DNA of 64,000 nucleotides from Flammula alnicola (taxonomy: Eukaryota > Basidiomycota > Agaricomycetes > Agaricales > Strophariaceae). Each line of letters starts with the position of its first letter. The first letter of the stretch is position 1. The stretch lies in the NCBI GenBank assembly GCA_015499995.1, contig JADNRV010000019.1, forward strand, positions 124,001 through 188,000. Direction: 5' to 3'. The notes beneath the pieces were generated by a model. The model was not told the DNA's origin. It worked only from the letters and a program-made list of their open reading frames with translations, and did no database searches. The position numbers and the translations under genes were made by a program. Shown here piece by piece: positions 1-64,000 of the stretch.

Positions 1-395
1 CGTAGGATAACCTTCGTGAGGCGGTCCAGTCTAGCTTGAAAACGAGAGAGACATGACGTTCTGTCCTGATACACCCTGGTGGAAAGTCGAATTCGAAAAA
101 TACAAATAAGAGTCGGGATAGACTTTATGTGAACGGAGATGGCAAGACCAGCGAGAAGGCGATGGAACTTCAAAAGGTCGAGGTCCATGTCGCCTCCATG
201 CAAGACGACTCGGAAAGTAGAGGTCGCATCCTTGATTCCGTGCGGCTGGAGATAACGATGAAGCGCCACCAAATTCAAAGTCCTGGATAGTGTTGCCAAA
301 TTGTAGAGATCTTGAGTCGACAGGCAACTGTCGTTGACTATTAGGAGGAGCACCTCCGTCGGAATGTCTCCGAAACCTTGAATAGGAAGGTCCAT
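1..395 (-). CDS. F-box protein, 5' part only (runs off the window edge)
   Basis: The frame is open from an ATG at 395 down to base 1 with no stop, so about 131 N-terminal residues are visible. Residues 10-30 (I-P-T-E-V-L-L-L-I-V followed by D-L-Y-N-L-A-T-L-S-R) form a typical F-box, the Skp1-binding motif of SCF ubiquitin ligase adaptors. The following leucine-rich stretch resembles the segment after the F-box in the gene at 23930-25753, so the two probably belong to the same fungal family. The substrate-recognition part lies outside the window. An overlapping shorter frame in this stretch starts at an internal methionine and is a shadow. Confidence is good for the F-box; the target is unknown. 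Confidence 0.7.
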   Translation of the reverse strand, partial: MDLPIQGFGDIPTEVLLLIVNDSCLSTQDLYNLATLSRTLNLVALHRYLQPHGIKDATSTFRVVLHGGDMDLDLLKFHRLLAGLAISVHIKSIPTLICIFRIRLSTRVYQDRTSCLSRFQARLDRLTKVIL

Positions 396-508
396 TATCG
401 TGGAAAGATATCGATATGGAGTCGATGAGTGGGTTGACAAAGGCTGAGCTGTAGTTGTTGCAAAAGATGAGTTCTCACGTCGCACTAGTACTAGTAGCAG
501 ATGTTGAT

Positions 509-1208
509 CAGGCTCTTAGAGTCTTACCCAGCCGTCGGCTGCCGTCGGTTGCGGGCATTTTACAAAGGTAAACAATCAGCCACCGCGGTTTGAATTTCCT
601 TTTTTGGAACTTCGAAATTAGCGCCGCAATTTTGGGCGTGTTGAGTCTCGATGTCGACGCATCCTGTCATTTCTCGTCTTAAGATATTGAAATTACATCT
701 ACTGTGCGGCTATCAGTGTACTATCTTAGTCAGTACTTAATTGAATTATTTCCCTCCATGCAATCCCAGTTGTTATGAATAGGCAATGCATATGGGTGCA
801 ACACACCATGCAAAAGTTTGTGGCCTCAATTTTTCCCTCGTATTTTAAAGAGCCTCATTGTCAACTTTACTGAAACTGAAGAATCCCGATTCGCAACAGT
901 TAACGCGTCGAGAGAATGGTTGGAGGATGGCGCAAAGATGTTGTGCCGGGTTATGTTACCAGGAATTTGATCCAGGACCACAATCACCATGGTGGCTGAT
1001 TATTTACCTTTGTAAAATGCCAGCCGTCGTAGAGGGGTTCAAAAACATAAGAGTTTTGCTGATTGAAATAAAATGATTGCATCAATGATCCTATTTGCCA
1101 TATACATAAACCTTAATTTTCGCAGTTGAATATCGTCGCTCTCTGATGTATCTCCTTTTTTTTGTTTTTTTTTTGAAAACCCCGCAACGACGGCTGGGTA
1201 AGAGCCTG
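509..1208. mobile_element. MITE-like non-autonomous DNA transposon
   Basis: The left end begins CAGGCTCTTA and continues to CCCAGCCGTCG and GTTGCGGG. The reverse complement of the right end (about 1181-1208) starts with the same three blocks; the left copy has two short extra insertions. A second, inner inverted match joins 551-587 to about 985-1022 (the GGCATTTTACAAAGGTAAA type block). The bases next to both ends read GAT, a possible 3 bp target duplication. No transposase frame is present. This looks like a ~700 bp miniature inverted-repeat element; its superfamily is not clear. Confidence 0.6.
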
Positions 1209-2477
1209 GATATTGCTCACAGGTATCACGGTACCGGACCTAATGTTCAAGTAAGAGCCATGCTGGATGTCGAACAATAGACTCGGACTAGTACCTATAA
1301 ATTAGTACCTATAAATGTTCTTGAAAGTAAGACATTCATGAGCAAAAGTCGGTCACCAACTTATCTGCAACAACGTTTCTCCATAGAGCAAGGTAACCTC
1401 AAGGTACAGTAGCATCACGACAACTAGACGAACATTAATCACATTCAACTGCAAAGAAACAACTTCCCAAAAGGCAAAGGAGCAAGGAATAAGGCCAACA
1501 AGGGCTTTGAATTCCCGAAACACAGCACGTTTAACAGTGGAAAGGGGGAAAAAAAGGCTAAACGGACGCCATGATGTCAACATCAAGCATCATTTGGTCA
1601 TGAAGAGAATTCGTGCTACGCAGAAAACCCGTCTTCGTCGTCCACGTCCAGCAGCCGTCGATATCCGTGAATAAACAAAGCGTCAGACGGGCCTCACTGA
1701 ACGCAACAAGACGCAGAGGGACAGCTACAAGTACTGTTGAAAGGTATCATTGTACAACGGGTGTTGCCAAAAAAATGAAGTGGTATGAAGAGGTGCAAGG
1801 GGTTAAGCAACACCGCCAGTGAAATGGAATAATCGAGCCATCCCAGGGAGAGAGAATAGGCCGAACTTTGAAGAGTAAGAAGCTCCTACGCCGCCATAAA
1901 AGCCAAGATGAAATCGGAAGGAACAAATTAGGGCAAGGAGCACGAGAAGGGGGCAATGGGGTTAGGAGGGCTAATAAGACAAAGGGCATCATCATAAAAC
2001 ATAACCAAAAAAATATATCAAGAAATATCAAGTAGAAAAAACCCAAGGTATCTAAAGACGCCCTAAAATGTTGAATCGTGGATAAAAAGGTTACTGGATG
2101 TCTGACGAAAGGATATAGAAGTCGGGGGCAAAGGAGAAGGTATATAAGTAGGGAATATAGACATTTACGAATAAACATTTATTGGTCTGGGTGGAGAAGG
2201 GTTACGATTCACGAATCGCCAGCATTTTGCCGACAAACCCAGGGCAGGAATGGAGGCGGAGGAGTAGCGACAGGAATACGCAGACGTCGGCGCCGAAGGA
2301 TATGAAGAGTCATCACGGGATAGATGGAGAGCAAAATGTACACAGAAGATGGAGTATAGATAGACAAACGGACGAGAAAGGTTGAGCCGAATGGGATGAG
2401 GAACCAAGCCAGAGAGAGACACAGAGAAAACGAAGAAACACTGTTACACAAAACCACCCCCAGCGCAGGGTGGCCGT
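1209..2477. other. Non-coding stretch, likely 3' flank of the next gene
   Basis: No convincing exon chain was found on either strand. The stretch holds a short duplication of TAGTACCTATAAAT near 1292-1318 and purine-rich, low-complexity sequence from 1800 to 2460 that gives only shadow frames. Part of it may be the 3' UTR of the minus-strand gene ending at 2478. Confidence 0.4.
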
Positions 2478-4367
2478 CTAAGCAGCATGCCCCGCATATG
2501 CCGCCCGTCCCATCACGGAAATATCATCCTCGTCATCTCCAATCGCATACTGCGCCCCCCCATACGCTCCAACACCAATAGACGCATTCGGATGATGCCC
2601 AAACGCATACTGGTTACCAACAGCCTGCTGATACGACTCCGCCCCGCTGTACTCGCTGGGCGCATACTCCGTGTTGGTTCCATTCGAGCCGTTGCCCGTG
2701 TTGGTAGGGCTGATGTTGCCCGTGGCGGCGTTATACAGAACCCGCATGTTGTTGTTGTTGGTCGAAGGCACAGCGGTTCCAGAGTTGGCAACGGGCATGG
2801 GGTAGCTGATCGATGCGGGTGTGATGGATTTATGGCCGGCCATAGACTTCTTGCGCTCTGCATACGCGCGGAGCATCTCGTCGGGGGACATGACGTTGGC
2901 TGGCATGGGTTGCATCGGCATGGTGGACATAACGGGGCTGGCCATTGCCTGGGGTGTGGTAATAACGGGTTTGGGGTATGTGGGCGCAAGAGGAGCAGGG
3001 GTGGACAAGAGCAAGTCATCAGGTTCAGAAGAATTGCCTCCTGTGCGCATCACTGAGAGTACATTGTCAGTTTCTGTCGTCACCAAGATGCATAGACTAA
3101 ATCGCTACGTACTGCTCAAAGCGGGCATAATCTCCGAAAATTCATTACCATTCTCCTGGGTGCTATTCTTGCTCTTTCCGGCAGCGATCCTTGAACGAAT
3201 ATCTTCAGGTGTGAGTGTTAATGGTCCTTGCGTCTGTCTGGGAGAGAATTGGCCCTGATTCTCTTCCGAGGAGTTATCGTTTGCTGCTTCGTCGGCATTG
3301 TCGGGAAGAGCCGGAACGGGAGGGATATAGGCGCTATGGAAGGCCCTCGTCCTACGAGACTCGCCAGAGGGGCGCGAATCGGCAAAGGAGACCCGAGAGA
3401 CACGAGTGTCGGGAGCAAAGGAAACGCGCGAGACACGTTCGGTCGAGCTCATGGCAGCGGGGTTGCGGAGGCCCACACCGGTGCGCATCTGAGACATCTG
3501 GCGCCCTTGGGATCCCACACCAGCTGCGCCAGCATCTTCGCCTTCGACAGCGATGGTACTCGAGGGGCGGATAGCGCCAAACGAAAAAGATGAGTTGCGG
3601 TTGCCAACAGCAATCGAGTTGCGGATCGCCGCATTGGCACCAGCCGCGGAGACGGACTTCCAGTCGGTCGAGATGGTTGACATGCGTTTGTCCACTGCTT
3701 CGGTCCAGCGTTTGCGTTTTTCGATACCCTTGGAACGCTTCAACTTGATATATGCCCCAATGCATAGGATGATGAAGAGGAGGGGGATAAGGACCGCAGC
3801 GGCGGTCTTGCCAGAGGTCATCGTCTTTTTAGCGGCATTGTTGACTAGCGTAACACCACTATCGATTTGGTTGACATTTGCAGCATCCGGTGTACCTGTC
3901 GAGGGTGCGGTGTAGGTCGCAGTGAAAACGGGGCCTGCAGCGAAGGTCGACATGAAGAGAGGATTGCCGTGAGGAACGATGCTGATTTGCAGAGACTGGG
4001 AGGAAGTCGCATTCCACCAACGGGGCATGATGTCGGCGGTGTAACTGCCACCAGAGTTGGCGACATTCTCCCAAAGATGGATGCGGGGGTAGTCTGAAGT
4101 AGGCGAGAGCAAATAGATGTCGAGTTGCGCGTCGGTCAAACAGGTGGAATTCCATGTAATTGGAAGAGGCTGCAAGGAGTCGACGGTATCGCCCATCTTG
4201 GGAGCGACGTACAAGGAGCATGCTGAAGGGGGTAGAAATTAGTGATAAAATGGGAAGAAGGACGGCAGGAACGTACATGATGAATCTGCCCGCTTTTCGA
4301 CTACTTCGGTGGTAGGTTCTCTACGAGTTGGCTTCTTGTGGAACACATGGATGTGCGAGATGCCCAT
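2478..4367 (-). CDS. Single-pass membrane protein with extracellular domain and long cytoplasmic tail
   Basis: Three exons, 4367-4277, 4222-3113 and 3052-2478, join in frame through two GT-AG introns; the second has a clear CTGAC branch site. The product is about 590 residues. Residues 30-130 form a Trp-rich domain (a W-N-S-T motif near the start, R-W-W-N-A-T later), broadly like fungal surface Ig-like or Kre9/Knh1-type domains. One membrane helix follows near residue 170 (A-A-A-V-L-I-P-L-L-F-I-I-L-C-I-G-A-Y-I). After it comes a basic stop-transfer K-L-K-R-S-K and a Ser/Asn/Pro-rich tail. The tail segment with K-R-K-R-W-T-E-A-V-D-K-R-M-S-T-I is, as far as I recall, conserved in agaric homologues. 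There is no classical N-terminal signal peptide on this start, so the first exon may be incomplete. Function is unknown; a cell-surface sensor or anchor is only a guess. Confidence 0.75.
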
Positions 4368-4617
4368 TTTAACGATGATTTGGTGGATGTTACAGTGAGA
4401 AAGGGTTGAAGGAAACTAGAAGGGGGAAGGGACAATTTCGAGCAGTCGTGAAGACGATGTGAAAAGAGCGTGTCCGCAGAGCTTTGCGGGATGGGGAGGG
4501 GTCAAGGACAGGAAAGGGCGGGCGGATAGCGAGAGAGACAAGAACGTCGTCGTCGTCAGAAAGGAAAATGAAACGAACAAGTGAAGCCAACCCCGGACTT
4601 GATGTATCGTGGGAACT

Positions 4618-5010
4618 TACTAGTGCATCCATGATCCATCAATCAGCCAATCACAATTCAATTACCTTTCCCAGGAAATGGCGCCGTGACATTTTTCGTC
4701 GCCAAGCAGGCGCTCTAGGTCGTGAGGCACATGAAAATCGATCGTATGAATCGTCTTGGAGGAAGGGGTTTGGGAGAGCGAGGATTCTGAGGAATATCTA
4801 ACCCTCAACGACAGCACTTACGACGTCGGACTCATCCTCGTCATATAATAAAAAGGCGCGATGGGAGAAAACCGGGGCATTGTTATCTTTTTTCCCCACT
4901 AGGAAATGGTAGCCTCGAGGCCGCACGATCTCCATCCAGGGGCTTTGGGTTTCACGCGTTCACGATCAGAGGTCACCAACAATGTTCATCTTGAAGTAAG
5001 ATTGCGGTTT
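4618..5010. repeat. Long direct repeat, copy 1
   Basis: From about the ACTAGT at 4618 to about 5010 this stretch matches 7552-7925 in the same orientation, with substitutions and small gaps. Shared landmarks include CCAATCACAATTCAATTA, GGGGTTTGGGAGAGCGAGGA, CATTTTTCGTCGCCAAGCA and TCTCCATCCAGGGGCTT. It begins about 250 bases upstream of the ATG at 4367, so it may carry promoter sequence of that gene. It encodes nothing recognisable. Confidence 0.8.
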
Positions 5011-5924
5011 AACATAACGTTAACTCTTCTATCAGCCGCAAGAAAAATATAAATGCTGAAAGATGTAACATACGAGATTTTGCGTCAATCCCAGATGATG
5101 AACGCCTGATATAATCTCACAAATGTCGAGCGTTGGATCAAAAAAAAAAAAAAAGGAAGTCAACTTGTGTGCCATACATATAAAGTTGCTCGTCACCCAC
5201 TCACCGTCGAGCACGGCGCTCTAGAACCTCTCATACTTCTATTAGCGACCTACCAAGGCAGTAGAACCGTCGCTAAACAGGATAATCATTCGTCTGTCCA
5301 TTTGGTGCGCATATACTCGAGTAGTACGCCATTTCGATTGGATATCGTTAATGGTGGGATGTTAGGTGGTAGGAGGAGTTTACGAACCTAATGACTCCAT
5401 ATCATAGCATGTTTCGTGCACGAATAGGTGGAGCGCATTTTTTCTTGATGATCGGGATTACTTTTGGGCATTTAGACGCGCATATATGCACCCCGTAGAC
5501 TGTAGTAGAGCAATCAACGCGCGAAGAAGCCCACTGCAAGAAAATATTCACGAACCTAGGACTCTGTAGAACTTTAGGGTCGCTTCTCGGGTAAATGACT
5601 CGCATATATCCACTCAGGCCGTGGAATACAGGCTAAGCGATCGATCATGGGGAAAGTGGCGCACTCCGCTCGGGGTTGGGAGAAATGTGGTAACTCTGGA
5701 AGTGAAATATTGAGTCATCGTACGGAAAGTAAAGAAATAAGACCACTTATCGTCCTGTATATATTTTATGAAAGCTAGATGGTGATGGTTAGAAGGAAAG
5801 AGGGGAATTTGAGAAGCAGTCGAAGGAATTCCCGTATCTGCTCAATTTGTACATGCTTGTCGTTTGATCTCATTCGCGTTGATCACATGACAGGGCAATA
5901 TATCCGCTGATAAGATTTCCTCCG
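5011..5924. other. Unassigned stretch between repeat copy 1 and the DUS3 fragment
   Basis: No exon chain, RNA gene or repeat was recognised, apart from a poly-A run near 5140. It is part of the rearranged block bounded by the two direct repeats, but it has no counterpart upstream of the functional DUS3 gene. Confidence 0.4.
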
Positions 5925-7551
5925 AGTTGAATTTCATTTTTTCTGTGACCACTGACATACATACATAACCATGGAAGTCGAAACTGTCCTGTAACATACC
6001 CTGCCGGTACAGCACCAGTAAAGGCTGAGTGAGTTCCAAAAAACTACAATACAATTTGCAAAGGCTAATGACGAGCGGCAGATATCTGATTTCAACCACA
6101 CTGCAAGTCGTAGCAGATGATGATGCAGCGGAAGGCACGACGACTGGCGACCGCGGACAGCACCGCGACAGACGAGATTCCAAGTCTAATTGGGACTCGA
6201 GGGACTCAAGAGGCCCTTCACGCGGGAAAATGACAAAAGAGCAGAAGAAGGCTCAGCGAGGACAGAATAAGGCTAGGAAATTTGGGAAGATGCGGGATGA
6301 GCTCGATTTATGTTGGAAGGTGGCGAATGGCTCGATATGCGAGTATGCGAACGAGTTGAGTTCTTTACATTATTATGCGTGTCGAGGAGAAAAAGCTGAT
6401 GAATTGCTTCAATAGCTGTCGGTTTACACACGACATTTCTGGATACCTTGCTGCTAAAGCACGCGACATACACATCCCTGAACTCTCAGAAATATCGGAC
6501 TCGCCACCCTTTGCGCCTGACCAGGAATCACTGCGCAAAGCTCACCCAGACCATCCTTCTCTCGACTTGAACACTGTCTGTCCTGTATTCGCCGAAACGG
6601 GGGAATGTAGGTTCGTCAATAATATCCGATTAACGTCTGAAGATCCACTCAGAATTATCTAGATATGGCTTCAAATGTCGATTCTTAGGAGGGCACATTC
6701 GGTTCTCCGAATCTGGAGAACCCTCATTAGTCGGAGACGACGAAAAAAAGGCACGGGCTGCGCTGACAGCCCGAGAAGTGAACTTTGTCGGTCACGACGT
6801 GCGAAAAGCCCTGCGTTCGAAAAAGGTCCGTGTCCTCGTTGCCCACTGTAACCTTACGTCAAGAATAACACGCTCTACTAGTACCCATTCCCCGTTGCCG
6901 ACGAGTACCTCCGCCAACTGGCAGCTGAAAACCCCGAATTGAATAGCAAACCCAAGCCCGTTCCTAATGCCAACTCCATCGTTATCGGTGAACCTGAGCA
7001 AGGAATGGTTGACGTCGAGATGTCAGCCCCTGCACCTCCGCCGCCACCTCCCACAGTACCCGAAGAGAACTCTTTACCCACAAAATCAGCTGTAGATGAA
7101 ATCATCGAGACGCGTACCGGCAATGCTGCGACGACGACAACCCAGGTGGATACACCTGATGTACGGGTCAGATTCCCGGAGAAGAAGAGGTTGCACTGGG
7201 CTGGAAAGACGTGTATGTCGTGTATTCTTTACACTCTATCCAGTGCTGACGTTGTTGAAATTTTGGTTCCTAACAGATCTTGCGCCTTTGACGACCGTCG
7301 GAAACCTCGTAAGCCCATTTCCTCAACCTATGTCAATGCCGCTTATTAAGATACCTACTAGCCATTTCGTCGCCTGTGCGTTGACCTGGGAGCTGATATA
7401 ACCTGTGGAGAGAGTACGTTTCTTCTCTTTACGAATTAGGCGACGCTACTGACATCTCTTTCTCTCGGTCCTCAGTGGGTCTTTCAAGCTCCTTCCTGGC
7501 AGGATCCAAAGAAGAATGGTCTCTCGTTCGTCGACATCCCTCAGAGAGAGT
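5925..7551 (+). pseudogene. Truncated 5' copy of DUS3 (dead)
   Basis: This is a close copy of the first ~1.6 kb of the intact gene at 20342-23219, introns included. It runs from just before the ATG (5973) through exon 7 into exon 8 and stops right after the codons for R-R-H-P-S-E-R. Beyond that point sequence switches abruptly to the direct repeat. A net 10-base loss after the fifth codon shifts the frame and gives a stop at codon 8, so no DUS3 protein can be made. Both zinc-finger segments and the FMN-domain start are still recognisable. The catalytic Cys and everything after it are missing. Similarity is high, so the duplication looks fairly recent. Confidence 0.9.
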
Positions 7552-7925
7552 CACTAGTCCCATCAATCATCCAATCACAATTCAATTATCTTTCCCGGGA
7601 AATGGCGCCCTGGCATTTTTCGTCGCCAAGCAAGCGCTCTTGGTCGTGAAGCATATCGAAATGGATCGTCTTGGAAGAAGGGGTTTGGGAGAGCGAGGAA
7701 CATCTAACCCTAAGGACAGTACTTACGACGTCGGACCCATCCTCATCGTAATAAAAAGTTGCCACGGGAGAAAAGAAAGATCACCGGGGCATTGTTTTCT
7801 TTTTTCCCCTCTGGGAGATGGTAGCCTCGAGGCTGCACGATCTCCATCCAGGGGCTTCGAGTTTCACGCGTTCACGATCAGAGGTCAGCAACAATGTTCA
7901 TCTCAAGTACAGTAAGATTGGGGCT
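7552..7925. repeat. Long direct repeat, copy 2
   Basis: Second copy of the 4618-5010 repeat, in the same orientation. It starts exactly at the 3' breakpoint of the DUS3 fragment (ACTAGT at 7552-7557), so the junction of the gene fragment coincides with the repeat boundary. Confidence 0.8.
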
Positions 7926-8398
7926 TATTAGCACTCCATCCTGTCTCCATCTCTCGTCACAGTCTCTGGCTACCCATGCTTCTGGAAATTTTACTCACTC
8001 GAACGACAACCATTTTCGCCTGCTTGTCATATGGTGATTTCTTTGAGGGTTTAGATTCAATTGAACTTTCTTTTCACTTGTTGGACGCTAATCATCATTC
8101 GAATGTTTCAATGACTCAATTAAACTCAGATAACTCACGTAAAAGTCGACGATACCGAATGACTGGAAAGATACCACCTTCTCCGTGTTTTCCTTATCTC
8201 ATTCCATTGGCATTTTGGGGCACCGACTCGAGCTGAAGTTAGTCATGAGAACATTTTAAGCTTCGGTCTGTAGTCTGGGCCTTTAGGCCATCTTCCTGTT
8301 TCCATTAATGGAATCTGCCCTGAATCAGCTGCTCGAAGTGTCGCGGAGTTCGAACTTCCCTTAGTCCTTACTCTAACTACTATGTATAGGCTGGTGCA

Positions 8399-10508
8399 AT
8401 GAGCTATTCTTCGTATACTCCCTTGTCCGTAGTGGATCCCGATACACCAGAGGATGCTGAAATGGATACTCTCACCAACATTGATCAAGTCTCCGGTTCC
8501 CCAATCAACCACGACGAGAATATAGACCGTAAATCGACGAAGAGTTTTGTAAGCGCTGATGATGCAGTGTCTGGCTTCGTCAGGTTCCGCACTAGGTGAG
8601 TGTCTTGCTGGATTTCTTCAGACTGGTTGCATATGTTGTTGAAATCTATCCCAGTTACCATGGGGCACTTGTCTTTAATCTGTCAGCATTTCTTATCCCT
8701 GCTGTCTACGGCACCCTCTCAAAGATGTGGATTGCAAACATCGACGCATCACTGGTGTCTACGACAGATGCTTTCACCTGTAAGTTCAAAGATTTCGGTT
8801 GCTCAGTCGTTGGATCTTGACTTATTTTTTCTTTAGACTTTTCATGCATTATCGAGGTTCTGAATGAAGGATTACCGAGAGCGGCTTGGTGCGGTTTTAT
8901 TTCTGTTGAACTACATAAATTATTCATCGAAATTCTAAAGGTCGACTATTGGGAGTGGAGATACCACGAAAGATACAGCCGAAGAACTATTACATCGCCT
9001 CTCCCTGACCTACACTCTCATTTCCATCCAATCAATCCTTGGCTTCCTTCTGTCCGTTATCTTCCTTTTCGCTGCCCCAGGTTTTGTCGGAGCCTTTGTT
9101 CCTGGGAAAGTTCGCGCAACATCTGTCAAGTATATACGCATTCTCGCATTCGATTCACTGGCAAGCACTCTCAACACTGCTGTCAGTCTGGGTACACGGG
9201 CCCTAGATAAGCCAAAGTACGTCATGTCGCTTTTGAACACCATTATACTCCTAATGACTCTTTTCTTAATCTAGTGTTCCTCTCTTGATGTCTTCGGTAC
9301 AAACGGTGATACAGATATTTCTAGAACTTGCGCTGGTCTCAACTGTACACATAAGAGGTTTTACTCCCACTATCCACACAATTGCCACTATCAAACTTGT
9401 ATGCGAGTACGTCTTATTTTCTTTCCTATCACCTATACGATTCCTGATCGGCTTAATATTTTTCAGCCTTACTGGTGCAGCGGTTGGTCTACTCTACTTC
9501 CTTTATCTGTCACGCAAGGCCACCGCCCATATGGACACGAAGCGTCTGACTTGGTTCTCTCGTGCCTCCCTCAAGGAACTCTTCTTTCCCGGTAGATGGA
9601 CATTCACAGAAAGCGCAATCAGAAATGCGATATAGTAAGCGACTACTTCGCCTAGAGTTCATGACTGAGCTTGATTCGTAGTTTATGGCAAATCCACGGC
9701 GTCGTTTCGATGGGACAAGCTTACGCGACAGCGTGGGGCGTGTTCAACACAATTCGCTGGGGCCTCATTATGGTTCCTGTCAACGCACTGGAAGCCACTT
9801 CGAACACCTTTGTCGGTCACCGTTGGGGTATCTACCAAAGGTCGAAATCAACTCCGTCTTCGCGTGCTTCGATGTCAGACATACGATGTGATTACGTTCT
9901 ATTATTTTTCACCGTTTTTATTCGTTAACAATTTTTTACCAGTTATCACCGCTCCCGCACTTTGGTCAGTCGTCATTGTTCTCCTGGTTGAGTGCCCCAT
10001 GTGCATTGCGCTCTCTATCCGAGGGGCGGGGCCTTTTGCACGCTACCTCTCAAATTCGGACGAGGTCGCGGAAATTACAGCTATGATGTGGAAAAGCATC
10101 GACTGGTGCTATATCTCCTATGGGGTATCGACTCAGCTCGCGACGATCTTGCTTGCCACTCAGACGCGATGGTATTTCGCCATTTTGTCTTCCTGTGATG
10201 GACTTACAGACTTCATAATACTCTAGGTACCTCTATCAATCTTTGGTCTCGAACATCTTCTACGCCCTTCCCTGGGCAATTGCACTGCCTCTGATTGGAA
10301 TTACCCCGGATACAGCCTGGACGTACCATAAATGGGTCTTGTGAGTGTCGAACGTTGTTTTCTTCCACATAAATTCATGTGTTTCTTTAGTGGTGGGAGC
10401 CTCGTTGTTAGCTTAGGAATCATAATCGTGGTAGATGGACTATGGGCCGTTCGACTTCGTGGATGGCGGTTTCTGAAGGCAAGCACTGTCTTAACAGCGA
10501 GAAGCTGA
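8399..10508 (+). CDS. MATE-family-like multidrug/toxin extrusion transporter
   Basis: Ten exons join in frame: 8399-8595, 8655-8779, 8837-8888, 8941-9216, 9275-9406, 9467-9634, 9682-9887, 9943-10171, 10227-10340 and 10391-10508, giving 538 residues. The product is rich in membrane helices. A MATE-like signature sits in the second half ([19 protein letters not shown]), and an N-L-P/G-L-P-R-A-A-W type segment lies in the first half. MATE proteins export organic cations or metabolites in exchange for protons or sodium, at the plasma or vacuolar membrane. The first ~75 residues are hydrophilic. No biosynthetic genes adjoin it, so the substrate is open. The family call rests on motif resemblance and topology. 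Confidence 0.75.
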
Positions 10509-11299
10509 GAGTTGAACCCGGTACAATACTCATCAGCCACTTTCCTTGGTTCAAATTCTGCTAATTTTCTTGCTGTCCCTAAAATTTACCCTGTTATCTG
10601 CCTAGTTTGTCATTGTACAACATGTCTACCTTGTGATGGTTCATAAATTGCATGTGTCTTTTCTAGGAGAATTGAATTCTTTGAAGATAAATTAATAAAA
10701 TCTAACCGTAGCATCTCGTCTTCGATATCAGATCGTCTCGAACACTGCATTACAGGAGCCCAGAATAAAACAGGTCAAGGCCGGACATGCCTCTAGCGCA
10801 TCAATGAAAAAAGCGAACATTGTTCGGTCGTTCAGTCATGCCCGGTTTCCACATGCCAATCGCTTAGATGAACCCCAGATATCTCCATAGGACAGGACGA
10901 GCTATGCAACATCCACCTCAAGTGACGAACCCCGAGTCGCAGGCTGGCAGCAGAAAGCCAATGGATTCAGAAGAAGGCATGGATACAGAGTGCGGAATGC
11001 TCCACGGACCCGCTGAACATGCCCGTAGACCGATACGCACACCCAGAGGAAAGATAGGAAGTCGAGCGAAGAAACAGGATAGACTGGATGTGATGGCGCA
11101 TTTAGAATCACATCAGAGGGCATCCGTAAGTTGGAAAGAACGCTGTCCAGAACGCCATCAAAGAACGGGGCTTGTATATCCCGCCAGAACCCTCGCTTTT
11201 GTCGACGCCGTGGATTATAGTAGATGCTATTGAGGTTCTATGCGATAAATATACATACATTCAGGTCCATTCTATAGGATTTGTGATTATCTCGTAAAT
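10509..11299. other. Gene-free stretch
   Basis: Downstream flank of the MATE-like gene. An open frame of 121 codons at 10868-11233 has no domain, no supporting splice pattern and repetitive composition, and I do not support it as a gene. Confidence 0.4.
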
Positions 11300-11964
11300 G
11301 GATGACTTCCCGTAGGAATCTGAAGCAGGTTTAGAGCTCTAAACCTGCTTCAAACCTTATTTGCCGAGGTCTAGATCTCGGCATGGCCGTGGCTCAGAAT
11401 ATGGCCGCGCTTCAGAACCTTTTCAAACTCTAAATTCTGGCGAGGGGTCAGGACCCTCTGCCAGACGATAAAAAATATTAAAAATATCTTCAAACGCCTC
11501 CAGATGACCCAAAATGTTATTGAGATGAATCTGAGTCGGGGCTCAGTCAGTTTTTGGCGAATGGAGCGATGACACAATGATGACATAAGCTGGGCCTGTT
11601 AACCGCCTACTTATTATTTTGCTACCGTTCCCCACCAAATTTCTTGCTTGCTCATGGACTTTCCAATGAACCACAATGCCAACTTTGGTTGGGACGGTCT
11701 TGGGGAGTGACTCAGGAGTCCTCATTCCCAACTTCCCATACAGCCTTAAGTCTGCCAAATGATATCCTTGAAAGGCAGCATCGTGAAATTGCCATTCTTG
11801 GTCTGTGGGAACAAAGGTCAACGGCTTCAGAGCCTGCTTCAGATTTAGAGCTTATGGTTTACGGTCTGGGAAAATATGTTCTAAACTTTTACAAATCGGA
11901 GTTTGAACAATTTTATTAAATATGAAGCAAGTTTAGAGCTCCAAATTCCTACGGGAAGTCATCC
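11300..11964. mobile_element. MITE-like element with 20 bp terminal inverted repeats
   Basis: The ends are perfect 20 bp inverted repeats (GGATGACTTCCCGTAGGAAT), flanked on both sides by AAT, a likely 3 bp target duplication. Just inside the left end is a near-perfect small palindrome at 11321-11350 centred on GAGCTC, and a related GAAGCAAGTTTAGAGCTC block precedes the right end. No transposase is encoded. A 3 bp AT-rich duplication would suit a PIF/Harbinger-type mobiliser, but that is inference. Confidence 0.75.
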
Positions 11965-12398
11965 AATAATGTAATATACCTCAAATTAACAGTAGAAAAT
12001 ACAATTTCTTACGCCTTGTGGGGTACTTTTCAATTATTTATGCCCTGAAAGTCATTGAAATTTATTTAGGAGATAAATAATGACTTGGAGGATACGGCGG
12101 TGTGATTTTATTTCTCGGCGAGAACGTTCAATCCATGTAGAACGCCTTGTGGTCAGCGGTCGGACGGCGGGTGGCTGACGGAATTGGCGGTGCCAAATTA
12201 ATCGTATGCCGAAGCGTCGGCCTGCGAGCGCGACCAGATTAGGTTAGCTTAGTCATCTTCGGTGGTTGCCGCCATGCAGAACGCCCGTTCATGCAGTGAC
12301 GTTCATGGACGGCGTCTTTTCCAAATCCCAGATTCTTTGGACATCATTGACTGAACGTAGAACTGGTGAGGAAATTTCATCTCGTGCTCATCCAGCTA
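11965..12398. other. Gene-free spacer between two mobile elements
   Basis: No exon, RNA gene or repeat recognised. It lies between the MITE-like element and the left end of the Tc1/mariner-type transposon, whose TA target site is at 12397-12398. Confidence 0.4.
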
Positions 12399-15300
12399 AG
12401 GTAGGGGCCATTAGGAACCAGCTAGCTTATGTAAGCTATTATATAAGCGGCAAAATGTTGGGTTTGAAAAAAACCAGAAGTAAATGTACGGGAAATGAAC
12501 AGAAATATGTTAAAAATTAATTTATATATCTACTAGTGTACCTTACTTTTGTTCGTGCTCAGCTTTGAGCTTCAGAGCCATGTCCGGGGGCAATGTGCGG
12601 TGACCATGATATTTGCGGTTGGCCCAAGCAGCTTCCGGACCGGTTAAACCTTGGCCGTAGGCACTGATGAACCGAGCGGCACGGTTTGCATAACTGATTA
12701 TCGATCATCGATCAAGTGATAAGATTGTTCAGCCGTGGCCCGCGAGGATCATCAAAGAAGCTCACCGTTGGATCTGAACGTGGGGCACGCCATCAAGGCA
12801 TGCTTTTACATTCTTTTCCATTTCCTTCATGTCGCTCGTCTTTGGACTCGTTCTGTATATCAGCTTTGCAGCGCCCCAGTACTGTTCGATGAAGTTCAGC
12901 TCGCAGTGGTATTTGGGATAGAAATCACAGAGGTGCCCCCGAGACGTGATCAACTCTTCAAGGTGAGATTTCTGGTTGACGAAGTCGGGCTGTGTGAATA
13001 AAATTCGACGACAGCAGCAATCCGTCTTCCCAGGCTCGCACTTGAAGCCCACGCATTGTGCATTCAGCACTCGGTCTTGTGGCAAAAGCCCTCGCTCTTG
13101 GATGATGACCTCCATTCCCTTGAACCAGCCAGGCATTGTTGGATGGTTGTCGTCGAAATAGAGGTCTTGAGGCGTGTTTTGAGGTCCAAAAATGGTGGTT
13201 CTCATTCTCGGACCATCCTTGTGCTGACGCCATGTTGCGTGCAGATTTTTAGGCATCTTTCGCGCTGAAAGTGCATCTGGCGCTCGTTTCTGGTGGCTGG
13301 GTGCATTATCAAACAGAAAGAGACCCGTCGCAAACCCATTTGTCTTGCCTTCGAAGATGTCGATCGCATTATCGACCTGCAATAGCAAATCTCCTGAGTC
13401 AAAGTAGCCGTCTCGGCCCTTGCCTGCTCTAAACAATATACGCGCTTCTCTAAATTCTACGGTGAGTTTCATAGTGTATTTCATAAAGAAATTGGAGCTT
13501 ACTCATCCCCATCTGTTAGCCGCCCCCACTCTGATGTCAGAAACTCGGACACCATCAATGACTCCCCTTCTCCTTTCCGTTCAGCAATCGGTTTTGCATT
13601 ATCATTGATCCACTGTGTTTTGCGTCGGTCATTCGCATAAAATGTTGATTCATCGTGGGTAACGAGGATGAGACGGAAGCGGCCAATCTGTGGAACAGGA
13701 AATCCGGTGAGTGTTGATAAAACCTTCCCATCGTTGTCGTAGATAATAAACCGCTTCTCATATTCTTTCCAGCGTTCGACAAACTGGTCTCGGTATTCCA
13801 CCACATCCTCCCTTTCATGGCCGTCAATATACATGCCTTTCTTCTTCTGGCGGTAGCGCCAATTAAGTTTCCGGAGCCATCGCCTTGCTGTTCGTACATG
13901 AATGCCGCGTGCTTTCGTTCCAAGTTTCTTTTGAACCTCTTCAGTGGCCACGTAGTCAACAATATCTTGTGCCCGTATGTATCCTTTCTTTGCTATTTCG
14001 GTTAAATGCAATTGAATATCTTGACAGAAGTCTTCGTCTTCCAGAATTGAAGAGTGATAGGTGCCATAACGATGGAGGGGAAGCTTTTCCGAATGAAGGT
14101 AATTCTTGATCCACCTTCGGAGATTGCGTGCGTGCACTACTCCTCGGCCCATAGCCTTCACTGCAAGAACTGAAGAATCTCGCCAGGAATAGGACAGCTC
14201 TGGATCAAGATAGAAGTTCAAAGTGGCCACCATTGCGGTAATGCGACTTCGAAAGAAGACGTCTAGCTTTTTATCTTTTGCCTTGACGGTAAGTTTTGCT
14301 CGCGCTCGCCGAAGAGCTGGAAAATCTTTGTGGCAGAGTTGATTAAGCATCTGCTCAGATACCGTTTCGGGACTATTGTCGCAAGGCTTTCGACCTTCTC
14401 TGAGTTGTTTGAGGAGCTCTGCCACCTTTTCTTTGGCTGCTAATGTAGGATCTCCACTCTCGTCATCGGATAGAGTGTTTTCCGAGTCTATCGAAATGGG
14501 GCTCTAGAAACTTGGTGAGATTGACTGCATTTAATGAGTTTTGATAAACTTACTTGACGTTCTTGAACAGGGAACAATCTGTGCATTGTTATCTCCACCT
14601 CATCTTCCTCTTCACCCTCGGATTCTGAATCAACCTCAATAGTCGTTGCCGCTTCATTTTCCTTCTTCATAAACCAGTTGCTGATGAATTTCTGATTGGT
14701 AGCAGCAAGCTCACGGCGCTTCTGTGCGTGAAAGCGTTTAGTCCTCACTGAATTGCCTGAATAATGCCGTTTCCGCTTTGGTCTCTCCCCTGCAGCCTCT
14801 CGTTCTGCCTTTACAGCCATTGCTTGTGCCTCGAAAAGAATGGCGTTAAAGTGATCGATTTCAGCGTCATTCTTCGGTCTGAAATGTTCTTCATCGTCAT
14901 CTTCGGAGTCCTCATCTTCGGAGTCACCAGAGCCATCATCCTCGGAGTCAAGACCATCAGGTGCATCATCCAGGAAGAAAAAGCCATGCTCGAGTAAGTC
15001 TTCGTCGTTAGAATTCCCATTTTCGTCCTCTGGAATGTCTTCGGCTGATGGTTTTTGGTGATATTTGCTTTTTGAAAGGTTGTTTCGGCGATTCTGCTGG
15101 GCTTTGGTTGTTCTGCCCATTGTCGCCTGTCTATTTGACGCGTTTTTGGTATGGTTTAGCTCCGTTTTGCTGGTTTTGTGGGCTATGACAGAGTTGCTTT
15201 CCTCTCGTTACATATCACGTGACTGTATTACATAAGCGGCAAAAAGTGGTCCTCCGAAATATCCAACATTTTATCTGAGCGTGTCAGTATAGTTTCTAGT

Positions 15301-15521
15301 GCATTTGGGGCACTTTTCTCAAAAAAAATATTTTTGGTTAATAAAAGAGTCAATAATATATTTTCTTACAAACTAAAAACTGAGGATTGGCTATCTACTT
15401 CCCCTCTATCATTCCCAGTTCACAGAATACTCAAAAGTGGTCTGCGCCAGATGTTATTGAGCTCGCCGTCGAAGGTATTTTCTGATTATATAAGCTAGCT
15501 GGTTCCTGATGGCCCCTACCT
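12399..15521. mobile_element. Apparently complete Tc1/mariner-type DNA transposon
   Basis: Inverted repeats of roughly 40 bp begin AGGTAGGGGCCAT at 12399 and, inverted, end at 15521. Both ends are bordered by the dinucleotide TA (12397-12398 and 15522-15523), the hallmark target duplication of the IS630/Tc1/mariner superfamily. Subterminal blocks of the TTA(C/T)ATAAGCGGCAAAA type occur near both ends. The 3.1 kb body carries one intact four-exon transposase gene on the minus strand, so the element could be autonomous. Confidence 0.85.
12543..15120 (-). CDS. DDE transposase, IS630/Tc1/mariner-like (agaric type)
   Basis: Four exons, 15120-14554, 14503-13503, 13449-12766 and 12693-12543, join in frame to 800 residues with no internal stop. 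The N-terminus is basic then strongly acidic (D/E-rich, about residues 25-85). The middle contains helix-rich DNA-binding sequence. The catalytic core shows the three acidic residues in expected contexts: D in T-H-D-E-S-T-F-Y, D in F-L-F-D-N-A-P-S-H and E in C-E-L-N-F-I-E-Q-Y-W-G. A ~100-residue insertion with a Cys cluster (C-C-C-R-R-I-L-F) lies between the last two. The C-terminus has the A-A-W-A-N-R-K-Y-H-G-H-R motif that I associate with this family in mushrooms. It should cut and paste the element that contains it. All key residues are present, so it may be active. Confidence 0.9.
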
Positions 15522-15770
15522 TACCTGGCGGTACAGGTGCAGGTGGTTCCGGAAAATACTACGTAATCCCAGCACCGCATCATGGTTTCGAACGGCAGTA
15601 AATTTGGCATTGAATTCGAAAGGCAGTGCACACTGCTCGAGCCTGCACGTTTCCTCCATGCATATCAGTGGCTTGCTCACTGGCATTGAGGGTCACTTCG
15701 TCTCTACTCTCCAACTACCATCGAAACTCTCTGAACTTTTTCTGTCCACTGTTACTCTTCTGCTACCTTC

Positions 15771-16595
15771 ATGTCGTCAACAACATGGAAAAGAAGGGGG
15801 AAAGACGACCCCGTACTGAAAGATGCAAGGAACACAGATATCGTCATCCCGTGAGATTTCTGCGTGGTTGCTTACTCGAAAATACTTATAAATTCATCTT
15901 TTTCATAGAATCATAGGCCGGACAGGTGCCGGGAAAAGCACAGTACGCAAAATAGACCAAAATCCATACTGTTGGTTAACGATTTTCAGTTTATCAACAC
16001 ACTTCTTGAGGAACGTGTAGTCAACGTCGGCGATGGATCTCTTTGCTGTACAGCGGTACTCAAGCCTGTTATAATTCCAGGTCCACCTGGTACTTCGGGG
16101 AGATTGGTGTTTGTAGATACACCTGGATTCGACCAGACAGGCCTCGATGACTCCGAAATCTCAAGGCGTATCTCCGTTTGGCTGGCAGCGTCGTGAGTCG
16201 CGTATCCTTGCGCAATTGGCGGAAAATAAGTGTTAACATGCATATCTGTCAGATACTCCGATTCTATGAAGCTCGGTGGTGTCATTTATCTGCGTGACAT
16301 TACCGATAAGCGTAGGCCAGGAACGACCCTCAAGGCTATAAATGTGTTCATAAACTTATGCTATGGACACGACAACCAGAAATCAGTCGTTCTCGCCACC
16401 ACGAAGTGGCAGACAATTGACACAGCTGTAGGACAACGTCGGGAGGAGAAGTTGGACACCCATTGGTGGAAGGAGATGCTTAACGCTGGTGCCCAGAAGT
16501 TCCGATTTCATAACGACAAAGAGTCTGCCTGGGACATCGTCAATGCCATTATCGATAGATACAAGAAAAGTAGTCTCGACCCAAAGTCGCATTAG
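15771..16595 (+). CDS. AIG1/IAN-type small GTPase (P-loop protein)
   Basis: Four exons, 15771-15850, 15909-15942, 15990-16192 and 16253-16595, give 219 residues in frame. The P-loop I-G-R-T-G-A-G-K-S-T lies near residue 30, and the G3 motif V-D-T-P-G-F follows about 60 residues later. Next come G-G-V-I-Y-L-R-D-I and the T-T-K-W motif that takes the place of the usual TKxD in this fungal family, then a W-W-K-E-M helix. AIG1-like GTPases bind and hydrolyse GTP and in other lineages act in immunity or membrane remodelling. In agarics they form large lineage-specific families of unknown role. The protein is short but covers the whole G domain. It lies between a transposon and the NACHT gene, with which it is convergent. 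Confidence 0.85.
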
Positions 16596-17847
16596 CAAAA
16601 CTACACAGTACTTACTAGGCTTATGTAGCTTGAAATAGCTTGGGCGGTCCACAACAAACCTAAATTTATAAATTTGTCCAAAATTTGTCCCATAGTGAAC
16701 ATTAATATTTAAGCCAGCGAGTAACCAAGTCGTAAGTTAAGTGCGACCATTCACCTACCACTGTGCTCCCATTGCGTCCTCAGGCAGCTTCAATGTCAGT
16801 TTCAACCTCAACATTCTACGTCACTCAACGTGAAGCCTCCACCATCCCTGCGTCGCCATCCTTGTGTTCTGCGCATCGTGCTTCGCTTCCAAATTTTCCG
16901 AATAATCACGTTGATTCTCGTGTGCCCGCGGTCGCTTCCACGCAGCGCTGATGGTCCTTCGTCAAGAATTTTCTGGTGCAATATCCCCCGAGTCCGTTCG
17001 CACTCCCCTGTGATGTCGATTAGAAGGAGCAGGAATTGGATTCAGGAGCTTTTTTCCCCATAGTTCCTGCCTGCCACCATGTATTCCTGCAAACGTCACT
17101 GGACCATTATTGGCCCCACCTTTGTACTTTCCTTGTCCCCTGGGCTGAACGAAGTAAATCGGTGCTATTCTCACATTTCAACAGGTTCAATGTTTGATCC
17201 TACCTTGGTTTCGTACTCCGCGAGGTATGCCATACGCTATCAAGACAACTCTATTCAAGAAGACCTCCCATCGTTATATTCGATATTCTATATGTTCGCT
17301 TTCTCACTCTCGGCGTCAGGGCACACTCAGTGCAGATCGTGTACCACTGGCCCTTGAAACGAACAGAACATACAAGATTGGAAACTAGGCCAAGAAACAC
17401 AGGGCTGGTTTCGCCTTTCAGTGGCGGAGGCTGTGAACGAAATCCTTGCTCACAACAATCTATTAGTTGAGGCCTCTATTCTTAATCTCAATCCCAAATT
17501 AGACAAAGGAAGAGCGCAAGAGTAATATGGTAGGCAAATGGAGTTTCGTGCAGATACGTGGGACTGAATCTCGAAATGAGAGTTGAGATTTCAGAGGCAA
17601 TTCAAGACACAGGAACATTTATTCGACGTGCATTTCTAGTGAAATAATCCTCAGGATGCCCAAAAATCGAGCTGAACATTAGATGCAACTAAATAGTAGA
17701 TAAGTAAAACGAAAAATAATCTTGCATTACTACTCAAGCTATCAACCACCGTAATATAAACCCACGAAATTGACTACGACTACGCAGACAACAAAAAATC
17801 AAAGCATCAGACTTCAGAATCGACGTGTTGGATGTTCTGTTGTCGAG
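16596..17847. other. Gene-free convergent intergenic stretch
   Basis: Lies between the 3' ends of the GTPase and NACHT genes. Frames of 60-92 codons near 16763-17388 have no domains and no coherent splicing. A short AT-rich palindromic patch (AAATTTATAAATTT) lies near 16662. Nothing else was recognised. Confidence 0.4.
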
Positions 17848-19888
17848 CTACAGCCTGAATACTCTTTTCAAGACACTGTGCAGGGGCCATTTCTTGGCAG
17901 TTGTCTCCGATCCATCGCCTTTCACTTCGCATTGTTCTGCAGATTTGAGCCCTTGCGTTTGCGGCTGGTGGGTTTGCGGCTCGATTCTGAGTTTATCAAG
18001 GATTTGAGAAATATTGTGATATTCTGCCAACGAGCGGTAGTCATCCGGATACCAGTCTTTGGCGATCCGAGTGACTGATTCAAGCATCTGATTGTACGCT
18101 CTATGTTCATCCTGAAAATCCTGTTAAACTTCGTCAGATTAAATGGCTTCATGTTAATCAATGGATCTTACCAGTGCTCTGATGCAAGACAGAAATCGTG
18201 ACATCTGCTTGACCGTGTCGGAATATGAGAAGTAGTGAGGATGAGGCAGAAAGTCCAGGACGTCTTGTTGCAGTTTGTTGGTGGAAACAGCAACTTCTAG
18301 ATGCTTGATCATCTGTTTTGCTGCGTTGAAACACACCACTGTATTACCTGTTCAGTAAAATGCATGTAACTCGAATTAGTAAACAAAATAGATGGAGATA
18401 TATAATTGAGTTGTACCGGAACTGCCGGACTGGGTCAAAGCTTTGAAATGTTCAAACCAGAGGTGAGCGAAATCAGCATGCCTGTTTGGAGGATCGATAT
18501 AATACTTTTGAGCTCGACCAGGATCACATAGAAAGTCGGGTAGGGATGCATGAAGAAATTTAATGGAAGCGGAACTGACCACAATAACCGATTTCAAGTC
18601 GGCTAATGTAATCTCTACATCTCCCTTATCCAAAGATAGAAATCGCTCGATGGTTATAGTTTTGTTGCAGGACGCGAGGATCGCATAGCTGAGTATTAGC
18701 ATAGTAGCATCGATGTCCTCCACACACGAGAAGATATGCATGTACAGTGCATCAAGCTGTGCGAAAGGTGTATCAAGGCGAGCAGGGCGTACGCCTCGGA
18801 CGATCTCCAGGCGTTGTACAGGGTGGTGACGTGGTGAAGACACAAAATTTATCACCACTGATGCATAAATGAACTGGCCGGAGGATTTTCCGACGATGTT
18901 GTCAACAACGTCTTCGGGTGGCCAAGACGAGCCAATGAGATGCTTGAACGGATGGCTGACTTTGATTTCGGCGAACTTATCGTTGAGGAAGAGACGAATA
19001 TCTTTGTCGGCACGATATATGTCGTCCAAAGGCAATCGTGTAACAATGTCGGTCACCTTCCTTGAATTGAATGCCATGGTGATCTGTTGCTCGGGACGGC
19101 TGGCGATAAGGCATACTAGGGGAAGACCTGTGTCCCGTAGAGCATCTGAAAGAGCATGAATGATGTTGGTTTGCACATCGCGGCCATCGCACTCATCAAG
19201 ACCGTCGATTATGATTAGGAATGGAGATGTCAGGTTGGCTGAACTATCAGACTGCTGCCTAATTTGTAGGAGAGGTTCAATGATCAAGGCCTTGAGCTGC
19301 GATTCGAATGACCGTCCGAAGAGAAGAGGGTCCCGGTCGAGCGCTTCGACAATAATTTTGCGAGTGAGCGGAATGCTTATGGTGAGTTGATAGGCGAGCG
19401 TAGCCGCCAATGGTTTGGCAGTATTACGAGTTGGGTCCTGCCTGAAGAAAAAGAAGCTGGCGTTGGCCAGCTTCGCTTGTTCGCACCTCTCAGCGATGGA
19501 TCGGGCGATCGACGACTTTCCCGCTCCTGCGGCACCATTTAGCCACATGATCCATGCGTCGCGATCCTCGCTGCGCCGAATCCACTTCATGACCTTCTGC
19601 AAGACCGCGAGGCGCGTATTTGGATGACATTTTGGGGGATCGGCTTGCTGCTCAGAGTTGTGGAAAGCAGTCGTAGCCACCTCTTTGCGAAGCAGCTTTA
19701 ACCGGGCTATGATTCATTAACTCATAAGAAGATAATCTTCGGACATCATATAGATATACCATCGCACCTGTAGAATCGTTTGCGTTCACGACATTGGTAA
19801 CGTTGTGTTGGGTGTATGTCCCCCCAGTAAACACGGCATTGGACACGCTGGACAACATTATATTCTGAGTCGGAGGAGTAAGTGCCAT
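17848..19888 (-). CDS. NACHT-domain STAND NTPase
   Basis: Exons 19888-19768, 19706-18417, 18347-18172 and 18120-17848 join to 619 residues. The N-terminus contains the F-T-G-G-T-Y-T-Q-H-N-V type segment common in agaric NACHT proteins. A C-H-P-N-T-R linker follows, then Walker A (G-A-A-G-A-G-K-S-S) and Walker B (F-L-I-I-I-D-G-L-D-E-C), and winged-helix-like sequence up to about residue 400. The C-terminus is short and has no WD40, TPR or ankyrin repeats, so no sensor domain is obvious. STAND NTPases act as nucleotide-dependent switches in fungal non-self recognition and programmed cell death. What this one senses or triggers cannot be told. Full-length agaric relatives often continue with similar uncharacterised C-terminal regions. 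Confidence 0.9.
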
Positions 19889-20341
19889 CACGCCACGCTA
19901 AAGATCTCGAAACAATCGTCTTTCAAGTGGAGGAGGGGAGAGGGGATGCTCTGACAGTGACAAGAAGCAAGAAGCGTTGAATATGAGGCTGAAAACAAGC
20001 TCTTCAGTAGGCCGCAGACCACCACAGCCAAGTTCCCTCACTGTGCATATGGCCGCGGCAGCTTCGCCATTAACTTCAACTTAAACTTGTAACCTCCAGG
20101 GATTTCCTTCTGAGGCAGCCTGGGAGAGCCTGGGAAAGCGACCGATTTGCGATCAATTATCAACCACGTGACCAAATAAGCTGAATTGAAGAATAGTTTG
20201 CCTAAATAAGAGACTATTGGCATTTTTTTCCTGTGATTTTGGACGAAAGCCCAGGGATCCAGATTTTGCTTCCGAACCCTTTACATAATTGGAATGAGAA
20301 TGAGATTTCATTTTCAATCATATTTTTTCTGTAACATAACC

Positions 20342-23219
20342 ATGGAAGTCGAAACTCCTGCCCCTGCTCCTGTAACATACCCTGCCGGTACAGCACCAGT
20401 AAAGGCTGAGTGAGTCCCAGAAAATTACAATGCAATTTGCAAAGGCTAATGACGAGCCGCAGGTATCTGATTTCAACCTCACTGCAAGTCGTAGCAGACG
20501 ATGATGCAGCGGAAGGCACGACGACGGGCGACCGCGGACAGCACCGCGACGGACGAGATTCCAAGTCTAATTGGGACTCGAGGGACTCAAGAGGCCCTTC
20601 ACGCGGGAAAATGACAAAAGAGCAGAAGAAGGCTCAGCGAGGACAGAATAAGGCTAGGAGATTTGCGAAGACGCGGGATGAGCTCGACTTGTGTTGGAAG
20701 GTGGCGAATGGCTCAATATGCGAGTACGCGAACGAGTTGAGTTCTTTACATTTTTATCCGTCTCGAGGAGAAAAAGCTGATGAATTGCTTCAATAGCTGT
20801 CGGTTTACACACGACATTTCTGGATACCTTGCTGCTAAAGCACGCGACATACACATCCCTGAACTCTCAGAAATATCGGACTCGCCACCCTTTGCTCCTG
20901 ACCAGGAATCACTGCGCAGAACTCAACCAGACCATCCCTCTCTCGACTTGAACACTGTCTGTCCTGTATTCGCCGAAACGGGGGAATGTAGGTTCGTCAA
21001 TAATATTCGATCAATGTCTGAAGATCCACTCAGAATTACCCAGATATGGCTTCAAATGTCGATTCTTAGGAGGGCACATTCGCTTCTCCGAATCTGGAGA
21101 ACCCTCATTAGTTGGAGACGACGATAAAAAGGCACGAGCTGCGCTGACAGCCCAAGAAGTTAACTTTGTCGGTCCCGACGTGCAAAAAGCCCTGCGTTCG
21201 AAAAAGGTCCGTCTCCTCGTTGCCCATTGTGTCCTTACCTCAAGAATAATACGCTCTACTAGTACCCATTCCCCATCGCCGACGAGTACCTCCGCCAACT
21301 GGCAGCTGAAAACCCCGAATTGAATAGCAAACCCAAGCCCATTCCTAATGCTAACTCCATCGTTATCGGTGAGCCTGAGCAAGAAATGGTTGACGTCGAG
21401 ATGTCAGCTCCTGCACCTCCGCCACCACCTCCTACAGTACCCGAAGAGAACCCTCTACCAACAAAATCAGCTGTAGATGAAATCATCGAGACGCGTACCG
21501 GCAATGTTGCGACGACGACATCCCAGGTGGATACACCTGATGTACGGGTCAGATTCCCGGAGAAGAAGAGGTTACACTGGGCTGGAAAGACGTGTATGTC
21601 GCGCATTCTTTACACTCCTTCTGGTACTGACGTTGTTGAAATTTTTGGTTCATAACAGATCTTGCGCCTTTGACGACCGTCGGAAACCTCGTAAGCCCAT
21701 TTCCTCAACCCATGTCAATGCCGCTTATTAAGATACCTACTAGCCATTTCGTCGCCTGTGCGTTGACCTGGGAGCTGATATAACCTGTGGAGAGAGTACG
21801 TTTCTCTCTTTACGAATTAGGCGACGCTACTGACATCTCTTTCTCTCGGTCCTCAGTGGGTCTTTCCAGCTCCTTCCTAGCAGGATCTAAAGAAGAATGG
21901 TCTCTCGTTCGTCGACATCCCTCAGAGAGAGTTTTCGGTGTTCAAGTCGCTGGCAACAAGCCCGCAAATCTCGTACCTACGGCAGAGGTCCTCGCCAATG
22001 AATGCGGTGCGAATATTGATTTCGTGGACGTGAACTGTGGATGCCCCATTGATTTGGTGTTTAAGAGTGGGAGTGGATCTGCTTGTGCGTCTTTAGTTAG
22101 TGGGAAAGCAGGATATTTATTGACCTTTTACTGATTTCTAGTGCTTGACACCGTCGGAAAACTGGGCAAAATTCTTATTGGGATGAACAGGGCCCTTGGA
22201 GAGATACCCGTGACTGTTAAACTGCGCACTGGGGTCAAAGATGGGAAAAATACAGCGCACAAGCTCATGCCTCGACTGTCGGCGGAATGGAACGTGGGAT
22301 GTGTAACGGTGCGCTTCTCGGTTGCCTGGCTCTCTGTGTTGAGCTTGATCTAATCTCGTCGTCTCTGATCAGCTTCATGGACGGACGAGGCAACAACGAT
22401 ACACTCGACTTGCTGACTGGGATTACATCAAACAATGCGTTGAGGCCGTGCGAGCGCGAGAAGCGGATGAAGATCGTATGTCTCTTTTCTTGTCTCTATG
22501 CTCAATTTCGTTCAATATTGGTCCTAGTGCCTCCTGTACCCATTTTCGGCGGCGGCGATTGTTTCTCCTCATACGACTATTGGACAAACGTCGAGAAGAC
22601 AGGTGTAGACGGTGTGATGATTGGACGAGGGGCTCTTATAAAGCCTTGGATCTTCACAGAGATCAAAGAGCGGAGAGAATGGGATATCAGTGCAAGGGAG
22701 AGGCTGGATCTGATAAGAAAGGTATGTGCTAACTATCGACAGCTTTTGAATGTCTATTGATTTTATTCTTTGTGCATAGTATGCGGAATATGGCTTGAAG
22801 TAAGTCTTTAACACTGTTCCTATCATTTTACCTCCTGACTGATGGCCCATTTTCTAGCCACTTCGGCTCAGATACTGCAGGCGTAAATGCAACTCGAAGA
22901 TACCTCTGCGAAGCTCTATCATTCCAGTATCGATACATACCTATAGGCATTCTCGAGCAACTACCGGGCAGGATCAACGACCGCGCACCTGCTTTCCGCG
23001 GCCGCAATGAGCTGGGTTCGTTCCATTCATTCGTTCGTCTCTTGTTCTGTGTGTAATACTTATCATTCCGTCTTATCAATAGAATCCTTGCTAGCCAGCC
23101 CTGATAGCAACGACTGGGTAAAAGTCTCAGAGATGTTCTTGGGCCCTGCCCCAGAAACATGGAGCTTCACACCGAAGCATAAGAGCAATGCGTATGGGAG
23201 TGAAGAGGGCCAGGGATAG
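20342..23219 (+). CDS. DUS3: tRNA-dihydrouridine synthase 3 (tRNA-dihydrouridine(47) synthase)
   Basis: Fourteen exons join in frame to 706 residues: 20342-20409, 20463-20735, 20797-20991, 21044-21206, 21263-21593, 21659-21690, 21744-21795, 21857-22084, 22142-22308, 22373-22475, 22528-22721, 22780-22799, 22858-23015, 23083-23219. Near residue 110 is a CCCH finger with C-X8-C-X5-C-X3-H spacing; a second with a C-X4-H end follows near 175. The FMN barrel starts with [15 protein letters not shown] and carries the catalytic Cys434 in N-C-G-C-P, then L-H-G-R-T-R and [12 protein letters not shown]. The enzyme reduces uridine 47 in the variable loop of tRNAs with FMN and NADPH. This is the parent of the dead copy at 5925-7551. 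Identification is secure. Confidence 0.97.
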
Positions 23220-23929
23220 ATCGTGGTATTGCATATTGATCCAATTTCATTCACTATACATACAATGGGATTTGTTGGTCCTGTAATATGTGCATTTTCT
23301 CTTTTCAGGACGATGAGATACAAATTCGATTAGTACCTCGCGTTTCAATTTTTGGATTGGAGGTTATTTGTCGGACGCGTTTTGCTCATGTGACTAGAAA
23401 ATCTCCTGATTTAGGATGCCGACACCCACGACCTGAAACCTTTTTCCTGGCCGCCGACATCTGTCAGGGTCATATGTCAGAATGTCAACCTTGGTCATGC
23501 AGCCTCACTGCCTCAGTACGCATTTACTACAAGTCTGCTACGATTCCTCTGCATCCTACACTTATGAAAGTGAGTCTCACAAGGTTGTATCTCTGCTCGG
23601 AAGGATTGTTCATTGTCCACAATAACCCACAGGAATAGATCTGCGTGTCCTGTAGTGCATTTTTGAACCCGGGAAAGCCATAGAGAATAGCAAAAATCAC
23701 GCACCGTGTGAGACCCAACGGAACATAGCTACCTTTATCCATTCACTTATTGGCAAACCAAGGTTTGGAATGGACCTCGTCCCCTATAAGTACCTCAACC
23801 TTTCAACATTCGACCCTCAGCACGCTCTCGGACCTGCAGCGGTTGGTGAAAGGGTTTAGAAACGTATGTCGTCAGATTAGGCTCCCTGAAGTCCTTGGCT
23901 GACGGTACAGGTGGCTGTAGGGGGCGAAG
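23220..23929. other. Intergenic stretch
   Basis: 3' flank of DUS3 and 5' flank of the F-box gene. Frames here lack domains or splice support. Confidence 0.4.
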
Positions 23930-25753
23930 ATGATTGATTCGAAAGTCACCCTTCTCGACTTACCTAACGAACTGCTCCTTCACATCCTCTCTTTCAGATC
24001 AGTCCTCTTCTCTAGAGACATCTACAACGTGGCGCTGCTTTCAACACGATTTCGATCGCTTGCTCTTCCTCTCTTCCTCGCCAATGAAAGCATTCCAGAT
24101 CCAGAAAACGAAACATCACTTTACGTGATTGAATGGTACCCCAAACACGTCGCGTCGGCCGGTCGACCAGACGCACTCTCCGCTCTGAATATATCGACTC
24201 ACATATCGAGGATAAACCGCTTCAGGTGCTTCTTCCAAGACCCAGACGCAAAGAGCTTTCGGAATACTTTCCAGCAGGCGTTTCAACTATCTGATGCCGT
24301 CCAACGCACCTCGAAATTCGTCAAGAAATTGGATGGAATTGGCATCGCCGAAATTTATCTCGTCTGGGACCCTTACTTCGTCATTCGAGAAAGAAACATC
24401 AACTACGTCCCATTCTCAGAACTGAAACGGTGGACCGATGCATTTGGTTCCATGCTGAACCTTATCGTTGAGCGCGGGTGTACCTCCCTAACAGTCCAAT
24501 ATGACCCTTCCATTTTGCCTCCATTTCACTTCCGTTCCGGCGGTCCCATGAAAAAGGCCCTCTCGTATCTATCACATAACGTCCTACGACGCGAAGGTCA
24601 ATCCTCTGACCTTCACTGGGAGTTCGAAAGACCCACCCACGAAGACAAGACAACATCTAACGAGGCAGATTACGCACCACTACTCTCCTCCTCCGCCCAG
24701 GCAATAAAATCTGTTACTTCATTATCCATGCACTCTCCAGTTCTCTTGCTCCCCCCTTTTGTAAATTGGACGCTATCACTTCTCCGCACTCATTCCAATT
24801 TGACCTCAATTTCTTTTGCCCACATCTCTTTCTCTAAAGGAGTTTGGTCAACTGTTCTACCCTTTATTGCCGATGCAGTCTCTGATCGGCTGAAAGAGTT
24901 GTCGTTTTTTAGAAACTGTCCACACCTCGACCCTTCGGACCTCCTTCATTTCCTAGGTCGACTTCCTAATTTAACGCACTTGTCCATCGACCGAACCTTC
25001 CGTACGAGATTCCAGGAAATCAAACCTGCGAAAACCACGTTCTCGACGATTCAAAGTTCTGCCCCGACTTCCCACTCCCTACCCAAATTTCCCCACGTCC
25101 ATACGTTGAAGGCTCCAGTCGAACTGGTTTCACTCTTACTAGGCCCCCGCCCATTCTTGACCAAGGACCACATCACTACCCCCCTGCCAAGCCTCCGAAA
25201 CCTCACAGTTTACCCATGTAGTCTCCTCATCCATCCTCCGAGTTACGTCCAATCAAGCCTCGTTGTCAATGATCTACTACAGAGAGTGAAATCCCAACCT
25301 CGGCCTCACGACCTCTGCCTCACGCTTGATGCGCAGATGGAGTTCACGGATTTTGGACCTGTGACTCGCTATCTCGAAACCATAAATACGCGAATGGAAT
25401 TCCAGCGCACACTTTTCGGGACCCTTAGCGAGGAAGACATAAAGAAATTGACGGAGAATGGTTCTCTTCCTCATATTTCTTTCGATCATATTCAGCATCT
25501 TCTTCTATACAGGTTCAATTTACGATATCCTGACCACACTCCACCCGCTTTATGTCTCTGGCTCAAAACCCTCTTTCCCAATGTGGAACGCCTCACCTTT
25601 ACTTGTCGCTTGGATGCACATCCTCAACAAGATGTCCACATGGATAATGATACAATCGAATGGCTGATCAAAGAGCTACGTGAAGTCTGTCATGGCGTAC
25701 GGATTCTCGTCGTAGGAAAGATAACGTATAAATTGTGGGAGTCGCTCAATTAA
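23930..25753 (+). CDS. F-box protein (agaric family), single exon
   Basis: One uninterrupted frame of 607 residues begins at the ATG at 23930. Residues 8-50 form the F-box (L-L-D-L-P-N-E-L-L-L-H-I-L then I-Y-N-V-A-L-L-S-T-R-F-R). The remainder has irregular leucine-rich segments and ends with a segment containing W-L-K-T-L-F-P-N-V-E-R-L-T-F, seen in many mushroom F-box proteins. It would recruit an unknown substrate to an SCF ubiquitin ligase through Skp1. The partial gene at 1-395 looks related. No introns, unlike nearly all other genes here. Confidence 0.85.
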   Translation: MIDSKVTLLDLPNELLLHILSFRSVLFSRDIYNVALLSTRFRSLALPLFLANESIPDPENETSLYVIEWYPKHVASAGRPDALSALNISTHISRINRFRCFFQDPDAKSFRNTFQQAFQLSDAVQRTSKFVKKLDGIGIAEIYLVWDPYFVIRERNINYVPFSELKRWTDAFGSMLNLIVERGCTSLTVQYDPSILPPFHFRSGGPMKKALSYLSHNVLRREGQSSDLHWEFERPTHEDKTTSNEADYAPLLSSSAQAIKSVTSLSMHSPVLLLPPFVNWTLSLLRTHSNLTSISFAHISFSKGVWSTVLPFIADAVSDRLKELSFFRNCPHLDPSDLLHFLGRLPNLTHLSIDRTFRTRFQEIKPAKTTFSTIQSSAPTSHSLPKFPHVHTLKAPVELVSLLLGPRPFLTKDHITTPLPSLRNLTVYPCSLLIHPPSYVQSSLVVNDLLQRVKSQPRPHDLCLTLDAQMEFTDFGPVTRYLETINTRMEFQRTLFGTLSEEDIKKLTENGSLPHISFDHIQHLLLYRFNLRYPDHTPPALCLWLKTLFPNVERLTFTCRLDAHPQQDVHMDNDTIEWLIKELREVCHGVRILVVGKITYKLWESLN

Positions 25754-25933
25754 AAATAATCGTCTCGTAGATGGTGCATTGTAATACAAGAAATAAGCAT
25801 GGCAAAGTTCTTATCAAGTCATACAACCGTTGAATCCGCCCGCTGATTCTGGGAACGAGGAGCTAGGTGAGGCGAAGAAAGGAAAAGATAATGTGATGTC
25901 CATGATATGAAGGCTGACTCAGATAGGTACCAC

Positions 25934-27611
25934 TCATATCCCATGCCAGGTAGATTTCAGCTCGTCGGTGTTCAGAGTCGATGTCGTTGCGAAGTATCTG
26001 AAGCTATCCGTTCGTTCTCTTCTTGGCTTAGGCGGAGACGATTTTGTTAGATTTGTCGATGTCGTTTCGAAAGATTTCATGCTCGGCACTGGCTTTCTCT
26101 TTGGTGACGGTGGAACAGGGCCCCCTGTTTGACCCGTCGAAGTTGACGAAATGGACTTGACGCTTCCAACCCGTACTCTCTTCGGTATCTCTGGCATTTC
26201 AGGCACCGTGTCTTTCTGACGAGTCGACGCGGTCGCGAAAGACCTGACGCTATCCACGTGTGGGCTCTTCGTTGAAGGTATATTCCCGAAAGGGGTCGCA
26301 AGGCTCCGTGTGGAATGTGGGGTTCCATACGCTGATTCAGTAAAACTCGTTGCAGTCGCGGGTGTGTCTGGGACAGTCAACGTCGTCCTTGTGGTATAGG
26401 TCCCAAGTGAGCGAACCTCACTCGCAGGAACCGAGAGCACGGTAAGCGCTGCATCGAACGATGGTTCGTGAGCATGTGATGATGTTTGGATTCCCGAAGA
26501 TTTTTCAGAATCTCCAGGTGTCCAGTTCCTCGCTGTGAAATGGTTGGATTCTTCGACTCGCCTGATAATATTGTCGTGCAGGCGCAAATTTAGGAATATT
26601 CGCGAACCCATGGCCATCAATATCAGGATCAAGTAAGGCGTTGATGCTCGTTTGAGAAGATCATCTGGCATGTCGATGGAGTAGACAATGAGGACAACAA
26701 TGCTGCTGGCAACAGAGAACAGGAGGTAAATGATGCAAGCACGGTTGATTAAAGTCCATCCAGTGTTCGTCGCGACCATGGTGCATTTCGTGACAATCCT
26801 GGTCATAACCATGCCAAAGATTATGCAGTTGAAGACAGCCGAAACTGCATAGCCGACAGGCGTCCATCCAGGCAGGTGCCCTAATCGACAGTTGGTACCA
26901 AAGGGTAAATCGAATTCTGGCACTCCGACTTTATACTGAGTTGCGACTGAAACCTGGGAAATAGCCAGTCAACCTTATAACCAAGAGAAGCGAGAGCAGT
27001 GTAGTACCCACCCAAGCAGAAGTCATTATAAAGCAGGGTATAACGCTCACAGCGAGAGGAATCCTCTGATAATCCCACAAAGAGCCTACTCTGCAGCAAA
27101 ACAGTACTCCTGATGAGGCCACGACGATCACAGATGCCGCTTGGCCGATTGACAATGCAAGTTGGCAATCATGTATTCTAACGGACGAGTATAAAATGCC
27201 AGAGACTGCGGAAACGATGGCTGAGTACCGTAGCAGGATGAATCTGCGAGAAATACACATTCATTAATGTAGCTTATGTTCAGAATAGATGGACTTACGC
27301 CCAAGGCGCCGGAGAATGCCATTCTGGCCCTCTTACATGATCATACAGGCTTCGTTCCTCAGGCAAAAGTTGGATACTTGACTTCTCGTTAGCTCTGGAA
27401 CCCGTGCGGGGGTTCAGAGGAAAAGACCTACTAATCCCACAATACAATTCCAAAAACTACGGCGGCGTTGAGAGCAAGATAACCTTCAACATTCAAGTTT
27501 GATTTTAGCCTCGAGAAATCAATAATGGGAAAGATTCTTCTCACCTGCGTAGGATTGATGGTGCCAAATGTCCTCAACAGAAAGATCGCGCGGCATGGAA
27601 GGTGGTGCCAT
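25934..27611 (-). CDS. Multi-pass membrane protein (about seven helices) with long Ser/Thr-rich tail
   Basis: Five exons, 27611-27545, 27483-27432, 27376-27299, 27243-27012 and 26953-25934, join to 482 residues. The first ~270 residues hold about seven hydrophobic helices with short loops, starting with G-Y-L-A-L-N-A-A-V-V-F-G-I-V-L-W-D-Y and then L-P-E-E. This layout is common in an agaric-specific family of 7TM-like transmembrane proteins of unknown function. A Ser/Thr/Pro-rich cytoplasmic tail of about 200 residues follows, with repeated (S/T)-F-x-(A/T)-T-S-T units, possibly phosphorylated. It may be a receptor-like protein, but there is no direct evidence for a ligand or G-protein coupling. 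Confidence 0.75.
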
Positions 27612-28659
27612 GATGAGATTCTGAAAGGATCAAGTCAGATAACAGGTTCTACTAGTAGTTCTCAAGAAATGTGGCCCCAAATTCGCACAATGGGCAGAAG
27701 AAGACGCACCTCTGAGCTGCGGCACACGAAGATGAGTGCGAGAAGAATCCATCCACGTTTCCATGCAAGTCTCGGGTAGGCACTTCAAAAGAAAATAATA
27801 AAGCAGCGTCATCTCCACTTTATTCCTAGGCTGCGTCCGTCAATTTGACCCATTCCGTCGAGAGAAGACCCAGCCTGCACACGAAATAACTGATCGACAC
27901 CCCATCTGTCTGCACCATGCTCTTGAGCTCATAGTAGGCTGTCGCAATGGAAGCTTCGAAAATGGATGACGACCGTTGCGCAGCTGAATTTGTCACCGAG
28001 AACATGAATATACTCTTGTTTCAAACTTGTTTGCTCTTTGACGCAATGGAGATATCTGAGCCAACAAATAGATATCAGCGATTTGGATGAAATATAGGTC
28101 CAGGCGCGCTCGACACTAATCCATGCATAAAACGAAGCAAGTCAGAGGAGAGTGCGGGGTGGCCGTCAGGTCAAGATCGCGATCGGAGGTCGTCATAACG
28201 CAATCTGAGAAAATGAGACTTAAGATAGGTAAATACAAGGCGACAAGAGAGATTACCGAGGACGTAACACATGAAGGCTCTCAACGTATTTAACAACTTT
28301 TGGTAAGGTTCGCCGTTCTTGCTGCACGTTGACTGGCAGCGATGAGCGGGGAAGCGCTCTAGCAGCGGTCAGGCCGCTATTCCCGCACAAATTATTTCCG
28401 AGTCACTGCAGCTTTAAAAACATATTACGTACAAGCATTGATGTAGGACGCGATTAATTTTTCTTCATTAAATGGTTCTGTATCCAGCCCATGTGGACAA
28501 CGCAAGCACATTGTTTCTGCACGCGACGTATAATTGTACAAACGAGTGACGAAATGTTAATACAGTATTCTGGGGGATAATAGCAAGGCTATGAGTAAAT
28601 TGAGAAACTCTCTCAGATTGAAGAGTGGTCGTACCTGGGCCAATTCTTTGCATCTTCCA
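27612..28659. other. Gene-free stretch of about 1 kb
   Basis: 5' flank of the membrane-protein gene and 3' flank of the ankyrin gene. No exon chain was recognised; short open frames at 27525-27818 overlap exon 1 of the membrane protein on the opposite strand or its near flank. Confidence 0.4.
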
Positions 28660-29249
28660 TTATGACTCTAGGACACCAGCGCTCGGAAGCGGTGTCGGAA
28701 CTGCGACCAAATCCTCGTCGCGTGCTCCTAATATTTCCATCAACTCCTTCCGCCGAAACATCTGCGCTGCCTGTATAGCGTTCGGCGTTCCCAATCGAGG
28801 GTCTGCTCCCTTCTCCATCAGAGCATGAACGATGTCATTGTGAGCCTTGAAGACAGCTCCTGCTACAATCGATTGACCGAGTTCGTTAACCCTGTTAGGA
28901 TCGCCGCCCCTTTCTAGCAGTCCCTTTGTCAAGTCTGTGTGACCTGCGTATGCCGCGAGCATCAATAACGTGTTGCCTACACTTCATGCTGTGTCAAGAT
29001 CTTCTGGATTAGATTTACACATCATTGCTAACCTTTGTCGTTGGTGAGGTTCGCCGGCAGTCCCGCGTCGACTGCACTCAAAAGGAGATTGGAATCACCC
29101 GCTCGTGCAGCATCAAACATTCGACGGGCAAAGTCGATTGTATCGGGGGGAAGGCCATTAACATCAGGGACTGTCTTTTGCGTGTCGGCCTATATAAACA
29201 TTTTAGCCAAGTTTTGCAAATGTTGTACGAGGTTTAGTAGACGAACCAT
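28660..29249 (-). CDS. Small ankyrin-repeat protein
   Basis: Three exons, 29249-29229, 29189-29033 and 28976-28660, give 164 residues. From about residue 25 the protein has about three ankyrin repeats, seen as A-R-A-G-D-S-N-L-L, then T-L-L-M-L-A-A-Y-A-G-H-T-D, then A-G-A-V-F-K-A-H-N-D-I-V. It ends with the A-A-Q-M-F-R-R-K-E-L motif. A compact, single-domain ankyrin protein of this build is widespread in fungi; it probably mediates a protein contact, but its partner is unknown. Its start lies about 430 bases from the 3' end of the PARP gene on the same strand. Confidence 0.85.
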
Positions 29250-29680
29250 GACTCTATGTATGTATCTCCTCCAAGACCTTCCAAGAATTGAATTCCCAGT
29301 TTACGCTGAACGTCGTCCTCCACTCAGTGGAAAGTCAGATCTTCACTGGCAGAGCTGATAATCAACCATCAGAATGGTCTGTGCGTAGTGTATTTTGTAA
29401 TTCCGGGCCGCGGTTCGGGATCGCCCGCATGAATTACATTGAGGCGACTATTATCCCCCAGCACTACGGCCTGAAGACACATTTTGTATTTAAATAAATT
29501 CAATGCACGGCCAATATATCATCTGTACAATTTATACATCACAAAAGCAGTTCCAGAGCAAGCAGACAGCAAAAAAATGTATGTAGCGAGATCAAGAAAT
29601 TTGTCAACGAACAAGGCGATCTAGTCCAGGAGGCAACTGGAGGAGAATCAGTAACTATTACTCCGCGATATTGATTTTTG

Positions 29681-32600
29681 TTAGAGGCTCACTGTCCAGT
29701 TGTGTGTCATGGCCGCCCTCTTATATCCAGCAAGAGATTCATCTACACCGTAAGGCCTTCGGAACTGTTAGAAAAACTGCTTCTTCAAAAGTAGAACCCA
29801 ACACACCTATTCCAATCAGTCGATAGGCGGGCGGGCTTTGGCTCAAGATTTGATAATGCGAGTCTAATTTGCATTACAGCAGTTCCGGAAAACCTTGAGA
29901 ATCCATTTTTTTTTTCGAAATGCGCATGTGCGCATGCATACGCGTGATTCCCTTTTTGGGAATGGTTGGATTTGGACATGGGCTGGCGTGGTTTCTCTCT
30001 TACCCCCACCACATGCTGGCCCGTGTTCGTCTCATCTCTTCACAATAAATATATATTCCTTATAACCATATCCCATAATGTCTACCTTATGTGTTCATCA
30101 AAGATAGCTTGCCATCTATAAATGCTCGCGGAGGAAACACTCAACACATCGACGATATCCATGACACCCCAGCCTTTCTCCCAAAGACTAAGTGCACACT
30201 CCTTCAAATCGGCGCTAATATGACGGTAGACCATAGTAATGTTGAGATTGTATATGAATAGAAATGGTGTGATAAGATTGACGGAATAATAGTTGTTGTA
30301 GATGTAGTAAAGAGTGATTATTATACCGAACCGTGTTGAACAAGACACATAAGTAGAATGGCATTGATCGCCAGCCCAAGTTCAAATCCAACCATTCCCG
30401 AAAAGGGAATCACGCGTACGCGTGTGCACATGCGCATTTCGAAAAAAAACTGGATTCTCAAGGTTTTCCGGAACTGCTGTAACACGGCAGATATGCTATA
30501 GGTTCACAGGAGAGTCAGTTTCCGCAGGGATGCAATGCGGATACGATCTTGCCTGTAACTTGGAAGCCACCCTAATTCAAAGTAATTGTAAGGGGTATGG
30601 TAAATCATATAAACCAAGTCAGCTTACCGTCGCTCGTCAAAAGATCCATGCAAATAGAACCTCCTAATAATAAGGAACTTCGGTGAGTAGTGCGCAATGT
30701 CTTACCAGGACGGAATATATATACCTCCCGTAACGTGTCCGCCGCCTCCGTGAATGAAAGGTAGGAACCGTGGGGTTATGATTCTGAAGAAGGGTGGAGA
30801 ATTTGGGAATGTAGGTGGAAATCTTATCTCAAATATGATAGAATTTAAACCCCTGCAGGATGATAAATCAGTGCTGTGCGGAAGGGGAGAGGCGAAAAAC
30901 TGACTTGGCCTTCATATCTTTCGCGAGCGGTAAGTCCTTTTCGAGGGAATGAATTTCGACGATCCATTGATATAAGTTGTCGCCGATAAGTTCTGGAGGC
31001 ATGTACCAACCCAGCTCTCTCAAGCTCGGCGCCGTCTCCTGCTCCTTGAGCATCGACTTGAGCTCTCTCTGAATCGCCATACTTGCCGAGGGAGAGGACT
31101 GGAACGGAGGGAGCATCAGATTCTCTATAGTCTTAGCCACATATTGGGCATTGTGTTTCCAGTCGTCCTTGGGCTTCTTTACGCCCTTGGGTTTGGACGA
31201 CGAGGGAGGAGCGGAAACGCGATAATCGTCTTCATCATCGAGGTCGTAGTGATTAGGTTGCGAGGATGATGATGTCGCCTTCTTCGAGAGATCGAGTTTG
31301 AATATAGCCATATCCTCTTCGTCCGGTTCTTCGTGAACATAATCACCTTTTCGTGCAGAAAGAAGGGTTTCGACCTTGAAAGACGGGTCCGGGATTTCAA
31401 TGACCTTGCCATTCACCATGGTTTGGTGTTTCGGATCTAGCCTCACAAAGGGAACCTTAGGTTGTCGATTAACCGCTTTCTTCCCTTTCGTGTCAACATT
31501 GGATGACGCATCGACGCCGGCGTCCCCAACGCCTCTGACGAGTAAATAACGGCTGCATCAAATGTGGGTCCCAGGGCCACGGCGGGTTGAAACCATTGTG
31601 ACTCACCACATGATCCAGTGTGTGTCTTTAATGACATAATGGGGATCTGAGCTTACGAATTTCTGCGGTCGGTTGACCACTTCGGTCAGGGCCATGCAAT
31701 TCGTCGGGCCTGACAGACTTTTTGCCCATGTCGATCGAGCAGCACCAGCATAGTAGCTCATAGAGGTGCTCGCATCCTTGGCGAGATAAACACCTGTGCT
31801 GAGCTTAAGCGCCTGGCTCGAGCGAAGGAAAACAATTCTGCATACCATCTCCAAATGCTCTTCCATTGGCAACGACTTTGTACCAGAGGCCGTGGCGGAT
31901 TATCTAGGCGCAAATTAATTTCACGGAGGGTCATGGCTGTGCACTGGACTTGCCGAATGCCAATTCCTGAGTGGGGAGCCATGGAAGGCCTTCATTCAAG
32001 GTCAGAGAGATAACTATGCCCCTATCGGAGGCGCCACGTACGTAAATGACAGGATAAGTCTTCACATTCCGATCCTCATTGGCTGCGATATCAAGCGCCT
32101 CCTTGAATTTCGCTTCAGCATCAGGAGCACCAACGGTAAGCCTGAACTGTGTCCAGTTCGGATCTGTAGAAATCATCGTGAGAATACGAGGGAGTGAGGG
32201 GACAAAATTCGAGAATAACCTAATTTCTTGATGAGCTCTTCTCCCGAGTCTATGGCTTCGATGTGTGCAGTACACGACGCGACACACCTGTATCAAGATT
32301 AAAAATGTAAGCGTTTAGACGACCAAGCGAAATTAAGAGATACCATCGAAGGATGGACCACGCGGCGGGAAGAATATTTGGATCGATGTCTTTCAGTTTC
32401 GGCTTCGATTTCCCTGCCTTGACCTTCCTCTCTAGATGTTTCTTCATATCCTCGACCTGGGCGTACACGTTTCAATGCGATTCGTGAGGCAAAAAAATAA
32501 AATTGGATCACCGAAGGTAGAGTATTTATAAGCTTTGCGATGCAAGCTCTCATCTAAGAAAGAGATATATCATCAACACTTCAATGAACGATAGTGACGA

Positions 32601-34854
32601 GAAAATCAAACCTGAGACAGAGTTAAATCGTCAAAATCACATAATCCGTCCGGTCCCGGCACCAGAACTTTTGGAGCTTCAGGAACTACCGCTGGTGCAA
32701 TATTCTGTTGGTTATATGGGTGTGTGTTCGGAGGTTGGGCGTAGGTGGCAGCATTAGAAGATGGGAGCGGAACTCGGAGACCTAAACCTATAGGCAACGG
32801 GTCTTCCATAGCCCCATCAGACGCCGAAACAAATGCAAGGGAAACAAGAAGATCGACAGTTTTCGGGTTATGTATAATTTCGTACTAGATCGAGAATTAG
32901 GTTGGCAACATGGATTGATCAGGAGGACTCACTTCCAGTGAAGGACCCCTATTCAATGAATAGTATTGATACGAGCACAGCTTGGAGTCACACACGTATG
33001 GCTTTAGGGCCTCGTAATCGAAACGAAGCCTATTATGGCAGACGATGCAGTATCTCGTACACAGCTAGAGCATCGATTTGAGCGCAGGCTTGAAAGACCA
33101 TTATTATAAATACTCACCGAAAGACGTCGAACCAAGTAACAGAAAGCAGTCAATGGCAAATTGAAAGGCTCGGTCGAGTTAAGTCCCATAAGAGGGTCGT
33201 GGGGAAGGACAGTGGTACGTGCCAGTTCCCTTTCATCTCGATCAGCTTGTCGAATTTCCTGAGCAAAAGGTTGATTAGCATAAGCCATCATTAAATGTGC
33301 AGCAGCAATTTCAAAGTTTACATTTTCCATCACTGCCAGAACGTCCTCTTCTTTCCTTTGAGATTTCTCCACTTCGGCATTGAGAAACTCTGCTCCAGCC
33401 CATCCAAGCCCGAACTTGCGGCGCAGTTGTACGATTTTGAGGAACGACTGGTCCATCAGGGACTCGAGTGAGCTGCTCAAGCTGAATGGGTCAAATCGGT
33501 CTGGATCTTCAACCTCGGGCACTTCCTCCTCCACAACATCTGGCATTGGTTCGTCCTCGTCATTATCCCCATCGTAGTCGAAAAATTTGGCTTTCTGAGC
33601 TGCTATCTCTGCCTGGATACGTAGTTCATCCTCCGCGTCCGGGATTATAAGTCCATGTTTGCGAACTACCTCCTGCACTTGTTCCATTCTGGGCTTGTAT
33701 TTCTGACTTAACCCGACTTTGAAGGTCAGACCGACGCCTAGTCGTTGCGCAGAAGATGTATACGAGGCATCGTTCTCCAAAGCGGGGTATAACCCATGGA
33801 AGCCACCTATCAACAGGGTGAGGTGTTGCGAACAGGAGAGCAAGCGGCGGTCCCACGCCATCAAGGCGCGAGGAGGAATAGAGTTCGCCAGAGTGATCAT
33901 AGGAAGCGAGATAGAAACGACGAAATCGTTTCCGCCCAGCCGTACAAAGCCGGGCCTGTATTCCGTTGCTACTATATCCACGAAATCCCTGAAGAGTGGA
34001 TAATCAGAAATTTGACAACAATGAGACATGTCGAGATCATTACTGTTGTAATTTTGACATCACGGAGTCAGGCTCGACAGGAGCAGCGCCGATGTCGTCG
34101 TAATCTTCGAAAGGATCGTACCCTTCGCTTTCTGACTGTCCCTCGCCATCTGACTCATCGGTGTCTTCGTGATGAGTGGCAACAGCCTTTGGCGCTGCCG
34201 ATCCAACCACTCTGGCCACTGATGCCGCCAGCTCCGCTATGGTTTCACCCAGGGGTCTCGGAGGCTCTTCTGCAATCTCGTCCACGATTCTTTGCAACTT
34301 GGCGGAGAGATCGCCATCGGGAGAGTAGCAGAACAGTGAGTGACTTCGGGGGTATTCAGACGTGTCTGGAAAAGGCGTGAAATAAGTGTTTGAAAAAGTT
34401 GATCCATCGCCACTTACCTGATATCAATAAGTTGGCTGCGAGAACGTGCTCCGATGAGTCCTTTACTATAATCACCTCGACAGATCCTTCGTCGTCTCCG
34501 GGGCCAATCTCTGTGCGCAAATTAGTCAGATGTTAGTGATAGGCGCTTAACAATACGTGGACTGACTCTGAAGTTTCAACCCGCTGAGGACAAGCCCTGC
34601 TACGCAAGCTTCTTGGATATCTGAGAGATCTGCAGTGAACCGTCTCCGTCCCTTCAAATGAGCGTTTTTGTTGGGGTCATAAGCGTCCATGTTCACGTCC
34701 TCGTCGTCGATATCTTGATGGGATGTAAGCATCAGCACAATATTTACGCGTCGGGACAACGGCGGGACATACCGATACTGATCTTCTGACGCTTCGTAGC
34801 TGGCTTCTCCTGCGATTCTCCATCCCTGTAGGTGGCTCTGGTTGTGCGAGACAT
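29681..34854 (-). CDS. PARP-type ADP-ribosyltransferase fused to a UBC (E2-like) domain, interrupted by a transposon
   Basis: Exons (minus): 34854-34773, 34713-34567, 34510-34418, 34365-34044, 33988-33118, 33064-32933, 32884-32612, 32553-32512, 32456-32344, 32287-32220, 32163-32042, 31989-31954, 31903-31846, 31793-31607, 31552-30905, 30852-30725, 30663-30628, 30571-30553, 30495-30480 resuming 29874-29807, and 29756-29681. Without the insertion this is 1178 codons. A C-x2-C/C-x4-C patch follows L-C-T-R-Y-C. The PARP core has the His in A-F-H-G-S-P-L-R-N-W-H-S and the Tyr in G-D-G-V-Y-L-A. The UBC part shows H-G-G-G-G-H-V-T-G-G-G-S-I-C-M-D-L-L; its Cys (about 1112) matches the E2 active site. 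PARP-UBC fusions are a known fungal clade. A 603 bp element sits after residue ~1131, so read-through adds about 50 foreign residues and loses the last ~47. Two introns start with GC (30552, 31953). Confidence 0.88.
29877..30479. mobile_element. Non-autonomous Tc1/mariner-type element inside the PARP-UBC gene
   Basis: Inverted repeats of about 110 bp begin CAGCAGTTCCGGAAAACC at both ends. TA flanks both sides (29875-29876 and 30480-30481), as expected for Tc1/mariner insertion. Removing the element and one TA restores the UBC reading frame exactly. The interior holds only a remnant of a transposase DNA-binding domain, so the element must have been mobilised in trans. Its ends differ from those of the 3.1 kb element at 12399-15521, which is therefore not the obvious source. 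Confidence 0.9.
30082..30234 (-). pseudogene. Remnant of a Tc1-like transposase N-terminus (helix-turn-helix)
   Basis: From the ATG at 30234 about 50 codons read V-Y-R-H-I-S-A-D-L-K-E-C-A-L-S-L-W and then D-I-V-D-V-L-S-V-S-S-A-S-I-Y-R-W before a stop at 30082. This is the N-terminal helix-turn-helix of an IS630/Tc1-type transposase. The catalytic DDE part is absent. It lies wholly inside the 603 bp element and reads on the same strand as the host gene. Confidence 0.75.
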
Positions 34855-35847
34855 TCTGGATAAGGTTTTGAGGGAAACAGTAGTTCAGGGTTCCGCAGTT
34901 CGAAGTTCGTTCAAAGTTCGTTCAAAGATGAAATCTCCCAACAGCTTCTTTGGTCACCATGTAGAAATCAAGTATAACAACAGTTCCAGTTGTCAGGACG
35001 TACAACTTGCAAGGTCATCAAAAGCCATCAAAGTCACGTCTCGCTACAAAAGGAGGTTTTGAGCACAGCCGCACGGCGAAATTTGCCGATTGCTCTTTAA
35101 AGCGCCGCGTCAACTTAATTTCGAATTTTGACAAATTTACGGCGAAGGGAGGTTCCAAATACATCCTAGCCAGCTGTATATATCAGTGGTGCGTATTGGG
35201 TACGCATTGATATTTATGGCCCGAGTTAACTGTCATGAAGGAGTTGAATTTGATGTGCAGAACTCTAATAAGCAGAACGTTGGCAGAACGCTGCTTGAGA
35301 CAAGCTCCTTGAAAACGATGCGATGTGGCAGGGGAAGGTCGGCTATCATTTGCTATCATACACTATTATCTATGTCAGTACTGTGCATAGTTGCGATATT
35401 GTTGTGCTGCGATCATTCACCGTCCAACCCGCCCGTGATTGATAGATAGTAATTTACGATACGTACGCATGCTGTACGCTGAATATTAGTAAATATGTAG
35501 TAGTCGTAGTCCAAGTCTAATATTATACACCAAAAAATCTAAGTCCATCGCCGAACAGGTACTTCACCCATCAAACCCGTTGCAATTTGTATCTCCCATG
35601 GGGAAAGCGTTAAGTATCATATAAGCAAACACACGACTGACGGTTCCCCGCTGCACAGCCTCTCTGCCCTGGAACCTGTGCCAGAATCGACGATATTTCA
35701 CGACATGATCGAATGTTGGAATGATTCGGATTTACCAGGTAAATTTGTCAATGCCAGTCATGACACTTCAAAATTTATCAATATTTCAAGCCATGACATA
35801 TGTTTAAATCCGAGGAACGACTCACAGAAAGATCTGCACGTCAAGGA
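34855..35847. other. Gene-free stretch upstream of the PARP-UBC gene
   Basis: Likely holds the PARP-UBC promoter. A short tandem AGTTCGTTCAA duplication occurs near 34904-34925. No other feature was recognised. Confidence 0.4.
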
Positions 35848-36261
35848 TCAACTTGACTTGTACGAGCCGCGCAAATGTGAACTTTGAGAGCTGGACGTGG
35901 GATAGCTTGAATAGTAGCTGGTCATATTGTTTCCGCCGTTTCCGTGTCCGTGAGTTCGTTGCGTTGATTGACCAGCAGTATTAGTGTTTCTGGATCCCCT
36001 CTGTTGGAAATTATGAGGGATATGAAGAGTGAGCCCTGTGTTTAATTAACATACTAGTATGTTCGATAGTTCTCCTGGTAGCAAGTGGGGTTGTTGTCTT
36101 GAAATTGCGTCAAGGCATCGACGTACTGCCTCTGGCCCAATAGCTTCCTCGAGGGTCAGTGGCGCAGAACCGTGTGGTGGGTTTGAGATGGAATAAGGCA
36201 AGAGATCATAGAGAGACAGTAACGTCATTAATCGCAGTCGTAAACCCTCTGGAGAATCCAT
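35848..36261 (-). CDS. Small hypothetical protein, two exons
   Basis: Exons 36261-36055 and 36000-35848 join in phase across a GT-AG intron of 54 bases to give 119 residues. The first exon is amphipathic and helix-like (L-R-L-R-L-M-T-L-L-S-L-Y-D-L-L, then A-I-G-P-E-A-V-R-R-C-L). The second is polar, rich in Ser, Gly, Asn, Gln and Tyr. I do not recognise the family. Support comes from clean codon phase, a good splice pair and sensible composition only, so it could be a chance model. Confidence 0.45.
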
Positions 36262-38595
36262 TGTTTAGATATTTGGGCTGAACGAGGAATATGGCGGGTC
36301 GAAGGCTGACGAAAGAAGACACTGAATGCTCAGTTCAATTACTTTCCTCCCATTTATACAAGAAATAAGGTCATCCAGTTCGCTTTTCCCCGGTAACTCA
36401 CCTTGGATCGACGGACCTGGAAAGGAGCATCAGCGGGTATGCCTAGCGTGACGTTCCAATATGCACCTAAAGATTAGAGCAAAGTATTCCGACCCGAAGC
36501 TCGGCCAGTCGCGCATCGACAAGATGTTTCCGGGATCTATTCTTGAATCTGAGTTTCCCGAGAACGGCTCGGAAGACAGGACACTTATCCCCAATCCAAG
36601 GGTAGCGATCTCGTCGTTCCCGTGAACATGTCGAGGACGTCTGAGCAGAGCCTCGGATAGATTTAACCGTCCGAAGGTCGCGAACTTGCGGTGCATTACA
36701 GCCCCAATAAGATTTAACCAGACGCAGGTGGTAACGCTCGCGGCCAAATGGCGAAAATCAAGACGCAGAGCATTCAGCAATCCTCGCCAATTTGTGAGAG
36801 ATGATTATTGTGGCGAAGCCAGGCCACCCGCGATCATCCCGATCCAGTCGAAGGCTTGAATTGTCGACCTGATCGTCATCTCGACGGGATCTCATAACCT
36901 GCGCTGCTCTGCGGTACCGAGCCGGGTGAACAGATACAACGCCACGTAGAAGATTAGGTAGCAACAGTCGGGGAAAGCTAATCTGCTAATTGACCTTCAA
37001 CCCAATTGTCCCAAGGGCGGGAAACCATCAATTTGCCAAACAAACGCCAATTCTTCTTGCGTCTGTTCCGCTCAAATCGTGGTTTTTCAAAAATTTAATT
37101 CGTATAAAATAGACTGAGCTACACGTCCGCCTGCGGGCCTGCGGCGAGTGAGTCTGAGGGAGTCGACTTGCGCCTAAGAGACTCCAGACGGGACGGAAAC
37201 GGAAACATGGACGCATGCCGGTGTACTTCCGATCAAAGAAATTGTGTCATGGCTCAAGCGACATCGCGAACCCGCGGTGCGCCGGTTGTGGATCAGTACC
37301 TGCGGTACAGGGGTCGCCGTATTTGACGCTTGAGGGTTGGACGGCGTTTGACTGATAACCATACAACGAGCGCACAGTACCTATTTTAAATTTCTTCTGT
37401 GCATTTACCGTCTCCAAGAATTTAATTAAGCCCCCTTGTCAGCAAGGCTTGCGAGGCACGTAAGAAAATTTTATCGGAATGATGATAATATCCCATACAC
37501 TGACACACGACACAGCAGATTATTGCCAACTGATGAAGACGGGGCTCATTGACAAAGGACTGTTGAAACAGTTATGACCACTCCACAGGTCTCTCCACTG
37601 CAGTTCCCGAACTTGCTCTGAGCAGCAGGTGGTTTAATTGTGCAAGGCTTCCAGCTCAGAATTTCCAGACTGGTGCCTGGTAAATTTGTCGGCGGATCAC
37701 GGGCAGAGCATTTCACAGTGGGTTCCTACACAAGTCCGAGCTAATATCATTCACAAACTTGAATGCAGATTATACATATAACCGGCTTGATTATCAGCGC
37801 TTTGAAAACAAACTAAAAAGACGACTAAAGCCGACTCTACACGCAATCTACATGCAGAAGTCTCGGAAATCCCACTAGAAAAGCTACGAGGAAAAATAAC
37901 GAGTATAGCCTTGGTATAGCCATAATGAAGGTAAGTAACGTTGTGATAGTCAAGTTGTGATCTCTCCCGGACCTTGGGAACCGATTTGGATCTGAGCGGG
38001 GGCGGGTGTGGATAACCAACATTGCATCATCGATGGTACTACTCGAGTATGTAACTGTATCCCACTATCCAGCAGGGAGCTACGGCTACAGCTAACAGCA
38101 CCAGGTAAGTAGATTGAATGATGATTTTATGGTCGTGGCTGAGCTGGAGTGGAAAACAAGTGGAAAAGGTTGCAAAATACTGCGCCAGGTGCGACCGTGT
38201 GTGTGCGGAGTTGCACCACAGCCGACGTGCCGCTCGATGCTCATTTTCGTTTTCCTGTCGTTTTTCTGCTATTTTTCAAATAGTAGCCCCATTTTTTCGC
38301 TCATCTTAATCTCCTTTTCGCTCATTCTGCCTTTTCTTGTACTTATGTACAATCTAAACTGCCCGACCATGAATTTGATCCGGACTCGGATGTTCGCTGA
38401 CGATGAGCATGTTTATATTTTTTTCACACGAGGTCCATAATACAAAACGTTCTGCAAGAGGTCTTGTTCTTTGTAATTCTTTCAGCGTTGCTCGACAACC
38501 CTACGAGCCGTACAACGCCATTTTTCTCCTTCTTCAAGTCATTTGGCCACAGTCGATCCCTGGCGCAAGGTTGAGCAACTTCGAACTTGAAGTGC
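36262..38595. other. Gene-free stretch of about 2.3 kb
   Basis: Several frames of 60-116 codons exist (for example 36430-36780 minus), but none shows a domain, a coherent splice chain or gene-like neighbours. The stretch includes the upstream regions of both flanking genes. Confidence 0.4.
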
Positions 38596-40756
38596 ATGCC
38601 TTGCCCTACATCTCCGAACCAGGTCGCGATCGACGAAAGCCACTTCTGGGACGCAAATGGGATTCATTGGAACACGCATAGGATAGGGTGGACCATCGCT
38701 GGCGGATGTGCAGCCCTTGTGAGCGCCCTTTATGAGTATGTCTTCAGCTGTCATACGACGCTGATGAAACGGGATTTACAGACGACAATCATTTCTGCCA
38801 TTACAGTTCTGCAGCATTGTCGGTGCGTGCGATCTTTTTTTGCGATGTAGACTCCGTGTAACCTTTTTCTTAACAGAAATTATACAGTTCCGGTACAGCA
38901 GCGGCAAATGTACGCAGTCCCTTCCACCGACTCCTTCAAGAACTCACGAATACGAACAGTCTCCGCATCTTATACATGCCCCCTGTCTATGCCATAATAT
39001 CATTTTGTTCATACCGTTTTTTCCGGGAGTACACGTATTATTCCTTCATTGAAGTTGGTAAGCATTTTAATTACACCATCTAATTGTTCCAAGGTCAACC
39101 AGAGTGATTGACATCCTTTGCTAGCTTACGAGGTACGAGGTGCAGAGATTGGCGTAGAAAAGCTGGAAAAGTTGATACAAATCCATTTAGGCCATCACCT
39201 TGAGTGCTTTTTTGTACGTTCGCTTTATAAGCATCTGTGAAACGTTTCGCAAACCTAAATGTTTCCATTAGACTGCTGCTCATCGATTATGTTGCGGCCA
39301 CCGCTTCAGGGCATTCAACAGACAAAGCCCTCGAGCGTAAAGATAAGATGCCTCTTCCTATACCCGTGAGTCCACCTTTCTACATGGCCGAAATTATTTC
39401 TCTCCTCAAACCTATCTTCCTTAGTTTTGTTGTTGGAGATATCGGCCGACAAAAGTATCTCATTCCGTTCTAGTTTCTATCAATTCTTAACTGACAGATT
39501 GACATTCAGGCCTATTTCATGTACACCGTTAAAGTACGCATCCTGTTTTACTCGGACTCGAACCACAACTTAGCATCTGTACTTGTGGATCCAGTGGTCT
39601 GTCCTGCAATACGTCATCATCCGACCAGGTAGGTTGCATGATAGACATCGGCGAACTTCACTGATCCTCATGAACTTCCAGCTGCATCGATAGCTGGTAT
39701 CATTTGTGAGAAGCTGGATATTCTCTGCGACAGCGACAGTTACTCTTGGCGATACGCCTCCGTGTATATTGCGGTTGTTGATTTCATAAGCATAAGGTAA
39801 GTACCATGCTTTTTGGCTGATCTGTCAACTGATCCTTTTATTTGTTTGAAGCATAGCTTTATACGGCCTCCTTGTCTTCTATGGATTGACGCACCAGGAA
39901 CTTGAAGGGCGCCGTCCAATGGCCAAATTTTTGTCCATCAAGTTGATCGTGATGTTTACCTTCTACCAGTCCTTCGTTGTGAGTTGATTATCGAGATACA
40001 TACATACATATTTTCCTTCTTCTTCTAACGTCCATTGGTTCAGATTGGAGCCCTAAAAGTAAACATATTGAAGGGTGATTCTGGTTTCTTTGGACGTTCC
40101 AGAGGAAGATCTGACGTTTGTGTATCCTATTGTCAGCCAATGATTATTGGACGGTTGCTAATATAAAAGACGGCCTGGATGCGTTGCTCATCTGTATCGA
40201 GGTGCCGTCATGATTTTGTTTTGCCCAAGTTTGAACAGGCTCCTCAGCTAACCGACACTCTAGATGGTGTTTTTCTCCGCGCTCATGTGGTGGGCATATA
40301 CCCCAAAGGAGTACTCCAGGAAGAAAGGCACACCCCCAACCAGGATCTGGCGGCCCCTCTGGGACTCGTATGTATCTTCCTGTTGATAATGCTTATTTTT
40401 CGCCGAACTGACTTTACAAAATCAATCGGGCAATAGAATCAATTATAGTGCGTCTCTATTATTTCATTTTCCTTCAACTCAATCTTAAAGGACCTCCTTC
40501 TCAAGCGGACTTCATCCTCGAAATTTTCGGCTCGCTTCGCTTTTTTGTTGATTATGCACGAGGCCGCCCACTTGCACATGGTCATGGCCACCGCGTGCCG
40601 AACGAGGTCGGGCAACCTACCAAAATGAACTTCGGACAGGCCTTTGCAGTTAGTTCTGCGACAGATCAGTCACTTCCACTTCGATCTACCTCGGAAAGCC
40701 ATGCGGCCCAACCAGAGGATGTTAACATTATGCTTACCCCGTATCCTTTCAAGTAG
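38596..40756 (+). CDS. OST-alpha/TMEM184 (DUF300-type) membrane transporter
   Basis: Seventeen exons join in frame to 403 residues: 38596-38718, 38782-38822, 38877-38909, 38960-39057, 39125-39132, 39191-39213, 39272-39365, 39425-39454, 39510-39533, 39595-39628, 39682-39796, 39852-39978, 40044-40074, 40137-40201, 40264-40367, 40437-40447, 40506-40756. Family marks include Q-H-C-R-N-Y-T, Y-M-P-P-V-Y-A-I-I-S-F, L-L-L-L-I-D-Y-V-A-A-T, F-C-C-W-R-Y-R-P-T-K-A-Y, K-L-I-V-M-F-T-F-Y-Q-S-F and I-C-I-E-M-V-F-F-S. About seven helices are followed by a polar tail. Members move organic solutes or act in vacuolar and endosomal membranes. Several exons are only 8, 11, 23 and 24 bases long, which makes automated models of this gene prone to error. 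Confidence 0.92.
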
Positions 40757-41150
40757 CAAGTAGTGAAGTGAGCCCCGCGATACCCCTGTTGTAGTGTTTC
40801 TGTATTACCCTGTTTTATTGGATAACACCCCATGTTTGCTACTCTTTCCGTTATGACTCGGATTTATAAATTTCCATACGCAGCTTTGATTGCCGTTCAC
40901 TTATCATACGACACATCTCGCTGTAACTTGTAAGAGTGAGTCATCTCCATCGAGCTCGAACCGTCGGAATACAGATACGAAACCCATGACCATGAGGCAG
41001 GTACGCTAATGGACGTATGGTTTCGCTTCTGCACCAACGGGTTTGGCGGACGTCGGGGAATCAGAGAGTCAACTATTTGCGAGTAGTTTGCATGAGGGCC
41101 CTTAAAAAACGGATGCATGTAGGATCCAAACATTGGACGCAAGACTGGCA

Positions 41151-42835
41151 TTAAATAGTCGAGAAGAGAAACAGAAAGGTAATTGCGAGAGACGGTAACA
41201 AGAGAGGGGATGGGTAATCCTCCGTAACCCATATCGTAGCCACTCCATTCGAAGTCGAATTGATCGAATTGGTTGGGACGGTGGTATTGACAGGCGTGGC
41301 GGATGCGTTGTTCGTACTATTCATCGAATTGGAGGCAAAAGTATATGAAGAAAAGGGTATTACAACACTCGCCACGACAAGCTATGAAGGGAAGGGGGTA
41401 ACAAATGGTTACTCACGCTAACCCATTTAGCTGAGCTGCAGCTTGGAATGCTTGTCCAAGGTTGACGAAGTCGAGCAGAAGGAACTGAGGGTTGCGGTTT
41501 GCTCCTAGCGGGACGCAATTGTTGACATTCGCCAGGATACTGCGGAGAGAACGGATCATAGTAAGTGAACTGCCAGAAATATAGCAATTTCTGCCGACGC
41601 ACGAAGCTACTCCGTTCGTAGTCGGAGCATCCAAGGGATCGCTCACGATGACACCAGCTCCAATAGGTATGATGTTCTTGTTGAGTGAATGGTTAATCAT
41701 ATAGCTGTGGTCCGCCGTCGCCAGTGGGCCACTGATTCTGTCAACTGAACACGGAAATGTTGGGTCTGTGACGCTGAATGGTGTTTCCCATATCTACGCG
41801 TATCCTTGTTCAGTTCCGAGAACTATGCTGCGGGGAAGAAAAATTTACCATTTCGAATTCCGGTAAGATGAAATTTACAGACGACGTATCCGCACCAGCA
41901 TCAAGGAATACAACTACGCGTTTTCCGCTGTCAATGAGTTCTCCGAGTGTCGGCCAGTCCGATTGCTGTACAGGGACGGATGGAGGCACATAGGCTAGAT
42001 CAGTAATGCCTGCGGGTAGCACATTCCCGAATGAATATCGGCGAAGTTCAGAGACACAATGATATGATTTATTTAAACCATACCTGCAGCATCAAAGGCG
42101 GGCTTCCAGACAGTGCTGACAGATTGTCCTTCGGGATTGGTGAACAAGAGTGTCAGCACCTCGTTAGGGTTAGCGTCCAAGAAAGTCTTGACTGTCTTCA
42201 GATAATCGACGACTGTTCCTCCGTCGAACAAAAGCTATGAAGGTATTAGCGGCTTAGAAATGGTTTTGAAGCCCCAACATACACAGCCTAAGAATCAATG
42301 GGTTGATTTCAAAATGACAAAATAGAAGGCAATGTTGTGGGAAACACGTACTAGTGTGGCAAAAGTGCAATTGACCGTCTTCTTGGTTACTAGCGTAGAA
42401 CTGTTTCAGCCCACATGCTCAACGTTGATTTGGTATAAAATACTGACACGTGGGATTGCGCTTGGAGAAGGCGAACTCCAAGGCTGAGCTGCGTGGGTAT
42501 GTCGACTTCTTGATCGCGAGCAACTTGTGTCGAACAGAAAATCAATACAGAAAGATCAATCTTTGCAACCGTCGTGATATTTACGCGCGAAAGGATCGCT
42601 GCTGAACGCAAAGGAATCGTGGGCACCGATGGCAGTTACGTTCGCGTAATTCCGATTGCACAGCTCGGCATGACCATTGCAAACGGTGGCTCTAGAGGTA
42701 GTCGCGAGAGACGTTAGGAATCAGAGACGAGAGTTAGACCTGTTAAGTCAATTCATACCTGCGTGAGGGCACGGACAAGGAGAACACCAGACCAAACGAA
42801 GACACCAGGCCCCAAAGCCTCAGGAATGTGAACAT
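41151..42835 (-). CDS. PLC-like phosphodiesterase (PI-PLC X-domain type), secreted and GPI-type anchored
   Basis: Ten exons, 42835-42759, 42691-42585, 42523-42448, 42389-42352, 42287-42283, 42234-42084, 42009-41849, 41793-41603, 41539-41417 and 41367-41151, join to 381 residues. A signal peptide covers about residues 1-20. The TIM-barrel core shows the catalytic-type His residues in I-G-A-H-D-S-F and L-H-F-C-H-T, plus N-P-N-E-V-L-T-L-L-F-T-N-P and S-G-K-R-V-V-V-F-L-D. The C-terminus is Asn/Ser/Thr-rich, then hydrophobic (L-L-L-P-S-L-A-I-T-F-L-F-L-F), as expected for a GPI signal. It should cleave phosphodiester bonds of phospholipids at the cell surface, but the substrate is untested. The fifth exon is only 5 bases long. 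Confidence 0.88.
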
Positions 42836-44870
42836 GGTCGACGGGATAGAGGAGAGGAGGACGAGGACCATTCCGCCTGTACACCCTTTAATAGAGAATA
42901 GGTTGGGGCTGAAAGAACCACCGGGTTATGTATTAATGGACTATCACTTGATTGAGAGACCATGTGCTCTATGCAGACGCAGGGGAGAACAGGACATTCT
43001 GGCAAACCGCAAGATGTAGTATCATGTCCCAGCATGTCCCGTTCTCTTCACCCACGTGCATCCGAGTATCGTCAGGTCAGGCCAGGTCTTTCAGCTGAAT
43101 GTGGCTTCTTGCGGAGGAACCATCCCATGAACCCCGAATATATCTTGTGGAAGAGGTCACAACGTGGAAATGCAGGCTCAGCCTCAGGCCATATCAGGTC
43201 CATAATCGGATCGTGGAAAGGCTGCGTCGTCAAATAGTGGATTTCGTGGTGATTTTCTGGCTGGTATCAGCAACGGGGATGATGGACATACGAAAGAAGG
43301 AAAGAACCGCCGGCAAAGTTTGTTCCGAAGGTCATTATTGTTTGATGCGGGAGGAAGAAGACAACAAAACCGGCAACCATCGTCGTCACGTTTGTCTTGA
43401 GGCAGAGGATAGCGTGGGCTTTTCAATTTCGGGCCCTCATGCCTCAGGGATCAAAACTGGCCCATTGCTCTTTTATATGTGTATAGAAGCCTCAAATTGT
43501 TGACTGACACGAACATTTCTTATAGCTTTGCCGCGTGTTCACGCGCATTCCAAGCCCGTTCAACAAAGCTCGCTGAGTCGCCTTAATGTTCAAGTTCTCA
43601 TGGTCAGTTTTGCCTTAGTTTTGCCCGTGTGTTTCTGGTAGCCTAGTAGTTGTTTGAGACGAGTGATTACACCTTCTAATTGGAAGATGTACAGGTGTGT
43701 AGAGTCTTTTAGTCAACTTTTCAATTTTTTTAACCGCCTAAGTAAGGCAATGATGTACTCTAAGTAAGTATACCGGCCGAAGAGACCCTATTTCTCAGAC
43801 AACATTGTAGCTCGGAGTCATACTTGACTCTGTCCCGAGTTTGGCTCAAACCTTCTTGTGAGTGACGATTTCTCCCGCCCTGAACCTCTCTGAACTTCAT
43901 CATTCCACACCAGTGAGGCATTTAGTTGCGCGAACACAAGCCATGTACTGTATCTGGCATCATAGATGGAGATCGGTGTCAGGATGCTCTAGGACAGTAC
44001 ATAAGCCCACATATACTCCGAGTCCGCTTTTACTGGGGCCTATATACCTTCTTTCTTGCCACAAAAAGGTTTGTTTAATGGAGACTTGCTCACAGACTAA
44101 CTCACCTCAGACCATTCAAAGCCTTCTTAGTACGCCGAATCGTCTCAGGTTTAAATTTCATCTTTATCCACAACGAGCTCCCTTCAAATTTTCCGAAGAC
44201 TTCTAGAAACTTCTCTGTACTGATTGAGGTCGGTGACCAACTCTCCGACCAACGTTATTGAAAAGTTACTTGGACAAACTTGAACAGGTTTCACGCCTTG
44301 GGAATTCGTGCCTCCATCATAAACGATCATCGACGAAAAAAAAGTAATTATATTCCTGGACAAAAGAGTAGTTAAAGCGCCAGATCGACGATTTCATCCT
44401 TCTTGGTGATGCAACCTTCCTTCGTTCATGGCAGTTATGGTCATGACCTGCCAGTACTTATTGCTATTTTTAGATCGGAAGGGATTCATTACATCTTCTG
44501 CCTTGAAGACCTTTCCTGGCTCAATTCAATGCTCTGCTGGCATTGTTAACAGGCGACTACATGCACGTATTGTAATCGATTTATTAACATAACTCGACTG
44601 GTAATATTATCCCGGAGAGTCCATTTCTACCACTGGCTCTCTCAGCGCGCTAATTGCCAGACGACAAACGGAATCACCTCGTAAGTTATGCACGATATTC
44701 CTCTAGAAAAGTTCAGACTACTGAAGGCGGCCACCGAGAGCATTTGATCATGTACTAAGTGGTGCTTAGTTCGTCCTGGGTTGTGCGGCAGTGCCCCAAA
44801 TATCATCATCTCAGATTATGTTGACCGAAGGGAGACTGAAAGCTTGGTAAAAGCTGCCGTTTTTTTCGCT
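42836..44870. other. Gene-free stretch of about 2 kb
   Basis: Upstream of the GPI-type phosphodiesterase gene. Frames at 42962-43503 and 43862-44206 have no domains or splice support and are not supported as genes. Confidence 0.4.
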
Positions 44871-45059
44871 GATTTTATCGCTGGTCTTGGATTCCAAGGT
44901 CACTTCTGTAATATTATCTCTCATAATGAAATAAGTCCACATGTTATTATTTCATTATGAGAGATAATATTACAGAAGTGACCTTGGAATCCAAGACCAG
45001 CGATAAAATCCGCTTATTTCATTATGAGAGATAATATTACAGAAGTGACCTTGGAATCC
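44871..45059. repeat. Perfect 64 bp palindrome with 12-base loop, plus a third partial copy
   Basis: The left arm (44871-44934) and the right arm (44947-45010) are perfect reverse complements over 64 bases, separated by a 12-base spacer. A third copy at 45014-45059 repeats the first 46 bases of the right arm, in the same orientation. The arms show no coding sense. The structure would fold into a very stable hairpin as DNA or RNA. It lies about 360 bases upstream of the phosphodiesterase gene starting at 45421. Confidence 0.95.
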
Positions 45060-45420
45060 GATTGCACTTAGCCTAGTTATAAATTCTAACATACATCAGT
45101 TGTGAGCCAATTGTGAGCCTCCAATGAATTTCTTGCTTTATTTTCGCAATCATTCTCACAAGAACCCCCATAATCAAGGAAATGCTGGAAGCCATCCGAG
45201 TCTTGAAGCTTGAGCCAAGCTTCAAGTGGTTGGCATTGGCATCAAAAATAGGACCGAAATCTCCGCGTCTTTCTCGGCTTGACAAATTCGCCTTGCCAAC
45301 TTCGCCGAAAAGCGGTGCTCAAACCGGACCCTTGATGTCGTTCCCCCCATAAATACGCGGCCTGCTGCATCGTTGTCCCCTCTTGAGCTGGTCTCAATAC
45401 ATCCCCCAAACAAATCTAAA

Positions 45421-46925
45421 ATGTTTTCGTCGCTGCGGCTGGCCGCTTTCGCTTTCGTTTCTCTTACTTTCACTTCCACTGTTCTTGGTCTTGCAATTCC
45501 AACAAAGAGGTGTGTGGATTCCCCTGACCGCTGTGATGCGCTGGCAATGGCACCAAAGGGCTAAGGCTGATGCGTGGTGTTGTTTGCTTGACCTTTGAAG
45601 GGCCCAGCTGTGTAATGGACACTCGGAATTGTGTGATCGTAAATACGGGAATACGACTTTCCTTGGTGCGCATGACTCCTTCGCGGCCAGCGGAAATCCT
45701 TTTGCGTGTAAGTATCCGGAATAATTAGAGCAGAAGGATGGGCGCTGATGGTAAATTGGGCTATAGTGGCAAGAACGCAAGAGATTGATGTCAACGCTCA
45801 GTTGACGCTTGGCGTAAGGTTGTTGCAAGCTCAATCCCACATGTGCGTACCTCTTTCATTTGTCCAACCACATTTCATGTCTCATTCTCTATGTCAATAG
45901 GAATGGCAATGACCTTCATTTCTGCCACACCAGTTAGTATTCACATTGTCACGATGGTCATAATTCCTGACATGCACATTCCGTCTTCTTTCTGTCCACC
46001 CTAGCATGCGTAAGTCCATTTCCTGGTACAAAGTCGAACTACTTCCTGATACTTTACTTCTTCTACAGGGTCTCTTCGATGGTGGAACAGTTGAGAGCTA
46101 CCTGAACAAAGTCAAGCACTTCCTTGATAGGCACCCTAACGAGGTCCTCACCTTGATCTTCACCAACCCCGAGAACCTCTCTGTCTCTAAGATTTGGCAA
46201 CCCATTTTCGACAAGACTGGTGTGTTGCTCTTTTTTCCCCCCTAAATGCTCGAACCAAATTTCCGGTAAATGATGATCCCATGGGACTGATTCTTACGTT
46301 TATTTTGTAGGGTTCACGGACTTGCTGTACGCCCCTCCCCAACCCGTGATGGCGCGCGACGACTGGCCAACCCTTGGTGAGATGATCGAGTCCGGCAAGC
46401 GAGTGGTGATATTCCTGGACCACGGCGCTGAGAGCCGTACTGAACCTGCGGTTGAATTCCTCTTGCCTCAGTTCCAAATGGTGCGTCTACCTCCACTTTT
46501 TACACGACCTTACTTTTATTTATGACTTCTTTGTAGGTCTGGGAGGATAAGTATGACCCTACTGACTCGAAGTTCCCCTGCAAGGTCGACCGAACAGCGG
46601 GTCCTCTCGCACCAAATCAGCAGCTCAGTCTAATCAATCACAACCTGAATGCCAACATCTTCCCCATCGGCCATGGTATCCTTATCCCTGACCGCCTGAG
46701 CAGCCCCAGGACCAACGGCATCAGCTCGTGAGTACATTTGACCCTTGTTCAAGTGATCAAGGCGAGCACTTACATGTCGACCTCGTGTGTAATAGGATCC
46801 TGCTGCACTCGGCACACTGTGCACCATTCGTTGAGGACCGCAATCCCAATTTCGTCCTCCTCGACTATGTCAACGTTGGGCAAGGCCTCGAGGCAGTCAA
46901 TCGCCTGAACGGGTTCACCTACTAG
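45421..46925 (+). CDS. PLC-like phosphodiesterase, secreted, without GPI tail
   Basis: Nine exons, 45421-45509, 45601-45707, 45767-45842, 45901-45932, 46005-46009, 46069-46219, 46311-46480, 46537-46727 and 46796-46925, join to 316 residues. A signal peptide covers about residues 1-22. The core matches the gene at 41151-42835: L-G-A-H-D-S-F with the first His, L-H-F-C-H-T with the second, then N-P-E-N and S-G-K-R-V-V-I-F-L-D. The two genes share intron positions, including a 5-base exon. This paralogue ends at N-G-F-T-Y, right where the relative adds its anchor, so it is probably secreted as a soluble enzyme. The orientation is opposite to that of its relative (head to head, 2.6 kb apart). Confidence 0.9.
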
Positions 46926-47314
46926 TTTTACGATCTTACGATTTACGACTACGATTTAGCGACGCTAACCGCGACGACAAAAGATTTTTGAGGGCTTTTT
47001 CGCTGTGCGAAAATCAAATAAAACATATTTTGGGCTTACCTTTGGAGTGATCAATTGAGATGAGCGACGTTTGGCAGATCTACGGCGCTGATCACCGTTC
47101 ACGTCCTGTGCCTAACATTAACATGTGTAGCGCCTACTTTCAGGAGGTATACAATATATACAGCGACAAAATGATAATCTAGTAAGTAGTCCGTTCGGCC
47201 TGTCCAAGAGTTAGATTGCATGGTATGAGATCCAATTGATCCCCGATGTCCAAGGTATAGGGGTATACATAGGTATGGTAAAATGTCCAGTCTCATCGTT
47301 TCGGTACATCAGTT

Positions 47315-48059
47315 TCACATCTGCTCCGCACCTGCAGCGCATAGACCACAGCCGATGCACTCCAGGCACGCTAATAATGCAATATGTCAATCGTCCGAAA
47401 ATAATTCAAATCTGGAGATGATAACATACCAAGACCTCCGCAGCATGCACACAGGTAGCATGGGCAGCACAATGGATTCTCGAAGGCACCTTGGGGGGTG
47501 TGGGGGGTTGGTACTGCAACAACGACGGTTTTTCAAAGGCTCACCTCGACAGCACCAAGCGCTTAGCATGATAGCGAAAATCACCACAAGGAGAAGCCCG
47601 ACAAAAAGAACAATGAGATACACTGCGGGGGAATGAATGTATAAGTTCAGAGAATCAGAAAGATATTTTCTGAGACTAACGTTTATTATGCACGAAAGTT
47701 CCTCCATTATTCGTGTTATCGCCTATGGCTCTTGAAACCAGCGTATCCATCCCCCAACCTGATGAACCTCCGAGACATCTGAAGGCAAGCAATCCCCCTA
47801 GAAGCACGACTGCGATCAAAAACGGGGCAAGGAAGCGGCGCAGGCGTCCGTTGTGGCAACGGCGATGGTCCGATTCGGATGTTGTCGAATGGCATTGCTC
47901 GCAGGAGTGATTATGGGCAGCGTGCGTCAAATTATGACCATTACCAAGTAGACCTTTCTCTGTTAGTTCGACTGACGAGGCTTTGAGATCCATGGAGAGG
48001 TCGTCGCTAGCTCGAGGTTGCTCAGTGACGGAAACACGTGCATAGTTGGCTGAAGACAT
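47315..48059 (-). CDS. Two-helix membrane protein with Cys-rich C-terminus
   Basis: Four exons, 48059-47681, 47622-47545, 47489-47430 and 47370-47315, join to 190 residues. One hydrophobic helix lies near residues 83-100 (F-L-A-P-F-L-I-A-V-V-L-L-G-G-L-L-A-F) and a second near 128-147 (Y-L-I-V-L-F-V-G-L-L-L-V-V-I-F). The last ~43 residues carry twelve cysteines in pairs and C-x2-C spacings (L-C-C-P-C-Y-L-C-A-C-C-G-G). Palmitoylation, metal binding or packing against the membrane are all possible. I recall close relatives in other agarics, but no function. The gene is convergent with the phosphodiesterase gene at 45421-46925. Confidence 0.8.
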
Positions 48060-48968
48060 GGAGGCGACGGTGACCGAGCCTGTCGAAGTGGAAAGAGAGT
48101 AGAAAGTGGGAAAGGGGAAGAGGGGAATAAAGCAAGGTTCTAGGGTCTATCCTGGACTCGTTTAAGTAGCTAGAGAAGAGAAGGATGATGTGCAAGGCTG
48201 GGTGTGAATTTGAGCAATTTGAGCAAATCCGCCAGACGACGCCGGACTTAAGTAGATAACGCCAAGGTGAAGCTCCTGCTATTTGGGTGCATTTCCCTGG
48301 AAAGGCCTCGTCGTGGTTACCTCGTGGCTTATACTTGACGCAAAGCATATCCGATTTTCTTGTCCGCAGTAGATGCAATGCACTGGCGGGTATTAGTGGC
48401 GGATGTTCGTTAGCGGAGAAGCAAACCTAATTATAGTGGTCGTCAACGAAATTTGAGGTATGTAGACTACATAAATAAACCGAGATGTCTATTGGGTTTC
48501 TTTTGAATTCAACGGAAACTTGGGTACAGTATTTTGAGGTTTGGGATGCTAAATTACAGGCAAGTAGACTTGTGCTGGATATTTGATTTTCTGTCTGAGA
48601 TAAAAACGTCAGAAAAAGGCGGTGACTGTCAGTTCTTGGCAACCTTTGCGCAGCGAACTTAAATCATGGGCGGACTTTTGAAGCCGGAAAGGCTACAAGA
48701 CAGAGTGCGAAGGAACGGAGAATGCTGGTTAGTAGGAAGGCCAATAATCATCATCCAATGAGATTCGTTACGGAAAACAACCGCAATTTCTGAGTACACA
48801 GCCCTTCTCATTGAGAATTTCTTACATACAATGTGCTGGAATTTGAAATAAACTTTATCCATCGTGATTGTTCAAATCGCTTCTTCAAGTCCGACCGAAA
48901 GGACTAAGGGGCAGGCGGGTCGACAACGGCTATTCAACTTCGTTCAGCGCCTTCGTCCTACTGCAACT
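48060..48968. other. Intergenic stretch
   Basis: 5' flank of the Cys-rich membrane protein and 3' flank of the CFEM gene. No exon chain was recognised. Confidence 0.4.
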
Positions 48969-49666
48969 CTAGAGAGAAAACGTACGGCAGGGAGGCACAA
49001 GCGAAGAATCAAGGGCTGCTATAGCATCATTTAATTGGGCGGGGCAGTTACTCTTGATGCAAGCGATGAAGGTGTTCAAGAATGCTGAATAATTCGCGCA
49101 GATGCATGCTTTGTCGTTTCTACGTTGAGGAGAAGAAGGGTCAATAAAGTGAATCGCTGAGGCTCTACGACATACATATCACAACCAATCGCAGTAGCAG
49201 ATTTGAGAGCGCAGTTGCGAATGCAAGGGCTGAAACCCCAGGTCCAGTCAATGCTTTCTAAAAATGTTCTCAGTAAAATAAAATAAAACCTCAAGCAAAG
49301 ACAAGGACGCAAGGACGTACTGCAGTCCTTGCTGAACACAGAAACCGGATCCGAAGTATTGACAGGAATGGGACAAGTAGCACCCACACAGGCCTCGAAG
49401 ATATTTAAGAATGTGGTAGAATTGCACAGGCACTTCAAGTCAGAGCTGTTGGAAAAATTGAAGGATCAGTTTCCATATCATAACGAAGCATACTTGATAT
49501 GTAGAATTAAAATTACTTACACATTGCAGCTAGCATTGGCAGCAGCCAAATTCGCACATTTGACGCCGCATGCAGGGAGTGAAGACCACCACGGCACAGC
49601 AACCTGCGCAATGGCGACCGCAAACATGGTGCAGATAGCAGCGAAGGCGATAGAATTGAAATACAT
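48969..49666 (-). CDS. Secreted protein with two CFEM domains
   Basis: Four exons, 49666-49521, 49445-49321, 49257-49176 and 49119-48969, join to 167 residues after a signal peptide (M-Y-F-N-S-I-A-F-A-A-I-C). The mature part holds two successive eight-cysteine modules. The first reads L-P-A-C-G-V-K-C and D-L-K-C-L-C-N; the second reads F-S-P-C-I-R-N-C and D-K-A-C-I-C-A. This is CFEM-type spacing, with an Asp before the fourth Cys. CFEM domains are fungus-specific, often on the cell surface, and some bind heme through that Asp. No GPI signal is seen at the end; an alternative splice site (GTACGT at the last Cys) could extend the C-terminus. Confidence 0.85.
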
Positions 49667-51680
49667 TTTGGCAGAGCTGCCTCTTGGCTGGGTGAACGAA
49701 GAATGAAAAAAAATCAGGAGGAACTTTATATCCTCGCGTTGGTGTCGTAAAAGCCTTTATTAGCGACCCCAATCCAGGGTATTTATGAAGGTCGCTTCAG
49801 GGTGGAAGATTTCGAGAACGGCCATAGACGCAATTCATGTGGATACAGCCTGCAATGGGAAACGTGCGCGCTCTGTATCCTCGTTTTCTCCGATAGCCAC
49901 TCAGGGAGACGAAAAATGACGATAGCCAATGTCATTCCACTTTGTCAACTGACCGCGGCGTACGCAGAGGCGTCGAATTCCGAATTTCAAAATGAATCAA
50001 ACGACGTCTCCGCGGTATTTCCAGGAAAGCAGCAACAGCACACCCATGACAGTGCACGACACCTCTGTCAGTCAGAAAGATCAGCAGGTACTGACTGGCG
50101 TGGAATTGAATGTCGAACGCGGTGGGAAATCGGTAGATGAGGATGGCAGGTCAGCGCATCAGAGGTTTGACCGACAGCCTTGGTCATAGTGGGCGTATGA
50201 AAAAAATGTCGATAATGAGTCTGGATTGGTTGCCAACGCGCGACATTCGGCAGAGGAGATACGCTCCGTTAATCCTCCGCACACGAGGTTTTGATTCCGA
50301 GATATTTCTCAACGAGGTTACCGGATGCAGGTGAAAAGTATGGTGAAGTAACCTCAGCGCCTGGTAACTGCCATGGCAGGGTGAGAGAAACTCAGAAAGT
50401 GGGCCCGACCATCGTCGGGTTTATACACCATAGTGCTGGGTTGTTATCTGCCCGGCAAACTCCGAAACGTCGATTTTCGACTGTTCTTTCAAGCTCAAAA
50501 GTCCAGAACTTGTACTCTCCCCATATAATCGGACAGGCGTGTAGCCATACATACATTGAATAGAACTGTCTACTAACAATTTGAGAAAGTCGAAAGACGC
50601 GGGCTGGAAAAATCGAAATGTCAGATGCCCGGGCAATGGCAGATAACATGCTGCGCTCGGACCCATGATCTGCCATGTTATCTGCCACGTCACGTGATTG
50701 CCTCCAATGCGCATTGCGCTCGCCGCTCGCGTCTCTAATTTTAACGCTTGCCGCTCTGCTCCTCCGAAGCCTTTCTTGGCATTGTAAATATCCTCGCCCT
50801 CTTATTTGTCTCATCATGACCACCAGTACTTTCCCATTGTCTCTTTCTTACATGAATAAGTATGTAGATTATTGTGCACATAAAGTAGCCTTCAAGGCTT
50901 CAACTTCTAGGTAGTTTATTCAATGATACTTATATTATAATATTCAATCAGTAGCTATAGAAAAGATCTGAAGATATGAAAAGAAGAATCAGACCTCATG
51001 CAGAAAAATCAGAGCAAGGTGTGGGCTCAGAGCATCAAAAGTCAGCTTGAATGTTGGCAAAAAAAATCAAAGCATTGGGAAGCCAAAGTCAAAATAGATG
51101 CGGCCTCATTACCTACAATTTTTAGTTATAGTCTATTTTATTAATTTATGATTTTTGGCTGAACTCAGGCAATATGCGATGCGGCGAAGATTTGCGAGGG
51201 GTCGCGCGCTACGCGCGCGGAAGTCCGGGCCATATTGCTTACAAATCTCCTCTTTCCCGCCTGTTTTTGGGACTTTTTCTTCTTTGGGAATCCAGTACTT
51301 TGGTGGGAAAACCCATCGTCGGACGCTTTATCACACATTACGTAATTGGACACTGTAGGCATACATGCACAAATAAATCGCCATTTCTCCGGCGCAAGTT
51401 CTCTTCGAACTCTGAGTTCACTGTCTATCTTCAGGCCTCAGGTATGTTGTGTGTATTCGGTGTTTGCTAAACGGTCTAATGTGGCCCATTCCATCTAGTG
51501 ATTCCCGTGAATTCTAACCGTTATTGACCATCTCCGAGTCACTCTCATTCGCAAACAACAATTCAGCGCGGTGTTCCGAGCTCTTAACTAGAGAGAAAAG
51601 GTATTTAGTGGGGTGGTCCGCAGGTATATCCTGTAATTCTATTAACATTAATGATTTTTCCGCCCACAGGTTTAAAAAAT
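49667..51680. other. Gene-free stretch of about 2 kb
   Basis: A 64-codon frame at 49992-50189 with a good ATG and a possible donor (GGCAG/GTCAGC) could be a first exon, but nothing continues it convincingly. A 14 bp inverted repeat lies at about 50635-50686. The stretch also includes the promoter of the F-box gene. Confidence 0.4.
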
Positions 51681-53411
51681 ATGGATTCTTCACCTTTTTC
51701 GTCGCGGATCGGCACCAATTACTCACCAACGGACGAAGAGTTGGTGCAGATCAGAAATCTCTTGCCCGAGCCTGCCGCTAAACTCGCCACCCTTCAGAAA
51801 GATATGGACCGAATTCAGGATATTTATAAGGACCTCGCCAGACAGCATGAAGCACTATCCCGTGATATCGAAGGACATCGGGCATTGCTAACTTCGCCCA
51901 TAAGACGCCTTCCTGTTTATATCATCCAGGAAATATTCACTCGCTGCCTCCCAACGGAGCACAATCCTATGATGAGCCGCCACGAGTCTCCAGTTCTGCT
52001 CGCGCGCATTTGCAGTGGCTGGCGGCACATAGCCCTGTCGACACCAACTCTTTGGGCCTCGATCTATATTGTTATTCCCTCTGGCGTGACACTCGGAGTC
52101 TATCCTTCAAGTGAGGCCTGGGATGATTGGATGGCTTCAAGTCTTGACGTGGTCCACAAGCGCACAGCAGGCGTTAAAGAGTGGTTGGGAAGATCCGGCG
52201 GGTGTCCACTCGATATCACCATTTACGACAGACAACAAAGTCGTCAGACCCGTTTCCATCTTTACGATAGTTTCATTGATGCTATTATCGGCCTTTCGCG
52301 TCGGTGGAGAAAGGCGACATTCAATTTGCCGTCTGCGCACCTAAGGCGTGTCATCGAATTGGCGGAGTCTGATGTCCCGTTACTCCAGTCATTGACCATC
52401 CGCGGCCCTCATGCCGACAATGAATATTTCGGTGGACTACTTCCTGCTTCCACTTTCTGGATGGATAGCAAAATTATCAGAGCCCCGTGTCTCCACGATT
52501 TTTCTTTCAGCAAATTCACCGAGGACCCTGCAAAGCTCCCTCTCAAATGGTCTCAAATGACCAGTATCTCGTTGTCTGATGTCGGTTGGGGTTCGCAGGC
52601 GAACATGACGCTATCGAAGATTGCTTGGCTTCTACAATCATGTCCGCAACTCGTTAGCTGCCATCTAGACGTCACGTCGGTTGCTTGGGAGATTGAAACA
52701 CATTCCGGAAAGACACTCATACGACTACCACATCTTAGGCGGCTGTGTATCCACAGCGGCAGAACCGATCTATCTTCATTTTTCGAGTCACTAGAGGTCC
52801 CTTCTCTCCAGCATCTCAAGTTTCACACCTGTAGGTATGGACCCACCGCGGCCCTTCTTTCCCTACTTCCGCGAACAGGAACGATACGAAGTTTGGATAT
52901 TGATCCACATTTCCTTTCAAGAGAAGATTTCCTTCGATGTCTCCAACATTGCCCTCGTTTAACAAGTGTTACGATCCAAACAAGCTATCACATTGATGAC
53001 CATATTTCGATCAACCGACCACCTCATGAACCACCCCAGATACTCGATGATAACTTCTTAAACCTTTTGACCACACCAGACGACCACGGGAATATTCTTG
53101 CCCCATATCTTGAGGAGCTGGAATGCTATAAAGATGCTTTCTTCTCAGATACGGGTCTTCTGGAGTTCATTAAGGCCAAAAACTCCTGCATGATAGGCGT
53201 CGCAAGGCTCAAAAGAATATCAGTCGCATTCGAACGGACGCAAATGACCCCAATGGTAGAAGAAATTGTTTCGTTACTGAAAGGTGGTCTGCAGGTTCGG
53301 ATATCATATGACCCGCGCATCTCGACCGTTCCGTCATTCCCCGTATCCTACGGTCTTTCTGACACCTTCATCGACGCCATGTTTCACTCCGAGAGAGACC
53401 CATCGTTCTAA
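51681..53411 (+). CDS. F-box protein with N-terminal coiled coil (agaric type)
   Basis: A single exon gives 576 residues from the ATG at 51681. An in-frame upstream start at 51651 is possible but not preferred, because the later ATG follows an AT-rich leader and matches relatives. Residues 25-65 form a coiled coil (L-A-T-L-Q-K-D-M-D-R-I-Q). The F-box follows (P-I-R-R-L-P-V-Y-I-I-Q-E-I-F) with S-G-W-R-H-I-A-L-S-T-P-T-L-W. Irregular leucine-rich repeats make up the rest. This arrangement is massively expanded in mushrooms. It should bind Skp1 and an unknown target for ubiquitination. Confidence 0.9.
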   Translation: MDSSPFSSRIGTNYSPTDEELVQIRNLLPEPAAKLATLQKDMDRIQDIYKDLARQHEALSRDIEGHRALLTSPIRRLPVYIIQEIFTRCLPTEHNPMMSRHESPVLLARICSGWRHIALSTPTLWASIYIVIPSGVTLGVYPSSEAWDDWMASSLDVVHKRTAGVKEWLGRSGGCPLDITIYDRQQSRQTRFHLYDSFIDAIIGLSRRWRKATFNLPSAHLRRVIELAESDVPLLQSLTIRGPHADNEYFGGLLPASTFWMDSKIIRAPCLHDFSFSKFTEDPAKLPLKWSQMTSISLSDVGWGSQANMTLSKIAWLLQSCPQLVSCHLDVTSVAWEIETHSGKTLIRLPHLRRLCIHSGRTDLSSFFESLEVPSLQHLKFHTCRYGPTAALLSLLPRTGTIRSLDIDPHFLSREDFLRCLQHCPRLTSVTIQTSYHIDDHISINRPPHEPPQILDDNFLNLLTTPDDHGNILAPYLEELECYKDAFFSDTGLLEFIKAKNSCMIGVARLKRISVAFERTQMTPMVEEIVSLLKGGLQVRISYDPRISTVPSFPVSYGLSDTFIDAMFHSERDPSF

Positions 53412-54104
53412 CTGTCTGCTGCGGTTCATCGTCTTTGAATCAGTTTCCCCAGTATCTTGCTTCAACTTTTCTCAATATTCACAGCCACGGCGTTCCTTAA
53501 AGGCGGGATCAACGTTGTCACCATTTCTAAACTACTCACTTCCTTGAGCGAGAAAACCGATCGCTTCGATATAGTTTCAACCTCCACCCAATTTCCAGAC
53601 ACGACTTCTTATCTGAAGCCACCGTGGAAAACAAGCCACTCCGACAAGAGGTTGGGAACACGCTATACGACTTTGCATAGTTCAATATTAGGTGGAGAAA
53701 CCATACCAATTTTCCGAGGTCGGTTCTCTAGGCTTTACATAAGTATGGCACTGCGCATGTCCTCGAGATTCCCTGGTCGTTTTATCGTACTGATGTTGCA
53801 AGAAGTTGCTTCCAGGCTGTGCCACCGCTGTCAACGAGTGATCTAAAATTATTTCAAAACTCTGATACGTGATCTAACTGTGAAACTTGATGAGATTCCC
53901 TTCCATTCGTCAATTTCTTTCACTCTCGACCATAGCATCCATCAACTTTAAGGCTTCCGATGAGAAGGGGCTGTTCAGAATGAAGTCACGTGTCGGATAT
54001 TTCGTTAGTTTCGTTCGGCGTCTTTGTCGGTTCTTTAAACTTCTTTTGACAACGGCCACCACCTCACATCACTATTATCTTAGTCCATATTCTAGATATC
54101 TTGC
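53412..54104. other. Intergenic stretch
   Basis: Flanks of two plus-strand genes. Frames at 53457-53846 and 53887-54243 have no domains and the second overlaps the next gene out of frame. Confidence 0.4.
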
Positions 54105-55872
54105 ATGGCTCAAACCGAAGCTACAGTGTCTAAATCGGAGGAAGGAAGGACTATTCTTCCAGGGGAAACCAACCCTATCACCATACCCGTCGTCGTTAAC
54201 GAATCAGAACCCTCCAGTGGGGCCACTGCCTCGTCAGAAGTGAAAGAGGCTGGCGGATCTGGGGTAGACGAATCTCTTGCGACGACACCGGCTGCGTCTG
54301 TGAATGTCGTCCTCTCGCAACCGAAGACCACGGAGGAGCTCATTGCGGCTCGCGCTCTGAAACGCGCTGCAAGAAAATCCGCAATTCGCGAAAAAGCCGA
54401 GGGACATAAGCGGACGGTATGTCTTCAAGTGTATTTATGTTGAAATTTGTTTCATGGTATGCCATAGGGAGACATACTCTTCGAAGCCAACAAATACAAG
54501 GCCGCGTACCCACATTATCTGGAGGCTATTCAACTGTGGGGGTCCAATCCTACCTATTTCATCAGTCTGGCTGGTGCCTACCGCAAGCTCCAATGGTGCA
54601 TTTCAGTCTTTTCTTTTTGTGTGTTCAACAACCTGACTTGTTTGTAGGTACGAAGAGGCGGCACACGCAGCCACGCGAGCACTGACACTGGATCCCAAAA
54701 ACTCGGAGGCGCGATATGTGCGAGGAGTGGCACGGATGGAACAGCGCCTCCTCAAACCGGCCCGACTCGACTTTGAAACTGTGCTTGAACACGACCTGTC
54801 CCACTTGCGAGCGCGCGCGGCTCTTACAGAAGTGTCGCACTTCATCGCAACAAGCGGGCAACTCGGCACGCACGAGCTTGGGCCGAATCCTATCGAGGAG
54901 CTGGTGAAAGATGTTGACTTTGGGTTCCCACACTATGAGCAGGACGCGCTCGAGATCGCCTCCGTGTCGGACTCGAGTGACTGTAACCACGTCGGGAACG
55001 GCGTGCAATGCCGCTTCTATAACCACGAAGGCTGTGCGAGGGGCACTGCCTGTCTATTTTCGCACGCGCCTGACGAAAAGAGCGTTCGTGATGAGCTGTA
55101 TGTCCATTCGCTGTTCGTTAAGACGGTCTACTGATATCTATCTAAACAGCGGCCGAAATGTGTGCATCTACCACCTTCTTGACTCGTGCAAATTCGGAGC
55201 GAGCAAATGTATCTACTCGCACTCGAAAGAGGCGCTTCCCAAGAGTGGCTGGTGGACGAGTCCTGAGCAGATCGCCAAAGTCAAGTCCGTGATCGAGGTG
55301 GCAGAGCAGAAGGCACGCGAGCAGAGGCACCTCGAGTCTGAACGGTGGAAGGCTCACATAAAGGCGCTGAAAGCAGCTGGCAAGCAGCCGAAATCTGCCG
55401 GAGTCAAAAGCGCTGAGAAGAAGGGAGGAGAGGAGAAGGATGCGGGCAAGCAGGAGGTGGAGGGCGGGAACGCAAAGGAAGTGTCGGCAGCAGATACCGG
55501 AATAGAGAAGAAGGTGGAGGGCGAGAAGATAACGAGCGGCAAGGAAAGCGTGCAGAAGAAGAAACCCGAGGGCCAGAAACGCAAGCCTCAAGCAGGCAAG
55601 AGAAAGAAATCCTTTGCGGCTGCTGCTCCTGCGAAAGCTGCTGGTGTCCCGGTCGCTCCCACTGACTCACCCGAGGCTGAAAGCAAGAGCGCTACCGTAG
55701 CTGATCCTGCGACCACCACTCCAGGCTTTACCGACTACCAGCTAAACGTCCCGCCTGCGGACGTCAAGCCTCTTGTTCAGGTGCGCTCATATTTCGTCCC
55801 TTCCGACCTTTGAGAGGTATTGATGATTTTTTTTTTGGATTATAGGATGCTCCTGTTGCACTCTCCTATTAA
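54105..55872 (+). CDS. TPR and CCCH zinc-finger protein
   Basis: Exons 54105-54416, 54468-54595, 54648-55097, 55150-55780 and 55846-55872 give 515 residues. If the last intron is not removed, the frame ends at 55813 instead. Residues 105-190 hold TPR-like helices (A-N-K-Y-K-A-A-Y-P-H-Y-L-E-A, then A-T-R-A-L-T-L-D-P-K-N). Two CCCH fingers follow: C-R-F-Y-N-H-E-G-C with C-L-F-S-H, and C-I-Y-H-L-L-D-S-C with C-I-Y-S-H. A Lys/Glu/Ala-rich charged tail completes the protein. CCCH fingers usually bind RNA; the TPR part suggests a docking role. I recall similar agaric proteins, but no assigned function. Confidence 0.85.
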
Positions 55873-56693
55873 ATGTATAGACTAGGCTTACGTCTCAAGC
55901 TCAAATCCTCATTGGTACCCGACACCATCATCGTCCTATTTCTTGGAACCTACGTATCCATTCAATGTTCTGTTTTGTTGCTTCCATATTTATATTTATC
56001 CATTTTTTGGTCCTTTTATTCTGTTGTCTTCGACTCCGTGTAGTTGACTCCGTGTAGATACTTGGTAGAATATTGCTCTCGATGCTACATGCACATTGCT
56101 ATTGGTAATACTATTAGTAGTAGGCCGTCTATCTTTAACTTATCACATATATGACCCACTTTTCGGAACATGCCTCATGTGCATACGAGCACCGCCCCTT
56201 TTTTTTTTTTTTTTTTTTTTGGAATCCCGTTTATAGTCATTTTCGGGGCGAACCCCATGTAGACTACTCACAGCCGGCCTGTACCTAATGTAGATAGACA
56301 ACCCCCAGCTACCCCAACCCATGTAGGCGGCAACTTAATCCCCCTTTCCGAACCTTACGGCCGGTCTGGCAGAAGGAGTCGGCCAATGAAGCTATCTACC
56401 CCGGGCGCACTCCTGCGCTATATATGAGTAAATAACAGTTACTACTTTAAGCGAGAGTAATGCGTAGCAAATGCTTTTCTCTGATCTTCTTTTCCTTCAT
56501 ATCACTTCTAAGTTCTCTGTGGTTAGACTATGTGAGGCGCGCGCTTTTCAGTGTGGTCATAATGTGCACCGGTAAGGAAGGTTCGACTCTCGAGTCATCT
56601 TGCGTAGTCCAAAAATAGACGTATATAGGTCCACATTGACATGTGTATTGGCACACGCAACCATCATTCGTTTCTTGACTTGTAATATCGACC
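55873..56693. other. Intergenic stretch with a poly-T run
   Basis: A homopolymer of about 22 T lies at 56199-56220. The last ~110 bases before 56694 match the region upstream of the second methyltransferase gene (59624-59706), so they are duplicated promoter sequence. Confidence 0.6.
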
Positions 56694-57580
56694 ATGAAAT
56701 TGTCCAACGCGCTCAGTTTCCCCTCAGGTGTCTGGTTTGGACTTACAGTGGCATTGATGCCGACTCTCAGAGCCATCATGGCCAGCCCAACTCTTTTATT
56801 TAAACCTCGTGCTCTGTCTCGTGTATATATGGCTAATCTCTGGCCGATTTACGCAGACGGCATGGACGAAAACGCGAAAGACACGAAAAGCGCCTTGATC
56901 ACACCCCATGCGTACGGGGTCGTGCTCGATATTGGTGCAGGTGAGGATTTACTTCATATCGTCTCCAAAAACAATTATTGAAGAAAATGACAGGCCATGG
57001 ACATACCGTGCGATACCTCGACGCCGACCGCGTCTCGCGATATATAGCCCTCGAGCCCAATGCCCTTATGCATCCGCAAATCCGGGCCCAGGCAAACGCA
57101 GCAGGATTCCACGAAGCGGATGGCACTCTGGTCATCCTCGCGTGCGGTGCAGAGGACACCAAATCCATCATCTCTGCACTCGCCCTCGCGCTCCCGACGT
57201 CTGAATCATCGACTCTCCCGTCCGTGGACACGCTTGTGTCGGCCCTAGCACTATGCACAGTCCCTGAGCCTCAGCGGACCATCTCCAATCTCGTGCGCGA
57301 CGTCCTTAAGTCCGGTGGCCAGTTCCTGATGTATGAGCATGTCCTAAGCCCGCGGGAGGACGTGGCCTGGTGGCAGCGGTTCTGGGCGCCATTGTGGTCT
57401 CTTGGGTTTGATGGGTGTAGGATTGATAGATGCACGGACGTCTGGGTTAAGGAGCTGAAGGTGGATGGCGAAGGAGGACAGAAACAAAGTGCGTGGAGAG
57501 AGTCCAGAACATGGGTAGTGGAGGGTCAGGAAGAGGAGAATTTTTTTTTTTGGGTCGTTGGGAGATTTGACAAGCAGTAA
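56694..57580 (+). CDS. METTL7-like SAM-dependent methyltransferase, copy 1
   Basis: Two exons, 56694-56940 and 56994-57580, give 277 residues. A hydrophobic N-terminal region is followed by the SAM-binding motif V-L-D-I-G-A-G, completed across the intron by H-G-H-T-V-R-Y-L. Then come A-L-E-P-N-A-L-M-H-P and the METTL7-type end G-G-Q-F-L-M-Y-E-H-V-L with W-W-Q-R-F-W-A-P-L-W and G-C. Members are membrane-associated methyltransferases; the human ones act on thiols. The substrate here is unknown. The run F-F-F-W near the C-terminus comes from a T-tract and differs from the paralogue. Confidence 0.88.
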
Positions 57581-57713
57581 AGTATTCTGCGAGGATTCGG
57601 GAATTAGGACTCAGGAAGGTTTGAACATACCAAGGAATATTATTTTCTGTTTTTAATGAATCGTGGTCATCCAGAACCCGAGAGGAGAGGGGGTCATTCA
57701 ATAAGATGATTCT

Positions 57714-58705
57714 TTGAAGACAGGAAATTTTTTACCGTTTTATTGTCCCCGTCCTTGTGCCATCCTGTTTGTGGGGGTTCCCTCTGTTGTTGTTGTCGAT
57801 GAACATGACATCCCTCTTCAATACCTCTCATTTGATTCTTTGCTCTTCCAACGTTGTCAACGTCACTGGGCACCACCAGTAGGACCATCACCCCAAAGTA
57901 CTAAGAGATCCGGAACGTTTTTTCTGGAAACGGCGGGAGACTATTCACCACTAGGGTACGTTCACTATATTCCTTCTTGTTCAAGGTTTTGCGCTAATGT
58001 ACTTTACAGGATTTCTCGATATTCCAACGTCCTGAAAATACTGCTGTACTCTCAAGGTTAACCGTGAGTACGCGTGAGTTTTGTGCTTTATGCATGCTGA
58101 GCTCTTTGGCTGTACCTGTCCTTTGTTTGCATATTGTAGATATGATTGAGCCTGCTCGGAAGATAGGGAGAGGTCTTCGAGATATACCATATATCACCAA
58201 GGTATTTAGCTTCTTACTATTTTATGCTCAATGCATAAGTACTAAAATACTTGTTAAGCAATCAGGCACCGCTGCCTAAGCTCACGACGGTGATTCCATA
58301 TTTTTCCTTCCGGAAATTGTTGTTGGAAGGTCGTTTCGGTGCGATGTTGGGATTGGGATTCACATCTTTGTAAGTTTTCCCTTTTCTAATTTCTAAGTAT
58401 CCAGGACCGTGAACTGAGCTTATTTTAGTCCATTTGACCGCGTGTCTGTCATGGCACCATATTTCCAGAAAGTTCCGGAATTCGAGAGTCCGAACCGCCG
58501 CCAATCCGCCAGTCCGCCTAACCTACATGAGGCTGACAAATATACCCAAAATATCTGTCCCGTGATCAGCGCGCCTTGGACGCGTCTCGCGCTGCCGCCC
58601 GCGCTTATATGCTGGGTCCCTCTGTATTCATTGAACAAGACCAATTTTATATCACCGAATCAGCCTGCACTCACAACGCCCTTGTCAGAAGTGGTGAATA
58701 GGTAG
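57714..58705 (+). other. Possible degenerate gene or exon chain, uncertain
   Basis: Splice-compatible pieces can be chained (for example 58143-58200 to 58265-58371 to 58432-58705). They read P-A-R-K-I-G-R-G-L-R-D-I-P-Y-I-T-K, then V-I-P-Y-F-S-F-R-K-L-L-L-E-G, and end at a stop at 58705. I do not recognise the family, and a start is not clear. The last piece overlaps one arm of an inverted repeat (58470-59160). Short relatives of the P-Y-F-S-F-R-K segment recur near 59150 and 59350. This could be a decayed gene or chance. Confidence 0.25.
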
Positions 58706-59160
58706 TTTTTCAAGGTTTAATCACATTTTCATCAGGAAATGTCAAATCCTGATTCCCTGTTACTTTGTACCCTGTTTCCTTCTCGAGAACTTCCAAAGGT
58801 GGATCTCGCCTTGCATAGAAATCCATACAACATTCATTTGTTAGCTCACTTTCCTTGAATTCCGGCAGTAACAGTGTAACACGCTCTTTTACAAAGGTTT
58901 ATCCGTCACTTCAAGTTTTCTAGTATTTCTATCAATACAAATTTATATATTTACTGCTATGATATTAATATACACTGCGTCGACCATTGGCGGGGTCTGA
59001 GGGGTGCTGGAGGGGATAAATATCAATAATTACGAGGCAGGGGAAGCGTACATGATGGTGGAAGTGCAGGCGACTGTGACTGATGAGATAAGCGGGCCAG
59101 GCGGACAGGCGGACAGGCGGATCGGCGGCAGTTCGGACTCTCGAAATACGGAACGTCCTC
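58470..59160. mobile_element. Possible MITE-like element with imperfect inverted ends
   Basis: The segment from about 58470, containing TTCGAGAGTCCGAAC and repeated CCGCC blocks, matches the reverse complement of about 59095-59150 over some 50 bases with a few mismatches. The interior is AT-rich and non-coding. No clear target-site duplication was found, so the boundaries are approximate. Confidence 0.45.
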
Positions 59161-59706
59161 CATATTTCGACTTCCGGCAACATTGTTGGGGAGGTTATGA
59201 AGTGACTTTCTCTTTTTTTTAGAGTATCCCTGGAATATGAACTGATTTCATTGTCAGTCTCCTCCCATTTTTTGCATTCCGAGAATACCTTTACGCAACG
59301 TTGGGTGTGGTTCTCATGAGCAAATGCCAGGCTTCAAGCTTGAGCGCCGCCATTTTTCGACTTCTGGAAATGCTGCGGTGACGGCTTATTTTCCCAGTAA
59401 GTTCCTTTCTTCTGAATATCGAGGGATACAGAGATGAATTTATCATTAGCCTTCTACTTGTATGACAATGCCTTGCTACGACGTCAACTCCGGGATATCA
59501 GCTAAGGTTGTCGGTAGAATATCGCCGTGCACACGTAGACAAGTAACAGATTTGCAAAAATGTACTTATGTCCTTCCATTCCGTGATTCTCGCATCTTTC
59601 TGAGTTTCTTGTCGGCGGCGCTCATCTTGCGAAGTCCCAAAATAGACGTGCCAAATTCCAATTGCACACACAGCCATCATTCGTTTCTTGACTTGTAATA
59701 TCGACC
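59161..59706. other. Intergenic stretch before methyltransferase copy 2
   Basis: Contains a duplicated ~80 bp promoter-proximal block (59624-59706) shared with 56583-56693, and diverged P-F-F-D-F type coding-like scraps near 59349. No gene is supported. Confidence 0.45.
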
Positions 59707-60600
59707 ATGAAATTGTCCAACGCGTTCAGTCTCCTCACAGACCTCCGATTTGGACTTGCAGTGGCATGGATGCCGACTCTCAAAGCCATCCTAGCCAGTC
59801 CAACACTTTTATTCAGACCTCATGCTCTGTCTCGTGTATATATGGCTAATCTCTGGCTGACTTTCGGAGATGGCGTCGACGGAAACGGGAAAGACACGAA
59901 AAATGCCTTGATCACACCCCATGCGTACGGGGTCGTGCTCGATATTGGTGCAGGTGAGGATTTACTTCGTGTCGTCTAGCAAAAAAGTATTTTATTGAAG
60001 AAAATGACAGGCCATGGGCATACCGTGCGATACCTCAATGCCGAGCGCGTCTCGCGATACATAGCCCTCGAGCCCAATGCCCTTATGCATCCGCAAATCC
60101 GGGCCCAGGCAAACGCAGCAGGATTCCACGAAGCGGATGGCACCCTGATCATCCTCGCGTGCGGTGCAGAGGATACCAAGTCCATCCTCTCCGCACTCGC
60201 CCTGGCGCTCCCGGCCGCTGAGTCATCTCCAACTGTTCCCCCCGTGGACACACTTGTGTCGATCCTGACACTATGCACAATCCCTGAGCCCCAGCGGACC
60301 ATATCCAATCTCGTGCGCGATGTCCTTAAACCCGGTGGTCAGTTCCTGATGTATGAGCATGTCCTGAGCCAGCGGGAGGACGTGGCCTGGTGGCAGCGGT
60401 TCTGGGCGCCATTGTGGTCTCTTGGGTTTGATGGGTGTAGGATGGATAGACCATCGGATGTCTGGGTTACGGAGCTGAAGGTGGAAAGTGAAGGAGGAGA
60501 GAAACAAAGCGCGTGGAGGGAGTCCAGAACATGGCTAAAGGAGGGCGAGGAAGAGGAGAATTTGTTCTTCCACAGCGTTGGGAGATTTGTCAAGCAGTAA
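59707..60600 (+). CDS. METTL7-like SAM-dependent methyltransferase, copy 2
   Basis: Exons 59707-59953 and 60011-60600 give 278 residues. It is a close tandem paralogue of the gene at 56694-57580, with the intron at the same codon of the SAM motif. All motifs are kept: V-L-D-I-G-A-G, A-L-E-P-N-A-L-M-H-P, G-G-Q-F-L-M-Y-E-H-V-L and W-W-Q-R-F-W-A-P-L-W. Differences cluster in the N-terminus and the acidic C-terminus (K-E-G-E-E-E-E-N). The similarity includes about 80 bases of upstream sequence and some 3' sequence, so the duplication unit was about 1.1 kb. Confidence 0.88.
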
Positions 60601-61047
60601 AACTTCCTGCAGGGAATTAAGACGCGGGAAGGTTTTAAGAAGATACCAAGGAATATTGTTTTCTGTTTTTTTAGTGAACTGTGATTTCCAAGACTAGAGA
60701 GGAGAAGTCGTCCACTGACGACTTCACGGAGAGGTGAAAACAAGCCACTGGCACGGGCCGTTGGAACTAGAGTCGTGTTTGTCCACCAAACTTTTGTCGC
60801 CTGACACCTAGTCTCTTGCAAATACTCAAACGGGTAGAACGACAAGATGTATTGAATACTTCATGCTTCAAGCCATCAGGGGTACTTGTGTATTCATCCA
60901 AAATCTCAGCTACTTAATCCCAGGGAGTAAGTACATATTAGGATCAAAAATTGTCAAATTTCAGAATGCTCTGGCAGTACTACATAAGTCATTTCAAATC
61001 CTGATGCATGATGAGGCGCGCAACAAAAAGCAGAAGGTATAATTCAA
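60601..61047. other. Convergent intergenic stretch
   Basis: Lies between the 3' ends of methyltransferase copy 2 and the next minus-strand gene. The first ~90 bases resemble the 3' flank of copy 1; nothing else was recognised. Confidence 0.4.
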
Positions 61048-61519
61048 TCACAGCTCTGGGACGTTCATGCCCCTCAAGTCCTCCAGCACCCACAAAGAAC
61101 GCATCCACCGTGGTTGCACCCCATTCAAGTTGGTTTTCTCAGCGATAAACTTCAACTGCTCCTCGGTCCACTTAGCGATGCGCTTCGTATCCGTCCCCTT
61201 TTCAGCGCTCGCAACAGCCAGCATGAAGTCTATTTCGCCCTTTCGCTCGTCACTCCATACAGAAACCAAATTCATATGATCGAAACCAGTGGCCCTTTTG
61301 ATGTGATATAGGGCCTCTTCCAGGTCAGGCTCCTCGCCCTCTTGGGGTACCCAAGATGGATCAACGTTGGCCCTGTAGAACGCACTGTCGTCCTTGAAGG
61401 GAAAGCCAAAATATTGTACAATTTCATCTGCAAAACGCTTGAATGTCAGTCGATGTTGGAACGGCATCAAATAGCTACTCACCGTCGTGAATGGGGGGAG
61501 GTGCGGGGATCGCTGACAT
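61048..61519 (-). CDS. Small conserved-looking hypothetical protein
   Basis: Two exons, 61519-61483 and 61427-61048, join in phase to 138 residues beginning M-S-A-I-P-A-P-P and continuing E-I-V-Q-Y-F-G-F-P-F-K. It has no signal peptide or membrane helix. It is rich in charged residues and Trp, with a helical build in the second half (I-A-K-W-T-E-E-Q-L-K-F-I-A-E-K). I do not recognise a domain. The good splice site, codon phase and protein-like composition support it as a gene. Confidence 0.65.
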
Positions 61520-61556
61520 GTTGTAATTATGGACGATGTGAGCTGGATGCTTCAAC

Positions 61557-62135
61557 TATTAAAATTCGGGGTGGAAACGGGGAATTCTGTGGCAATCGAG
61601 TGCCGCATCGATTGCACAATGCAAAGCTATATACGTAGATAAAGGTCACGTGCTACGATAAGCTTGATCTCGGGGTGGAAACGGGGAATTCTGTGGCAAT
61701 CGAGTCGATTTTCGAGGCCATCGTGATCACGAGCTCCGAGAAAAAGGGAGACTTCTGCGCTGAGTAGCGACTTCCGAGTGTGCGCCTAACTGGCGGCTTC
61801 CGTGCACCGAGCTGGTGACTTCCGAGTATGCGCCTGACTGGCGACTTCCGATGCGCTGGAGAGCGACTTCCGATTGCGCCTGACTGGCGGCTTCCGATTG
61901 CGCCCGACGAGCGACTTCCGAGTATTGCCTCAAGCGAGGGCTTCCGAGAGCGACGGAGATGAGCAAGCGCGTCGACAGTCTGTGTATTCTTTAAAACCCC
62001 ACCGGGTTGCACTCGTTTGTATTAAAATTCGGGGTGGAAACGGGGAATTCTGTGGCAATCGAGTGCCGCATCGATTGCACAATGCAAAGCTATATACGTA
62101 GATAAAGGTCACGTGCTACGATAAGCTTGATCTCG
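61557..62135. repeat. Identical 116 bp direct repeats flanking a minisatellite
   Basis: Bases 61557-61672 and 62020-62135 are identical over 116 bp. A third partial copy (35 bp) at 61671-61705 follows the first directly. Between them, about 61750-61955, lies an imperfect minisatellite built on GCGACTTCCGA alternating with TGCGCCTGACTGGCG units. The repeats do not have the TG...CA ends of LTRs and carry no coding frame. The block begins about 40 bases upstream of the gene at 61048-61519. Confidence 0.9.
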
Positions 62136-64000
62136 CTAAGCGAGCCAAGCACAAATTCTAATATCAACCGTCCAACGTGCTCACGGAGAGTTCTGTGAAA
62201 GAAGCGACCGGACGGTCGTGTTTGTTTGTCCACTTTTTGTTTAAATAAAACTCCGTTTAAATATCGAGTGATCCCTGCGCTCGGCCTAACTATATGTACC
62301 ATGGTCAACGTTTCAACTCTTAATCAACCTCAGAACACCTCCAGCGCGCGTCTTCTAGCTCGGCTGGCCTCGGAGGGGTATTATATATACCATTGGCGCC
62401 GCGAATCTATTGCACGACGTGTAAGTGCCCCTTGTTCTTCTGCCTCATCTACTTTCTCGAATTATGTACTAGTACCATTTCTCTTCCTTCTCATCTTATG
62501 TTCATCCTGTTCCGACGTTAACCCACCCTTCGCGAATCCCGTCACAATACACTAGGCAAATGCGATCATAGTTCATTATTTCTTTTCTAGATCTTTTCTG
62601 TTGTCTCTTATCTGTCTCCTTTCCCCAGACTCTATCCTACTCTATTCCAATGAGCTGGCGAGGTCTTGGAGAGGCCGCTGTTCATAGTTGCTTATGTAAC
62701 GTTGCAAATGATCCAGCCTTACCGTCTTCCGTAGTCAGACTAACGAAATTCCTCGTCTTTTTTATTGTATTGATCGACGACTTACTCATCTGTACCTAGG
62801 CGCTGCGATGAATATCCCATTCAAAATGGCTGAACGTTGGTTGGCAAGAATGGTATTTTAGACGGAGCTCCGAACTCTGGAGGTGTACTTTGGCAGTTAG
62901 GATGCACGGTGGTGCTTGGTGAGTTCAGTTTAACCAGCATGTTATCGACGTCTCTCTGACCCGCTTTCTCTTTCCCAGCTAATTCCTTTTCAACACTACC
63001 TCCAATTTTCTTCAAAGGCGCAGGCCTCTTCCGTGGATCGAGAACCTTTGAATTCGAAAGAATCAGAATCAAGTCCATTTCTCACACCATCAAGTTTTCC
63101 GTGTTTCTTGGTTTTTTTCCCTGTTCCCTCTATTTCATAGGTACGACGGCATATTTCTACCATGTATCGGGCAGCACTAAAATTCAGCATAGTATATTTA
63201 GCTGCGCTACGATCTTCCACCCCTCTGCTGTCCTTCTTTTCCAGACGTTGATGCCGTCTCGGGTTCGGCGTCCCGCCCGTGCCTCGCAACAACGTCATGA
63301 TTTCGCATTTACAACCTGCACTTCATCACTTCATTGGTTCTCTTCGTCAAAGCGTAAGCACTGCTGACGCCTTTTCATCACCCTCCTTCGTTTCTCCTCA
63401 TCCTTCGGCGTCGCTATCTTCTTCTGTCGCCTTCTGGATGTTCCTGTCCTAACCACCTCCAATCTTGGAGCTCGAGCCTGAGTTTGTGCACGACAAGTAC
63501 CGTCTGCCAGGAACAAATAATGGCGGAGGTGGATGATGACGATTACGAGGATGAGGAGGAGAGAGAGAAAGAAGCAGGAGGATAAGGAGATGGACGCGAA
63601 GATGGACGACTTACGACTCTTTCGGTTCGTTTCGTTCAGTCGCAACCATGGCAGTCATGGGCGAACCGCCACCACCACCTGAAGGACCTCAGGCGCATGC
63701 TTAGCCCTCTCGACCTCTCTATTTCGACTCCTGCTGTCCTTATCGCAACCCACACTCCGACCGTCTCCCATTTCAAGCTCCAGTTCGCCGTTTTGAGGAC
63801 CTATGACCCCCCTCTCGAATCGCGTGATGTGTCACTCGGCGAACCTTGGGTACTGCAAGTACGGGCTACGGAGGCCTGGAAGTGGTTTCTTCACGTCGTT
63901 GGAAGCAAGGTTTCTGTTGAAATTGGAGCACGAAGGCAGCGTTTTTGAGATTTCTTGGGGACGGTTCTGGAGCTGCTTCGCAGTTCTCCCTCATAACCGC
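62136..64000. other. Last stretch of the window without a supported gene
   Basis: An ATG at 62301 opens 40 codons (V-N-V-S-T-L-N-Q-P) ending at a good donor, GT at 62421, and could be a first exon, but no continuation was found. Frames at 62821-63298 (minus) and 63697-63948 (plus) have low-complexity or proline-rich composition and no domain. A gene running off the right edge cannot be excluded. Confidence 0.35.

Follow-up and report, generated by a model that had tools for sequence, protein, structure and literature searches.

A Tc1-type deletion derivative interrupts the UBC domain of a PARP-UBC gene on one of two matching contigs of Flammula alnicola

A PARP-UBC gene of Flammula alnicola, which we take to be the same fungus as Pholiota alnicola, is split inside its UBC domain by a 603-bp non-autonomous Tc1-type element, and an uninterrupted copy of the gene lies on a second contig, C86, of the same assembly. 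The window, as the whole analysed stretch of 64,000 nucleotides is called here, comprises positions 124001-188000 of contig C101 in an assembly of 74.4 Mb and 861 contigs. In the account proposed here, this non-autonomous member of an active family would have been mobilized in trans by the transposase of a full-length relative and would have landed at a TTAA target on one of two F. alnicola haplotypes, splitting the helix at residues 1106-1118 of the UBC domain in a PARP-UBC gene of the clade 6A type. The interrupted allele would give no useful protein, whether through nonsense-mediated decay or through an unfolded end of the UBC domain, and the intact allele would conceal this loss in the dikaryon. 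The deposited gene model, which lacks the element, would reflect intact-allele transcripts aligned to the interrupted contig. Taken as a whole, this account is assigned a probability of about 85%.

The coding span of the host gene (29604..34854, minus strand) corresponds to the deposited protein P0001 (1164 aa, BDZ97DRAFT_1798782); its end at 29604 was counted from the exon start at 29636 plus the last 11 codons. With the element left out, a chain of 20 exons was built from splice signals and reading frame. Removing the element and one TA restored a frame of 1178 codons in this chain, as had been claimed in the original prediction, with 1131 codons before the insertion point. P0001 corrects the chain by an extra 63-nt in-frame GT-AG intron (33259..33321, minus strand), which the 1178-codon count reads through, and by an extra last exon (29636-29604). 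Just upstream of the interrupted exon is a GC-AG intron (GCAAG..TATAG; 30496..30552, minus strand) that agrees with the deposited protein, and a second GC-AG intron of the gene lies at 31953-31904. The other introns measure 48-63 nt as placed; GT-AG and GC-AG were the only borders searched, and all introns could be placed with them.

P0001 matches two Pfam families above their cut-offs, PF00644 (residues 726-781) and PF00179, and its residues 662-809 match PARP16. The nearest solved structures are 1zuo and UBE2Q1 (2qgx) for the UBC domain and PARP16 for the PARP core. Most of the catalytic core (about residues 634-827 of P0001, by the PF00644 and PARP16 matches) is encoded by the exons at 31607..32456 on the minus strand, and the codon of the presumed E2 active-site cysteine, C1091, occupies 30650..30652 on the same strand. 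Both therefore lie upstream of the insertion, in line with what had been predicted. C1091 is invariant in 44 of 44 rows of an alignment, A1, that comprises P0001 and 43 selected homologues (257 were found, and the selection was made among the 120 listed).

The element spans 29877..30479 and is assigned to the minus strand, that of the host gene, according to its remnant transposase open reading frame. It is flanked by the two copies of a TA target duplication (29875..29876 and 30480..30481; target TTAA). Its terminal inverted repeats, about 112 bp long (left, 29877..29988; right, 30369..30479), match perfectly over the terminal 29 bp and are about 93% identical overall. The interrupted exon (29807..30495, minus strand) measures 689 nt in C101 and 84 nt in C86 (79955-80038). 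The insertion point falls inside a TTA codon of this exon, ...GTG T(TA-element-TA)ATG..., and past the element the host sequence picks up again in frame as MQIRLALSN. An empty site with a single TA is present in the same assembly on C86, which reads ...GCAT-TA-ACACGG..., compared to ...GCAT-TA-element-TA-ACACGG... in C101. A search of that assembly matched the flanks of the element to C86 at 98-100% over 2019 and 1275 bases. The inverted repeats, the TA on each side, and the empty site bear out the predicted Tc1/mariner-type insertion in a TTA codon of the UBC domain; left out of that prediction were the origin of the element as a deletion derivative and its heterozygosity, with the other haplotype intact.

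To the left of the insertion, C101 and C86 show 4 differences over 876 aligned bases, and to its right 64 differences over about 4,717 bases plus 7 gap positions. The C86 frame, with exon borders transferred by alignment, is uninterrupted over 1177 codons. Divergence between the alleles upstream of the insertion (dS 0.031, dN 0.0043, ratio 0.14; 1129 of 1131 codons, with two gapped ones omitted) indicates that both were constrained until recently. In the 19.8 kb of C86 that were read, colinearity with the window is maintained, and near the left end of the window C86 matches again at a lower identity of 85-89%. Two of three RPB2-type loci were paired by near-equal search scores rather than by sequence comparison (C387/C57 and C90/C2), and the third (C112, C680) gave no clean pair. 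The words "dikaryon" and "haplotype" do not occur in the main text of the genome paper (PMC8480192). From the long colinearity and the RPB2-type pairs, we infer that C101 and C86 represent two haplotypes of a dikaryon, carried in different nuclei; a segmental duplication is formally still an alternative to two haplotypes.

Eleven amino-acid differences separate the alleles before the insertion, and none of them falls at H737 or Y768 of P0001, PARP-type residues that we presume to be catalytic. At five differing sites, at least four of five outgroup proteins agree and one allele matches them, and C101 carries the derived residue at all five (residues 90, 315, 331, 639, and 836 of the 1178-codon chain, which are 90, 315, 331, 618, and 815 of P0001). 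This bias (two-sided sign test, about 0.06) gives a weak hint that constraint on the interrupted allele has been relaxed. Two observations run counter to that hint: at a sixth site of this kind, 828, neither allele has the outgroup residue, and at 160-161 it is C86 that carries the derived state, an in-frame codon loss.

Across the insertion, P0001 reads ...SISAVL-MQIRL..., leaving out exactly the element and one TA, and at allele differences it has the residues of C101 (e.g., I90 and two valines at 160-161). In a database clustered at 90%, P0001 is the sole member of its cluster, which suggests that the protein of C86 itself is missing from that database. The genome paper, in the parts available, lists Pholiota alnicola AH 47727 and describes the use of RNA-seq to improve annotation (PMC8480192). 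The skipped element is probably explained by C86 transcripts placed on C101, where a C86 transcript would look exactly like the deposited model. True removal of the element by splicing, at atypical intron borders and with a working allele as the outcome, would equally produce the P0001 junction and is what the deposited model literally says, in an annotation that drew on RNA-seq in general; it is nevertheless improbable. Among the frame-keeping introns longer than 500 nt inside the interrupted exon, only three yield P0001, all of 605 nt and with borders TA..TG, AC..GT, or CA..TA; spliceosomal borders (GT-AG, GC-AG, or AT-AC) were not found for this gap, so a spliceosomal intron is unlikely. 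GT-AG splicing that gives P0001 was rejected, as no such case occurs among the introns of more than 500 nt inside this exon. Also against true splicing, the other introns of the gene were all placed with one of the two kinds of border searched, and the intact C86 allele, for which the database holds no protein of its own, would give an identical mRNA without any splicing of the element. Canonical GT-AG splicing within the element, which would keep the frame and add element-derived residues inside the UBC domain, could draw on 66 frame-keeping pairs of sites at least 40 nt apart in the interrupted exon. However, in the best 12 of the 66 pairs the donors have four of six consensus bases, a branch-like motif is absent, and the introns would measure 383-584 nt instead of the 48-63 nt of the others, which makes such splicing highly improbable. 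Finally, repeats can be misplaced during assembly, but a misassembly that put the element into the PARP-UBC gene is scarcely credible and was rejected given the perfect TA duplication, the divergence of about 5-6% between the element and the closest copies found, and the same pattern of filled and empty sites at four other loci.

The remaining alternative concerns the product of the interrupted allele. In the AlphaFold model of P0001 (mean pLDDT 76.7; 76 and 78 for the ten-residue blocks flanking the break), the break lies between L1110 and M1111, inside the helix 1106-1118 and past the presumed cysteine C1091. All 44 rows of A1 have residues on either side of this position and none between them, and the possibility that homologues carry the element sequence there was rejected (0 of 44 rows). 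The 54 residues downstream of the break, including 13 columns invariant in the 44 rows, are lost from the interrupted frame. Read-through into the element gives instead a 52-residue tail that ends at a TAA stop (30321..30323, minus strand), downstream of which lie another 514 nt of its exon and two further exon junctions. Under the exon-junction rule, a premature stop upstream of junctions marks an mRNA for decay, and the transcript of the interrupted allele is thus a predicted decay substrate. The likely product named in the original prediction was a PARP truncated in its UBC domain and extended by a tail of about 50 element-derived residues. The tail is indeed encoded, and an open frame for 52 codons into the element, a PARP core and presumed E2 cysteine upstream of the break, and unchanged H737 and Y768 would all be compatible with a stable, functional protein of this kind; yet such a protein is unlikely in view of the decay-prone position of the stop, the broken helix, the lost invariant columns, a deposited model that omits the element, and the weak hint of relaxed constraint on C101. 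Most likely, one allele is lost or weak and is sheltered by the other, which is good.

The origin of the element can be read from its relatives. A genome search with the element returned at least 39 matching stretches, among them a relative of 3362 bp on contig C89 (L013 1343-4704) with terminal inverted repeats that are 95.5% identical. The 603-bp element corresponds to positions 1-213 and the last 388 bp of this parent, each at about 95% identity, and comparison with the C89 copy and a further copy on C395 places the internal deletion junction, at which about 2.77 kb of the parent is gone, at 30086..30093. As in a MITE-like deletion derivative, both ends have been kept and the element's own transposase has been lost, leaving a 50-codon remnant of the transposase N-terminus (30082..30234, minus strand) with a stop just past the junction; the ends common to derivative and parent are the basis for proposing mobilization in trans. 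The C395 copy has the same deletion junction, apart from 3 nt, at a different locus, and hence the deleted form must have moved at least once after it arose. At least two copies of the derivative (C101 and C395) were found, and overall identity between the 603-bp element and its relatives on C89 and C395 is about 94-95%. The C395 copy also contains an insert of about 320 bp (L014 about 1434-1746) with inverted, TACCCG-rich ends.

The C89 transposase is divided into at least four pieces, and it is apparently complete in the sense that all its parts are open. When pieces 2 and 3 are spliced together, the second D and the E are separated by 34 residues, the DD34E signature. Single transposase exons score 21.7 and 21.4 bits against Pfam DDE_3, below the curated cut-off of 28.6. 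The transposase is matched by 285 database proteins; among the 120 listed, many contain PF13358, the name transposase is common, and two entries are called Tc1-like transposase. For an ascomycete, introns in transposases are treated in an earlier study (PMC4188875).

Recent mobility of the family was assessed from six sampled copies (C101, C395, C89, C88, C279, and C204), with shorter or more distant matches left out except for those on C9 and C334. T-TA ... TA-A borders, corresponding to the target TTAA, are present in all six. In each of the five copies for which the counterpart was read, the other haplotype is empty and has one TTAA (C101/C86, C89/C28, C279/C136, C204/C23, and C88/C17, with additional matches of the C88 flank to two other contigs at 89%), indicating that the family moved recently. 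The flank of the sixth copy, C395, is in part a repeat. The copies on C88, C279, and C204 are 99.1-99.6% identical to each other, and their flanks do not match one another. What was observed of any cut-and-paste activity is this insertion polymorphism.

Further repeats occur elsewhere in the window. Two direct repeats were noted, one of 1.57 kb (5984-7551 and 20364-21932; 95% identical, 14 kb apart), both copies of which are matched by the start of the C86 stretch, and one of 1.0 kb (56647-57654 and 59661-60670; 88% identical). A repeat at 551-1208 has inverted ends (551-584 and 991-1024) and relatives on many contigs; the C86 haplotype, with matches to 1-488 and 1256-2000 on the two sides, seemingly lacks it. 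About 145 bp at 44868-45013 match their own reverse complement at 95% and perhaps represent another small transposon.

The four full-length relatives (C89, C88, C279, and C204; about 3.36-3.42 kb) carry a second spliced gene, ORF2, on the strand opposite the transposase (L013 1543-3254 in C89; also in L015, L016, L017, L069, and L070). ORF2 of C89 was deposited as protein P0121 (499 aa), and predicted splicing reproduced that sequence exactly. In a third lineage, the C334 ORF2 is P0122 (486 aa) and lies beside a transposase, P0138, on the same contig of 1,063,677 bases. Matches to ORF2 in the genome are on C89, C88, C279, C204, C334, and C484, with a short piece on C9; three lineages in the F. 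alnicola genome have the gene. Transposase exon 1 was not found in the 5.6 kb read of C484, and neither C334 nor C484 has inverted repeats of its own at the threshold used, which suggests that the third lineage has partly decayed.

Comparison of C89 with C88, C279, C204, C334, and C484 gave dN/dS values for ORF2 of 0.129, 0.130, 0.129, 0.124, and 0.153, ratios that are rough because dS is near saturation (1.5-2.7) and some copies have broken frames. For transposase exon 1, the values against C88, C279, C204, and C334 were 0.134, 0.148, 0.134, and 0.092. Purifying selection on ORF2 is thus about as strong as that on the transposase, which argues for a gene of the transposon rather than passing cargo. 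Searches with ORF2 gave nothing above cut-off in Pfam (a sub-threshold match to MAGE_N only), no match in the PDB with a profile at E values up to 1, and no relatives among 46 pattern matches in viral contigs. Among the 7996 best database candidates scored, those sharing most words, the relatives of ORF2 were two proteins, both from F. alnicola, a procedure that may miss distant relatives. The AlphaFold model of ORF2, from an alignment of two rows, has a mean pLDDT of 40 and is unusable. In other transposon superfamilies, second open reading frames act as accessory transposition factors. By analogy, the parent could tentatively be viewed as a two-gene Tc1 transposon, in which a DD34E transposase is joined by ORF2 (486-499 residues; relatives found only in this species among the candidates scored) as an accessory factor that may serve in DNA binding, choice of the TTAA target, or counter-silencing; this view is about as easily doubted as held. 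Among the literature matches listed, titles and the opening lines of abstracts contain no description of a two-ORF fungal Tc1/mariner element.

As biology, the insertion itself is unremarkable: a heterozygous, recent, non-autonomous Tc1 insertion. What raises its interest is an allele hidden by the gene model and a parent family with two genes. A PARP-ubiquitin fusion gene with a heterozygous transposon allele is useful, as the intact allele for comparison is in the same assembly. More generally, the case cautions that, where an assembly contains two haplotypes, an allele of this kind may be concealed in a public gene model as an apparent "intron". With copies present in one haplotype only, an apparently complete transposase, a mobile deletion derivative, and a conserved second gene, the family offers a direct way to ask whether Tc1 transposition requires an accessory protein.

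Tc1 insertions in exons of Caenorhabditis elegans are reportedly removed at the RNA level via cryptic splice sites. The F. alnicola case resembles these in having an element in an exon and a deposited product without it; it differs in that the C. elegans insertions are said to use cryptic sites, whereas here the fitting borders are non-GT-AG and an empty allele explains the model. Text on such spliced insertions was not found in the literature searched, including the accessible part of PMC9635669. The host protein has the layout given for clade 6A PARPs of fungi in the available text of Citarelli et al. 2010, a PARP core and, C-terminal to it, a UBCc domain that has an active-site cysteine (PMC2964712); the domains tested show no difference from that clade, and what sets the present gene apart is that one of its alleles is interrupted.

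With the Tc1 DD34E group of Tc1/mariner (IS630-Tc1-mariner) elements, the parent shares the TA duplication, long terminal inverted repeats, and a transposase with HTH-like and DDE_3-like parts. It differs from this group in its length of 3.36 kb, in the second conserved gene in opposite orientation, and, as a family, in the target TTAA at six of the six copies looked at. The Tec and TBE elements of ciliates are, in the passages available, likewise Tc1/mariner elements with several open reading frames, one of which is in the complement in Tec; among the extra frames, Tec has one for a recombinase, while TBE has one for a zinc-finger protein as well as a small ORF (PMC7325037). ORF2 is set apart from these by their description, since it has neither a Pfam family above cut-off nor a match among solved structures. 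Tc1-OP1 of the yeast Ogataea, as far as the accessible text describes it, is another fungal Tc1 element with protein beyond the transposase. In Tc1-OP1, this takes the form of a "domainX" within one 1155-aa protein (PMC9977792), whereas the parent family in F. alnicola has two separate genes on opposite strands.
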